Of a DNA stretch of 64,000 nt, positions 1 to 64,000 are shown piece by piece; position 1 is the first letter of the stretch; each line of letters opens with the position of its first letter. A program made the position numbers and the translations under genes. Below the pieces are notes generated by a model. That model saw nothing but the letters and a program-made list of their open reading frames with translations. It did no database searches and was not told where the DNA came from. Origin of the DNA: Cytospora piceicola (taxonomy: Eukaryota; Ascomycota; Sordariomycetes; Diaporthales; Cytosporaceae); the NCBI GenBank assembly GCA_023375675.1, contig JALQBC010000005.1:682001-746000 (forward strand), written 5' to 3'.

Positions 1-1351
1 GCACGGCTACACAGTAAACAGCAACAACAAGTCCGTCCACAGATCAGATTGATCCATTCAGCATAGCAAAAAGCATTGACCATTTGACGCCAGTTTGGAC
101 ACTCGAGGGGCACGCGCCAGCCCTCTCCACACAGGCACCCCTGCTGACCAGTCAGCGCTCAGCTCGCAACGGCTAGGCCCCTCACCAAACCCAGGTGCCC
201 CGCTCACTTCTGCAAAGCACCTGAGCACTGGCCTGGCCCGGCCTTTAGCTGTCTCGTCTTGTTGCCTTTCCAAGGTGGCTCTCCAAGGGACCTCGTCTTC
301 AGTCTTCAGTCTTCAGTCTTCATCTTCGATCCTCATCTTTGTTCAACCTTTCGCACCTCGCCTCTCTTTTCTCCAAATCGTTCAAATTACATCACTCTCC
401 ACCCCTCCTCACGCCTCCTCCCGCCTCGTCTGCTTTCCGCTCGACGACCTTGCTCGCCGTTCTCCCCGCCGCCAAAAAGGTATACTGCGAGCTTGGCCAA
501 CTTGGATTACATATCCGCTACTGGCGCAAAGGCAAGGCAACGTGCCATAAAGATGGACGCATAGTTTCTCGTCGCGATTCGGCCTGGGAGACCCCGTGAG
601 AGGAGAAATCGACAGTTTTTATCATTCGAGATGCGAACACCTCCTTCGTTCACGAGAAGCAGCATCTGAGAAGTCCGCTTTGGCAAAGCTGCAGCAAAAC
701 CCCCCCGCAATAATAGCACTGAGCCCTGCGCAGCTTGGCGTAACGACGATCGCTGCCCTTTCTCCTCGACATACCTCGCCATCGCGTTCATCATCTATTT
801 GGCAGTCCGAGCCGACTCCAGCTACTCTTCCAAGCTTCTTTTCTACCAGAGAGTTGTCACCTCATTCTATCAGCTCATCTTGGACAACACCATCATCATC
901 ATCATTCTTCCTCCCTTGTCCGTCATAGCGACAGAGGACATATTCGGGGCATATCCGCCTGCCTTTAAAGTTCATACTACTACCCTACCCGTATGTACTA
1001 TTACACCCTTCAATCAATCTGCCACCCCACCTAGGTGCCCACCGTCAGGTTATATCACTACCAAAGCCCAAGGGTCCCATAACTCTGTCATGACAAACCA
1101 GTTCTAGGACGCTCGGCTAACCACATTGCCTCAGTTCCGCCGTCTGTTGCCGCTGGGTCTTATCTATTTCAACCGTTCCTCGTGCTGTCGGTACTTTCTA
1201 CGTCCACGTGCACTGTTACTTCACCAAACCCCTCAACTGGCTATCACCAACTTTAGTTGGCCAGCGCTTGGACCTCCAGTGTTTAGTCTCACTTCATTCA
1301 ATGTGAGATTTTCCATCAGCTCAAACCTTCATCTCTTAAGTTGAAGCGGGG
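1..1351. other. Leader/promoter region of the PSP1-domain gene
   Basis: No convincing protein gene is seen. The stretch is CT-rich, as in long fungal 5' leaders, with a short 7-bp tandem (TCTTCAG, about four units near 300-325). Short overlapping open frames occur on the + strand but none shows family resemblance. One ACCTAGGT palindrome lies at 1029-1036. It is probably promoter plus a long 5' UTR of the gene starting at 1352. Confidence 0.5.
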
Positions 1352-4108
1352 ATGATGAGCTCCAGCATAGCCAAATCTGGCCAGCAGAACAAGCCTGGTC
1401 AAGGTGGTCTGCCTCCAGGCGTTGCTCCAAGCAGCCAAGCCATCCTGTTTGACAAGCTCAATGCTCGTCGCACACCCGATTCTATCTCAGAGACTGTTGG
1501 CAGTTCAGACGACGAAGGCGAGGCACATCGTCAGGACCAGCTGCCGCCTATCCAGTCCCATAACCCGGCTCGCCGAGCCTCTTGGTTGAACGATACATCG
1601 CAGGCCGCGATTCGACCAAGAAAAGGTTCCTTTGCAAGCAGCTCAATGTCGCCAACGGCCTCGCACCCGAGCACTCCTTCTGTGGAGACAGGAGCTGCGG
1701 CATGGGGTCCACACTCGACTTCATCCACGGTCATAGGCCGTCCCCATACCGGGTCCAGCACCTTTACTTGGGGAACCGGCATCTGGAATAGCGACAGGAA
1801 AGAGCCACCAGCCCGCCTATCCGAGGTTCTCCCTTCACCTACGTCTGCTTTTTCATCCGGTAACCCATTGCTTGGTCCTGATGGTGGTCTCTCCCAAACG
1901 TCTCCGATATCCAGGGACGGCGGACCCACCTCTCAGATGCCCTTCGCCATCCCTATCCACCCGACTCCGAAGAGCTATCGTTCTCAGTCATACTCAGTTG
2001 GTCAACTTGACCCAGAGACACCGGCTACGACCACCATGATGGGGTCTTCCGCCATCACGGGCTCACGCAACCGTGGGATTCCTCACTCTGGCCTTCAGCA
2101 TCGACCATCTCGGCCTAGTATGCTCAGCGAAATGTCAAACGACGGGGGGATGCTTGGGAAAGTCAAGGAGGATGAAGATGACGAGGACAGTGATGTCGGT
2201 CTACCCCAGGACCACCATCAATCAGTCGAGGCCAAGACGATCGAGATGCTCACGCGGGAAAATGCGATGCTACGTCAACAACAATACCATGCCAACCGCA
2301 TGAGGCCAAGGGCGTCGACAGGATTTGGTTTGGGAAATGGCTATGGTCTTCATGACCCCGTTCCGGAGGAGTCTTCCGACTATGCCGTTGACCTCGATGA
2401 TTCGAACGATGTCGATTTGGCTACGAAGAGAGCTTTTGGCCGGAGGATGAGCGAGTTTGGTGCGGGACCTTTCCGCTCCTCATTTTCACTGGAGAACCGC
2501 CCGCTAGAGAGCGTTAAGAAAGCAATCTGGTCAAGCTCTTTGGGCTTTGGCGGCTTACAAGACCTCCCTCAGAGCAGACGCCATTCATTTGCCGATGTAC
2601 CCACTCGCCAGCCGTCCATCGGCTCCATTGGAGACCAAATACTGTCACAAGAGCCAGGCACTCAAGATGGTCAGCACATACAGGAGTTCGGTTCTGGACA
2701 TTTCGAGAACCATTTGCTGTCCTCGAGCAATGCTTGTAAGTTTGTCAAGTGCGCCTCGGTTGTCACCTGTACTAACAATTAGGATCAGCCGCTTATTTCG
2801 GCGGTGTTTCGGGCCTCGCCAGCCCTCAACATAATCTTATGCAGTCTGGCTACCAGAACATGTACCCATCTCCTTACGGGCTACAAGCCCCCTTCTCGAA
2901 CAGACCTCCCTCCCCGCATCGAGCAATCTACGGCGTGCCTCAACCTCGCCATGCACAAAAATTACATATCGTCCTGTTCAAATGTAATCGGGCGGATGTG
3001 TTCTACATCCAAGAGGGCACAGGCTTGACAGTAAAGCCAGGTGACCTCGTGATCGTCGAAGCCGATCGGGGCACTGATCTCGGAACGGTAGCTAGGGATA
3101 ACGTGGATTGGGCTACGGCAAAGGAGCTCAAGGAGCATTTCGCCGAGGAGCATTACAAATGGCTTATGATGTTCTCCCAGAACGCTGCCGTGGCTCAGGA
3201 CGGAGCTGGCGCTGGACTGATGGCCGCTGCCAACGGCATGCATGGCGGTGCTGTAGGAGGCATGGGCCCACCGAGTCAGCATCACATGCAGGAGCCCAAC
3301 GCCGGTGAGCTCAAGCCGAAGCTTATCAAACGTCATGCCCAAAACCATGAGATACAAGCGCTGCGGGAAAAAGAGGGCAGCGAAGCGAAAGCAAAGCGTG
3401 TTTGTCAATCGAAGGTGAAGGATCACGGCCTGAACATGGAGATTCTTGATGCCGAGTTCCAGATGTAAGTGACTTCGTGTATGAATTCCAGAGAAGCGTT
3501 GCTAATGCGTATACAGGGACTGGAAGAAGCTGACCTTTTACTACTTCGCCGACTCCTACATCAATTTCAATTCACTTGTTACCGACCTCTTCAAGATCTA
3601 CAAGACTAGAATATGGATGTCGGCAATCAACCCAGCTTCTTTCGCCAGCCCTTCGCTGGCCTTGCAAACACCAAGTGGCATTGGACCAGGTGCCGTAGGT
3701 GTGGGCAGAGGTGCCCCGAGTACGGAGCGTCGGCAGAGCCAGCATCAAGAGCAGCAGCAATCCACATTCCCCAGTTCATCCTCGACCGCACGGCCGTTTC
3801 AAGCAGCGTTTGTTTCGCCCCTTGGCAACGAGCGAGCCGCTGCCCCTTTCTCCCAATCCAGTTACCCCTATAATTACAGTGGCTTTGGAAATGTGCCTCG
3901 TCCTGTGGGGGCCTCTTACACTTCAACCGCCACACCCACCATGGAATCATACCCTACAGCGTTCCCCGGCGGCGACTACCAGCTGCGGTCTCGAGCGTTC
4001 CCACCACCTCAAAGCGCAACACCTCAACAGGAACCCCCGGTCTCTCCGTTGACAACCCAGGGCGACTGGGCTGGATCTTTCCAGAGTCTTTCCCTCAACA
4101 GCCGCTAG
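1352..4108 (+). CDS. PSP1 C-terminal domain protein
   Basis: Exons 1352-2735, 2783-3464 and 3517-4108 give 885 residues. Both introns are short (47 and 52 nt); the first has an ACTAAC branch site. Residues 1-460 are Ser/Pro-rich and low in complexity, with an acidic patch (KEDEDDEDSD). The conserved PSP1 domain covers about 520-725: it opens with KLHIVLFKCNRADVFYI, contains GDLVIVEADRGTDLGTV, and closes with FYYFADSYINFNSLVTDLFKIYKTRIWM, split in two here as the intron 2 junction falls just before it. The tail is Ser/Gln-rich. Yeast Psp1 is a high-copy suppressor of DNA polymerase alpha mutations with no settled biochemical role; bacterial relatives regulate RNA turnover. The start was chosen at the first ATG of the long frame (MMSSS); an initiation 3 nt downstream is equally possible. 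Confidence 0.88.
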
Positions 4109-5463
4109 GAAGCAGCCGTCCGAGAACGGACTCGAGCAGACCAGGCGGGCCTTGATTCTTCTCCTCGGCAACTCCGTAACGACAGACCAGGAAACAGGTC
4201 GACTCTGTCGTGATCGTCTACCATGAAGTTGCATTTCAGACATCCAGACTAAAGACGATGCTTATATCCTTTTGACGAGAACTTGACGTGCCAGACTGTG
4301 TAGAGAGAGTGTGTGTGTGTGTGTGCGCGTGATTGAAAGTCAGAGAGAGGGAGACAGACAGAGAGAGAGAGAGATGAGATGAGAGAGATGAGAGAGATGT
4401 TGTCATTCATATAACAGGCGTTGGCAGGCCATCTGCTTTTTTCTTCTTTTTCTTTTCTTTTTCGAAGAGGAAAGATTTCGTCAAGTCATTTTGTTTCGCA
4501 AACCAAAGGGAGTTGATGACGTTCCCCGTCACCTTCTTGTCCTATGAATATCGGCGTGGCTGGAAAGACAAATGCGTTAAGTTAAAAAGGGCGATTGGTC
4601 ATAGACAGAAGGGAATGATTCTACGCATGTGTATTCGTTACTTTTCATTAATTCGGCTGGACTGTTGAAAATGGATATCCTGGTTGAGTACTGGTTGTTT
4701 TTCTTTCACTGGATGCTTCCCTTGGGTTGGGCTCGGGTTGGTATGTACCAGCACAGGGCAGAGAAACTTATGTCATACACTCGCTCTACCAACCGGGCAG
4801 CTTTATTCAACAGGTTGACGGAAAGGGGGGGAGGCTCTTGTCATTCGGAAGACTTTATTGATTTTTTGGCTTTCGTACAGAGCACTTGCGACAAAAGAAG
4901 ATCTGAATCAGATGTGTTCGATACCCAGTACCCAGCGCCCAGCGCCCACGAGTTGATTGATGTTCCAATGGTGTAACGTGATGTGAAGAAATATAAATCA
5001 GATCTGAGTATCGCTGCTATTCATCTAATTCGGGTGTCTAGGTGGGAGTCTTATGACCGGGACATCGCAACCGGCTCAATCTTAGTTTGGCTCAAGCCAG
5101 TACGTTGCAATTACCTAGATGTTAGAATGGCGCAACGGTGAACGTTCTGGATGTTCACTTGCTAAAACTTGCAGTAATCAAGAGCCGAGGAGGGGAATTT
5201 GTGCCCTCTGCACCTGCCTGCCATCCAGGAGTTCCCAGTTAAGCGCCCCAAATAGGAAGGGACGGGTAAAGCACAACCAGGGAAGGTGCTGTGCATCGGC
5301 AGCATCGACATGAACAATACCTAGGTAGACACAAACTCTCCCCCCTCCCCCCGACTTCAAGTTTTCTTATACAACCCATTGAACAGTATCATCTGCCAGT
5401 TATCCAAAAAGCTCAAGTGATATACCCTAAGTTGCATACCTTGTATCAGTTGTCGAGATCACC
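4109..5463. other. Intergenic spacer with GT and GA microsatellites
   Basis: No gene is supported. The first part is presumably the 3' UTR of the PSP1-domain gene. A (GT)n run at about 4309-4325 leads into a long GA-rich run to about 4400. A TACCTAGGTA palindrome sits at 5318-5327, upstream of the next gene. Confidence 0.5.
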
Positions 5464-6473
5464 ATGCCGCCCAAAGCAGCGAAGAGAAAGGCCAAGGGTA
5501 AGGAAGAGGCTTGAAATATCCCAATCAGTGTTTCCTGAACCTTGATGGTTGACCGCAACAGCAGGCCCGAAGAACGACGATCCATGGGGTTCTCCAGACA
5601 ACCTATCGAGGAAGAAGCGTCGCCCTGCGGCGGCAAAGGGCGACGATTTCGATGAGGACCAGTACGATGCGGAATTGCCTGCAAGCAAGTACGTATCCTT
5701 TCATGCCCAGCGGTCACAATATTGATTTCGGCTGCTGACCATGCCGCTTGCGACATAGCCAATCGCAAACTTGGACCGACTGGCAGATCAAATTCAACGA
5801 GAAGGAGAAGGGTAACAAACGAGAGTTCGCCGAGGCTTTCAACAGAACCATTGAGGCGAAACGAGACGAGTTTGATGCTTTCTTTGTCCGTTCCATTGAC
5901 GAGCTGTATGATGACTGCCCCCACGACGATTCTCGGGTAAACGAGCTGACAATGCATCATAGGAGCAAAGCGGGCAACAAGTACGCCATGCTCATCGAGG
6001 AACCCTACACCGATACCCAAGTTCCCTCGAAGACCCATCCCCGAGCGCCACCCACCAGGTCCCGCCAGGACCACCCACTCTTCAAAGCCGGCCAGCAAAT
6101 CCTCCAGAAGTGTCACGATCTTATGACCGACCACGAAAAAGCCAGCAAGAAGGCAACGCAGGGCAGCGCCAAGCCTGACCCCCCGCACGGGCAGTGGGAG
6201 CAAGAGATCGCCAGCGTGCAACAGGTACTGCTCTATGGCCGCCAGCATGGAGAGAACATTGTGGAGTGCATTGTCGTCCCGAGTCCCAACAACGAGAAGA
6301 GCCATCTCTTGACACCGGACAAGGTGGAGCTGAGCAAGACGGGCCAGGTGGCGGTTAGGATGTACCGCAAGAGTGCCGAGGGCGTGATGAAGGGCGGAGC
6401 GACCTGGGGCGAGATGGCGAGGAGCCAAGCTGGGGCGTTTGGCAAGGCGCTTGCTGGGCTGAGTAGCGTTTGA
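5464..6473 (+). CDS. Hypothetical lysine-rich protein
   Basis: Exons 5464-5497, 5565-5688 and 5759-6473 give 290 residues. The phases agree (1, then 2) and both introns are 67-70 nt with GTAAGG and GTACGT donors. The start is MPPKAAKRKAKG, a basic tail resembling a nuclear localisation signal, followed by KKRRPAAAKG. The middle is charged and helical (TWTDWQIKFNEKEKGNKREF); the C-terminal half is soluble and without membrane segments. I do not recognise the family. The basic N-terminus suggests a nuclear protein but this is inference. It is co-oriented with its neighbours on both sides, with no sign of shared regulation. Confidence 0.7.
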
Positions 6474-7202
6474 GAGTGGGAGAGAAGAAGATCTGGATGG
6501 ATCTTGTTGCGAGGGGACTGAGAGGCAGATTTGTTGCTGAACAACTACGACGAATGGCTTACCTACAATGTTGAACCAGGTAGTGGGAAGGTTTCCACCT
6601 GCACACAATGGCTTATTTCCACCTTGGTGGTGGTTGATCTCTGTGACGACCTGGAGGTCATGGCTGGTAGATATGAAATACCTAAGATGCACGAATTCTA
6701 AGTGGTGGTTGATACGCAGGAGAGCAGTCCCTCCGTTGAACAACTTCTGTGAGTTTGGAGGGGACTCTGAAAACGTTCTTATCATCTCAGACCAAGTTGG
6801 TGACAGCTCGTAGTTACTGCCTACTATGTGTATGGTTAGTTTACTTCTTGTCCAACGAGTCAGCCGACTTCGTTATGGTCATGATCCCGCTTTGGTAAGG
6901 GAAGTCGTCGCCAAGCCCAAAGGCGGCCCCTGGAAGGTACGTACCTCCAAAGGGTTTTCGTGCACGTGACTTACATGGGCTCCACTCCGTCCAATCAGTG
7001 CTCGACAGGCTAACCCACAGTGAAAATCAAAGGCGCTCGTAAATTCTTTCCAGTTTCTGCATCCCGACAGCGACCGCAATTAATTCCTCCGCCCAGGTTA
7101 AAATCAGCCCTCAACATCTGGTACGTTGCTGTCTGATCTGGAATACTCGATTTCCCTCAAAAAGAGAGTACTAATTGACAATTTTCCGAATCTACAGCAA
7201 CC
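6474..7202. other. Spacer and promoter region of RPL15
   Basis: No protein gene is supported. The right part is the promoter and leader of the ribosomal protein gene and holds an E-box (annotated separately). Confidence 0.5.
6963..6968. promoter_or_regulatory. E-box CACGTG upstream of RPL15
   Basis: The palindrome CACGTG, within GTGCACGTGAC, lies 235 bp before the RPL15 start. CACGTGA is the Cbf1 site, and Cbf1 sits on ribosomal protein promoters in several ascomycetes. A single six-base match is weak; the claim is location plus motif only. Confidence 0.35.
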
Positions 7203-8162
7203 ATGGGTGCCCTTAAGTGTACGTTCCAAGCGATACCACGATTCGATGGCCAGACCGACCGATCACGAGCAAACCACTGACGAGACAACACAACAGACGT
7301 CGAGGAACTTCAGAAGAAGAAGCAGAGTGACATTCTGCAGTTCTTGCTGCGTGTCCGCTGCTGGGAAGTACGTTGAAACACCGAGCCATTCAATTTCGCA
7401 AAAGCATGTGGACGGGGTCTTCGCTGTTCCTCTGCTCCTTCTCGGCAACCCTTTCTTGGGCGAGTCGAGATGAAGCAAGAGCAGCCGTCCCCCGTCTGTG
7501 CTATACACTCGTTGACGGTATACTGAGAGTGCATCAATATAGCTTCGTCAATTGAATGTCATCCACCGGGCTTCCCGCCCCTCGCGCCCTGACAAGGCCC
7601 GCCGTCTCGGTTACAAGGCCAAGCAGGGCTATGTCATCTACCGTGCCCGTGTCCGCCGCGGTGGTCGCAAGAGGCCCGTCCCCAAGGGTGCCACTTACGG
7701 TATGTCAATTTCCGCAGGGAGGGACTGACAATGTCCCTTCAATCGCAAGCAGGAGAAGATTTTGATGGCTGACCTTTTCTCTTACCTCCCACAGGCAAGC
7801 CCACCAACCAGGGTGTGAACCAGCTCAAGTACCAGCGCTCCCTGAAGGCCACCGCCGAGGAGCGTGTCGGCCGCCGTTGCGCCAACTTGCGCGTCCTGAA
7901 CTCCTACTGGATCAACCAGGACTCCACCTACAAGTACTACGAGGTCATCCTCGTCGACCCCCAGCACAAGGCCATCCGCATCGACCCCCGCATCAACTGG
8001 ATCGTCAACCCCGTCCACAAGCACCGCGAGGCTCGTGGTCTCACCGCTACCGGCAAGAAGTCCCGTGGCCTCAACAAGGGTCACCGCTACACCAAGACCC
8101 AGGCCGGTCGCAGAAAGACCTGGAAGAAGAACAACACCCTGTCCCTGTGGCGCTACCGATAA
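7203..8162 (+). CDS. RPL15: 60S ribosomal protein L15 (eL15)
   Basis: Exons 7203-7218, 7297-7367, 7543-7699 and 7795-8162 give 203 residues, the family's usual length. The first exon has only 16 coding bases (MGALK plus one base), typical of fungal ribosomal protein genes. Junctions restore the family sequence: [43 protein letters not shown]. The C-terminus ends NTLSLWRYR as in yeast L15. The protein binds 28S rRNA domains in the large subunit. The introns (78, 175 and 95 nt) were looked at for C/D-box snoRNAs; nothing clear was seen. Confidence 0.97.
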
Positions 8163-10464
8163 GCGGCTCGCCCCAGCGGAGGGTGACTGCGTGGATACAG
8201 TGGTTGGGATCAGGCTGTGGCTTCATTGCAGGACGGCCTCTTCCCCGGTTCGTGATTATGGCAAAGGATTTGTTAATTGCCAAAAGGGTCTCATTGTTTT
8301 AAGGGCACTGCATGGATGCGGATTTTGGGCGTTTTATGATAGCAAAAAAGCATATCAAACACGACGAATTACGGCATTTGCTGCCCGACCCGAATGCGGA
8401 TTCCTCATTCAAGTTTCTTCACTTTTTTCATGTGACATGGTGATACACGGTCAATCTGGAGGGCAGAAACAATATATTTTCCTTCTCTTGAGTTGAGATG
8501 TCTGAAACGGGCGCTGCTCTGGTTTTGTTATAGCTACAAAGTATCTGCGTCCCCTACCTTACCTTGGCTGGCTCACATCTACTCCCTTTTGTTTCACTAA
8601 ACGCTCAACCCATCTCCATTGTCGTTGGAATATTGTAAACGCGGACAGGCTATCTACTCCAGATAATCACTCGGTCCCGGGAAGCCTGAAAGTGTGAGTG
8701 GGTAAACCCTCTAAGTGTTGATATATATGTAGGGAGACTCCGAGCCACTGCGAAATGGCCCCAGGCTAATTGAACACCCCTTTGACATCCCATCATAGTC
8801 CAATGGCTTCGCATAGAGGGCATTCCGTTCCATGTCAAGGCCACCCTCGTGGCAGAAGACTCAACTCCCCATATCGGACTACCCATTTTGACGAGATCGC
8901 TACAGGAGAGTGAAAACTCGCTCCCCCGCCCACTATGTTTCATTTCCCCCCTCCCAGCGGGATACTTACTGTTTTGGGGAACTTTGGTCTTCTGTGAAGC
9001 TCGGTGGATGATTTAGGTCGGCCTTTTACGAATTTGCGATCATATAGACGGAGTCTGGGTGAACCGTTCCCATCCACAAGTAGACTGATGGGAGAGAAGG
9101 GCTCCTGGTCTAGAAGAATAAGACTGAAGACATGGCAGGGCGAGGCAGTCAGCAGCAGCAAGTCACACATGTCACGAGAAGCCGGGCCACCAGAATTTGC
9201 CAAGATATCTAATATTAACACTGCCCTGTTCCGATCCATCTATCCCATCGCGATGGCCATGACCCACGGTCCCAATAGGCAACGTGATGTCAGACCGCCG
9301 GCGAGAATAGCTAAGGTGAAAGGGGAGGAAAGGCTGAAATGGTAGGTCATAAGTAATAGATGCTGAAAGAATAAGTGTATGACCTAGCAAGAAAGATTCT
9401 GTGGTGATGCAAAAGGGCCGATGTGGCGCACCGAGGACCCCCGCAAAGACGTTGCAGCAAATGCCAGCATAGACCAGACCAAAGTGTCTAATCTCAGCCC
9501 AAACATTGCCCGAGTTTCCCAGCATGTTGTCAACCAAATCGCCTCAAGCCCAGATTCAAACTCGAAAATTAAGCAGGAAGCAGGCAGAAGATCAACCCGA
9601 GGGCAAGACACGTCTTGCAAAAGATCCACCATGAATGGAAAAAAGAAAAAGATCTGTTGCTCGCCCTCCCAGAGCGAGCGGTGAGGAAAAGAAGCCGCAA
9701 TCAAACCGAGGCGTCCCGAAATGCCCGCAAAGAACCCAAGAACGCTCAATCCCTGTCAGGCAGAGGGAATCGCATACTATGCCAGGAGAATACTCCAAGT
9801 GGGTGCAATGCAAAAAACTCTGAGCCAAGCGCAGTCTGGCAACAAAGCATAGGGGAAAAAAGCCCAGACCTCGTCGAAACGTGGCCGGCATCGAGAGGGG
9901 AGGAAGAGAAAACAAGGAATAACCCGATGCTGAAGGTCGTTGACGTCGTTTGCAATCGTGATCCTCGTGCTGTCGATTAGGGGCACGAGAAAATCAAAGA
10001 GCCCGGCATCATAGTGATGGGCATTCCGTGACCCGAGACCGAGAACGCCAGCCCGAAAATACCAAAGCAAGAAAGAAGATGCGTCTCGTTTTTTGGTGAC
10101 CGAAGGAAGATCTATGCTGCCCATGTGCGCAAGATGCAGTCCACTGTACACTCGAGGAGAACATACCGACACATCAGATCAATCCCTTCCGAAATTGCAT
10201 GAGGTGAGGGTAACGCTCCCGCGGAAAAAACTTGATCACCATCGAGCTTCTAGTGTACAACAAGGTACCGGAGATGGTGCCTTTGCTCGGTTGGCGATTA
10301 AGTTTGGGTATGCCGTAAGGTCGCTCGTTATGAAACAACCCAGGGAGAGAGGTCGTCAGTTTCATGGCCAGAGCGTCAGATCCGTCCGTAAGAAAAAGCA
10401 TAGAATTGGAGCCAATCTTGTGATCGTAACGCGACGTCCAGAGATAGTCGGGAATGAGAACTTC
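8163..10464. other. Convergent spacer between RPL15 and PUF gene
   Basis: 2.3 kb without a supported protein gene. It should contain the RPL15 3' UTR and a long 3' UTR of the PUF gene, which comes in from the other strand. Several open frames of 100-130 codons overlap on both strands with no recognisable domain. No tRNA was found. Confidence 0.45.
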
Positions 10465-13400
10465 TTAGAAAAAATTCTGCTCGCCGTTGTCGGAAGCCAT
10501 GGGCGCGGTGGCAGCGCCGTTCATGCCATGAGCACCGTTGACAGGGCCAGGAGGCCCGTGGCCATTAGTGAAAGGGGAGCCAGCAATGCGGTTGACATAC
10601 TGGGGAGGAGCTGCGTATTGCTGAGGGTGCTGGGCCTGGGGAGGAGGCACAGTCAGCACCGAGCTGGAAGGGAAGGCCTGGGAGCCACGATGGTTTCTAC
10701 CGTTGACGCCATTCTGGTAGCCACCAGGCATCAAGATCGAGGTGGTGTTCGACATGCCGCGGACCTGGGCAGGGCGAAGGGGAAGCTGTCCTTGAGTAGG
10801 GTCTGCTGGAGTCACTTGTCCGCTTGTCCGACCGTTGGCGGACTCATACGCTGTGATCTTGGCCTGAATCTTGCGTCCATAGGGGGTTTGGCGAACCGTG
10901 GGCAGGACAGGGCGAATGACATCAGCCAATCGCTGCTTCATGTACGGAGTGGCGTGCTCCAAGGCTGTCTGAACGACATAGTTGGCGTACGAGTCGCGAA
11001 TGAGGCGATCCATCTCGCCAGGCGCCAACAGCTCCTCCACGATCATATCTTTGGACTCGTCAGAGGCACAGCGGAGACACTTCTCAATCACGTTGGAACT
11101 GAACTTGTGGCGGGACAACTGGGTGATCCTGCCGTAGAACTGCTTGACAACGGGCTCAGTGAACACAGGCTCGCTCAGGTCAATGATGTACTGAATGACA
11201 TAATTGCCAAAGGGATCCTGGACGAGAGTGACAGCATGCTCAGTGATGCGCTGGATGAGGTTCACCTTCTGATCTCCGGAAGCGTGATCAATGCAGCGCT
11301 GCAAGACGCAGCAACCATGACGGTGGGTTCCAACATCGACGCACTGGTTGCCAACAGCGTCAAAGATGAACTGCGCGTCCAGAGGGCTAAGCTTGTTCAG
11401 GCACTTCTGAATGACGTGGTTGCCATTCAAGTCCTGGATAAGCTCAACGACACGGCCCTGGAGAGCGTCAATGATGAGCTGGATCTGGTCTGCGTTGGAC
11501 AGGTGCTCGATCATCTTCTGCAGGGCACGGGTGCCATGCTGGTTGAGCGCGATGCGAACCATGTCCTTTGAGGCGTTCTGAACCAGGATCGTGCGCTCAT
11601 CATCATTGCAGTACTCGGAAAGCTTCTGGCAGAGGTAGTTGCCAAAGGCGTCGGTCATCAACTCAACAACGTGCGAGCAAGTCTCGAGCCAAATCATGTG
11701 GACCTGGTCAGGGTTTCGGTTCTCCAGCTGCTTCTGCAAGTAACGGCATCCGTGCTGATCTTTGCAAAGCTCGTAAATGTTGCCACCATAGGCTTCAAGA
11801 GACATGCCGTTGAAGCGGCTCATGGCTACGTAGATGGTTAGCTCAGTGTAGTCGTCTCCAGGTGGAAATTACTTACCTTCGTTGTCCTGCTGGCGCCGAG
11901 ACTGCATAATACGAGCCTGGCTATCACGCGGCTGGGGAGGAGCGTAGACAGGAGCGTAGCCAGTGTAGTTCTGGGTGGAGTAGTTGTTGGCACCGTTAAT
12001 GGACAGTCCCTGCATCTGCGACAGCAGAGGAGGGACATTCTGGTAGTTGTGGCCACCATTGGCAGGGCTCATATTGGCGTAGCCATTGGGGGCATAGTAC
12101 CCATTGTTGTAAGGTGTCATGGACTGAGGGCTAGCCATGGTCGTAGCAGCAGGAGTCTGTGGGGCTTGGGTGAGAATGGGACCCTGGAGGTGAGCTGAAG
12201 CCTGAGCGACGGCTGGACCAAATGGTGGAGCATTGGCCTGTAGCGTCGAGCCAATAGACTGGTAGTTGGCGGCAGCAATGTTGTCGCGAGTATCGGCGGA
12301 GAGCTCGCGGCTATGACGGTTAGGCATAGCACCAGCGGGAATCCGACCCATGCTGGCATTATGATTGTGCAGGTGCTGCTGAGCCGCCTGGTTGGAAGTG
12401 CTGCTCAGGCCTGCTCCAGACACATTCTTAAGGGTTGGAACGTCATTGGCAGAAAAGGACGGCTGCAGCTTGGGAGGAGTGGCAAGCACGCTGCTGCTGT
12501 TGGTAGGGGTCGACGCGTCGGACGCGGGGTCAGCAAACTTCTGCTCGATGGGCTTCATCTCGAGAGAGTGGCGAATATTTGCAGGGCGAGGGGTCATGTT
12601 GGATGGCTCGTTCGAAACGGTCGACTGTGATGCAGTTGTCAGAGAAGCCAATCCGCTGGAACCGATCGCAGACATGCTGTTGATCGCTCGGTGACGGGGT
12701 GCCCAGCCGTCGGGGGTAGTGCCACCGTTCTGATCGTGGGAGGGGGTGTGCGAGTGGCCCATAACAACAGATGAAGCAGACGACTTGAGGAAGTTCAACG
12801 GTCAACAAGTGAAACAAGAATGCGACTTTATTGAGCCACGGACGCCATGAAACGAACGCCTAGACGCAAGTGCGAGGACAGTGCAGATGGTAGGGTGCAA
12901 AGGAAGGTGAAATGGCAACAGTGTTCTTGACATCGGAGGTGAGGCGAAGTTGAGACGAAGGTAGAGTAGGTGTCCAGAAAGGAAGTAACAGGTGGGGGTG
13001 GGTATAAAGTGAAGGGGGTAATTGCAGAAGCGAAACCTCTCGCAGCCAAAATGGCAGCAACGAGTTTAATACACAACCTCCGACATATGAAGCAAGGTTT
13101 ATTGGCGTCGACTCTGCAGAAAGAAGGTAGAAATTAAATTTCGAAACTCACCATGTTGGGCTCGCGACGAACGAGCGTGGGGAAGTTGTCCTCGTTGGTA
13201 GCTTGATTGTAGATCTTATGCTCTGTACCGTCGTTGTCGTCGCCAAACAGGAAACCGGTGGTATTGGCCTGGTCCAAGTTGACGTCGTAGAAGGCAGTGC
13301 GAGACTTGGTAACGGGCATAGAGTATCGGTTGACGCTGTTGTCAGTGTCAGCAGCCATGATCGTAAGTGACAGTTGGAGGTCGGTCTCCCGAGTCGGTAA

Positions 13401-15029
13401 GTACTGTTGGTCTGGAGGTATTGATATCGATGCAAACGACGCTTGTAAGGAAGTGTTGTGCAAGGTAGGAAAGAGGAGGTAATTTGAAATGTGTGTGAGA
13501 TGTGTCCCCAAGACAGAGACGATGAGGTTGACCGAGCCTTGAGGCTGAGGAAGTGTGGTGGGCTAGGAAAGGAAGGAAGAGAAAACGAGGCCCGAACTCG
13601 ATCGTCGGAAGTTTCTTAGTAGTTCGAGGGCGGCCAAGTCAAGCTATTGAGGCTAGCACAACAATGGATGAAATTGGGTATTCACTCGCGCAACCTCGGT
13701 GGACAATGTGCTTGTATGAAGGGCCCTGTCTTCACCGCCGCGTTGTTGATTGGTTGTAGGGCTCAAGTTATGCTAACTCGTGATATTGGTAGTGAGGAGG
13801 AAGGGGCAGTGTGGAGAGGTCAAAGGTAGGCATGGAATAAACTTCAATGGCCGTCCCCACTGGTTTTGGGCATATTAAATGCAATTGCTCTCTTCAAGAG
13901 GAGACCAGGTCACAATCACCATCTGGTAGCTCAATGGCCAGCTCACCCTTTTCCCCAAGGACACCAAGAAATTGCAGCTGATTCGGGAGGGCAGGAGGGT
14001 TACCAAGCACTTGCCGCAGTAACAAGAGACCTGAAAACAGAGAAAGTAAAATATACACATACGCATTGGACGATCGATGGGACGTAGGGTCCTGACGAAC
14101 AGCTTCCTCCTTCTCGTCGTCGTCGCTGTTTCGGCTCGACCCTGGAACCGACCACGACGGAAGCTGGTCGTCAAAGGCAAACCGGGAGAGCGGGATGCCA
14201 GATTGTGGCGACGTAAGGACAGAGCCTGATCGAGCTGCGCGGTTGGCCATGCCCGGAGGAGACGTTAGACTCGACAGGGAGTACCTGTTCGGCCTGGAGA
14301 AGACGGAAGGGAACCCAGACGGATTCTCGCGATACTCTGGCGGCGTCGTCGGCTCGGATTGATGCCCAGAGAGCCTGCCGTGTTCCTCGAGCATGTGGCC
14401 CAATTCGACCTCGTGCTTCGCTAATTCGGCGTCGAACAGGCGCTTCTGCTCCCGAATCTTCTCATACTCCAGCCGCTTCTTCTCTATCTGCTGCGCCGTC
14501 AGCATATGTCTTTTGTGGGAATGGGCCCTTGTATCGTGAGCTCTGGGATTGAGCAATCCCCAGCCCATGGGGTCCGCCGCTTCGATGATCAGGTTGGCTT
14601 TGGAGGCACACGCACCAGTTGAAGATGTTGCATAGCCTGCGTCCGGACAGGTTAGCAGATGTCCACGAAACGAAGTTGGTGTCCCGAGAACCTCGAGCCA
14701 CAACCCAGGCTCCCACAGGCGCATTGGGATATGGCGGAGCGCAAGACAAGCGCACACCTCCCAGACACGCCCACGGATGTCAATGCCTCTGCCTCTGCCA
14801 TGCAACTCACCTGGTAATCCTGTACGTCTGGGCCACGCGGGGCTATAGATGAAGACAATGTTGGCACGCGCCCCGAGTCTGTGGTGAAACGGCGGGACAG
14901 GGTCGATCGAGGGTCTTGTGAGGACATGGTCTGCGAGAGACGGTTGCGAGGAGAGACGAGGGAGTTCATGGTGGTCGCATCGCTTCGGGGGGACTGCTGG
15001 GATCGGAATCGCATCTCGTTCGGATCCAT
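10465..15029 (-). CDS. Pumilio/PUF-family RNA-binding protein (Puf4/Mpt5-like)
   Basis: Exons, in transcript order, 15029-14811, 14490-14063, 13335-13152, 12783-11877 and 11825-10465 give 1032 residues; all phases agree. The PUF repeats span about 581-914, with signature segments such as KDQHGCRYLQKQLE, MTDAFGNYLCQKL, NQHGTRALQKMIE, DLNGNHVIQKCL, HRHGCCVLQRC, DPFGNYVIQYII and DSYANYVVQTAL. This pattern is closest to yeast Puf4/Mpt5, which bind 3' UTRs in the cytoplasm and promote mRNA decay or repression. Exon 2 encodes a charged coiled-coil stretch (EKKRLEYEKIREQKRLFDAEL) found near the N-terminus of fungal homologues; the junction to exon 3 (NRYSMPVT) also matches them. The first-to-second exon junction is the least certain: the 320-nt intron was placed by phase and a CTGAC branch site. 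Intron 3 is 727 nt and may hold a second promoter. Confidence 0.88.
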
Positions 15030-18000
15030 TTTCGACAACGATATTTCCTAAGACAACTACAACGGTCCGGCTTCTTTTCGTACACGAGGGTGTCGGCGCC
15101 CAAGTCCGGCCTACTGTATTGGAAGACACACATCAGCAAAGCGGCTCCTCGAGGTTTTGCCCATCTTGAATCGGGACTCGTGCTGATCAATGGGGGTGGG
15201 GTGTCGTCCGGGCAAGGCTAATGCTGGGTTGGGGGATCTATCGTCGCCGCAGCCAGAGGGTGGTACTTGCGCTGAGCTTCCTATGGATACCTCTATCCTC
15301 TTTTCAACGACGCCAATGGCATCGCCCAGCCTCGGCGTCGGCAAGGACAATAAGATGGACAGATGGCGGGCTAGCAAGACAGCGAGCAACAGACAGCAGC
15401 AGACATGGCCTGGCCAAACCCCCCTGACGACGGCGCAGAAACGATCCGGGCTGACGAGTACTCACCTAGAGAGACACAACAGATATGGCACACTTTGCGC
15501 CCTGGAGAGCCAGGAGCAGCAAGAAAAAAGAGAAACGCGGTAGGTGATAGAGTTGCAAGCAATGTTAGAAATGAGCGTGGGTTAGAGAGACGGACGGAAG
15601 TCCATGAGGGGCCGGCGTGGTACTTGAAGCAAGCTCGAGGTACCCAGCCGCTCGACTGGGTCAGGGGTCATGTCTCCTGCTTATGGACGGCAAGACGCTG
15701 CTGCGAAGGCGCTCGCCGCTGTGACCCTGGACCCTGACACTTTTCCATGCGGCCCTGCACACTAAAACATACCTGGGTAAACCAACACTCACTCCCTATT
15801 ATCTGCTGAGTAGTGTATGGGTATTCTCGACAAACCGTATATGTACTTCAGGATGTTAGTCCCAAGAGGGGTAATGTTTGTATTTACTTAGATACAAAGG
15901 CGCTGGTGGTACAGTTTTGCCCAGAGAAGACAGCCCTGGAGGTGACTTGATACCATCCAGGTTACCAAAAAACGAATTGGGTATACTGCGTATCAGGTGG
16001 TTGGAGTGCTGATAGTCTAGGCCTCCCTTTTGCCCCTAACAATCACGATATACCAAGACAACCTTACCTCACTGTCAACACTCGACACTTCCAATCACAA
16101 CTAGTGGCTTGATGAGCAGGCCGTCGAATGGCTATTCGCCAGGCTAATTGGCAGTAGATCGACTGCTCAACCGTCAACGGCGGTGTAGAAAAGGGACCTT
16201 GTCATAGTACATCTAAGTCCTACTAGTCCTCTTCACACGCGCCTAACGTCTCGGGCCGGTCATTCTTAAGTATGTTACATACTTGCCGCCTGCTCGAGCC
16301 GCGGTGAGATGAAAGACAAGGCATCTTGAAATTCAGAGGTATATTGGGCGGCATAACATCGCGCGGCCGATAACGGGCTGTACCTAGTTTTCAATGTATG
16401 GATCGAATCTTGGAGCCTTCCAAGAAATTTGATGAGATGGGCATGCACTGGCAGCAATGCTGCCGCCCACCCAATATGAAGTCGATGTGTGCCCTGTGGG
16501 CCTGCATCCACGCGTATTAAGTTCCTGAAACCATGGAGCACCTGTATAGGGCCCCTCCGTGTAACATCATCGACTACCGGTACCGGCAAGTATCTACGGA
16601 TATACCTACATATATGTATCAGGGTTTTTTCATCTTCTGCTGGTGGTGATCAAAGCCATATGCTGGCAACGAGAGACCGGCATACCTAGATAGCCGTAAT
16701 AATCTTTTCGGCTCACTTGCTAATCTTCACAGCGGAACTGCCCGAATATATGTATGTGGTGGCCTTCTATATACCGGACTTTACCTAGGTAGGTACGGTA
16801 GTGTAGGTGCCCAGGTGGTTGTGATCACCTCCCGATCGTTGCACGGCCTGGCCTGCCTTGTGAGGGGGGCGCATGAACCAAGCAGCCCGAGGCGTTCTAA
16901 ATGGAAGTGATTGACCCTGCATGCCGCGCACATCTATCTTGGTTCCTAGTATTAGAATCTCAAGCAACAACTGGACATTTCCCCTACTTCTCGTGTCCCC
17001 GTATTCGTCAAGAAAGCACCTTTTCAAGGACCACGGTATGGCTCGAGGTCGACACCTGAAGTTACCCACGTTCTGCAGGTATTAGGGGACACCCCCCAAG
17101 GGGAGGGTTGTTCAAACTGGATGACATTTGAACACTGTCAAGGTTGCTGGCGACTGAGCCTGTCATGTCCAATAATTAAGCGTCGACCGGATATACGGCT
17201 AAGTAGAAGCCCCACAGAGCCTCGGGCCGCTCAAGGGCTTCTAGAAGCTTGTGTTAAGGTTTCATCCCATCGTGATTATCGCCCACAGGAGACCCCGACT
17301 CCCGACCTCTTCAGTGGCAACAACATCATCCTACCCTGAACTGCCTGATAGGCAGAATAGTCCTGGCGTGAGTTGGTCGCACATTGAAGCTTAGCGCGGC
17401 TATCCAGGAATTGTCGGCCATACTTACCACAGTAAGTTCCCCTTGATATCATACAAAGTGCGGCATCTGCACACCAAACCTTTGCCGCTGGCCTGCTTTG
17501 TAAATACCTAGGTATCCTCGCTCAGGATCTTCGAGTCTTCTTCAAGCCCCTCTTTCCCCTTCAGCCCCTCTCTTCCAGGGCTGAACCAGGATGGCAAGGG
17601 CCCTCATAGCGGGACCCCCCCCCTCATGGCTGGCTTGACGTCCGGGGGATCTGCAGATTTTCCACATGCCTTGCAGCGGGCCAGCATCGTTAACAAGATC
17701 GGGACGCCAGCAAATGGCATCATCACGAATTCCTCCGCGACATAATTCGCAGTGGGCTTTTGTGAAAGTGCTTGCAGGAGGTGGTGGCGACTGGTGACCC
17801 GGAACGCCAGTCATTTCACCGACTTTTTGTGGTCTGAGTCTTGCCTGCAGCGTGTAAGTGGGGAGAAGAAAGCATACTACGGGTCCGTACATGACCCTGA
17901 AGATGGCCTCGCAGGAATTCGTTGGGGCGTCCTGCTTCTTCCAATAACTCTAACACGGATCGATCTTCATCTCTAAGGTGTTGTATCACTTGTACAGGCG

Positions 18001-18842
18001 AAGCGCAAACATACTTTTGTCACTGTGTTGAGAGTTCGCCCCTATGGGTTCGGGGTACCCCAGGGTTCTCCCTAATGAGACCTGCCTCTAGTAGAGTATC
18101 TCTAAAGAAGGCCACCTGTGGAACTGTTCTGTAACTAGGATAACAGCCTTGATGAACCGCTCCCTACGATGCAGTTGGCGGTAAAAGCTTTCGTTTCGCA
18201 GACCGTTCAAGTAAACAACTAGCATATCTCAGTTAGGTACTAGGCAGGTAGTCAGTGTCTTATTACTCCAGTACACCTTCACGGCATATGCTGTCGACAA
18301 GCCGTTGATGTCTGCAAGACTGGCTACCTTGGTGATCAAATTGGAAATGTGTCTCCCTTCAGCCTAACATTGAAAGTTGTGAATCTATAGAGAGTAGAAA
18401 GAGAGGCAGATGATTCACAGCCCGCCTACACTTTGTCCCTCCTCTCTGAAGCATCCAAGAATTAGTTCAAGCGAGTTCAGCCAGATTATATGTATCAACT
18501 TGTCCTACCTATCCACCACATCCTTTTGGATCTCATGTCCATCAGCAAATACAGAACTACGAAAAACTCCAATGGCCGCAAACCTCTGTTGCACTCGACG
18601 TCAAGTTGGAGGTATATGAAGTGGTATTGAGGCCTGCCCCTACCTAACAATCTGCACGAGCCGGAGACATGTCAACTGGTGCACAGACCTAAACTCGTCC
18701 CCCACCCTATTGCAAGGGTCTTATCTTATCGCCGTGACTCCAACGACGGGCCCCGCGACCGCGAAAAAGTTCCCAAAATTTACAACTGTTTACACCACCA
18801 ATCCAGATTATCCAGAGGTCATGAGCGTGAGAGAACAGCAAA
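15030..18842. other. Gene-poor divergent spacer between PUF and RPC2
   Basis: 3.8 kb in which I see no coding gene, RNA gene or transposon. TACCTAGGTA palindromes occur at 16782-16791 and 17505-17514. The left end is the PUF promoter, and the right end, rich in GA/CT near 18380, should be the RPC2 promoter. The rest is of mixed composition with short random frames. Confidence 0.5.
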
Positions 18843-21800
18843 ATGCCGAAGAACGATGATGACGGCTTTGAGGCCCTCCTGGAGCCATTCTACAATGGCA
18901 AGAAGCTCACCGATCCCATCTCCACCAAGGATGACAAGTACCAGCTTCTGCCCGCCTTCTTGAAGGTCAAAGGTGAGCTCGCGTTGGCTTTAGACAAAAC
19001 CCGCCGCGTCGACATGCTGATTTGCTCTTTTAGGTCTCGTCAAGCAGCACATCGACTCCTACAATTACTTCGTCGACCATGACATCAAAGAAATCGTCAA
19101 GGCGAACCGCATCATTCGAAGCGAAGTCGACAGCAGCTTCTACCTCGAGTTCCTCGATATCCGAGTCGATAGACCCTCCCGAGGAGATGCCGGCCAATCC
19201 TTCAAGGCGAAGAACAATGTCACGCCCATGGAGTGCCGACTGCGAGACATGACATACGCCGCCCCGATCATAATCGATATTGCCTACATTCGCGACAAGA
19301 AGAAGATCATTCGGAGAAATGTCCCCCTCGGTCGCATGCCGATCATGCTCAAGAGCTCAAAGTGTGGCTTGGCCGGGGCTACAAACCGCCAGATGGAGTT
19401 CATGAACGAGTGCCCCTTGGATCCAGGTGGCTACTTTATCATCGGTGGAACTGAAAAGGTCATTTTGATCCAGGAACAGCTCAGCAAGAATCGAGTGATT
19501 GTTGAGGCCGACGAGAAGAAGGAGCTGATACAGGCGTCCGTCACGAGTTCGACACACGAGAGAAAATCCAAGACGTACGTGATCTTGAAGAAGGACCGCA
19601 TCGTCCTCCGGCACAACGTACTTGTAGAGGATATACCGATTGCCATCATCCTGAAAGCTTTCGGTGGCCTCTCAGACTATGAGATCATGCAGCTTGTAGC
19701 TGGACCCGACGGGCGCTACCAGGACGACTTCGCCCTTAACTTTGACGAGGCGACCAAGGTTGGTGTTTTCACACAGCAGCAGGCTCTCGAGTACATCGGC
19801 TCTCGTGTCAGGATGGGCTCCAAGGGCAGGCCCCAGTTCGGTCCTGCGCCTCGGCGGAACAACGTTGAAGAGGGTCTGGACGCGCTCGCCAACATCATCC
19901 TTGCCCATGTTACCATCGAGGACCTGGACTTCTACCCCAAAGCAATCTACATTGCGATGATGACCCGAAGGGTATTGATGGCTTCTCATGACCCGAAGTT
20001 GGTCGACGACCGCGATTTCGTGGGCAACAAGCGGCTCGAGTTGGCTGGCCAAATGCTTTCGCTGCTATTCGAAGATCTTTTCAAGAGTTTCCTTACTAAC
20101 TTGAGGATGAACATTGACAAAGTACTCAAGAAACCGAACAAAGCTATTCCCTTTGATCCGTTGACGTCGATCAGTGGAACAGGAGGCCATATCACGCAAG
20201 GCATGAACCGCGCAATTCAGTCCGGAAACTGGAGTGTCAAGCGTTTCAACATGAACCGAGCAGGTGTCACTCACGTTCTGAGTCGACTGAGTTATATTGC
20301 CGCGCTTGGAATGATGACTCGAGTTAGCAGTCAGTTCGAGAAGACGCGTAAAGTGTCCGGTCCCAGAGCTCTTCAGCCATCACAATGGGGAATGTTGTGT
20401 ACTTCAGACACACCCGAAGGAGAGGCTTGTGGTTTGGTCAAGAACCTGGCTTTAATGACGCACATCACGACCGAAGTAGACGAGAAACCCGTCAAGAAGT
20501 TCATACTGACCATGGATTCGAACGTCGAGCCGATTCGCAACTTCTCTGGCTCAGAGATGCACAAACCAGATGCATATATCATTTCCATCAACGGAACACC
20601 CTTCGCGTTGACCCACTTCCCCAAACGATTCGCTGCCAAGTTCAGAACCATGCGACGACGTGGATACATCAATCCGTTTGTGAGCATCAACGTCAATTCT
20701 CATTTCAATACGATATTCATCGCAACAGATGAAGGCCGGGTGTGCCGTCCATACATCATCGTCAAGGATGCTGTCTCAAGGTTGCAACCTGAACACCTCA
20801 GATTGTTGCAGCTAGGCCAGATCGGTTTCGACGACTTCCTTCGCCGTGGTGTTGTTGAGTACCTTGATGTCAACGAGGAGAACGATGCACTCATTGCTCT
20901 GTACGATGCGGACATCACGAAGAGCACGACCCACGTCGAGATTGAGCCCTTTACCATCCTTGGTGCCGTGGCTGGTCTCATTCCATTCCCTCACCACAAC
21001 CAGTCCCCCAGAAACACCTACCAATGTGCTATGGGTAAACAAGCTATTGGTGCTATTGCGTATAATCAGTTCAACCGGATTGATACCCTGCTATACACGT
21101 TGGTCTACCCACAACGGCCCATGGTCATCTCAAAAACCATCGAGCTCACGAGTTACGATAAATTACCGGCCGGACACAATGCGACTGTGGTGGTTATGTC
21201 CTTCTCCGGGTACGATATTGAAGATGCGTTGGTCCTTAACAAAGCTTCTTGCGACCGTGGCTTTGGAAGGTGTCAAGCTTTCCGGAAGTATACCTCAGAA
21301 TTGCAGAGATACCCTAATGGGGCGGCAGAGAGGATTGGCCAGCCGGAGACAGACCCGAACACCAAGCAGAAGATTGCCAAGCACGAAGTGCTGGACAACG
21401 ATGGTCTTGCTAGAGTCGGCTGGCAAGTTCACAACGGAGAGACGATGGTCAAGAAGGAAACGCCACTGGACACGGGAGCAAATATCGGAGGCACCGAGAG
21501 GACTAACGATTTCCGAGATACGTCCATCAACTACCGTATTCCAGACCCTGCGTACATTGACAAGGTCATGGTCACGCAGACGGAGAGGGATACGGTCCTC
21601 GTCAAGGTCCAGACGCGACAGACCCGTCGTCCAGAGCTTGGTGACAAGTTCTCATCTCGTCACGGACAGAAAGGTGTTGTGGGCATCATTGTCGACCAGG
21701 AGGATCTTCCATTTAGCGACTCAGGACTCGTCCCCGATATTATCATGAACCCTCATGGTTTCCCATCTCGTATGACAGTCGGCAAGTTGCTCGAATGCCT

Positions 21801-22377
21801 GACAGGAAAGGCCTCCATCGTGCACGGACGAAAGAAGTATGGCTACGGTGACGCCTTCCGATCTCACCCAGTTGAGGAGGTCAGCAAGGTCCTCGTTGAC
21901 CACGGCTTCTCGTGGGAGGGCAAAGACTACTTCACATCCGGTATCACAGGCGAGCCACTGGAGGCGTACATCTTCAACGGCCCTATCTTCTACCAGCGAC
22001 TGAAGCACATGGTGCAGGACAAGATGCACTCCCGAGCGAGAGGGCCAAGGGCCATCCTGACCAGGCAGCCAACAGAGGGTCGTTCGCGTGATGGTGGTCT
22101 CCGTCTGGGAGAAATGGAGCGTGATTGCTTAATTGCCTACGGCGCGTCGCAACTGCTGCTGGAACGTCTGATGCACAGCTCCGATGGAACGAGCATTGAC
22201 ATTTGCCAGCAGTGTGGCCTCTTTGGTTACAGAGGATACTGCCAGACGTGCAAGAGCACGAGAGAGGTGACGCAGATGACGATGCCGTATGCGGCGAAGC
22301 TGTTGGTGCAGGAGCTCATCTCGATGAACGTGGGGGTGAGGCTGCAGATGGAGGATGAGTTCCCTCACCCTAGGTAA
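18843..22377 (+). CDS. RPC2: RNA polymerase III second-largest subunit
   Basis: Exons 18843-18972 and 19034-22377 give 1157 residues, close to yeast Rpc128. The 61-nt intron restores LKVK|GLVKQHIDSYNYFVDHDI. Segments diagnostic of Pol III rather than Pol I or II include CRLRDMTYAAPI, GRMPIMLKSSKC, ECPLDPGGYFIIGGTEKVI, LCTSDTPEGEACGLVKNLALM and PHHNQSPRNTYQCAMGKQA. GYDIEDALVLNK and GDKFSSRHGQKGVVG are the conserved active-centre and hybrid-binding blocks. The C-terminal zinc module CQQCGLFGYRGYCQTC is intact. It forms the beta-like half of the nuclear enzyme that makes tRNA, 5S rRNA and U6. The tRNA-Trp gene at 53697-53835 would be one of its templates. Confidence 0.97.
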
Positions 22378-22962
22378 TCAGGGGAAGCAGCAGGTGTGAG
22401 GTGGTCTCCATGTCGAGTTTGGAGATGTATGATCACCAAGAAAAAAGTATTTTGCATAGCACTCTGGCGTAGGGGAATTGAGGACAAGACAGGGTACGGT
22501 ATTGATAGCAGATAGGCCAGCAAAAAGGAAATGACCACTGCTTTTAGAAATTTTCGCCATACATGAACGATATTGTGACCCATTTTGGAACCTTCGGACA
22601 GCACTAGGTGTAGCCTACTTGCCCATAGAGGTGATGTACAAGTGCCGTGGACATGGACAAACGAGTGGCTATGCGGAAGTGCACCTGACCGTTGCGGAAT
22701 AGAGGCAGAATCAATGTCTATCCGGACATATTTGGGTAATTTTTGAGTCTAGACCAATATGTCCCTCCAAGTGCTGTACATACAATAGTAGAGCTTTTCT
22801 TTTCAAACAGGGTATCTGGAGTTCATGTGAACTGACGACTCAGTCGTGGCCTTGTCATCTAAAGTAGCCCGCTCAAGAACACATCCGTTGTGTACTGATC
22901 TTCAGCTACGTATTATGTTGCCTTGGTTCTTCACTTTGTTGCATTGAATCTCGTAGGATGCG
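22378..22962. other. Convergent spacer RPC2/RAD57-like
   Basis: Between two 3' ends. No gene is seen; presumably both 3' UTRs. Confidence 0.5.
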
Positions 22963-24555
22963 TCACCTAGCGATTCCCTTCAACCCGCCCATCGTAACCT
23001 CAAACTCCGCACACCCCTCCAGCCCCGGTCCCATGGCAGCAATATGCGGCGCAAAGACGACCTTCATCCACCTCCTCCACGTCTTGAGTGTCGGCGTCCC
23101 TGTCCCACCAGCATCGTCGTCCTCGGCATACTTTGTCTTGCCGTACCTCGGTGCCTTGAACAGCGCAATCCGGCATGCTATCTGTGTCGACCATACCAGC
23201 CCCAGACTAGGCGTCTTGAGTGACAGCGTCGAAGACGGATGTGGGTCATCGCCCCAGCCCGTGAACCACCTCTGCTGATGATCGAAGTTCAGTGCCGGCG
23301 GCGCGGGCGGACCTGCAATCTCTTCGGACATGGAAGGCGGCGGCGGCGGCGGTTGCCTAGGGGGAGGCGGCCCTTCGTCTTCATCATCACCGCGGGACAT
23401 ACTCGACCGCGGCAGCGCATCGGCCATCGAAGACGTCAGCTCTACGTGCGGCAGGGGCGCCTGCTCCGGGTCCCTGCTCCGCGACGCCAGCGGCGAGCTC
23501 TCCCCATGGCCACCACCACGCCGCCCGCCCGCCCCGCTCCTGCCGCGGCTCGCGGGCGGGTTCCTGGCCGTCGACCCGGGGCTCCCACCCCGGTCGAACC
23601 GGTCCGCCACCTGGTTCGACACCACGACCGCCAGGTCGTGCCTCCTCGCCAGGTCCCGCAGCAGCATGCCCAGGCGGACGAGCTCCGCGCTGCGGGCGCC
23701 CATGTTCTGCCCGGTGCCCCTGCCGCGGGCGCCCTCCCCGCCCGGGCCGTCCTTGGCAGACCGGTCGAACTCGGCGCGGTAGTTGGCCGCCACGCTGTCG
23801 AGCACAATGATCCCCACGCCGCGCCTCTCGACCTCCACGGGGACCTGGTAGGTCAGTATGTGCTCCTGGGACTCGAGGTCCGGCGTGGTGGTGCTGATGA
23901 TGTTGTCGAGGGAGGGCCGCTCGCCGGCGGGGACGGACTTGAAGAGCGGGTTGTTGTTGAGCATCTGCGTGAGCCGGCGCGTGGACAGCGGCGCCTCGGT
24001 GGAGATGTAGAGGGCGTTTCGACCCGTCCCGTGCGGTGGGGGCAGTTGCACCGCGAGCAGCAGGGACAGGAGGAACTGGGTCTTGCCGGCGCCGGACTCG
24101 CCGGTCAGCTCGGTGATGTAGCCTGTGGGTATGCCGCCGCCGAGGGAGGCGTCGAGGGCCGCATCGAGAGTGCTGATCGAATTCCAACGGCCCTTGAGTG
24201 AAGAGAAGCTGTGCAGGGGTGTTTCATGTTTCTCCTCCTCCTCCTCCTCCTCCTCCTCCTCCTCCTCCTCCTCCTCCTCCTCCTCCTCATCAGTCTTATT
24301 GTCCTCCCCGCCCGCCGCCGTTGCTGCCTTGTTGCCCCTGTCCTCTACGACTCCCAGGTCGGAATGCAAGGCATCCAGCACGGCGTTACATAGCCGCTTC
24401 AAGTCCAATAACGGCAGCTGCGTCCGCTTGCCTAGGTCTGCCGCCTCGAGGGTGAGGAGCTCACTCGTCGTCACCTGGTGTCTTTCCAGGGTCGGGATGA
24501 GACTCGCATACTGGCTGGTGGGGAAGTGCGGCAGGATGCGTAGAAGATCCGTCAT
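22963..24555 (-). CDS. RAD57: Rad51 paralogue, RAD57/XRCC3-like
   Basis: Intronless, 530 residues. Residues 1-70 are a helical N-terminal segment of the kind seen in Rad51-family proteins. Walker A is at 152-159 (GESGAGKT), preceded by the family's GGGIPTGYITELTG; Walker B is around 246-254 (GVGIIVLDS), with NQVADRFDRG downstream. Rad57-type proteins pair with Rad55 to stabilise Rad51 filaments in homologous recombination in the nucleus. A run of 19 glutamates at 90-108, encoded by a CTC/GAG triplet repeat, lies between the N-terminal domain and the ATPase core. The C-terminal part carries a Gly/Ser/Pro-rich insertion (including seven prolines in one stretch) before the last conserved strands. 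The family call rests on overall pattern; another Rad51 paralogue is possible but less likely. Confidence 0.85.
   Translation of the reverse strand: MTDLLRILPHFPTSQYASLIPTLERHQVTTSELLTLEAADLGKRTQLPLLDLKRLCNAVLDALHSDLGVVEDRGNKAATAAGGEDNKTDEEEEEEEEEEEEEEEEEEEKHETPLHSFSSLKGRWNSISTLDAALDASLGGGIPTGYITELTGESGAGKTQFLLSLLLAVQLPPPHGTGRNALYISTEAPLSTRRLTQMLNNNPLFKSVPAGERPSLDNIISTTTPDLESQEHILTYQVPVEVERRGVGIIVLDSVAANYRAEFDRSAKDGPGGEGARGRGTGQNMGARSAELVRLGMLLRDLARRHDLAVVVSNQVADRFDRGGSPGSTARNPPASRGRSGAGGRRGGGHGESSPLASRSRDPEQAPLPHVELTSSMADALPRSSMSRGDDEDEGPPPPRQPPPPPPSMSEEIAGPPAPPALNFDHQQRWFTGWGDDPHPSSTLSLKTPSLGLVWSTQIACRIALFKAPRYGKTKYAEDDDAGGTGTPTLKTWRRWMKVVFAPHIAAMGPGLEGCAEFEVTMGGLKGIAR
24232..24288. repeat. 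(CTC)19 triplet repeat encoding poly-Glu
   Basis: Nineteen uninterrupted CTC triplets in frame with the RAD57-like gene, read as GAG (Glu) on the minus strand. A pure triplet run of this length is likely to vary in length between strains. Confidence 0.95.
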
Positions 24556-25490
24556 GGATGAGGATTATGGGGCATCTGGATGAGACGGGATTACAAAGAT
24601 GGGGAGTTCCCGCCCTTGTTGTTCGGTTGCTTTTCGGGCGACGGGCTTGACCGTGGTAATGAGAATGTGACGGTCGTGAATGGTGCTGTGGTTGTTCGGT
24701 AGTCAATTTAGCGAGAATGGTCGTGCCGCTAGACGAATACCAACCCCTGATTGCAACCCTGGAAGTGAGGAACCCCCCCATCTCTCTTCCTGGCTGGTCA
24801 GTCAAAACAAATTCTCTTCGAAACTCTTCTTGTTGCTCTACAAGCGGGAATGAAATCTCCCATGTTATGAGAGCTGTTATATCCAGCGAGGATTGAACCA
24901 GAAGTACATGTTTCAGGTGGCGTGTGGTTCAACAGATCCAATCCAAGCTCATTACTTCTGTAAACGATAATACATGATTAAGAGACCAGATAGCATAACA
25001 ATACAATTTTACCACGACCACTGCAAATCTGGACTTGATATCATGTATAGAGTCTGAAGATATGAAGCCAATAGATCCTTTGGTAGAGAAAAAGAGGGAA
25101 ACCACATGAAGATCATCGACACGCTCTCCAAGGTCACGTTGCCGCTGTGGTTGTGGTCACTGGTAATCACGACGGCAGTCTCGATAGCAAAGGCTTCTGG
25201 GATGCAACAACTGGAGACACAAAGGATGACCTCCGAGAGAGAGGAGGAATGAACCTGGGATGGACTTGATAGCTACACTCAGCTACTTACCCGGCTATGA
25301 GAGACAGGCTGGATGAAATACTGGGGCACACACAGCCCAACATAGAGATTGGGCAGTAGCCCGATATGGAGACTGGATGACAGCCCAACACGAAGACTGG
25401 GAAGCCTAATAGAGACTGAGAGACTAGATGACTGGAAGACTGGAAGCGTGGGGTTAGGAAGTTAGGAGATTAATGGGTTACGTGGTTAGG

Positions 25491-25634
25491 AGGTTACGAG
25501 AGTAGGAGGTTACGAGAGTAGGGGGTTACGAGAGTAGGAGGTTACGAGAGTAGGAGGTTACGAGAGTAGGAGGTTACGAGAGTAGGAGGTTACGAGAGTA
25601 GGAGGTTACGAGAGTAGGAGGTTACGAGAGTAGG
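25491..25634. repeat. 16-bp minisatellite, nine units
   Basis: Nine contiguous copies of AGGTTACGAGAGTAGG, the third starting with GG instead of AG and otherwise identical. Degenerate related words (GTTAGGAAGTTAGGAG, GGTTACGTGGTTAGG) precede it from about 25452. Copies abut with no spacers, so it is a tandem repeat and not a CRISPR array. Confidence 0.95.
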
Positions 25635-25714
25635 ACTTTGAGAGGTTGGAATAGTAGGATGTCTCAGACAACACTGTAACCCAGATGTGACCATTACCAG
25701 GCTACCCGGGTATT

Positions 25715-25762
25715 AGGCTGCCAGGCTGCCAGGCTGCCAGGCTGCCAGGCTGCCAGGCTGCC
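25715..25762. repeat. 8-bp tandem repeat, six units
   Basis: Six perfect head-to-tail copies of AGGCTGCC, 80 bp downstream of the 16-bp minisatellite. Confidence 0.93.
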
Positions 25763-26298
25763 AGGTATGGGGGTAATGCGCCATGCCATTGGCTCTGGAA
25801 GATCTTGCTCTTGATATCCATGGTCCGTCATCATGGTCTTCGAAGAGGCTAACGGTTTCGCTAAACATTGAGGCTCTGATGCACGGAGCACCTGGCAGCC
25901 AAACACCAATTACATCATTTTCTACCCCGCGATTCTGGTTGCTCGGCCAGGTCAGTGAAGGGTCCTCACAGAACCTAATGGACCCGTGGAATGCCCCAGA
26001 AATGAGGTCACTGCCATCAGATTTTCCATTCACCAAATGCATAGGGAGGGATACTCCTAGAAACAGCAACACTTTGCAGGAACATTCTTTTGTGGGCTAG
26101 CGCTTGGCTCGTCCGCCAGTGAGAGGCAGACTAGAGGTTGGTGGTGGGAAGGAAAAAAGGTACGTACCTGTGCAAACTCAGCTTTAGAATCTTAAAGTGA
26201 ATACATCATCGGTACTTGCAGTGCAGGGTTCTTGCTAGCCGTTTCTCGCTGGTTCGGTGGGGCACTGGAAGTCACTAGAAAGACCCAGTCCAGCTCAA

Positions 26299-26318
26299 TA
26301 TCTAGAACCTTCTTCTAC
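26299..26318 (+). promoter_or_regulatory. Possible heat-shock element of HSP70
   Basis: AGAACCTTCT at 26304-26313 is an inverted nGAAn-nTTCn pair, the basic heat-shock element, with a degenerate third unit on its left. It lies 224 bp before the HSP70 start. A further GAA unit is at 26277. Only two clean units are present, so this is a candidate. Confidence 0.35.
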
Positions 26319-26536
26319 TTCAGGCTCCACTCCAGCTTGGATAAAATCCCAACGTACCTTCCTCCCACTTCACAACTGCGACTTTATTCTATCAACATCA
26401 AACACACTCTTCTACCACTACAAACGAGACCACCAAATCTCTTCCCTTTCAAACTGCATTTCCTTTCTTTGTGATACCCCCATACCACAACTTTCACTAC
26501 TACCTACACCAACACATACCAACCTAATCAATCATC

Positions 26537-27608
26537 ATGGCTCCCGCCGTCGGTATTGACTTGGGTACCACCTACTCTTGTGTGGGTGTCTACCGTGACG
26601 ACCGCATTGAGATGTGAGTATTTCCCCCAAACTTTCACAGCCTTTTGCCTCGCCGTTGCCTATAGCAACCTTTCAACCCCACCACGCAAACTCCTTCAAT
26701 TGCAAACATTTTACTGACAATCCAACCAGTATCGCCAACGACCAGGGTAACCGCACAACCCCATCATTCGTGGCTTTCACGGATACCGAGCGTCTGATCG
26801 GAGATGCCGCCAAGAACCAGGTCGCCATGAACCCCCACAACACTGTCTTCGACGCGAAGCGGTTGATTGGTCGCAAGTTCGCCGACTCTGAGGTCCAGGC
26901 CGACATGAAGCACTTCCCCTTCAAGATCACCGACAAGGCTGGTAAGCCTGTCATCGAGGTTGAGTTCAAGGGCGAGACCAAGACCTTCACCCCCGAGGAG
27001 ATCTCCTCCATGGTCCTGACCAAGATGCGTGAGACCGCTGAGGCATACCTCGGTGGCACCGTCAACAACGCTGTCGTCACCGTTCCTGCCTACTTCAACG
27101 ACTCCCAGCGTCAAGCCACCAAGGATGCTGGTCTCATTGCTGGCCTGAACGTTCTGCGTATCATCAACGAGCCCACCGCTGCTGCCATCGCCTACGGTCT
27201 TGACAAGAAGGTCGAGGGCGAGCGCAACGTCCTCATCTTCGATCTCGGTGGTGGTACCTTCGATGTGTCCCTGCTGACCATCGAGGAGGGTATCTTCGAG
27301 GTCAAGTCCACCGCTGGTGACACTCACCTGGGTGGTGAGGACTTCGACAACCGTCTTGTCAACCACTTCGTAAACGAATTCAAGAGGAAATATAAAAAGG
27401 GTGAGAATTTCTTGCGTCCCCTCTCTATTGTTGAGATTTTTTGAGATTTTTTGAGATTTTTTTTTTGGTTTGTTTGTTTACTAACAACCTCGCAGACCTG
27501 TCCTCCAACCCCCGTGCCCTGCGTCGTCTCCGCACTGCTTGCGAGCGTGCCAAGCGCACTCTTTCCTCTTCCGCCCAGACCTCCATCGAGATCGACTCCC
27601 TGTTCGAG

Positions 27609-27643
<35 letters not shown>

Positions 27644-28697
27644 TTTCGAGGAGCTGTGCCAGGACCTCTTCCGCTCTACCCTTACGCCTGTTGACCGTGT
27701 CCTGACCGACGCCAAGATCGACAAGTCCCAGGTCCACGAGGTCGTCCTGGTCGGAGGTTCCACCCGTATCCCCCGTATCCAGAAGCTGATCACCGACTAC
27801 TTCAACGGCAAGGAGCCCAACAAGTCCATCAACCCCGATGAGGCTGTTGCCTACGGTGCCGCCGTCCAGGCCGCTATCCTGTCTGGTGACACCAGCTCCA
27901 AGAGCACCAACGAGATCCTGCTTCTGGATGTCGCACCGCTCTCCCTCGGTATTGAGACTGCTGGTGGCATGATGACCAAGCTCATCCCCCGCAACACCAC
28001 CATCCCCACCAAGAAGTCTGAGGTCTTCTCCACCTTCTCTGACAACCAGCCCGGTGTCCTGATCCAGGTCTACGAGGGTGAGCGTCAGCGCACTAAGGAC
28101 AACAACCTGCTCGGCAAGTTCGAGCTCACTGGTATCCCCCCCGCACCTCGTGGTGTCCCTCAGATCGAGGTCACCTTCGATGTTGACGCCAACGGTATCA
28201 TGAACGTCTCTGCCCTCGAGAAGGGTACCGGCAAGACCAACAAGATTGTCATTACCAACGACAAGGGTCGCCTGTCCAAGGAGGAGATTGAGCGCATGCT
28301 GGCTGAGGCTGAGAAGTTCAAGGATGAGGATGAGGCCGAGGCTCGCCGTGTCGCTGCCAAGAACGGTCTTGAGTCTTACGCCTACTCTCTCCGCAACACC
28401 CTCGCCGACCCCAAGGTCGACGAGAAGCTCGACGCTGGTGACAAGGAGAAGCTCAAGACTGAGATTGACAAGACCGTTAACTGGCTGGACGAGAGCCAGC
28501 AGGCTACTCAGGAGGAGTACGAGGCTTCGCAGAAGGAGCTTGAGGCCGTCGCCAACCCCATCATGATGAAGTTCTACGGTGCCAACGGTGGCCCACCTGG
28601 CGGCATGCCCGGTGGTCCCGGCGGCTTCCCTGGCGCTGACGGTGCTGCCCCCGGTGCCGGTGGCGATGACGGCCCCACCGTCGAGGAGGTCGACTAA
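26537..28697 (+). CDS. Cytosolic Hsp70 chaperone (Ssa type)
   Basis: Exons 26537-26613, 26730-27400 and 27496-28697 give 649 residues. The N-terminal ATPase carries [27 protein letters not shown] and [15 protein letters not shown]; the substrate-binding domain follows, then a GGMP-type Gly/Pro-rich tail. The last residues are GPTVEEVD; terminal EEVD marks cytosolic/nuclear Hsp70 that binds TPR co-chaperones, and no signal peptide or HDEL is present. It folds nascent and stress-damaged proteins with Hsp40 and nucleotide exchange factors. The first intron splits the codon after RIEI, a position common in fungal SSA genes. The second intron holds three near-copies of TTTTTTGAGA. Codon use is strongly biased, as expected for high expression. 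Confidence 0.97.
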
Positions 28698-29093
28698 ACG
28701 GTTTCACGGCTTTGCATGTTGCTACGCCATGACTTTGAATTTGCAGTGCGCACTCAAGGGTTTTCGGTTGGCGACTTGCTAGGTGGATGCTTTAGACGCG
28801 TTTCGTTTTCATGACTTAATGATACAGGGAAAAAAGTCTCGGATGGGTATACAAGTGCATGGGTGTACTTAATGGATTCCCGGATTCGGAATTAAAATCA
28901 AAAAGAAATTTTAAAATAACTGCTGTCCCATCTTTCCAACGTGACATTCAATACTCTGAATACTGACCTTATCCTGGGCATTCATAGGTCCTGACTTAAC
29001 GCTTACAGGTCTTCACAACATGATCTGACATAGCAGTGAAGATTTCTTGAATGGTGTCGATGTCATTACGAGAAGCTGTATACTAACTAACTA
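28698..29093. other. Convergent spacer HSP70/Emi1-like
   Basis: AT-richer than its surroundings; presumably both 3' UTRs. No gene is seen. Confidence 0.5.
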
Positions 29094-29897
29094 TCACGAT
29101 GACCCTCTGTTCCTAATCCTCTCCATCCTCTCCATCTCCCACCTTTGATACTCGGCGTCACTGACCGTGGGCGCCTCAGCAGGCTCCGCAAACGCCGTCC
29201 CTGGCGGCAGCCTCTCCCTTCTCTCCCTCCACACGTCTTCGCTATTTGGCTTCCCTGACCCGTACTTGGACAGATGTTTCTTCCTGTAGTGTTCCCGTAT
29301 CATATCATCCTTGACCTTGCCTTCTGAATACCCCTTCACCCGCATGCAGAACCAAAAGTCGTCCCAGTTCTCGCTGCACGGGCGCACCTCACCGAACCGG
29401 TAGATGTTGTTCCACTGGCCGCCGAGGGACTGGCAGTAGAAGGCCTGGTTGAAGGCCTGCTCGCAGTCCATGGTGGTGGGGAGGAGGGACTCGGCCAGCG
29501 GGGAGAGGCGGGGCTCTTCGGCGGGGGAGGCGGAGGAGGAGGCATGGTCTTCGGCTCGGCGTCGGGTTTCTGAGGTGGAGGGGGATGGGTCTGCTGGTGT
29601 CGAGGACCTGGAGAACCAGGAGGACCAGGGTAGTGAAGACTGGGGCGGCGCCGGCGACGCTTCTGATGTTGGTTCTGCTGGGGCTGGCTTGGGAGGGGTT
29701 GGTCGCTCGTCCCCGGAGCTACCTGTCGCCCCCATCAGGTCCTCGAGGAACCTCCTGACTTCGGGGTCGACATCGGGGCTGGATTTCGAGTCGGCTGGGT
29801 CTTGGGCCGGTTGCGCTGGAGCAGGTGGGGGAGCTTGCGCCGTGCTTTGCGACGGAGGAGGCGTTACGGAAGCCGTTTCCTGCCAGAACCAACCCAT
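29094..29897 (-). CDS. Emi1-like DUF3128 protein, twin CX9C
   Basis: Intronless, 267 residues. Residues 1-140 are Pro/Ser/Ala-rich and disordered. The conserved DUF3128 block starts near Met143 (MDCEQAFNQAFYCQSLGGQW). It contains two CX9C pairs, Cys145-Cys155 and Cys173-Cys183 (CSENWDDFWFC), the layout of small oxidised helical-hairpin proteins, many of which are in the mitochondrial intermembrane space. Yeast Emi1 is needed for full induction of early meiotic genes and affects mitochondrial function; its biochemical role is unsettled. The C-terminus is charged. Yeast Emi1 is shorter, so the long N-terminal extension is notable; the internal Met143 could be a second start. Confidence 0.8.
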   Translation of the reverse strand: MGWFWQETASVTPPPSQSTAQAPPPAPAQPAQDPADSKSSPDVDPEVRRFLEDLMGATGSSGDERPTPPKPAPAEPTSEASPAPPQSSLPWSSWFSRSSTPADPSPSTSETRRRAEDHASSSASPAEEPRLSPLAESLLPTTMDCEQAFNQAFYCQSLGGQWNNIYRFGEVRPCSENWDDFWFCMRVKGYSEGKVKDDMIREHYRKKHLSKYGSGKPNSEDVWRERRERLPPGTAFAEPAEAPTVSDAEYQRWEMERMERIRNRGSS

Positions 29898-30374
29898 ATT
29901 GTCTTGTTATGTTTCAGTAAGGCTGTGAACTAATGGAGAAGGCACGGTTCCTTGTGACCGGCAATGGGAGTATCGAGAGGCAGACAAGCTGAGGTGTAGT
30001 GATATCCAGATCGAGTGTTTTCTCCTAGAACTGAGAACTCGTAATTCTGCCGGCCGTGATTGTTTAACCCGAACCCTGTTGTTCCAGAGCTCTACAGGCA
30101 CTACCTAGGTACCCTCCCCGTTGTCACCACCCCGCTGACAACCCTCACACCACTTGCCAGCACTTCCAAGTTCCCACACACGGCAGCATAGCGCGTCAAA
30201 TTGGCGTAGAATGACCTCATTGGCTACAACTTGGCTTGCAACTTGTTGGCATGCGCGGAATTCAGTAAGCTCTCGGGTGGTTATTACAGGTACATAGACA
30301 TCCAATTTAGCAGATTTGGCTGGTAAAGAAGAGCACATCTTCTCTCTTGTCTATTTACGCCGAACCATGAGGCT
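29898..30374. other. Shared promoter Emi1-like/YME2
   Basis: Divergent promoter region for two genes with predicted mitochondrial links. TACCTAGGTA at 30102-30111 lies roughly in its middle. A minimal uORF precedes YME2 (annotated). Confidence 0.5.
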
Positions 30375-30378
30375 ATGA
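30367..30378 (+). promoter_or_regulatory. Three-codon uORF overlapping the YME2 start
   Basis: ATG AGG CTA TGA; its stop overlaps the main ATG (30375-30377) in another frame. Ribosomes starting here would end on the true start codon, an arrangement that allows backtracking reinitiation or lowers expression. Confidence 0.5.
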
Positions 30379-33300
30379 TTCCACGACGTCTCCTCCTTGG
30401 CCCGGTCAAGGCTCAAAGCTTGGCCGGCCGTGCAATCACCAGGCCGTATCGTTCCCTTTACCTCCCCACGTCTTTCGCGAGAGGTGCAAGCTCTACGGGG
30501 GTAACCTCGTCCCCTGAGACTCCCTCCTCTGAGAAGTCTCCTCCCAGCACATCTTACTCTGGGTATAAGAGGGGGAAGTCTACAGTCACGGGTAACAAGA
30601 AATCCGGACATATCCACGCCTTGCCTAACGAGTCTATTGTTTTCTATGACAACCTCTTCCCTCTGAAGCTGAGTTACGGCTGGCTGAGTTACCTCATCGG
30701 GAGACCATGGGGGACAGATGAGGATCTTACAGGCCTCCTTCAAAAGTTCGACAACTCTGCGCTGGGGCTTGCCAATCCTATCAACCTGGTCAAACGCAGT
30801 ATCCCGGACGATGGCTCCTTGAAAGTCACGGAAATTATACCCCGTCTCAAGGATGGTGGTGCCTTCGTCAAGTTCAGCCACCCAGCCGAGATACCTGCTG
30901 CTCAGATCGAAGAGCAGCTGGCCAAGTACTTACAGGACAGGCCCATCAAACCATGGTTCAACCCTTTGCGAAGTATCCAAGTCGGCCTGGTCAAAGGTGT
31001 GCCTTGGCTAGAGGACTTGGCCGCTCATTACCCCAAGAGCCGGGTCAAGATCGAGTTCATTCCCAAGGAGCCTGGGGCCGAGGCGGTTGAGCTCTCTCAG
31101 GAGACCTTGTTCAGCATATTCCGCAAGTACGGCAAGATTGCGGACATCATACCGCAGTCGTCTGACTCTAAGGTACTTCCTAAGTACGCTCACATCGACT
31201 TTGCATTCGTCAGGAATGCAGTCATGGCAAAAAACTGCCTGCACGGTATCATCGTGTCAGAAAAGACCGGTGGTGGCAAGACTGGCACGAAACTCCGCCT
31301 GTCTTACGAACGGATCGTCAAGGGACATCGTATATGGGACTGGATGAGCAACCACCCGCGTATCGTTATCCCTATCATCGCTGCGTTGATCGCCGGATTT
31401 ACCGTTGTGATCTTCGACCCTATCAGGGAGTTCTTCATCAAAACTCACATCCAGAAGTCCTTTAGCTTGTCGGACAACAAGATCTTCCTGTGGTTCAAGC
31501 GCCAGACTAATGATATCACCCTGGCCTTCAGGAGACACAAGGCTGAGGAGGCCGGGCTGACAGCTCTATTCACGCATCGGCGGGATGCCATTGAGCAGAT
31601 CCAGAAATGGCTGTTGGAGTCTGCAGACACATTCATCGTCGTCCAGGGCCCTCGAGGCTCGGGCAAGGAGGAGCTCGTGCTTGATCAGGCGCTCGGTGGA
31701 AGGAAGGACGTCCTGGTCATCGACTGCAAGTCTATCGTTGAGGCAAGGGGCGAGAGTGGCACCATCAAGAAGCTTGCTAGCGAAGTTGGCTACCGACCGG
31801 TTTTCTCCTGGGCGAACCAGGTCAGCAGTCTGATTGACCTTGCTGTCCAGAGCACCACCGGCGTCAAGTCTGGCTTCTCGGAGACGCTGGACTCGCAACT
31901 CAACAAGATCCTCCACAATACTGCCAATGCCTTGAAGAAGGTGTCTCTAGAGAGCCGTGACAAGGACGATGACGACAAGAACTTGAATGACGATGCGTAC
32001 CTAGAGGCACACCCTGAACGACGAGCGGTCGTTGTCTTTGACAACTTCCTCGTCAGGAACGAAGAGACGAGCATCGTTTACGAGAAGCTCTCAGAATGGG
32101 CAGCAGCACTGGTGCAGGCCAACGTCGCCCACGTGGTGTTCATGACGAGCGATACATCCTACTCGAAGCCGCTCTCAAAGTCACTGCCAGACCGTGTCTT
32201 CCGGTCCATCGCACTGGGCGACCTCTCGCCCGAGGTGGCCAAGAAGTACGTCATGAGCCGCTTGTCCCAGACGAACCCGAAGCACAAGTCGACGGAGGAG
32301 AGCGAGAACGAGAAGAGGAGGGCCAACGAACTGGAGAAGCGCCGTGACCAGAAGGAGCTGGACGAGGTCATTGAAGTGCTGGGCGGCCGCCTGACTGATC
32401 TCGAAATCTGTAAGTATTGCATAGTGGACCGGTACCCCTGCCCCCTTCCTCCTGCCCCCTTCCTCCTCCCCCCTTCCCCCTTCTGGCTATACCTCGTGTG
32501 TGGGCTACAGCCTTAGTAGCTGTCAGCCTTCGGGCAGTCGCTCTGGGATAACCCTCCCCAAAGGTATCCTCCTCTGGGACAGTCGCCTCTGGGATAGCCG
32601 CTTCTGGGACAACCTTCCTGTGGGTTGTCCCACTGAATCCAGCACCAGATATAGCCTTGATGTACTCGATACAGTTTTGTATCAAATGGGAATAAGGAAA
32701 CTGACTCCATTTGTTGCAGTGGCCCGCCGTATGAAGTCCGGACAGACCCCGAAAGAGGCCGTCAAGGAAATCATCGACCAGAGCGCATCCGAGATCCTGA
32801 AGCTATACCTCCTTCCAAGCAAGGGCGACAGGAAGTACTCGACCGAGCAAGCTTGGCACCTCATGTAAGCACCTACGGAAACAAACGATCTGCGCTATTG
32901 ATTCCTTTTCGAGTCGCATGACAATCTTGTTTTGGGAGCAATATGGCCTGTTTTCGAGGTCTCCGTTTCGGACTCCGTTTTTTTCTGGACAATAGCTAAC
33001 TACCATGCGTCTTATAGTAAGGAGATCGCTAAGAAAGAGAGCCTGCGCTACAACGAGGTGCTTCTTTCGAACACATTCGCTTTGTCGATGAGCGCCGGAC
33101 CAGATAATGGCGAAGTTGCACTTGAGAATCTGGCTGTAAGTAATACTTCCACATATTGCTATCCCTTCTGGGCTGTCTCGGGAGCTGCTATTCTCTTAAA
33201 GAATGAGTCTGGCGAGAGTCTCATCTGAGTCGCGGCGTCGAGATCGCTCAGTCCATACTTTGACCCCATTCTTGCTTTCCGAAAACTGGATGACTTGGAT

Positions 33301-33784
33301 GACTAACATGGTGTGTTGCAGAACGCGGAGCTGATCACGGTCAAGTCGCATCGCGGCCGGCCGCAAGTGATCCAAGCTGGCAAGCCGGTGTACCAGGCGG
33401 CTTTCAATGCCCTGCTACACGACCCGGTGTTGAAGGCGAAGATGGACCTGACGGTTCTGACCGAACTGGCTAAGATTGAGGCGAAGACTATTGATAAGGT
33501 GAGTCCAAACGACCCTCGTATACAGCCTGACCCGGCTGTCCCTCTCCCCCTTTTCCTTCTCGCATACGTATAGCCGGACCACCCTACGTACTCCAGACTG
33601 ACCCTTCTCCCACCACCAGGTCGAATCGGAGCTCAGCCTGTTGGGCTCCCTCCCGCGCCAGCCATGGGAGACGACGGAGAGGACCAACTACCTGCTCAGC
33701 AAGCTGCACGTGTCGCAGAGCAAGATCGTGGACTTCGAGAAGGAGATGGCAGGCCTGAAGAAGGTTCTGGCCAAGGAGACCTAA
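30375..33784 (+). CDS. YME2: Mitochondrial escape protein 2 (Yme2/RNA12)
   Basis: Exons 30375-32409, 32720-32864, 33018-33135, 33322-33498 and 33620-33784 give 879 residues. The N-terminus is Arg/Ser-rich without acids, as a mitochondrial presequence. Then follow an RRM-like domain (about 225-310, FSIFRKYGKIADII, AHIDFAFV), one transmembrane helix (about 330-350, IPIIAALIAGFTVVIF) and the RNA12 AAA-like domain with P-loop GPRGSGKE at 425-432. Junctions restore DLEI|LARRMKSGQTPKEAV and AWHLI|KEIAKKE. The end is a coiled helix (KIVDFEKEMAGLKKVLAKET). Yme2 is an inner-membrane protein that influences nucleoid structure and mtDNA escape. Intron 1 is 310 nt and holds pyrimidine tracts and a degenerate 15-bp repeat. 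Confidence 0.94.
32534..32630. repeat. Degenerate 15-bp repeat inside YME2 intron 1
   Basis: Imperfect tandem units of about 15 bp around the core CTCTGGGAYAG (for example at 32541, 32571, 32586 and 32601). It lies wholly inside the intron; exon 1's frame stops at once after the donor, so it is not translated. Confidence 0.6.
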
Positions 33785-34276
33785 TTAAACTCAAGGGGAC
33801 CACAACCTCCCAGCAGAGCACGCCAGGTTACGTCAACAAAATGATGACTTTTACACACAATACCCTTACAACTTATCGTCAACATTGCACTGTCTTGATG
33901 GATGAATGTATTCAAACTTGTTCACTGCGTTGATGTTATCCGCTTCAGCGTGATGTCTTTGGTGGCGATGTCTGTTCGGCTAGGAAGACGTGGGCGGATG
34001 TCACAAAGTGAACCACATGCATAAAAGATACCCTCCTCAATCGATGCTTTTCAATAAACGGAATTCTAGCCTCCTGTCGCTCACAACTTTGGTATAGAAC
34101 ATGCCGTACTGATTTTGCAGATACAAACACCCAACATTTCCTCCGCAAACACCTTCCCGCCCAGAACAATCAGACAAGGTCTCCTCTCGCACGTACTTGC
34201 ACATAAACGAGTCTCTTCCAGTCATCCTTTTACAGTAAAGAACCGTTGAACCTCCCATGTGCTCTCAGCATGACCA
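33785..34276. other. Convergent spacer YME2/MIF2
   Basis: Between two 3' ends; no gene is seen. Confidence 0.5.
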
Positions 34277-36397
34277 CTAACCGACCATGCTGGCTTCGCC
34301 CGCCCCGCTGGACACCTCGCAGCCCTGAGAAAACATTATTCTGGCGGGCTGGTCGTGGTTGTTCTCGATACTGTAGTAGTTTCCTGTAATCCATGTCAGC
34401 TTTTCGTCGTCCAGATTCGGTGGGCTGGCTCATCGGGAACAAAAAACCGGCTTACCTCTCGGAACGAACCACATCCCTCCCTTCCCGATACTGAACGTGG
34501 TGTCCGCAACAGTAACCTGCACCCTGCCGGAAAACACGAAGAAGGACATGTGCATCTTCCGCGCGTTCTTGGGCTTCTTCTCGGAGCGGGGCGGCAGGTC
34601 CACGACGCCGGCGCCGAAGAAGGGCGTGCTCAGCGTCTTGGCGAACCTGAAGCTCGCGTTGCGGATCTCGCGCGTGACGATGGCGCCCGACGACACGGCC
34701 AGCTGCTCCTCCGCCACCTCGATCTGCTCGTCCGGCCCGGGCGGGTTGAACTCGTGGTCGGGCTGCCACACGACCACCTCGCCCATGATGATGTCGCCGC
34801 CCTGCTCCCACGGCTCGAGCTCGTCGCTGTCGTCCTCGGAGTCGTGCGCGGCCGGCCGCCCTCTGCCCCTGGCGCCCTTCTTGCCCGCCGGCCTGCCGCT
34901 CTTGCGGCGCGCCTTGGGGTCTGGCTCGGGCTCGTCGACGCGGACGATCTCCTTGATGCGCGGGAGCAGGACGTGTTGCTTGCCGTCGTCGAACGTCTCC
35001 TCGGCGTCGAGCTCCACGCGCTCGTTCCTCCAGAACTTGAGCGGTTGGTATGAAGTCCGGCCTGATCGCGTGGTGAAGCCGTCGGGGTTCTCGCGTCTCG
35101 TGATCATGAGCCCTCGTGACTTGGGCAGGGGAGGACCGCGCGGCACTTCGGCGACCGACGTGTCGCCCACGCCTGCGGACGTCCGTGGTTTGGGCCCTCG
35201 TTTCTGCTTGGGAATGGCTGGTATCTTCGCTGTTGCCGATGCCTTTGATGCCGCTTTGCCCTCCGAGGTGTTGGCGGCCTTGTTCCCATTAGGCTTCCGT
35301 CCTCTAGGTTGTTGCGCCTCAGTCTCGGTGACATTTGACGTCTGCTTTGCCTTCTTTTTCCTTGGCTGTTCAGCAGCATCCTCTTCAGCAGCCTTGTTCT
35401 TGGGTGGCCTTCCTCGTTTTCTGCTGGGAGGTGCCGGCTCATCCCCTTCAGGTAGTTCCGCGTCTTCGATAGACTGCACAATCGGCTCACCCTCTTCGGC
35501 CGGTTGAATAGTTGCTGTTGACTTCGGTCGTCCCCTGGGCTTTTGAGCAACAGGCGCTGGTACCTCGTCTTCAGTCTCGTCGCCATCGGCTTCGGGCTCT
35601 TCTGGGGCTTCGGGCTCCTCATCGGCTACAGGTTCCTCCTCCTCTTCCTGCTCCTCTACGCCATAGTCGTCGTTACCGTCGAGCATGGCCATAGACTCGT
35701 CGGGCTGGAAATCCTCTTCATCCTCATCTGGTGAAAGATGCCCGTTCTTAACAGCAGATGCCTTACCCTTGCCATTGACGCCGTTCGTGTTCGCGAGACT
35801 GGGTTTGTTTTTGAAGTCGAGCTTCCTCTGGGTGCCCTTTGCTCTGGGGGAAGACTTAGGAGAAGACCCGTCCTGGCTATGCCTGATTATGGAGCCGCGT
35901 GTGGGTGACGAGGAGTGGCCGAGATGGGGGTTTCTCTTCGCTGGAGACTGCAGGTTGGTCTTGGGCGGCGACCTGCCGCGCGCTGGAGGGAAGCGATTGC
36001 CGTTCATGAAGGCAGAGGGCGCAGGGCCAGTAGCTGAGGGAGAGGGGGAGGTCGCGTCAGTCTACGGGCGCATGGTTTAGGGCGGGTCACATCAAGCTTA
36101 CTCTCGTCAATGTCCATAGGCTCCTCCTCACTCTCATCATCCTCGTTGTACTCATCAACGCCATTCTGGCTTTCTTTATCCGGCGAAGAGAAGACGTCGT
36201 CGAGGGGTTGCATGCCATGTTCGTCGCGGACGCCAGTGTCCTTCAAAGACACACCTGTTTTCCTGCAAGGTGGATCCATCAGCATTGAACCATAGCGCGT
36301 TGACCTCGATGGTTTCTTACCGGCCCCTGACACCGAGTTCGTGAAAAGCCTCGCTCTGCGCGTTGGAGCGGCGTTGCGCTGTGGGCCTCGGCGCCAT
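34277..36397 (-). CDS. MIF2: Inner kinetochore protein CENP-C/Mif2
   Basis: Exons in transcript order 36397-36321, 36262-36102, 36033-34456 and 34383-34277 give 640 residues. The N-terminal Mif2 region is clear across the first junction (GVRGR|KTGVSLKDTGVRDE, then GMQPLDDVFSSP). An acidic middle part follows, with AT-hook-like PRGRPK and KRGRPPK blocks. The CENP-C motif is at about 398-415 (TRSGRTSYQPLKFWRNERV), the segment that binds CENP-A nucleosomes. The C-terminal cupin dimerisation domain (about 490-630) ends SFFVFSGRVQVTV, FSIGKGGMWFVPRG and, in the last exon, NYYSIENNHDQPARIMF. It links centromeric chromatin to the Mis12 complex. The small last exon is confirmed by the cupin fold. The gene is divergent from RNase H2A, with MCB-like sites between them. 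Confidence 0.95.
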
Positions 36398-37046
36398 GAT
36401 GAATAGCTATGCAGGCTTTCTCGAGTTGATGTTTTGCGACCCGGTTGCGCGCGACGGAAGCAGGTAGGCGAGACAGAGACAGAAACAGAAACAGAAACAA
36501 GCAAGCTGCAGACGAGACGAGCTTAAATCCGACAACAGGGCGGAGGCAACGGCGGTAGGACCAGCGAAAGCAACAAAGGGAATGCGATGCGCCAGTATTT
36601 GGTTCCCTTGGCGAGGTATTCTGCTGGCTGTTTCGGTGCCTAGTACGGATAACTGTTGTTTGTTTCCAGAACAAAGGAGTGCCTGTGTCTCTCTTTGGTC
36701 AGGTGCGGTGTCCAGGGCGCTTTCTCGGCAAAGAGTTAGAAAGCTAGGGCCACCCACCGCTGCAACACGCGGGTAGCAGCTTAGCGCCAAGGGTTTTAGG
36801 CCTGCTAACGGGAACTGTATACGCGACCCTGACGCGCATTGAACGCGTGCTGGGATTCCCAGAGCTTTACTTACCGTGGGCGCTCAATTGGGCGGATTTG
36901 GGGAGGGGGGGGGGGTCCGTCCAATGTCAACATTGACAAAAGTCAACCATGTTTTGGACAAAACCCTAGAGCTCCAAGGTCTAGGCAGAACGAAACAATC
37001 CCAACTATACTATACTATACCTCCCTACCCAAGCCAAGTCCCAAAC
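36398..37046. other. Shared promoter MIF2/RNH201
   Basis: 650-bp divergent promoter. The MIF2 side carries TCTGTT/CTCTGTCTC repeats in its leader. ACGCG cores are annotated separately. No gene inside. Confidence 0.6.
36767..36848. promoter_or_regulatory. Cluster of MCB-like ACGCG cores
   Basis: ACGCG cores begin at 36767, 36821, 36832 and 36843; the last is a full MluI box ACGCGT. The final three are exactly 11 bp apart, one helical turn. MCB sites bind MBF and drive late-G1/S transcription of DNA-replication genes in yeasts. They lie about 200-280 bp before the RNase H2A start and 370-450 bp before MIF2. Function is inferred. Confidence 0.55.
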
Positions 37047-38132
37047 ATGGAAGACACACCAATGGCCGACCCCGACGCGGCCCTCGAGACGCCCGCCCCG
37101 GACGTCTTCGTCCCGCCGTCCGTCCACCCGGCGCCCCTCCTCGCCGGCGACAGCTACACGCACTTCTCCCCCGTGCCGCCCGCCCTGCGGTCCCCGACCG
37201 CCGAGGCCGCCGCCGGGCCCCCCTGCTGCCTGGGCGTCGACGAGGCCGGCCGCGGGCCGGTCCTGGGCCCCATGGTCTACGGCGTCTTCTACCTCCCGCT
37301 CGAGCTGTCCGACCCGCTCCTGCGCGGGGCCCACCACTTCGACGACTCCAAGGTCCTCACCCCCGCGGTGCGCTCGGGCCTGATGGAGAAGCTCTGCACG
37401 CCCGCGGCGCCGGCGCCCTCCCCAGGCGCCGCCGCCGCCGAGCCCGACAGGCTGCACTCGCACTGCGGCTGGGCGACGGCGGCCCTCTCGGCGCGGGACA
37501 TATCCGCCGGCATGCTCCGGCCCTCGGCCGCGTACAACCTCAACATGCAGGCCATGGACGCGACCGTGGCGCTGGTCCGGGGCGTCCTCGCGCGCGGCGT
37601 CAACGTCCGGGAGGTCTACGTCGACACCGTCGGCCAGCCCGCCGCCTACCAGAAGAAGCTGGAGCGCGTCTTCCCCTCGGTCCGCGTCACCGTCGCCAAG
37701 AAGGCCGACAGCCTGTACCCCTGCGTCTCCGCGGCCAGCGTGTGCGCCAAGGTCACGAGGGACGCCGCCCTCGAGGCACTGTACGGCCGGCACGTCGTCG
37801 ATGCCGCGGCGGGTGGCGAGGACGACGAGGAGGAGAGGAGTGCTGGCATGGCCTGGGGGTCGGGATACCCCTCTGACCCGAGATGTGTGGCATGGATGAA
37901 GGGGAACATGCACCCTGTGTTTGGGTGGGGGCCTGAGTGCAGGTTTAGCTGGGGTACGGCCAAGGACATGATCGAGGGAAAGGGGAGCGGTGTCAAGGTC
38001 GAGTGGCCTGTTGAGGAGGATGGGGAAACTGCTCGTTTGACCGACTTCTTCATGGCGAGCAACGACCGAGAAGATGGTGGTGATGAGTTGGGCACATGGT
38101 TCGGGACACCTGCTGGATTAGAAGCATTTTGA
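37047..38132 (+). CDS. RNH201: Ribonuclease H2 subunit A
   Basis: Intronless, 361 residues. The type 2 RNase H signature GVDEAGRGPVLGPMVYG places catalytic Asp65 and Glu66; further conserved acidic sites are in YVDTVG and in SAASVCAKVTRD, with FDDSK supporting. The enzyme removes single ribonucleotides and RNA-DNA hybrids from nuclear DNA as part of the H2A/B/C trimer. The start at 37047 was chosen because the frame upstream (in-frame to 36876) has no family resemblance and the ATG lies in CAAACATGG. The C-terminus contains TARLTDFF at 328-335, a PIP-box-like motif. Third-position GC is very high in the first two thirds. Confidence 0.95.
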   Translation: MEDTPMADPDAALETPAPDVFVPPSVHPAPLLAGDSYTHFSPVPPALRSPTAEAAAGPPCCLGVDEAGRGPVLGPMVYGVFYLPLELSDPLLRGAHHFDDSKVLTPAVRSGLMEKLCTPAAPAPSPGAAAAEPDRLHSHCGWATAALSARDISAGMLRPSAAYNLNMQAMDATVALVRGVLARGVNVREVYVDTVGQPAAYQKKLERVFPSVRVTVAKKADSLYPCVSAASVCAKVTRDAALEALYGRHVVDAAAGGEDDEEERSAGMAWGSGYPSDPRCVAWMKGNMHPVFGWGPECRFSWGTAKDMIEGKGSGVKVEWPVEEDGETARLTDFFMASNDREDGGDELGTWFGTPAGLEAF

Positions 38133-38311
38133 GCATATCACATATGGAGTTCAGGGGAAGGGGGGTGGTATTCTATTGGTAGGTGTTGCGGCGTTCAAAA
38201 GGCTGTCTATGGGGTGCGGAACACTAGGGTATCCTGCGCCGGCTTGGTCAAATCATACATGTTGTGGGGATACCGCCCGTGTATACCTATATAAAATTCC
38301 CATCGACGTAA

Positions 38312-41017
38312 TCAAATCTCATCCTCGTCCTCATCATCAGACGTCTTCACTTTCCGCTTGCCTTGGGAGTCAAGAGTATCCAGACTGACGCCCGTATCCT
38401 TCCTAGCCGGCATGGCCAAAGCAGTGCGCGCCGTCTCATTGTTCTCCAAAAACTCCCGAAGCTTCTGCTTGCCAATGTCGGCGGCCTGGTTGCTGGCAGC
38501 GTTGGCCATCTGCATCATCGGCCCCAGAAGGTTCAGGTTGTAGGCAACGTACGTGCCACCCGCCAACAAGCAGAGCAGGACGAACAAGACAGGGTTGCGC
38601 AGAACTAAGAAAAAGGTCAGTATTTCCAATCATGGTACATTTTGAGGGATGAAAGGGGGGAGGAATTGAAGCTCACCTATCCATATCTCGTTCCAACCCA
38701 GGATCAAGAGGACGACATAGAAGTACAGAGGGATCTGCGTCATTCCGCCCAGTGCGCTACGCTTTGCTTCCACGTATACACCATCTGCGGTCTTCTTGAA
38801 GCGGATCACGAGGTCTTGCCTCTTGCTCTCGCTAAGAACCGTCATCTCCTCCTCCAGGCTCTTGCCCTCTTCCTCGTCCACACCGCCGATCGGAGCGAGG
38901 TCCTCTTCATCGCCAGGCTCAACGCCAAGGGGCTGGTTGCCGATGAAAGCTGGCAAATCGGGAGGGCCGTACGTCTCTGATAGTCTGAACCTCGACAGGA
39001 GGGGAACAAGTACGAGGGTTGACTCGCGGGCACGAGTATAGATACCCTCAATGTCATCGCTGGGGCGCCAGATCCTGGGGACGCCGGACTCGTCGTAGCG
39101 GAACTTGTCTTCGAAGTTCTCGCGGAGCTTGAGGAGGATGTTGCCTTCCATCACCTCCTCCTCAATCTTCTCGCGCAGTGCCACCCAGCTCTTCCGTCGT
39201 AGCCTCCAGAGGCCGATCTCAACCTCATCCTCAGCGGCCTCCAAGTTCTTAGCTCGGTCCTTGAATCTGTCCTGGGCTTCGTTCACGATCGAGACAAACA
39301 CGTTCCAGATACGGTCCCAGAGGTCCTTCTCAGACTGTGGCTTCTCGCCATCTTCCGGAGCACCCGAGCCGCCACGTCCAGATCCGATCTTGTTGAACTC
39401 CAAACCGACCGCATCGCCGAGGCGGGACCTGACCCAGCGTTCGACACGCGTGGCCAGCCGGCGCATCTCCTCCTTCCGCAACCGCGCGCCGACTTCGTCC
39501 AGCTCCTTTTCGAACAGGGAGTATTGGGACGTGAATTTGGTCCAATGAACACCATCAATAACAAGGCTCTGCGCCTCCCTCTGGAAGAAGTCCAGGCTCT
39601 TCTTCTTTTGCTTCTCGACAATCTCGGCAAACTCGTATGAACCCCCGGCCTTTTGACCCGACTTGACGGCATTTGTCACGGCATCCGTGAAGGCCACCAC
39701 GCCAGTCTTGTGAGCCGCAGTAAGCTGGCCCTGGTACAATGTCTTGAGACGCACATCGATCTTCTCTTCCAGTTCGGCGTGCTTCCTCTTGTAGACCCCC
39801 TTATGGTATCGGCTTGCTTGGACTTCGAAAGCCTTACAGGTCTTCTCGCGAGAAGCAAATCCCGTTGAGCCAAGGTCTGGAAGTACAGTGGGCTTGCCCG
39901 CGCGAGCTGCGTCCGCTTGTTGCTCTTCGAGGGGGGTGATTGCAGCATCGAATAAGATCAAAACCTCCCGGGCAATCTCGTCGCAACGGAACTGAGCAAG
40001 CAGCTCTTGCTGTGTTGGAAGGTCCAGGTCCTTGTTGTTCACAATCTGGTCCCAGATACCCTCGGCGTAGATAGAGAAGCCGTCGGCCGGGATTCTGCGG
40101 TGGTACTCGGACAGGAAAACGCCGCCATCGAACTCTTGATCCTTGGTCGAAACATGGCCTGCTGTGAACCGCTTGGCCAGGTTGTCCACCTCGGTCACAA
40201 ACTTGTCGGGTTGCAGAATCTTGTGGGGGAGAGCGGCGAAGGCGAAGTCGAAGTAATCTTCGATCTTGGACCCTTCGAGCCCCTGTGGCTTGGAGATCGA
40301 CGACCAGATCTTGGTGAGATCCTGGACCAGCGTGTTGCGGAGGTTGGCAAGGGGCGTGGTGCCGATGTGGTCACGGATGACGAAGAAGAGCAGAGACCTG
40401 GGCGTAGACTGCTTGTCCTTCAGGAAGAGCTGCAGGTTGACCTCGAAGACAGTCTTGAGCAGGCCCATGTTTGCGCCCTGGTACAGACCAACCTGGTGTT
40501 CCCAGATGTTGACAATCAAGACCTCGCTCGTTGCCAGGGCAAACAGGGCACTCTTCCTCTCGAAATCCTGGTCCTCTCCTCTCTCACGCCCGTCCGTACC
40601 CTCAACGTCCATAACCAGGATGTTCTCGGCCAGCTTGACGCTGTCGGCCGTGGAGTCTTTCTTGTTCTTGGACATCCATATTCCTTTGGTTGTCTGTCGG
40701 CGTTCCGTCTCGGACATGACACTGAACTGTGTGCCGAAGAGGTTGTTCAGGAGGGTGGACTTTCCGGTGGACTGGGAGCCAAAGACGGAAATGAGGTGAT
40801 AGTTGAACCCAGCCTGGGATACGTCGGTCTCGGCGAGGTATTCATTGAGGAGGGTGCTGTCAAATGGTTAGTAAGTACTGCATCGCGTTTCTAGGGTTCT
40901 GGGGTGAATGGCTGGAAGTACTGACTTGTACTGCTTGTCCTCGTCAACGACTTGGATGCCATTCTCGTATTGTTGAGCAGTCGGCGCATCGCCGACCGCA
41001 GCGAAATGACCGTTCAT
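38312..41017 (-). CDS. SEY1: ER membrane fusion GTPase Sey1
   Basis: Exons in transcript order 41017-40926, 40856-38677 and 38604-38312 give 854 residues, the family's length. The start [29 protein letters not shown] is split here from [13 protein letters not shown] by a 69-nt intron. The GTPase P-loop GSQSTGKST is at 57-65; [11 protein letters not shown] is switch I and [12 protein letters not shown] the G3 motif. A long helical stalk follows. Two hydrophobic segments near 737-757 and 760-780 ([35 protein letters not shown]) form the hairpin anchor, split by the last intron. The tail ends in acidic DDEDEDEI. Sey1 fuses ER tubules, the fungal counterpart of atlastin/RHD3. Confidence 0.96.
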
Positions 41018-42353
41018 GATGGTCGTAGTAGTAGCTGTTAGAAGCTGCTGCTATAAGAGCTGTAGGAGCTGTAGGAGGAGCACAGGTGTGAAGCGATGGT
41101 GGACTTTAGGGGCGGGATATGGCCATACTTGTTGCGGCGGCAAGTGTATGGAAGTGGAGGAAGACAGCTCAGACCTGTGGTTGGAAATTACGGTTGAGGT
41201 TCGCGTGTGCCGATGCTTGCATCCAGATGTCGACTTGTCCTTGGCCGGAGGTCGGGGCCAACTAATCGACAGGGGCGCCGCCCCTATCAAATGGCATCAT
41301 GGCACCTGCATCCCCGGTTCGGCGCGCCTGTGACATGACTCTTCGGTCCTGCCACCTGACAACTCTACTGTCATCAGAAAGGTGGACGTTTGTTCTACCA
41401 CAAAGAGCTACCTAGGTACCTACTGTGTAAGTCGGTACACTACCTAGGTACTGCAAACAACAGGTAATACGGTCTGATGGATGGGCTGACGGCCCTGTTT
41501 GCAACTACACACTTGAGTACATACACCTGGGCACCAGTCACTCAAGGACACTCGTCCAGCCAACAAATATCAGGTATACGTGTATGTATGTGCGAGCTGA
41601 CAACAGCAGGGCATCACAGCTTCTCCTCCTCCTGATTCATCACTTCGCATCTGCCCGGATTTACATTACCCCTCCTCTTGTCATAAATATGTATGTATGT
41701 ACCCGTTTTGTTGTCTCCCCCGCAACAAAGCTCAGACCTGAGCCAGTCGACCCCCTGGATTCTCACCACTTTTCTCCACCATCGTCACCATATTTTCCGA
41801 CCTCCACCCTCCTACATGTCAGATTTGAGCCTGAATCGATCCAGGACGAGTGGTCCTGGTGCTCTACTGCATAGTAGTGCTTGGTAGGCCCATCTAATCA
41901 ATAAGACCATACGACTGTGGGAGCCCAGAACCTTTGGTCTAGGCCCTAACCCTATAACATATCGAGATTACCAGGAAAGCCTCCTTGACTTCCATACGAA
42001 GTACTTGGGTTTTACCTGGACAGCATAGGAAATGTATAAGGCCTGGTTCTAGAAGTTGCTCCAAAACGAGACGAAACTGCCCTGACTCTAAGTCGAATTC
42101 ATTGACTTACTACGCTAGCCTGTTTTCTCCAGAAACATGGGGCTTAGAACCTTCGCAGTACCTTGCGGCAATACGGTTCAATGTCGATACCCCATCCAGA
42201 CTTGTTGAACAGGATCACCAATACTATCTATATATGGTTCAGTAGTTGTGTCACGAAAGCGCCTTCGCATCAAGCCGAAATGAGAGAGCATCGCCAGAGG
42301 TGACCTCAGTTCTAAGGTTGTGTAGAAGGATATTGGCCCCAATATACTACCGC
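41018..42353. other. Spacer SEY1/fructosamine kinase
   Basis: 1.3 kb, SEY1 promoter plus the 3' region of the kinase gene. Two TACCTAGGTA copies at 41409-41418 and 41441-41450, only 32 bp apart. No gene is seen. Confidence 0.5.
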
Positions 42354-43388
42354 CTATCCGTATTTGGAAATGAGCTTCTTCATAATGGACATGGCTCCAC
42401 CACGATATCCTCCTCCAAATATAGCAAAATGGTTAAGGTGGTGATACCTAAATCGACTTCAGTCAGTTCCCTGCCGGCGAGATGAAGGCCACAGGTAGGA
42501 CGGGAGGGATACTCACAGCTCATACAGCGCCACTCGGTCATCCCACTCTTCTCTTGGCTCGGCCTTGGGCACCAACTTCTCATACTCCTTCCAGAAACTG
42601 CTGCCAAACCCACCAAACATCTTCATCACACCTAGCTCATACTCAGAGTGGCCATAGACAGCCGACGAATCAAACACCACCTCTTCTGTGCCACCTTCCC
42701 CGGCAATGACACCCGTCCCATGGTTCCCGCTCCAGAGGTCCCCGTGAACCACCACTGGCTTGATTCCCTTCACCGTATCGTCCCCAACCAGCCGCGGCAC
42801 GACCTTAGCCGCCACCGCCTCGACGGCCTTCTCAAACTCGCCATCCTTCCCGTTGGACCTCACACATTCCCTCCCGACAGCCCGTATGCGGTTGTCCGCG
42901 TAGAACCCCGCCCACGTCTCCCTCCACGAGTTGTCCTGCTTGGTAGACCCGCAGCACGTCGGCACGGGGAAGCCGAACATGGGCCTGTCGAAGCCCTCGG
43001 GCGCCGGCGCCGGCGTGGTGTGCAGCTTGGCCAGCTTCTGTGCGAGCGACAGGCCCGAGCCGGCGGGCCCGGAGGCACGCATGTCCAGGAAGTCGGTGGC
43101 CAGGAACGACTTCCCCGGTGAGTCTCGCAGTTGCCCGTGGCCGTGGGACCTGGGGCAGAAGTTGGGCACGGCGTTGTAGATGGCGTTGAGGGACTCGTGT
43201 TCTCCTGCGAACATGGCCTCTGCGTCCTTGCCGGCCCCCGTCTTGACGAAGTAGTTTACGTCCTTGCCATCCTTCAGGCCGGAGAGTTTGAATGTGGAGG
43301 AGAAGCCGGATCCCATGGACGTCTGCTTGGTGTTCTGGGGATCGAGACCGAGGGCCTCGAGGATAGCGGAGTCGACGGTCGGGGCCAT
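42354..43388 (-). CDS. Fructosamine-3-kinase family protein
   Basis: Exons in transcript order 43388-42517 and 42447-42354 give 321 residues. The second exon, 94 nt, encodes YHHLNHFAIFGGGYRGGAMS and the last residues, restoring the family's conserved C-terminus directly after DDRVALYEL. The kinase core has GSGFSSTFKL near the N-terminus, HGDLWSGNHG at about 215-224 (catalytic Asp and Asn), and VVFDSSAVYGHSEYELG as the metal-binding block. Members phosphorylate fructosamine or ribulosamine adducts on proteins so that the sugar falls off, reversing glycation in the cytosol. The start is the ATG within GCCATGG; further in-frame residues upstream show no conservation. Confidence 0.92.
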
Positions 43389-44025
43389 GGCTACAGCTAC
43401 TTTAGATGGGTACCGCTTTCTGTGTGAGTCTGGTAAAACAGTAGGGTTATTGGTACCTAGGTAGGTCTTGGGCAACGACAGTATACACAGCAAGATGCTC
43501 AGAGTGTTGAAAGAGTTCGTTATAAGTGAGAATGTTCAGTATGATCAGAAGTCTCTCAGTACCGTATGAGGGAGTTCTATGTATAAGTGCGAACCAATTG
43601 TGACGTCACAACGTGACAGACTGTATGATTTACGGCTGTTGATACAGTTCAGAGGTGAGCAAAGTGTTCTTGACTTCGTGGTATCAGGTGTATCAGATGC
43701 TCTATAGATGTCATAACTTCAGTGATTGATATATTCATGGGTATCTCGAAATGCTCCAACTCCTGATCCCCGTGCTGCCCATCCCGGGAAATGGTAAGAC
43801 TCGGGTCCACTTAGTATCGGCCTCAGTCCCTATCAGAGGGAGATACTAACACCGGACGCGGAGGCTGAGAGTGAGAATGGATGGATCACACAGGTCCGGC
43901 CTCTGTTCCAATGATAAAGACAGTGCTCTGCTCTCAACCCAGCCGCCAACCGCCATTAAGGCCGATGCATGTTCTCCATGTACTCCGCAACGGACGTGAA
44001 ATATGTTCTGGCCTCCGCCGGTCGC
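43389..44025. other. Spacer upstream of fructosamine kinase
   Basis: Promoter of the kinase gene, with TACCTAGGTA at 43454-43463, and the 3' region of the next gene. No gene is seen. Confidence 0.5.
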
Positions 44026-44391
44026 CTACAGCGTCTCGTCCACCACACTCTGAACATCGCCACTGATCCGTGGGACATCCTGTGCCGCCGTCCGCAAGGG
44101 CCTCGCCGAGGCCACCGATGCAACCGACTGCCCGCTTAACTTCCTCCCCAACGAGACACCAAACCTGTGCTTGCTGGTCTCGCCCCCCATCAACCTCGCA
44201 AACGGGTTCGAAACATGGTTACCACGAGGTATCCTCAACTCTTTCGCAGGAGACTGGCATGCCGCCCTTGTATTCTCATGCTCCTCCCTGTCGAAACACG
44301 CCGCGCAGGTACACACGGGTGGTCTTTGGCGATAGTTTTTCGAGCTCGCAATTTGCGCGTCGTGGTATGAAACGCGGATGCCGAAGACCAT
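44026..44391 (-). CDS. Small hypothetical protein, Cys-containing
   Basis: Single exon, 121 residues, start at an ideal context (CCGCCACCATGG) following a CT-rich leader, which argues that it is a real gene. The N-terminal part has several cysteines (VCTCAACFDREEHENTRAAC). The rest is basic and Ser/Arg-rich, without membrane segments; it lacks a signal peptide. I recognise no family. An intron near the 3' end cannot be excluded. Confidence 0.55.
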   Translation of the reverse strand: MVFGIRVSYHDAQIASSKNYRQRPPVCTCAACFDREEHENTRAACQSPAKELRIPRGNHVSNPFARLMGGETSKHRFGVSLGRKLSGQSVASVASARPLRTAAQDVPRISGDVQSVVDETL

Positions 44392-46254
44392 GGTGGCGGG
44401 AGGCAAGAGAAGAAAAATAGAAGAAGGCAAAAAAAAAATTAAAATCGTTTTTTGTGTAGTCGGAGTGAGGCCCGGCTGGCTGGCGCTCGGAATATGTCGG
44501 GTCAATGTCGGTATTAAGCCGCAGCGCTCATATGTGCCAGGGCGGGCGAGATCCGACGATGGATGAGGCGATTCCCGATTAGTGTCAGGTAGACAAAATG
44601 CCTTGACCGGGTTTTTCAGTGCAGTAGTCTTGAATTAAAGATGAACAGTTGGCAAGTGGGGTCTTTCTTCTTCTTTCATCTTGAAGAAATATCTCATCCT
44701 GAAGGGAGGAGGCCTTGGCTGCTTTATATGTCTATCCTTCGAGCTATTTTCGCCATGCCGATGGAATTCCGATTCCTGCCCGAACCGTTCTCGTGACTAC
44801 TTAGTACTTGAAAAATATATGTAGTACAGGGCCCATATTTCCCTTCGAGTTGCTTGCCCATCCAGTCAACGTGTCTTCCTTCCATTCTGGATGTTTTACA
44901 TAAAGGTAGGCACCCGATGGTGTTGGCACCCGGTCAGGCCGGTCCGTCCTGTCAACCTCGACGAACCTGTTTGACGGTGACGGTGGTCTTGGAGCGGCCA
45001 CAGGCACGGGCTGGAGATACGGAGGGTTGACATTGCAACAGGTATGTTGATATCACTACACGCCATGGCCGGTCACACTATCTCACACCATGTAAGTTCC
45101 GTCTTGGAGAACATGTGCACAAAGCGTCGGGCCCTTTGATAGTACAGTACCATCTGATCAGCTCCATGCCGAGACATCTGGGTGGCTACGATAAGACGGA
45201 TGCCTACAAGACCAAGAGTTGTGACGCGCTTGGGCAAGCATCATGAAAACAATCAGTACAAATCGCCCCTGTTCTCCATGTTGAAGCTACGTACACCACA
45301 GATCACTGGTGAACTGCCGCTCCTGCATGCAGGTACGAAGTAGGTAGTCGATCGGCCGAACAAACGAACGCCTGTATCTATTACTCCGCATATTGTGGTA
45401 CCGGTACCACCACATACGGTACCACCGCATACTTCGAACGTGGCCCTAACCATTCGTGTTCGCAATTACTACCCTGACTACGCCTTGCACATCGTCGGTG
45501 TCGACCTCCTAATCGCGCTTCTTTCCGCCTCTGGTGGAGGTCAAGGTCCCAGTAGCGACCACCTGCTACACCTGAATAGGTATTCGGCGTGCTGACAGTG
45601 ACGATGGTGGCCATAGTCACGACCTGAGAATCGAGGCGGCTTTTCTACAGTGTTCTATTCCTGACGTTGCGTAGGTAGTCTCAGGCAGAAGACACCCGAG
45701 AAAAGTCTCTCTCTAATGCGAGACTTGCATATATCCCACATGCGTCGCGTAAACACCACGAATGAGGAATTCCCGCCGCTAAAGACGCAAGGCACGGGAG
45801 ACATGCTGAGTTAGACAAGGCTATTGTCTGTGGACAACTTCAAAGGATGAAAGAGAACCATAGTAGTGCATCGAGGAAACCCATCGAAGAGACAATGGAG
45901 CATGCACAAAAATAGTGCCACTTGCCTTGTAGGCACTCAGCCGCTCCATAGTCCTCTTCACAAAGCTCTCATCACTCGTACTCAACCATGTCTCTACTCT
46001 CTACTCTTTTCTCTTCATGTCAGCGTTTGCCAGACCCTTCATAGTACAACAAAGCCTTTGAACTGTCCCTCAAGCTCTTCACAATGTAGAACTATAAGGC
46101 CCCTTTCTGCCCATGGGGTGCTTTCTCAGCACCACCACCGTCAAACTTTCGAAAGCAACTTCGCAGGATCCAAAGAAACCCCCACCCCCCTTCCAAGAAG
46201 CTCAACCATAGTCCAAAGACCCCAAACCAATACGACCACCACAGACACACGAGA
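44392..46254. other. Divergent spacer
   Basis: 1.9 kb without a supported gene. A 16-bp perfect palindrome (GTGGTACCGGTACCAC) at 45395-45410 is followed by a further GGTACCAC half at 45418. The right end is the CT- and AC-rich leader of the next gene. Confidence 0.5.
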
Positions 46255-47238
46255 ATGGCAGACCTGTTCCAACCCCCCGGCACCCGCCGCAGACCATTCG
46301 GCGGCATCGTCAACCCCTTCGAGGCACCAACGCCGGCCCCGCCACCACAGCCAGCCCGCCCGCCCCAGAGCCCCAACGCCTGGCGCACCGCCTTCGGCCC
46401 CAACCCCTTCAACCAGGCCCTCCAGCCCGGACCCGCCCCGCCGGCCGTCCAGCCCATCTGGGGCTTCCCCGACTACCAGCCGCGGGGCCCCGCCCGCGAC
46501 CGGCCCTACCGCGAGGACGCGCCCTACTTCAACTTCCAGCACCGCGCGTTCCGCAACCCCGCCGCCCCCGCCGCCGTGCCGCTCGGGCCCAACGGCGCCG
46601 CAGGGACAGCACCCGAGCCCATCGCCCCGCTCCTGCTCGTGCTGGCAGCCTCCGTGCGGGGCGCCGCCTCGGCCGCCCTCGCGTCCTGCGCCGCCCTCCT
46701 GGGCATGGCCTGCGACCTCGCGCTCTTCCTGTGGCGCGTGGCGCTCCCCGCGCTGCTGCGCCTGCTCGCGGCCCTGCTGTGGGTGCTGGCGGCCCTGCTG
46801 TGGGCGCTGGCGAGGTGTGCCGTGTACGGGTTCGTGGTCTGGTGGCTCGGCGCCGTCCTCGCCCGCCTCTCGGCCTTCTCCTTCAGGTGGGCCACTGGGA
46901 CGGCCCTCGGCTGGTCCTGGAAGACGCCTGCCAAGGCCTACCGCTTGAGGCGCGAGTACACGACCTGGTCGGCCAGCTCCGCGAGAGCCGCGGGCGTGGT
47001 GGCGCCGGCGCCTGGGAGCGGTGCCTCGTTGCGGACAGACCTGTCGACAAATCTGGTGTCGTATGACACTGGGGTTTCGGAACGGACGGCAGTGTTGACG
47101 GAACAATGCCCCCTGGATAACTCCGACCTGTTGTTGAAAACCTGGAATATCAGCTTCGTTTGGAACGTGTCCATCACGACAGTAACAGCAATACTTTGGA
47201 ATAATTTCATCGAACCCTTCGAAAGAGATGATCTTTGA
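46255..47238 (+). CDS. Hypothetical membrane protein, Ala/Leu-rich
   Basis: Intronless, 327 residues. Residues 1-120 are Pro/Ala/Arg-rich and resemble disordered sequence (RRRPFGGIVNPFEAP, PNAWRTAFGPNPFN). Residues 121-202 are nearly all hydrophobic with many Ala, Leu and Trp, enough for two to four transmembrane helices. A soluble tail follows, and a weaker hydrophobic patch lies near the end (WNISFVWNVSITTVTAILW). No family is recognised and no signal peptide is seen. GC is very high in the first 700 bases and drops sharply in the last 200, so the true 3' end could involve an unseen intron. Confidence 0.6.
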   Translation: MADLFQPPGTRRRPFGGIVNPFEAPTPAPPPQPARPPQSPNAWRTAFGPNPFNQALQPGPAPPAVQPIWGFPDYQPRGPARDRPYREDAPYFNFQHRAFRNPAAPAAVPLGPNGAAGTAPEPIAPLLLVLAASVRGAASAALASCAALLGMACDLALFLWRVALPALLRLLAALLWVLAALLWALARCAVYGFVVWWLGAVLARLSAFSFRWATGTALGWSWKTPAKAYRLRREYTTWSASSARAAGVVAPAPGSGASLRTDLSTNLVSYDTGVSERTAVLTEQCPLDNSDLLLKTWNISFVWNVSITTVTAILWNNFIEPFERDDL

Positions 47239-47431
47239 TAAAAAAGTGGCGAGAAGTGCGCAGGCGCACAGGAGACATCATAAAGGTTTGTGGGAAAAAC
47301 ATATTGACCAATGATTTGAAAACGTGCAATAACACTGATTTAATGTCGAGAGCTCTATCCATTGCGCGATGAAAGAAGACCGCCCATAATGTGAGATATT
47401 ACAGAGAAAATGCCAACCCCAAGCCCCATAC

Positions 47432-49013
47432 TTAAATTCCCAGAGTGAACTCAACGCCAACATCAATATCACGAGCTTGTATCTGTTAGCGGTGTTACAT
47501 TGGAGGTCGTAGGAAGTGTACTTACCCATCTTGACAACCTTGGACAGCTGCACAGCCTTCTCGGCGGCGCTTTGAAGGTCATCAATGGAGAAGATCTTCA
47601 TTCCGGAGTCGTTGATCAGGGCGTGGGCCTGCTCAACGTTGGTGCCCTGCAGACGAGCAATGATGGGGATCTTCAGGTCCAGAGCCTGGACGGTGTTGAT
47701 GAGACCGTGGGCAATGGCGTCGCATCGCACGATTCCACCGAAGATGTTGACGAAGACGGCAGAGACCTTGGGGTCGCTGGTGATCAGCTCGAAGGCCTCC
47801 TTGATGGCAGCGGGGGTAGCACCACCACCGACGTCAAGGAAGTTGGCGGGCTGGCCGTCGTTCAGCTTGATGATGTCCATGGTGGCCATGGCGAGACCAG
47901 CACCGTTGACCAGGCATCCGATATCACCGTCCAGCTTGATGAAGTTCAGGCCGGACTTGGCGGCACGGACCTCATCAGCATCCTCCTGGGTGGTGTCGCG
48001 CAGGGCGAAGATGTCCTTCTGCCTGTAGTCGGCGTTGTCGTCGAAACCGAACTTGGCGTCCATACACATGACCTTGTGGTCAGAGGTCTCGGACAGGGGG
48101 TTGATCTCGATCTGTGTGGCATCCTTCTCGAGGAAGATCTGGTACAGCTTCTGGATGGTGTCCTTGGCCTCCTCGATGCACTGCTCGCTGAATCCGAGCT
48201 TGGTAGCAATCTCGCGGGCAACCTCGTCGGTGACACCGACGTTAATGTCAATGTAGTTGGTGTTGATAGCATCGGGGTTCTCCTTGGCGACTCCCTCAAT
48301 GTCCATACCACCCTGGGACGACGAGACGATGACAGGGCCCTGGGAGGCACGGTCCATCAGGACGGCGAGGTAGAACTCGCGGCGGGCGAACTTGCGCTCA
48401 CAGATGTAGACGGAGCTGCACAGACGGCCTTCAGCGCCAGTCTGCTTGGTGACGAGGTTGTGGCCAATCATCTGCTCGGCGAACATCTTGGCCTCGGTGG
48501 GCGAGTAGATGACACGAACACCACCCTTCAGGCCGTTATCGAAAGTTCCCTTTCCTCGGCCACCAGCCAGAACCTGGGCCTTGATAACCATATCCTCGCC
48601 GCCAATCTGCTTCGCAATGGCCTCGGCCTCAGCAGCTGTCTTGGCGTTAGATCCCTTGGGAACTCCAATGCCATACTGATAAGAGGCATATAATTAGCTC
48701 GGGTTGCGGTGGAGGAGGGGCGGTACGGGTGTTCCAGGAACAAGAAGCGGGCATACCTGGTGCAGAAGGTCGGCAGATAGGTACTCGTGGATGGACAGGT
48801 TTCGTTTTTGTTGGGCGAAGCCGGGGAATCTGACGGAGGGAGTGGCCTATAAGTAGAAGATAGGTAAGGGGTCAGTATATGTGTCCGTAATCGTGAGGGT
48901 TTCAAGAGGTCGTGGCTCTATTCGTGTGGACCAGGCGAAAAGACAGGGCGCAAACTTACCTTGGGGGCGGCAAAGGCCGAGGCGGCAGCTCTGCTGCGTG
49001 CGATCCTGAACAT
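47432..49013 (-). CDS. LSC2: Succinyl-CoA ligase beta subunit, mitochondrial
   Basis: Exons in transcript order 49013-48960, 48846-48757, 48675-47526 and 47475-47432 give 445 residues. The start MFRIARSRAAASAFAAPK is a typical presequence; then FPGFAQQKRNLSIHEYLSADLLHQ|YGIGVPKG opens the ATP-grasp domain. Further conserved blocks are KAQVLAGGRGKGTFDNGLKG, INPLSE, CMDAKFGFDDNA and the C-terminal CoA-ligase part NFLDVGGGATPAAIKEAF and NIFGGIVRCDAIAHG. The last exon of only 44 nt gives ARDIDVGVEFTLGI, replacing the read-through tail. The enzyme converts succinyl-CoA to succinate with nucleotide phosphorylation in the TCA cycle, partnered by the alpha subunit. Confidence 0.96.
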
Positions 49014-50091
49014 CTTGAAGGAGTCCGTGGATGGGGTATCTAAAAGAAGGGGAGGGGAGAGGTTCACGGAAAGGAGGGATGTGGAGTGGAGGGTGTTGAC
49101 ACTTCAACTTCAAAAATCGCGATATTGCCAAGTGAGGTCGAGGAAGGTTGCTCTTACTACAGGGAGTGACGATTCAGGATTCACCAGCTAGCTGCCAGGC
49201 CGTTTTAACCCGTGGCCAATCACACTGTCTGTATAGTGGGGCTTTGTCCAAGGCATCTTCCGTTAGCCATATCAGATATCATTTATCCAATCGTCAATTA
49301 TGCTTTTCGAGCATCTTCTGATACTCGGGAGCAGGAATTTATACCCAACTGAGCTCATTTGCAAGCTGCTATCACATGTCCACACATGTCCTCTTTTGTT
49401 ATCCCGGAACGAGCCTTTGGGTTTTAGTAGATCCAGTTCGTCTACGAGACGCTCTTCTCCTTTTATGTCCGATCTCCTTGCTTTTTCTTGTCTTCTTTCC
49501 ACTTCCAAAGTAACATATATGTTGGTTATCAAGCCTTCAATCCGCTTCGGCTTTGCAGTTGAGAATGAATCAAGAATGAATTAAGTAGTTGTCAGGTGAG
49601 GGGTCTTCACACCATCATTGACGTCCAGATCGACTGCTACCTACCCATTGAGCTTTTGGCGTCGCGCTCCCACACCGGTGAAATCCTCATCTCTGTAAGC
49701 CAACCAGGAGGCGATAGTGTTTTTCTTTCTGGTGTCGTCTGTCCATTAATTTCCTTTGAAAGGACTGTTATTGGCCAAGTGGCTGACAGGCATCATCTAA
49801 CCGGTTTGACTCTTGTCTCATCAACATTTACGTGCCGTCAGTTTGTAGCTATGATGGTGGGGACATCGAGTGTCCTCGGGCAGCGAGGATTGCACTCTCA
49901 AATGCAACGGTCGAAATCGCCGGATGTGGTAGTCGATACCCTTCTCTGTGGCCACATGTCTCAAGCATGGCACTGCCCCAGGTGGCTACCTGGCTATCTA
50001 CTTAAGTAGGTATTCTTCAGTATCCTACCACCCAGCTTGATCTGACTGTCAACTTTGCCTTCCAAAATAAGGTACACACAAAATCCACAAC
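49014..50091. other. Divergent spacer LSC2/CYP52
   Basis: 1.1 kb. No supported gene; promoters of both neighbours. Confidence 0.5.
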
Positions 50092-51987
50092 ATGTTCCGA
50101 GACTTTCTTGCTCTCGGGTTGCTATACCCGAGCCTCATCGCCCTTTGTCTTGTCGTTGCCTACTATGTCATAAGGACAGCTTACGTCGATTATCGCATCC
50201 AGACTGTCGGGGGTGTTAGGTCCTCTGTTCTGGCGCTGAATCCCCTGACTGGTCTCTCAATCTTCATCAGTGCTGCGGTCAACCAGGGCCAGAATAGATT
50301 CCTGGACCACTATGAGAAGCTATATAAAACAGCTACTCCCGCCTGCCCTAATTGCGTCGAAATATCTATAACTGGCCAGTCGAGGTTTATCATGACGAAG
50401 GAACCGGAACATGTCAAAACAATCCTGACGTCGAAGTTCATGGATTTTGGCAAGGGCAAACAATTTCACGATACATGGCGCCCTTTCCTCGGCGACAGCA
50501 TCTTTACCACGGATGGTCAGCTGTGGTCCGATAGCCGTCGCCTCATTCGACCAATGTTTATCAAAGAAAGAGTACGAGATATCGAGATAATCGAACGATG
50601 GACCCAGACGTTGTTATCAAAAATCCCAACCTCTGGGGAGACGGTTGAGATGATGGACTTGTTCTACCGCATGACTCTCGATGTCACCACCGACTTCTTG
50701 CTCGGAACGAGCGTAAACAGTCTGAACGAGTGAGTTCATCTGGTGCCCAGAAGTACATGCAGCTGATGAGCCCAGTCCAAAGCACGAGTTTGTCGTTGCT
50801 TTCACAGACGTTCAGCGAGTGCAAATGATGCTCACAATTCTTGCGTAAGCTGTGTGTCCCTGAATAACAGAGAAGAGGCGGGGGGAGAGAGAAAAATATT
50901 GACAGTCGTACTGGTCCTAGACCATTTCGGTCTTTCATCCCTAAGCTACGGTATAAGCGCGGTATTCGAGTGATCGAGAGATACATGGAGCCTTTCATCA
51001 AGCAGGCTCTTGCCCTTCCGCCCTCGCGGCTCGAAAAGCTCTCCAAATCGGACAAGAACGCCACCTTCCTCCACAGCATTGCTCGTTACTCTCGGGACCC
51101 ACAGGTGCTTCGTGATCAACTCATGGCCATCCTCCTGGCCGGCCGTGATACTACAGCCGCAACGCTCTCATGGGCTATTTACGAACTGGCTCACTACCCA
51201 GCCATTTACGCCAAACTACGCAACGAAGTTCTCTCTACGGTTGGGGAGTCACGGGCACCTACCTGTAAGCGGCTTTGGAGCAAAATTACATCCAAGGTTC
51301 CCCCCTCTATTTCGTTTTCAGTGCAGAGTTGCGAGACACCTGATCTCATGAGCAACAAAGCTCTTGGGTCATCCCGCCACAGGCTATTTACACCCTCCCT
51401 TATAGGCAGTTACTGATATTTCCAAACGCGAGCAGATGAAGATCTGAAGATGATGACATATCTCACCCACACGATCAACGAGACGCTTAGATTATACCCA
51501 GCGGTGCCGTATAATCTGCGAGCGGCGCTCAAGGACACCACGCTCCCTGGCCAACCCGGGCAGCCTGACATTGCAGTGCTCAAGGACGACGTAGTGGTCT
51601 ACAGCACGCTGTCAATGCAGCGTCGTGCAAACCTGTACCCGCCGGTGAGTGAGAAGTTTGCGGACCCGGCAGTATTCAGCCCGGAGAGGTGGGAACATTG
51701 GACGCCCAAGGCATGGCATTATTTGCCATTCAATGGTGGCCCTAGAGTTTGCGTTGGGCAGAACTTCGCCATGACGGAGATGGCCTTTTGCTGTGAGTCG
51801 AATATCCAGACAGACGAATTAGCTTTTGCTTCGTGACCAGATGGCTGATGACATCTATCTAGTGGTACGACTGCTCCAGAAGTACGACCGTGTCGAGTAT
51901 CGTGGAGATTGGTACTCTCAATATCATAAAGCAGAAATCGTGGGCCGCCCAGGCGAAGGTGTCCCTGTTGCATTCCATGGGGCGTAA
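50092..51987 (+). CDS. Cytochrome P450, CYP52-like
   Basis: Exons 50092-50729, 50776-50844, 50921-51264, 51436-51792 and 51863-51987 give 510 residues. An N-terminal membrane anchor (LYPSLIALCLVVAYYVI) precedes the globular domain. The I-helix motif AGRDTTAATLSW, the K-helix ETLR and the haem loop FNGGPRVCVGQNFA with its Cys ligand are all intact. DPKHEF and APFRSFIPKLRYKRG are restored by splicing, and PT|YEDLKMMTYLTHTINETLRLYP joins across a 171-nt intron. The layout resembles CYP52 enzymes that omega-hydroxylate alkanes and fatty acids on the ER with a P450 reductase. No biosynthetic cluster partners flank it, which favours a catabolic role. Confidence 0.93.
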
Positions 51988-52710
51988 AAGGGGGTTTGGC
52001 CCGAGTCTCTTCTTCCTTGTTATGATACCTGACGATCTCCCTTCTGGCCACAGCTTGGACAGGGAATTCTGTTGAACTATGTCGGATTTAAACAAGCCCA
52101 TAGCGGCCATTGTTCCTGGCATAGATTAGTGCACATCTAGAGACTTTGAACGGGCGGGTTGGCGGCACTTGTACTCATCTGTAGGCCCTTCGTCCAATAC
52201 CATCTCCAGGCAAAGTCGTTATGACTTGATGTGTTCTTGAGAACGGGACTTAGAAGCCGGCGTACGATCCTGAAGGGGGGGGGATGCCTTTCAAACCCTA
52301 CCCCTGGGCACTTACAGAGATCAATCAGGTACCTACTCAATTAGGTAGCACGGCCCTTTTCCTTTTTGCCATGAACGAAGAGTAGTTCCGCAGGTATTAC
52401 TGTTAGTATTTGTATTTTTGCCCAGGCGCCATACCAAGTACCTAGGTATCTCTAGATATTTATAGTAAATAAGTCCCAGAAGCCTTCAATGTTCTAGTCG
52501 ACATTGTGGAGCCCAGTCGCTTTCGACTCTCATTGTACACTGCAGCGGGCCGATAAGGAGCTCTTATCGGAACCTTTTTCGACTTCACTCCAACAACGGA
52601 AATCCTCCACGACAGTCACCGGCACACAAACTGCGAACTCACCATCCTTTTCTTGAGGCTGCAGATCCCCAGTCGGGCGAATGAACAAACCGATCCCAAT
52701 ACATACCAAG
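51988..52710. other. Spacer CYP52/DUF3245-like
   Basis: Contains TACCTAGGTA at 52439-52448. No gene is seen. Confidence 0.5.
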
Positions 52711-53265
52711 ATGGCGTCAAACAAGGCCAACAACGTCCCAAAGTCCGCGGACTTCGACCAGGTGATGAACAAGCTCAACCTCACCATGTCCAAACACTCC
52801 TCCGTCCTGAACTCCCTGCGGCGCACCTCGCGGCCCACCACGGCGGCCAAGGGGGCCAGCACCGCAGCAGCCACCGGCGCCGCCAAGCCCAAATCCTCCT
52901 TCTCCTCGATGGCAAACAAGGCCCCGTCCGCCGCCGCCGCTGGCAAGAAGCCCCGGGCCCAGCACCAGCACCAGCAGAACCCCAGGGGCGGCGGCGACGA
53001 CGACGACGACGGCTTCAGGCTGCCCGAGAACGTGGGCGTGGGCTACGTGCCGGCGGCCAAGGAGGCGGCCGAGTCGGCGGGGACGAGGGACCTGAGGGGC
53101 AGGCTGCTGGGCAAGAGGGCGATGGAGCAGAAGGAGGAGGCCAAGAAGAAGAGGAGCCGGGCGGCCAGGGGCGAGAGCAGCGACGAGGAGGAGGGGAGGA
53201 GCGCGGCGGTGGGGAGGGGGAAGAAGAGGAGGGGGGCGGGGCAGGGGAAGGGGAAGGGCGACTGA
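52711..53265 (+). CDS. Small basic nuclear-type protein, DUF3245-like
   Basis: Intronless, 184 residues. It begins MASNKANNVPKSADFDQVMNK and has a conserved-looking core SLRRTSRP near 36-43. A central acidic run (DDDDDGFRLPENVGVGYVPA) precedes DLRGRLLGKRAMEQKEEAKKKR. Basic patches KKKRSRAAR and KKRRGAG fit nuclear localisation. The GRLLGKR block resembles fungal DUF3245 proteins; this assignment is tentative. An upstream in-frame ATG at 52681 would add ten residues; the downstream one has the better context (AAGATGG). Confidence 0.7.
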   Translation: MASNKANNVPKSADFDQVMNKLNLTMSKHSSVLNSLRRTSRPTTAAKGASTAAATGAAKPKSSFSSMANKAPSAAAAGKKPRAQHQHQQNPRGGGDDDDDGFRLPENVGVGYVPAAKEAAESAGTRDLRGRLLGKRAMEQKEEAKKKRSRAARGESSDEEEGRSAAVGRGKKRRGAGQGKGKGD

Positions 53266-53696
53266 GCGGGGACAAACGGAGAGGTGGTTCGACACGGTCT
53301 TGGTTGCGGGCCGACACTGGCAAATGGTCTCGGGGAGGGTTCCCTCTTGTTGGTCATGTCAGCGCTTCCGATGGACAGCCGCCTGAGAGTTGAGCCGTGA
53401 GCTATTCTATTGCCCATTTGCCAGGAAAGACGTGCGGCTTCCTACAGCAAATGTGAAGCCTATGATCGATATAAGGCACCGATCTGACAACAGACCCTGC
53501 GAATCTGGAATACGTCCAATACGCTCGATAACCGCACGCGTGGCCTATAAGCAAACAAAAGGCTGCGTACCTGCCTGGGCACAGCATGGCAGACACGCTA
53601 GATGGGCGAGAGTAACTGGCTCTCAGGATGACAGAACCAGAGGGGCAAAGCAGATGGGCAATAGAAGGCCGAGGGAAAGAAGCAAAAAAAGAATTC
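53266..53696. other. Spacer downstream of DUF3245-like gene
   Basis: No gene. The right end contains the seven-T terminator of the minus-strand tRNA (A7 at 53684-53690 on the + strand). Confidence 0.6.
53684..53690 (-). terminator. Pol III T7 terminator of tRNA-Trp
   Basis: Seven T on the transcribed (minus) sense, starting six bases after the discriminator base. Confidence 0.8.
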
Positions 53697-53835
53697 TGAG
53701 GGACAGGTGACTTGAACACCTAACCTTCGGGATATTCCTCGACTGGAATCCGACGCGCTACCCTAGTTCAGGGGTCAGTGACTGGTGTTTATGCAAATGT
53801 CGATGTCGAGGATGCTTACATTGCGCCAGCCCCCC
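53697..53835 (-). tRNA. tRNA-Trp (CCA) with two introns
   Basis: The mature parts, in order on the minus strand, are 53835-53820, 53762-53743 and 53732-53697. Acceptor GGGGGGC pairs with GTCCCTC in all seven positions (two G-U). D-arm GCGC/GCGC with loop AATGGTA; anticodon loop TTCCAG plus T; T-arm AGGTG/CACCT with loop TTCAAGT; discriminator A. This matches eukaryotic tRNA-Trp (GGCGCAATGGTAGCGCG). The anticodon stem has one A-C mismatch (31-39). Intron 53742-53733 (10 nt) is at the canonical 37/38 site and can pair GGAA with the anticodon-side TTCC. A second insertion, 53819-53763 (57 nt), interrupts the D-loop after position 16; it starts GTAAGC and ends CTAG with CACTGAC before it. Confidence 0.82.
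53763..53819 (-). other. 57-nt GT-AG insertion in the tRNA-Trp D-loop
   Basis: Donor GTAAGC, branch-like CACTGAC 11 nt before the last four bases, acceptor CTAG; length typical of this genome's mRNA introns. Removal restores TGGCGCAATGGTAGCGCG exactly. It splits the internal Pol III A box between its eighth and ninth bases or so. Confidence 0.75.
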
Positions 53836-55582
53836 GTTTCTGGGTGTGGTTCTGAGGAGGCCGGGCAGCGGTCTATCAAGCTGGCAGGGTGCTTCCGTGT
53901 GCCATATCCTGCCAGGGGCGGCGTCGGCACGATGAAGGGCAGGCGCTCTGGAGCCAGGAACATGGCAGGGTGGACCAGGAAGTATGCAGGCCGCGAGCCT
54001 GCAAGGCATGGAGTTTTGAAGCTAGAGGGACTGGGTAAAGAGATACGCTCTTGAAATCGGCTGCTCATTGATGTGTTGCTTGCACATCCTCTCTTCTTTC
54101 GATAATCGTCTTGCGATAGCATCGTATCTTGTCCTGACGGTAGCTGTTCTATCACCAGCTAGTCGTTTCCTGCAATACATTGATACCAATCTTTTATTCA
54201 TCTAATGATGCTGAAGGACATATCATTGCAACCTGTCAAAGTAACTCAACCTCTTTTGCATTCTCTGCCACTATTTGGTGAATCCTCCTCTATACACAAC
54301 ATCAATGACCAGCCACATCACTCCTACGCCAGCCTTACTCAGAAATATACTCATATTATATCCCAAATTGACCGGTGCATGTAATTCAATAACATATTGT
54401 TAGCATCTGGCGATGCGGCAGGTGGAGAGACAGAGTCAACAATCTCCAACACCTTTTGTTGTTCAAATCTGCGACTTCTGTTGCATTCCGTTGCATTCCA
54501 AATCACTTAGATCACATCACAACCACAGCATGTCAAGCTGTGTAATTATCTTTGAACCTTGTTAGGGCCGGGAATGTTGGCATACTGAGGCCCCAGTTAG
54601 TTGCTGCAGTATATGTGCTGACAGCTCGATCACGCCTTTCACGGACATGGCGAACACCCAACATCTGATCTCACACACAAGATCGTAGTCCGGACACGCG
54701 AAGCCACTCTCCTTCCAGACCTGCTCCTGAAGCTGTCCGCCTCTTGTTCCCGAGGAGTGACCTTAGGGAAAGTAAGGGAAAGCGACAGCAAAAAAAGGGG
54801 ACAAAGGGGGTTTGCTATTGCTCTTCTCCAGCAAAGAAGCCTATGGAAAACCTGTGCTCAACTCGCATATCCCACAACGATCAACTTGGCAACCGGCCCC
54901 TCAGGGTCAACTGGCATCTTCCGTAATCAAGGTTGTCTCGATACCGTTGACAACTTGCGCCCGCAATGGTTCTCAAGGGAGACATTCAGTATGTGGTCGT
55001 TGAATCTCGGTCTTTTAAGGGTGTCAGAAGGAGAACAAAACACTACGAAAAATCCCGGATCAGGACAGACTCATCCAATTCATCACGATACACGCGTAGA
55101 TCGCATATTTATACCTTTCGCAGTGAACAAAACTCAATTTACTACGAGATCTGGTCAAGTCCACCACGTATAGCACGGATTATTTATCCATCATCCATCC
55201 GCCCACCCAGTAATATTTCTCAGTAACACTATTCTCACTTAATATAATTACTCGGTAAACTCGGCCTTTTTGCTCGTTGCAGTCGCAACATGAAGTAGCA
55301 ATTCCAACAGGATCTAATACTGCCTCCTCCCCACCTTCCGTGAACAGCACCGAGGCTCGTTGTCCAACCGTAGAGCCCATGAAAAATCATTGCGCGATCG
55401 CTGAAGCCGAAGAGCAGAACACCATCTCTTGTATCCAGGTGTGTTGTTCATCGTGTTTTCCAGCTCCGAACGCGACTCTGTCTTAGTACCAAAACCCCAA
55501 TCCAGAATACGCTGCTAAAAGATACGTTGGCCGCCAATCACTGACACGAGGCTGTGACCGATGGAGCTAATATGCCTGGCGA
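53836..55582. other. Spacer tRNA-Trp/SFL1-type gene
   Basis: 1.7 kb; tRNA upstream region and 3' region of the SFL1-type gene. No supported gene. Confidence 0.45.
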
Positions 55583-57569
55583 TCATGCCAGTCGCTTCCG
55601 CTTGCGGTCATCGTCGCCCCTAGGGTCACTGTTGTCCGTGTCATCATTATTGAGGATGTGTGCCATGCTACCTCGCCGCGTTGGGGGCGCCGAGCCATCA
55701 TGGAAGATGCTCCTCCGGTTATGTGTTGCTGAGCCCCATTCCCAGCTCCTGAGTTTCTCAAAACTCTCTCCGTTCGAGAAGTTGGGTTGTGGTGGGGGCG
55801 GGCTAGGTGGCCGAGAGTGAGCCTGGTAAGATGGTGGGAAAGGATACTGTGAATACGAGTCTCGCCGGTCATCGGGGGGGCCGAGGTGACTAGGCGAAGA
55901 GGGCAGGTGACTCGAGGGTGGTCCCGAGGAGAAAGGTGGCGGCGGCTGTGCTTGCCATCCGTGGGCACGGATATCTGCCGACGTGTGTCGTCGAGCAAGG
56001 CTCCCCGGAAATGGTTCGACGGCGGCTAATGGGTGAGCTGGAGGGGGTGGCGGGGGCGCTTGGGGCCTCAGAGTAGATGGCGACGACTGCGCCGTCGGTG
56101 TAGGTACTTGGTTCACCGTGTTGCCGCCAATGGACCCATATGGCCGGCGTGTGGAGATGGAGAGATTGGATGGGATCTGTGGTCTGTAGTCGTACGGTGC
56201 ACGAGTTTGGCCGGGCACGGCAAGGCTCGACCTTCGCCCATCGTCTTGAGGCAACTGCCGAGGCGATACTGGGGCGTTCTCAATGTTGCTGAAATATGCG
56301 CGGCTGCTCGAGTATGGCGCTTCGTGAGGATCTTCTAAACCACGAATAATCTCGGCCTGACGTTGTATTTCACTGCGTAACGACAAGACTTCGGTTTGGT
56401 TAGTTAGATCGCGCGAAACAAGGCCACGGGCGGGCGAGGCTTACCATCTCTATGGCTTGGGTTATCAGGAGACACCATCCCTATGAGAATCCGTGACATT
56501 TCTTGGTTGAACATCAGAAGTCGGTTGACCGAGTCGAGTAGCGCCTGATGCTTGACTTGCATATAATGCGCACTTGATTCGGAGCGGTCGAGCCTGGCAT
56601 AGAGGTCATGCATGTTGCGCTCGAGATTGATCAGTCTTGGGTCACCTCCGTCCTGTATGGGCTGCATAGGCTCGGCAGGTGTTCCTGGCTGTGATGATGG
56701 CGGTGGCTTCTGGGTGACGAGGGAGTGTCGCGAGGCGCGCCGCTTGATTTCCCGTAGGCCGACCAAGTCGCCCCTCTTGAAGTTGTTGTTCCCGTGCTTG
56801 AACTCCCACAGTGGAGCGTCAGGGCTACCGTTGTGGAATACGTCGCTTACTGCTATTCAATTAGCTGTTGTGGCGGCCGGAAGGCCCAGAGATGACGAAC
56901 CTTTGTGAAAGCCGTACATGTTGAGCTGCCGGACAAACGACGAGATATTAGTATGCTTGAAATATTGTCTATAAGCGCAGTCATTAGCAGGAGTCCGGCC
57001 CGCAAGTTCCACTATATTCATGCACATACGCAAGCACTTTGGAGAACTCGGAGGATGGCGACATGACGAAACTCTCTTCGGAAGTCGACCATCTGATAAG
57101 ATGTTGTATGTTGGTGTCCTCGAGCATGCTGCGAACAAGTCAGAAACGAGATGTTCTCAGGCGGCGAATGGCGCAGAAGAATGGCTCACTTGTAGAGCTT
57201 ATGTATGAATGCTGTCTGGACGATCTTGGGTCCATGAACCGCAGCAGCCGCCGCCGTCGGCGCAGGCATTGACATTGCGTTGCCCTCCTGGCGAAGACTG
57301 CTGATCCTCATGGGCTCCGAGACGCCATTGAGTTCCCTCTCCCGGTCGGGGCTCTTGGTAGCAGAAGCGGGAGCGGAGGAGTTGGTGGGCGTCATTATAT
57401 CCATGGGTTCGGTATCGTTTGGTCCAGACATTTGGATGGTTGGCGTGAGGATGGGGACGGTTCGCGGAGCCATTGGGTCGTCCCTGGCAAGCCCCTCCCC
57501 GAGGGGCGTCCTATGCGGGCTATCCATCACTTGTGCCATCTGCGCAAGCGGAGGCAAGACAGTAAGCAT
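55583..57569 (-). CDS. SFL1: HSF-type transcription factor, SFL1-like
   Basis: Exons in transcript order 57569-57190, 57128-57030, 56968-56901, 56849-56445 and 56388-55583 give 585 residues. The HSF DNA-binding domain (about 114-220) is rebuilt across four exons: PKIVQTAFIHKLY, MLEDTNIQHLIRWS, FKHTNISSFVRQLNMYGFHK, and PLWEFKHGNNNFKRGDLV. A leucine/coiled-coil region follows (about 245-300, INLERNMHDLYARLDRSE). The rest is Pro/Ser-rich, ending in a basic cluster (DDDRKRKRLA). Yeast Sfl1 represses flocculation and filamentation genes; the same family in filamentous fungi affects morphology. Exon 3 ends in an unusual donor GTTCGT. The start given is the first in-frame ATG; an upstream exon (57720 and beyond) joined at 57578 in phase 1 is possible. 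Confidence 0.88.
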
Positions 57570-58894
57570 TTGTGATCCTGAAGAAGGCGGCGGGCGAGAG
57601 TTTGAGGGCGACGGGATGGGGTGGCATGGGAGGGAAGCAGAGGGGCACGGCGGAGGAGGTTCTTATTGGCCATGCGCGGGAGCTGAGAAGGAAGTATAGA
57701 GGAAACAAAGCATGACATACCGCATAGCTCCAGATATGCTGTTGGGGAGACTGGGCTGTTGGTCAAGACCAAGCTCCGTGTCGAGGTAGTAGTCTTGCTT
57801 TGTCCCGCCAGGAGGATGTTCTCCTGCCGCTGCCGCTTCCCGAAAGCCCGGAAGCTTGATCCCAGAAGCCGTTCGAAAGCAGATCGTTTTGCAGGGCGGC
57901 AAGGGTTGTACCTGGGCCGTTGGAGCTTCCCAAGTGTCAATGTCGCAACAGATGTGTCTATTTCTGTTCGTAGCCGGGGTGGGCGTGGATGAACAAGCGT
58001 GATCTGTAACGGTAGATAAATGGTGGAGCAAGCAAGCAAAGCGAATGCGATCGGTCGGTGTGGCGTCTGTCTACAAGTATGCGGTGGTATTGGAATGCGG
58101 GACGGAAGTAGCTAGGTATAGCTACGGCGGGAAGGTATGTCTACCTAGGTATTCAGTCGGGCTCAGAGCCAGGTGTCGCAAAGCAAGAAGAGATAGAGAG
58201 AGGAAAAGAGAGAGAGGGAGAGAGAGAAGAGAGGGAGTTTTCGCAGTCGAGGCGGTCCGGCCCTTCGTTGCTACCGTTGTCTCGAGGAGAGGAAGACCAT
58301 GTTGTGGTTTGAGTTCGTTCGGTCGTCGAAAAGGAGCTGGGCAATTTACAGGAGGCCCGCTCGTTATTAGGGGGGAGGGACCACAAGGTGGAAGCGTCCA
58401 CGGGTCTACTACCTACTGCAGGCTCAGTTGGGACGGAGCGGTGGGCGGGCGGTGGACAGTGGGGTATTGGCATTTTTGGGGGGGAGGGGCCACTATCTGG
58501 ACTATGGAATGCCCCGAGCGGGAGCTAGAACCTAGAAGGGGGATACTTAGTGTCACGGCTACGCGACATAGACTTTGCAGGTATCTTTTTACCCTTCCAG
58601 GGTTCATTTTCGAGAACAGACTACCTACCAATACCTACCTAGGTACCTACACTAGCCCTTTACTAGCCCTGGAGGGTACCTATCTACCTGGGTACGGATC
58701 CGTATCTTACATGTGCGGATTATGGGGTTCACAGTTACCGAGTCCACAACCGCGTTTGTCTACATGGACATAGAAGGGGGAAAATATTACAGGTCACCAT
58801 GCCATCACTTTGCCAGTTTTGCCAGTTTTGCCTGCTCTACTGTCTACAAATTCTTCTGGTACTGTAACACTTGTAGGTAGTTGACCAGGTCAGG

Positions 58895-58942
58895 CTGTCA
58901 TGCTGTCAAGCTGTCATTCTGTCAAGCTGTCATTCTGTCATG
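58895..58942. repeat. 8-bp repeat CTGTCANN, six units
   Basis: Six head-to-tail units, CTGTCA followed by TG, AG, TT, AG, TT and TG. Confidence 0.85.
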
Positions 58943-59049
58943 CTGTATGCACAGATGTACTATGTCCTAAGTAGCACGCACGTAAGGAGACGGATCCGAA
59001 GCCAACGGCAAACTGCCCTCTGAGAATAATCTCCCACTCTTCCTTTCAT

Positions 59050-59105
59050 ATTCCACTTCCATTTCCACTTCCGCTTCCACTTCTACTTCCATTTCCATTT
59101 CCGTT
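59050..59105. repeat. Hexamer repeat (CTTCCA/TTTCCA type)
   Basis: About nine imperfect pyrimidine-rich hexamers, mostly CTTCCA, TTTCCA or CTTCCG. Confidence 0.75.
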
Positions 59106-59991
59106 TACAAACCCACTCTGCCCATCTTCCTTCCCCATACTTTCCAGGGTTCGAGGCTTCTTCCTTCCTTACTTTCCGAGGTTAGGTAAGTACATAGACT
59201 AGATACATACTCAAGTGCTCATGTACCTAAGCACTCACTGCCCAGGTGTACTGTACTGTACAACGCATATGTATACCTAGGCACCTGGGCAGGTATATAG
59301 ACAACTCTATCTTGACTCACAATACTAATACTGTTGCTACCTAGGTATGTATTCATGTATAGTACGGTTTGACATTACGACGGCAAAGACTACCTAGGTA
59401 TACATGCACCCCTTGGCTTATCTGGTTTTCATACTAACTTTTTTCTTTCTCCAGATTTCCGAACGACGTATGACAGGGGTCGAGATTGTCGAATCGGTTG
59501 GCTTGCCAGGTACAATATCAAAGCAGGGGTAAAAGAAGAAGCAAAGCAGAGCGTATCACCACTAATGACTGTGACCTGTGGTGGTCCGTATACACTACTG
59601 CGCGCAATGACTTTTGACGATCTCATGACCCAAGCAACATCCATTGATCTGAACAAAGAACCTTGTCCACCTGCCCACGGACAAACCGGTCCAGAAGGCC
59701 GGATATGCCATATGCTATATGCAATACGCCATATGCCACCTATATGTGCCCTTTTAAGCTTTTCGAGGTACACTCGGATGCATCCTACCGTAGCAGTGTC
59801 AAACCCCCCGGCTACCTGCTGAAGGAACACATCCTGCCCCGATCCTCCCCCATACTCTCATCTGACGGGAGATTCCTGCAGTGTCGGGTGCAGGTGTGCA
59901 AGATGAGGGAGAGATTGGGTCGGTTCACCAAACCTCCGGCGCACCGTTATCTGCCACCACCACTCTACTACCACCCATGCACACGTCAGCA

Positions 59992-60016
59992 AGTCAGTCA
60001 GTCAGTCAGTCAGTCC
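59992..60016. repeat. (AGTC) tetranucleotide repeat
   Basis: About six uninterrupted AGTC units. Confidence 0.8.
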
Positions 60017-62919
60017 AGACAGTTCAGTCAGCCACCTCACAGAGGTCTGTGTAACCCGAGAAGACAAAGCATGCAAGATAGACGTACAATATCAGACGGA
60101 TCGACCATTATCAGACGGGGCGGACGAGAATACGATTTGCCATGAGCCGAAGGTGCTCGGATTTGCTCCGTGCAAATGGCTTGCAGGATAACATGAAATT
60201 TCCAGACAGAAATATAAAAAAGACAGACGGACGGACGAATTAGCATCCACACGAGGTAGATGTGCGGATCCGGTATTTCACTTCAATGCACCACCTATGT
60301 ATGGTGTGCAAAGGTGTCACGAAGCGATCCAGAAGCTACTGTCGTGACTTGTGATGCCTCATCTAACCTCTTGAGTCCCTTGTTAGACCGTCCCCGTTAG
60401 TCTGACTGTGTAAGCTTGGAGCTGAACAGGTACCGTTGATACCTTGGTACTTCTGATGGGCGTTCATACGGTCTAGAAACTCCGCGTCGCCTGCTTGGAC
60501 ACGCCTCCGGCAACCGACCCTGATGAACAGACGAACGAACGAACGGTTCGATTCAACCAACCAACCAAGCAATCGATACAACAAGCCGGGACAGCTGAGT
60601 TTGCCAATTGGTGAGCGTGTTCCCCGGCAAACTGCTCTGATAAAACAACACTAGTCCGCCCCGAACCATCGCGAAGTGCGACCAACTGGCCTCGACCCTG
60701 GGACCACGCTCAGGTTCAAAACTCGATCCTCCAGTTCCCGATCTGGAACAATTCTAGGACTGCTCATAACCGACAGCCTCGATGCGGGAGATCTTCCCCA
60801 GGTTTCTCACCGCTGTCAATCTCAAAGTCGCCATGTCCATCTGTAATATATCCTGGGGCCCTCGAGCCACTCGTGACGTCTCTCAGCCGAGGATATATTG
60901 AAGAGGGGAATGTCAGATCATCTCGAGTTCAAACACATTCTGATGTCCGTGAGATGATGATGTCGTGCAGCTTTTGATTACCCAGCTGAGACGAGACCCT
61001 CGCTCCACCTATAGCATCCATGACATCAACTGTCCGTCTCGTACACTCAACAGCACATCCGTTCGGTTGGGCACCTGGATCCCGGACCGTGAGGTGCCAA
61101 TGCGGCATGATCCAAGCCTCGATGTGCGGCAGAAGAAACAACTTCGCAGCCCGGGCGAGATCCAAACCCCAGTCATTTTCTTTATTATTTCAATTCTTAT
61201 TCCCATGGTTGTTTCTGTGGCGTGAAACAGGGAACGAGAGGAAGAAATAAAGACAAAACCGTTCTCAACGATATTGGCGCTGTGGCTGAGGGCACATTCT
61301 TTTCATCTTGCCCAACGCACCCAACCTTGGAAGCACTGCTGCCTTGTGCTACGACGCCGAGGTTTCGGGATGATCGTCTTCCTGACACACCGTTGAGAAG
61401 TGGCAACAAGCGAAGAACATACACGGATGGGGAGAGGAGGGGTCGGGGTGGGTTGAGTTCGTGATGTTGGACATGAATAAAGTTTCATCTGTCAAACCAC
61501 AAAACACGAGTGCGGATTCTTAAAGTCGGTACCAAAAAGCTCGCCTCGCCTCGCCGCGTTCGAGCCTGTTCCGCTGTCAGGGAACATGCCTGTGTTCCTG
61601 TGTGACCCTTCACTTTTGTCTCACTTGGGGTTGTACAAGATGTCACAACTGAATGTAGCTCGTTGACTTCCAAGGAATCCAAAAGGGTATCCGAAACTCC
61701 AATTTGATGTGTACTTTGATAGGTTTCTTTCTTCTACGGAATCATGACAATGCTGCTAAGGGAAACGAGCATTTTCCGACCTTGATGTCATGGAGGAGCA
61801 GTCGAGGTGAGGACTATCACACACCTTTCATTCCTTTTGTTGAATACGAAGGACCCGAGGATAACTGCTCTTCAACAACCTTGGAAGTCTAGCCAGCCAC
61901 CTCTCCTAACTTAAGTACACATGTATCTAGACTGATCAGAACCGGTCCCGCCAAGATACGCACATAAACACTTCCAGGAAAGGTCCTCCCTTCTGATCCC
62001 ATGTTGCTTCACATCATGCTTCATCGAGGCCCATACGGGTATCATTCGAAAGACCACATCAATGGCGACATGACATAATATACATATGCTCACAGTAAGT
62101 ATATCTCCGATATACCGCCGCCACTCATAGAAACTGGCACGGTTGGCATATTCCGTTCCTTCTTGTCGCCTCTAGAAAAGCCCACCACCTTTCTACGGAC
62201 CATCCAGAACAGTTCTATCGAACTTTTGCGACAAAACTCCCGAGAGAGGAAGCCCCCTTCTCTCCCGCATCTGGATGAGCCCTCGCTGCGCTATGCCCCT
62301 CCCTCCCTTCTCCCCGTTCCTTCGGATCTTCAGGGGCTAGAGCTGATCTCGGGCAACGCTTGACAGCCCTGGCCCTTTTCCTGACCCCTCTAGCTCCGTT
62401 GCCGTCGGCTTGCTGTCTGAGCGGCTCCGAACTAGGCCGCTGGAGACTAGCTGGCCGGCTACTGAGTCCATAGTGCGCATAGTGTGCTAACCGAGGCGGC
62501 AAGGCCCTCGAGATCTTGTGAGGCTGTGAAGGGTTGATGACGACGGGGCAATCGATAGATGGAGGGATCATCCGCGAAGCTTTTGATACAGTAGGTAGAC
62601 CTCCCCATTGGACTTCAGCAGACAGACTATGGGTTCGTAAAGAGACGCCTAGCCTTCCCATGCCTACCAAGAAAGCTCGTACCGATGCGTTACCTTGGGA
62701 TACTTATGCATACCAGGCAATAAGCTGCCAAGCAGGGCGTTTTATAGAGATAGAGCTTAAAACCTGGTCTCGGACGGGCCATGGATCGATTCTCCTACTG
62801 AAAGCCATAACCGTAATCGACACGAGAATGCGGTGTATCTTGTAATCCAACCCCACTCATCCTTCAACCAACGTGGAGGCAACTTGTTATACATATAAAG
62901 AACGACAAGATGGCGTAGG

Positions 62920-64000
62920 TTACTCGTCAAAGTCCATACCGCCAACCCTCTTCTCACCAACCTCCCTGATCTTTTCCCCCAGGATCGTCCTCCCATACCT
63001 CTCCGCCACCTTGCCCGCCGCCTCGATCATCCTGCCCGTGCGGTCCCGCATGAGCTCCACCATCTCCAGGGCGCGCATCCCGCGCTCCTCGCCCTCGCGG
63101 CACTCGATCGCCAGCAGCTGCAGGAGAGTCTTGTCGATCTCGATCTCCAGGCGCGACAGCACCGTCCGCTGCGCGTGGGAGCCCGAGGTTGACTCGACCA
63201 GGTCCTGCATCTGCGCGGCCTGGACGCCGCGGAGCATGAACTGCTGCTCGAGCTTGCGCGCCTCCGAGGTCTCCTCGACCTCCTCTGAGATGTCCATCTC
63301 GTTCTCGGAGAAGACGTCCTCGTCGTCGCCGAGACCGTTGGCCGTCGGCTTAGTGTTGGCCTTGGGCTTGGGCGGTGCTGAGGTGAGGGGGATGGAGAAG
63401 TCGAACTCGGAGAGGAGGGGTCGTGGGAAGTAAGGGTATTGGTCGCCGCCCTTCAGGATGATACAGTGAAATCTGTTATCTGCGACAGCAATGGGGAAGT
63501 AGGACTCATGTTTTCGCCCAGAAGCCAGGCGAGGAAGGAGTTTGGTATCCAGTAGTGGGACCCAGCATGCTCGTGATGGCCGCCGCCAGTGCAGCAGAGT
63601 TAGGAGCACTCCCTCGCTATCATAAATGCACGGGTCCTATTTCATGTTACTAAATGTGGAATCTCGTAGCTGTCATGTTGAGTACTTACTCCGTTGTCCG
63701 AGAAGAAGACGCTCTTGACGGTAACGCCTTCTGGAAGTGCTACCGTATCCTCGTTTTGGCAAATCTCATCACGCTTGATATTCTCGATGGAGTATAGCAG
63801 CCTCGTCCGGCCGTCTGCACCGCAAGGTCCGTTGCCCATGGTCAAAACGTAATCCCGCCAGCTAACACAGGTGACCATCGGTGTGCTCTTTGGACGATAC
63901 ACTCGGTAGGGTATTCCAAAAAGTGTGTAGACACGGACGTAGTTTGCCGATGTCGTTACAGTGATGAATGAGTCTCCCAGGGACATGGCCAAGACTGACT
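62920..64000 (-). CDS. Mcl1/SepB/Ctf4-type replisome protein, C-terminal part
   Basis: Partial: the 5' end lies beyond the right edge. Exons in the window are 64000-63690 and 63636-62920, joined in phase 0 at FFSDNG|DPCIYDSEG. The sequence includes the middle domain (VTTSANYVRVYTLFG, VTCVSWRDYVLTMGNG) and the C-terminal helical part (RTVLSRLEIEIDKTLLQLLAIE), ending GGMDFDE. An acidic insert (DDEDVFSENEMDISEEVEE) separates them. The family (yeast Ctf4, S. pombe Mcl1, Aspergillus SepB) forms a trimeric hub linking CMG helicase to polymerase alpha and needs nuclear localisation; N-terminal WD40 repeats are expected outside the window. Confidence 0.92.

Follow-up and report, generated by a model that had tools for sequence, protein, structure and literature searches.

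A tRNA-Trp gene of Cytospora piceicola with a spliceosomal-type insert in the D loop and a canonical intron in the anticodon loop

Anatomy of the interrupted gene

Cytospora is a genus of tree-canker fungi in the order Diaporthales. The window analyzed here is a 64-kb stretch of the C. piceicola genome (G000:C47:682001-746000), and the genome searched for comparison comprised 43.6 Mb in 99 contigs. The SEY1 protein encoded in the window shares 94% identity with its Cytospora mali counterpart and 95% with an unnamed protein. At 53697-53835 on the minus strand the window holds a tRNA-Trp(CCA) gene of 139 nt with two intervening sequences. Its parts are as follows, all coordinates being those of the window.

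53820-53835, minus strand: 5' exon, 16 nt; positions 1-17, with the 5' strand of the acceptor stem, the 5' strand of the D stem and the start of the D loop
53763-53819, minus strand: D-loop insert, 57 nt, between positions 17 and 18; GTAAGC...CACTGAC...CTAG
53774-53780, minus strand: CACTGAC, resembling a branch site; the A at 53775, 12 nt upstream of the insert's 3' end, is the presumed branch point
53743-53762, minus strand: middle exon, 20 nt; remainder of the D arm, anticodon arm, CCA anticodon and G37
53733-53742, minus strand: canonical 37/38 intron, 10 nt; adjoins the anticodon-intron helix predicted for the precursor lacking the D-loop insert
53697-53732, minus strand: 3' exon, 36 nt; 3' strand of the anticodon stem, variable loop, T arm, 3' strand of the acceptor stem and discriminator A
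53817-53828, minus strand: A box (positions 8-19 as in the DNA); TGGCGCAATG intact, last base changed from G to T by the insert
53709-53717, minus strand: B-box core GTTCAAGTC, 111 nt from the start of the A box
53684-53690, minus strand: T7 run, Pol III terminator, after GAATTC

The interrupted gene is a real feature, and the elements previously described for it are confirmed. The first-pass annotation had reported a 57-nt GTAAGC...CTAG insertion with CACTGAC in the D loop and a second, canonical 10-nt intron in the anticodon loop; both are present, the latter at 53733-53742. In the 72-nt mature RNA obtained by taking out both introns, the acceptor stem forms 7 of 7 pairs (two of them G-U) and the T stem 5 of 5, as had been claimed along with the T7 terminator. 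The D stem is likewise complete (4 of 4), and the anticodon stem has 4 of 5 pairs, which brings the stems to 20 paired of 21, with A31.C39, a mismatch that the first-pass annotation had left unmentioned, as the sole unpaired position. The cloverleaf, the CCA anticodon and the discriminator A are all present once both introns are removed.

A cytochrome P450 gene lies on one side of it, along with an ORF that has no Pfam match, and an HSF-type gene on the other; the P450 and HSF-type genes are both no more than 4 kb away. Elsewhere in the window, positions 19024-22374 (plus strand) hold a gene encoding the second-largest RNA polymerase III subunit (RPC2, 5fj8_B, is its best PDB match); its distance of 31 kb from the interrupted tRNA-Trp gene is presumably a coincidence.

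Searches with tRNA software and models

ARAGORN with default settings called no tRNA in the 64-kb window, and no Rfam model, RF00005 included, matched in the window at the gathering score. When introns were allowed, as the first-pass annotation had proposed for a tRNA scan, ARAGORN called tRNA-Trp(CCA) over exactly these 139 nt, with a single 58-nt intron wrongly placed at position 30. The interrupted gene is absent from the 58 genome-wide matches to the tRNA family (RF00005). Three intact tRNA-Trp genes, described below, are missing from the same set, so the 58 matches are an incomplete count. A genome search with a concatenated query of 25 tRNA genes, in which 40 of 65 candidates received a score, gave 42 matches, comprising 41 full-length genes and one match of 20 nt; as the window gene itself was unlisted there, this search is hardly informative on other interrupted tRNAs. 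The junction pattern CTGACN{3,20}AGGGTAGNGC was matched by the window copy only (one match, against eight in the control), with no further insert at that tRNA junction. A like gene was also sought in two collections of viral and prokaryote contigs with no match in either (0 and 0), a result that carries little weight because of what these collections contain.

Other tRNA-Trp genes and the evolution of their stems

Four places in the genome match the pattern AGCGCGTNNGAYTCCAG exactly, namely the window gene and C5:480871 (plus strand), C44:169638 (minus strand) and C68:409734 (plus strand). Each of the three others is a tRNA-Trp gene whose D arm is uninterrupted, and their anticodon-loop introns measure 12, 13 and 31 nt. 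With up to two mismatches the pattern occurred at 110 places, versus 114 in the control; nine of the 110 were inspected (the four exact ones, all four with one mismatch and one with two), and among these only the four exact ones were tRNAs. The tRNA-Trp total is at least four (the interrupted gene and three intact ones), more diverged genes being possible, and the count of other tRNA-Trp(CCA) genes that had been proposed earlier as a check thus comes to at least three, all without the insert. Since the three others lack it, the 57-nt insert is special to the window copy among the tRNA-Trp genes found, and with three intact genes the cell does not rely on the window copy alone. The first 15 nt of the window copy are identical in the C5 and C68 genes, which, together with the rarity of the intron signals (below), argues that the feature is not due to chance.

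Between any two of the four mature sequences, 5 to 15 of the 72 positions are different. For the window copy the number is 13 of 72 against the C5 gene (four pairs changed on both sides), 15 of 72 against the C44 gene (five such pairs) and 12 of 72, 10 of them in stems, against the C68 gene (again five such pairs), and no pair is broken in any of these comparisons. When 10 changes were placed randomly in the stems of the C68 gene, no pair was broken in 4 of 200,000 trials. Over the four genes, 7 of the 21 pairs have changed on both sides, a number that none of 500 shuffles and no slid version attained; a second covariation measure, based on further pair types, was matched by 22 of 500 shuffles, with only four sequences entering the comparison. 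Because pairs have changed on both sides and none has been broken, the window copy was evidently a functional tRNA through a large part of its past. At the level of sequence, the comparison shows that the tRNA fold has been under selection since the split from the C68 gene, and this compensated stem evolution may predate the insert.

The A31.C39 position is unpaired in all four tRNA-Trp genes. As an observation in its own right, these genes (window 53697-53835, L067, L068 and L070) combine the common A31.C39 mismatch with very different T stems, and such divergence together with a shared mismatch seems unusual among the isodecoder genes of one genome.

Intron signals of the D-loop insert

The insert has a donor of the form GTRAGY, a branch of the form RCTRAC and a YAG acceptor at normal spacing, and its branch CACTGAC also fits RCTRAY within 6-36 nt of the acceptor. 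For fungal U3 introns, an excerpt of PMC5832005 gives an RCTRAY branch, a YAG acceptor and a branch-acceptor distance of 6-36 nt; nearly two thirds of the donors there are GTRWGT, and almost all others are one mismatch off (PMC5832005, same excerpt). The donor GTAAGC, the branch CACTGAC and the acceptor CTAG of the insert conform to these patterns. The frequency of such signals was estimated with intron criteria that were set after the insert had been seen (GTRAGY, CTRAY 6-36 nt from the end, and YAG), applied to 266,042 segments of 57 nt from both strands of the window and of fetched loci, some of which overlap. A GT start and an AG end were shared by 1,083 of the 266,042 segments; donor, branch and acceptor occurred together in two, of which the insert is one and the sole one with RCTRAC. 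Removal of the insert restores the paralogue D-loop sequence AAYGGYA, in agreement with the earlier claim that it rebuilds the D arm of tRNA-Trp.

In the window's protein genes, 13 predicted introns, chosen partly by such motifs, measure 51-121 nt, compared with 57 nt for the insert; six of them begin with a GTRAGY donor, and a YAG acceptor is present in all 13. A crude count of intron motifs in the window gave 33 versus 34 in the reversed sequence, hence no overall excess, and GTRAGY donors numbered 17 versus at least 4 in the reversed-sequence control. Membership of an introner (mobile intron) family was considered and rejected, the insert having one match in the genome, in a search by which diverged copies could be missed.

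Endonuclease test and folding

The insert lies at 17/18 and hence not at the canonical 37/38 position, which is where the separate 10-nt intron sits. No bulge-helix-bulge was found at the insert junctions with 3-nt bulges, a 4-bp centre and junctions shifted by up to 3 nt. The best registers had 3 of 4 centre pairs and 0-1 of 3 inner pairs, with no full 4-bp centre helix.

Without the D-loop insert, the minimum-energy fold of the precursor is a pre-tRNA cloverleaf in which the anticodon loop is paired to the 10-nt intron. The minimum-energy fold of the complete 139-nt RNA is not this cloverleaf and is no better than those of shuffles (z -0.57). For the 72-nt mature RNA, the minimum-energy fold is an alternative that lies within about 1 kcal/mol of the cloverleaf, so fold energies alone prove little. 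In a deletion-and-fold scan, all 57-nt deletions from gene offsets 14-22 led to the same cloverleaf, and shorter deletions gave lower energies with an extended D arm. Folding therefore leaves the exact junction unfixed; it is the D-loop sequence of the paralogues and the GT-AG borders that fix it.

Promoter and terminator

The first-pass annotation had regarded the split of the A box as a puzzle for recognition by Pol III. With G as the first base of the insert, the A box is hardly split: TGGCGCAATG is whole and only G19 is changed, to T, which makes the puzzle smaller than claimed. GG is found at the end of the A box in 30 of 30 intact tRNA genes compared, a set that contains neither the genes of contig C65 (presumed mitochondrial) nor near-identical copies nor the tRNA-like L010 and L026. 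Of these two, L010 (C57:598078-598149) is a tRNA-like gene and L026 (C82:64643-64714), near a contig end, is likely its relative; by eye their differences are mostly C-to-T and G-to-A, like those of repeat-induced point mutation.

The distance from the start of the A box to the B-box core is 111 nt in the interrupted tRNA-Trp gene, 98 nt in tRNA-Ser(CGA) L017, 91 nt in tRNA-Thr(CGT) L011 and 56 nt in the C5 tRNA-Trp gene, L017 and L011 being intron-bearing tRNA genes of the same genome. No TTTT occurs inside the 139-nt gene. The elements of a type 2 Pol III gene are thus a B box and a T7 run, both present, and an A box with its last base changed. With the A box nearly intact, this A-to-B spacing and no internal TTTT, transcription by Pol III is plausible, perhaps at a weaker level.

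U6 and other small RNA genes

U6 is a Pol III product, and its precursor in S. pombe is reportedly spliced by the pre-mRNA machinery; Canzler et al. are said to have described, in 2016, spliceosomal introns in fungal U6 snRNA genes. A U6 family search of the present genome found two genes, an uninterrupted one on contig C63 and one on contig C68 with two inserts (L065, G000:C68:682185-682353, minus strand). The first insert (GTAAGT...TACTAAT...AAG, 53 nt) lies 3' of the 5' stem-loop and ends in AAG, not YAG. The second (GTAGGT...TACTGAC...CAG, 60 nt) is flanked by GAGAAGAT and TAGCATGG. With the inserts removed, the C68 gene is a normal-looking U6. Within its introns, the first carries a tRNA A-box-like TGGCTCAACCGT and the second a B-box-like GAGTTCAAGTC, and they look as if they bore Pol III promoter elements.

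The SRP RNA gene (274 nt, against a 293-position model) gave an end-to-end match with no large insert, as did the two U3 genes (279 nt each, against a 274-position model). The former is on the same contig as the interrupted tRNA-Trp gene, about 54 kb away (G000:C47:789411-789684, plus strand). An excerpt of PMC5832005 treats fungal U3 introns as normal spliceosomal introns, direct proof being limited to S. cerevisiae and N. crassa, and names U3 and U6 as the sole small structured RNAs in which, as of 2017, an intron was known to be frequent.

Comparison with known introns

Like fungal U6 introns, the insert resembles a short GT-AG intron with a branch site in a small structured Pol III RNA, and this genome also has one U6 gene with introns and one without. 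Unlike them, it is hosted by a tRNA rather than a spliceosomal RNA, and the host also bears an endonuclease intron. The introns of fungal U3 snoRNA are likewise normal spliceosomal introns in a small structured RNA, with some genomes having both interrupted and uninterrupted paralogues (PMC5832005, in excerpt), whereas the host here is a tRNA and the two U3 genes of this genome lack an insert. Ectopic tRNA introns of C. merolae, nucleomorphs and archaea share the D-arm position and the presence of two introns per gene, as given in excerpts of PMC3978253 and PMC4090602. They differ in that they are attributed to the endonuclease by a bulge-helix-bulge or, in nucleomorphs, have a removal left unexplained (excerpt of PMC4090602); spliceosomal signals are present here and no bulge-helix-bulge was found. 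Among canonical nuclear introns at 37/38 the 10-nt intron is one, and the 57-nt insert, situated elsewhere, is of another kind.

In an excerpt of PMC8450103, eukaryotic tRNA genes are described as limited to one intron. Searches of a collection of open-licence papers turned up no spliceosomal intron in a tRNA gene, which is weak evidence as most subscription papers lie outside it, and the excerpts of papers on nucleomorph genomes and intron classes (PMC4494063, PMC4035089, PMC11782384) mention none.

Interpretation and alternatives

A spliceosomal origin was one of three options offered by the first-pass annotation, and it is now favoured by intron signals beyond chance, the U6 introns of the same genome and the compensated stem changes. 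The locus is probably a Pol III tRNA gene with a spliceosomal intron, which the spliceosome would remove before the endonuclease takes the anticodon intron. Under this explanation, a tRNA-Trp(CCA) gene would have gained a U2-type spliceosomal intron between D-loop positions 17 and 18; Pol III would transcribe the 139 nt via the A and B boxes up to the T7 run, and the spliceosome would excise the 57-nt insert, as is reported for the fission yeast U6 precursor. The resulting 82-nt precursor is predicted to fold as a normal pre-tRNA with an anticodon-intron helix, from which the tRNA endonuclease and ligase would afterwards take out the 10-nt intron, with spliceosome first and endonuclease second as the presumed order, and the mature tRNA would be used in translation. 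Judged from sequence, spliced removal of the insert and use of the tRNA are likely. That two unrelated machines would act in turn on one nuclear tRNA, the spliceosome on the D loop and then the tRNA endonuclease on the anticodon intron, is favoured more narrowly. Against this explanation count the dispensability of the window copy, given three intact tRNA-Trp genes; the change of G19 to T in the A box, where 30 of 30 compared genes have G; and the finding of no other insert at the tRNA junction and of no large insert in the SRP RNA gene or either U3 gene.

The main rival to a spliceosome-processed tRNA gene is a silenced copy, that is, a spare tRNA-Trp gene recently entered by a real spliceosomal intron, whose transcription or processing fails and whose decay is starting. 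This is unlikely, while still the alternative that deserves most weight. The three intact paralogues and the altered G19 of the A box would suit it, and an excerpt of PMC4090602 takes insertions in D or T arms, which in eukaryotes mostly affect a single member of a large set of synonymous tRNA genes, as presumed marks of pseudogenes. Several uninterrupted tRNA-Trp genes elsewhere were one half of what, in the first-pass annotation, would make this a disrupted pseudogene, the other half being a lack of spliced RNA; three such genes do exist. No decay is seen beyond the insert. All stem pairs are formed except A31.C39, which is unpaired in all four genes, and the canonical intron, its pairing and the terminator are intact.

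The remaining alternatives are improbable to increasing degrees. The insert could be the intron of a Pol II read-through transcript, spliced into a product that is not used as a tRNA, and the intergenic setting, with the P450 and HSF-type genes within 4 kb, would allow this; its junction, however, restores the D loop of a tRNA, and the T7 run follows directly. A random insertion that resembles an intron by luck, in what would then be a pseudogene, is less probable again: it would fit a single case with three intact paralogues, but the signals occur in 2 of 266,042 segments including the insert, a chance on the order of 1 in 100,000 even with two junction registers. Least probable is cleavage by the tRNA endonuclease at a second, D-loop site, as in red algae and nucleomorphs. 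Cyanidioschyzon merolae does have D-loop introns with a bulge-helix-bulge (excerpt of PMC3978253), and D-arm introns have been reported from nucleomorphs (excerpt of PMC4090602). In the present gene there is no full 4-bp centre helix within 3 nt of the junctions, and the donor, branch and acceptor signals would have to be coincidence. This option of the first-pass annotation is left unsupported by the lack of a bulge-helix-bulge at the junctions.

Implications

The introns of tRNA and of mRNA are held to be removed by separate machines acting on separate RNAs. If the spliceosomal explanation is true, maturation of tRNA-Trp from the window copy would need both RNA-splicing machines, and its output would depend on splicing. 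The spliceosome would then act on a Pol III pre-tRNA, so that the border between the two splicing machines would not be absolute, and splicing would be possible on a Pol III transcript that is strongly folded and lacks a Pol II cap. For the gain of introns by structured RNAs, the gene would be a small test case provided by nature. Taken with the twice-interrupted U6 gene, it would mean that Pol III small-RNA genes of this fungus are open to acquiring spliceosomal introns, reverse splicing being one conceivable route.
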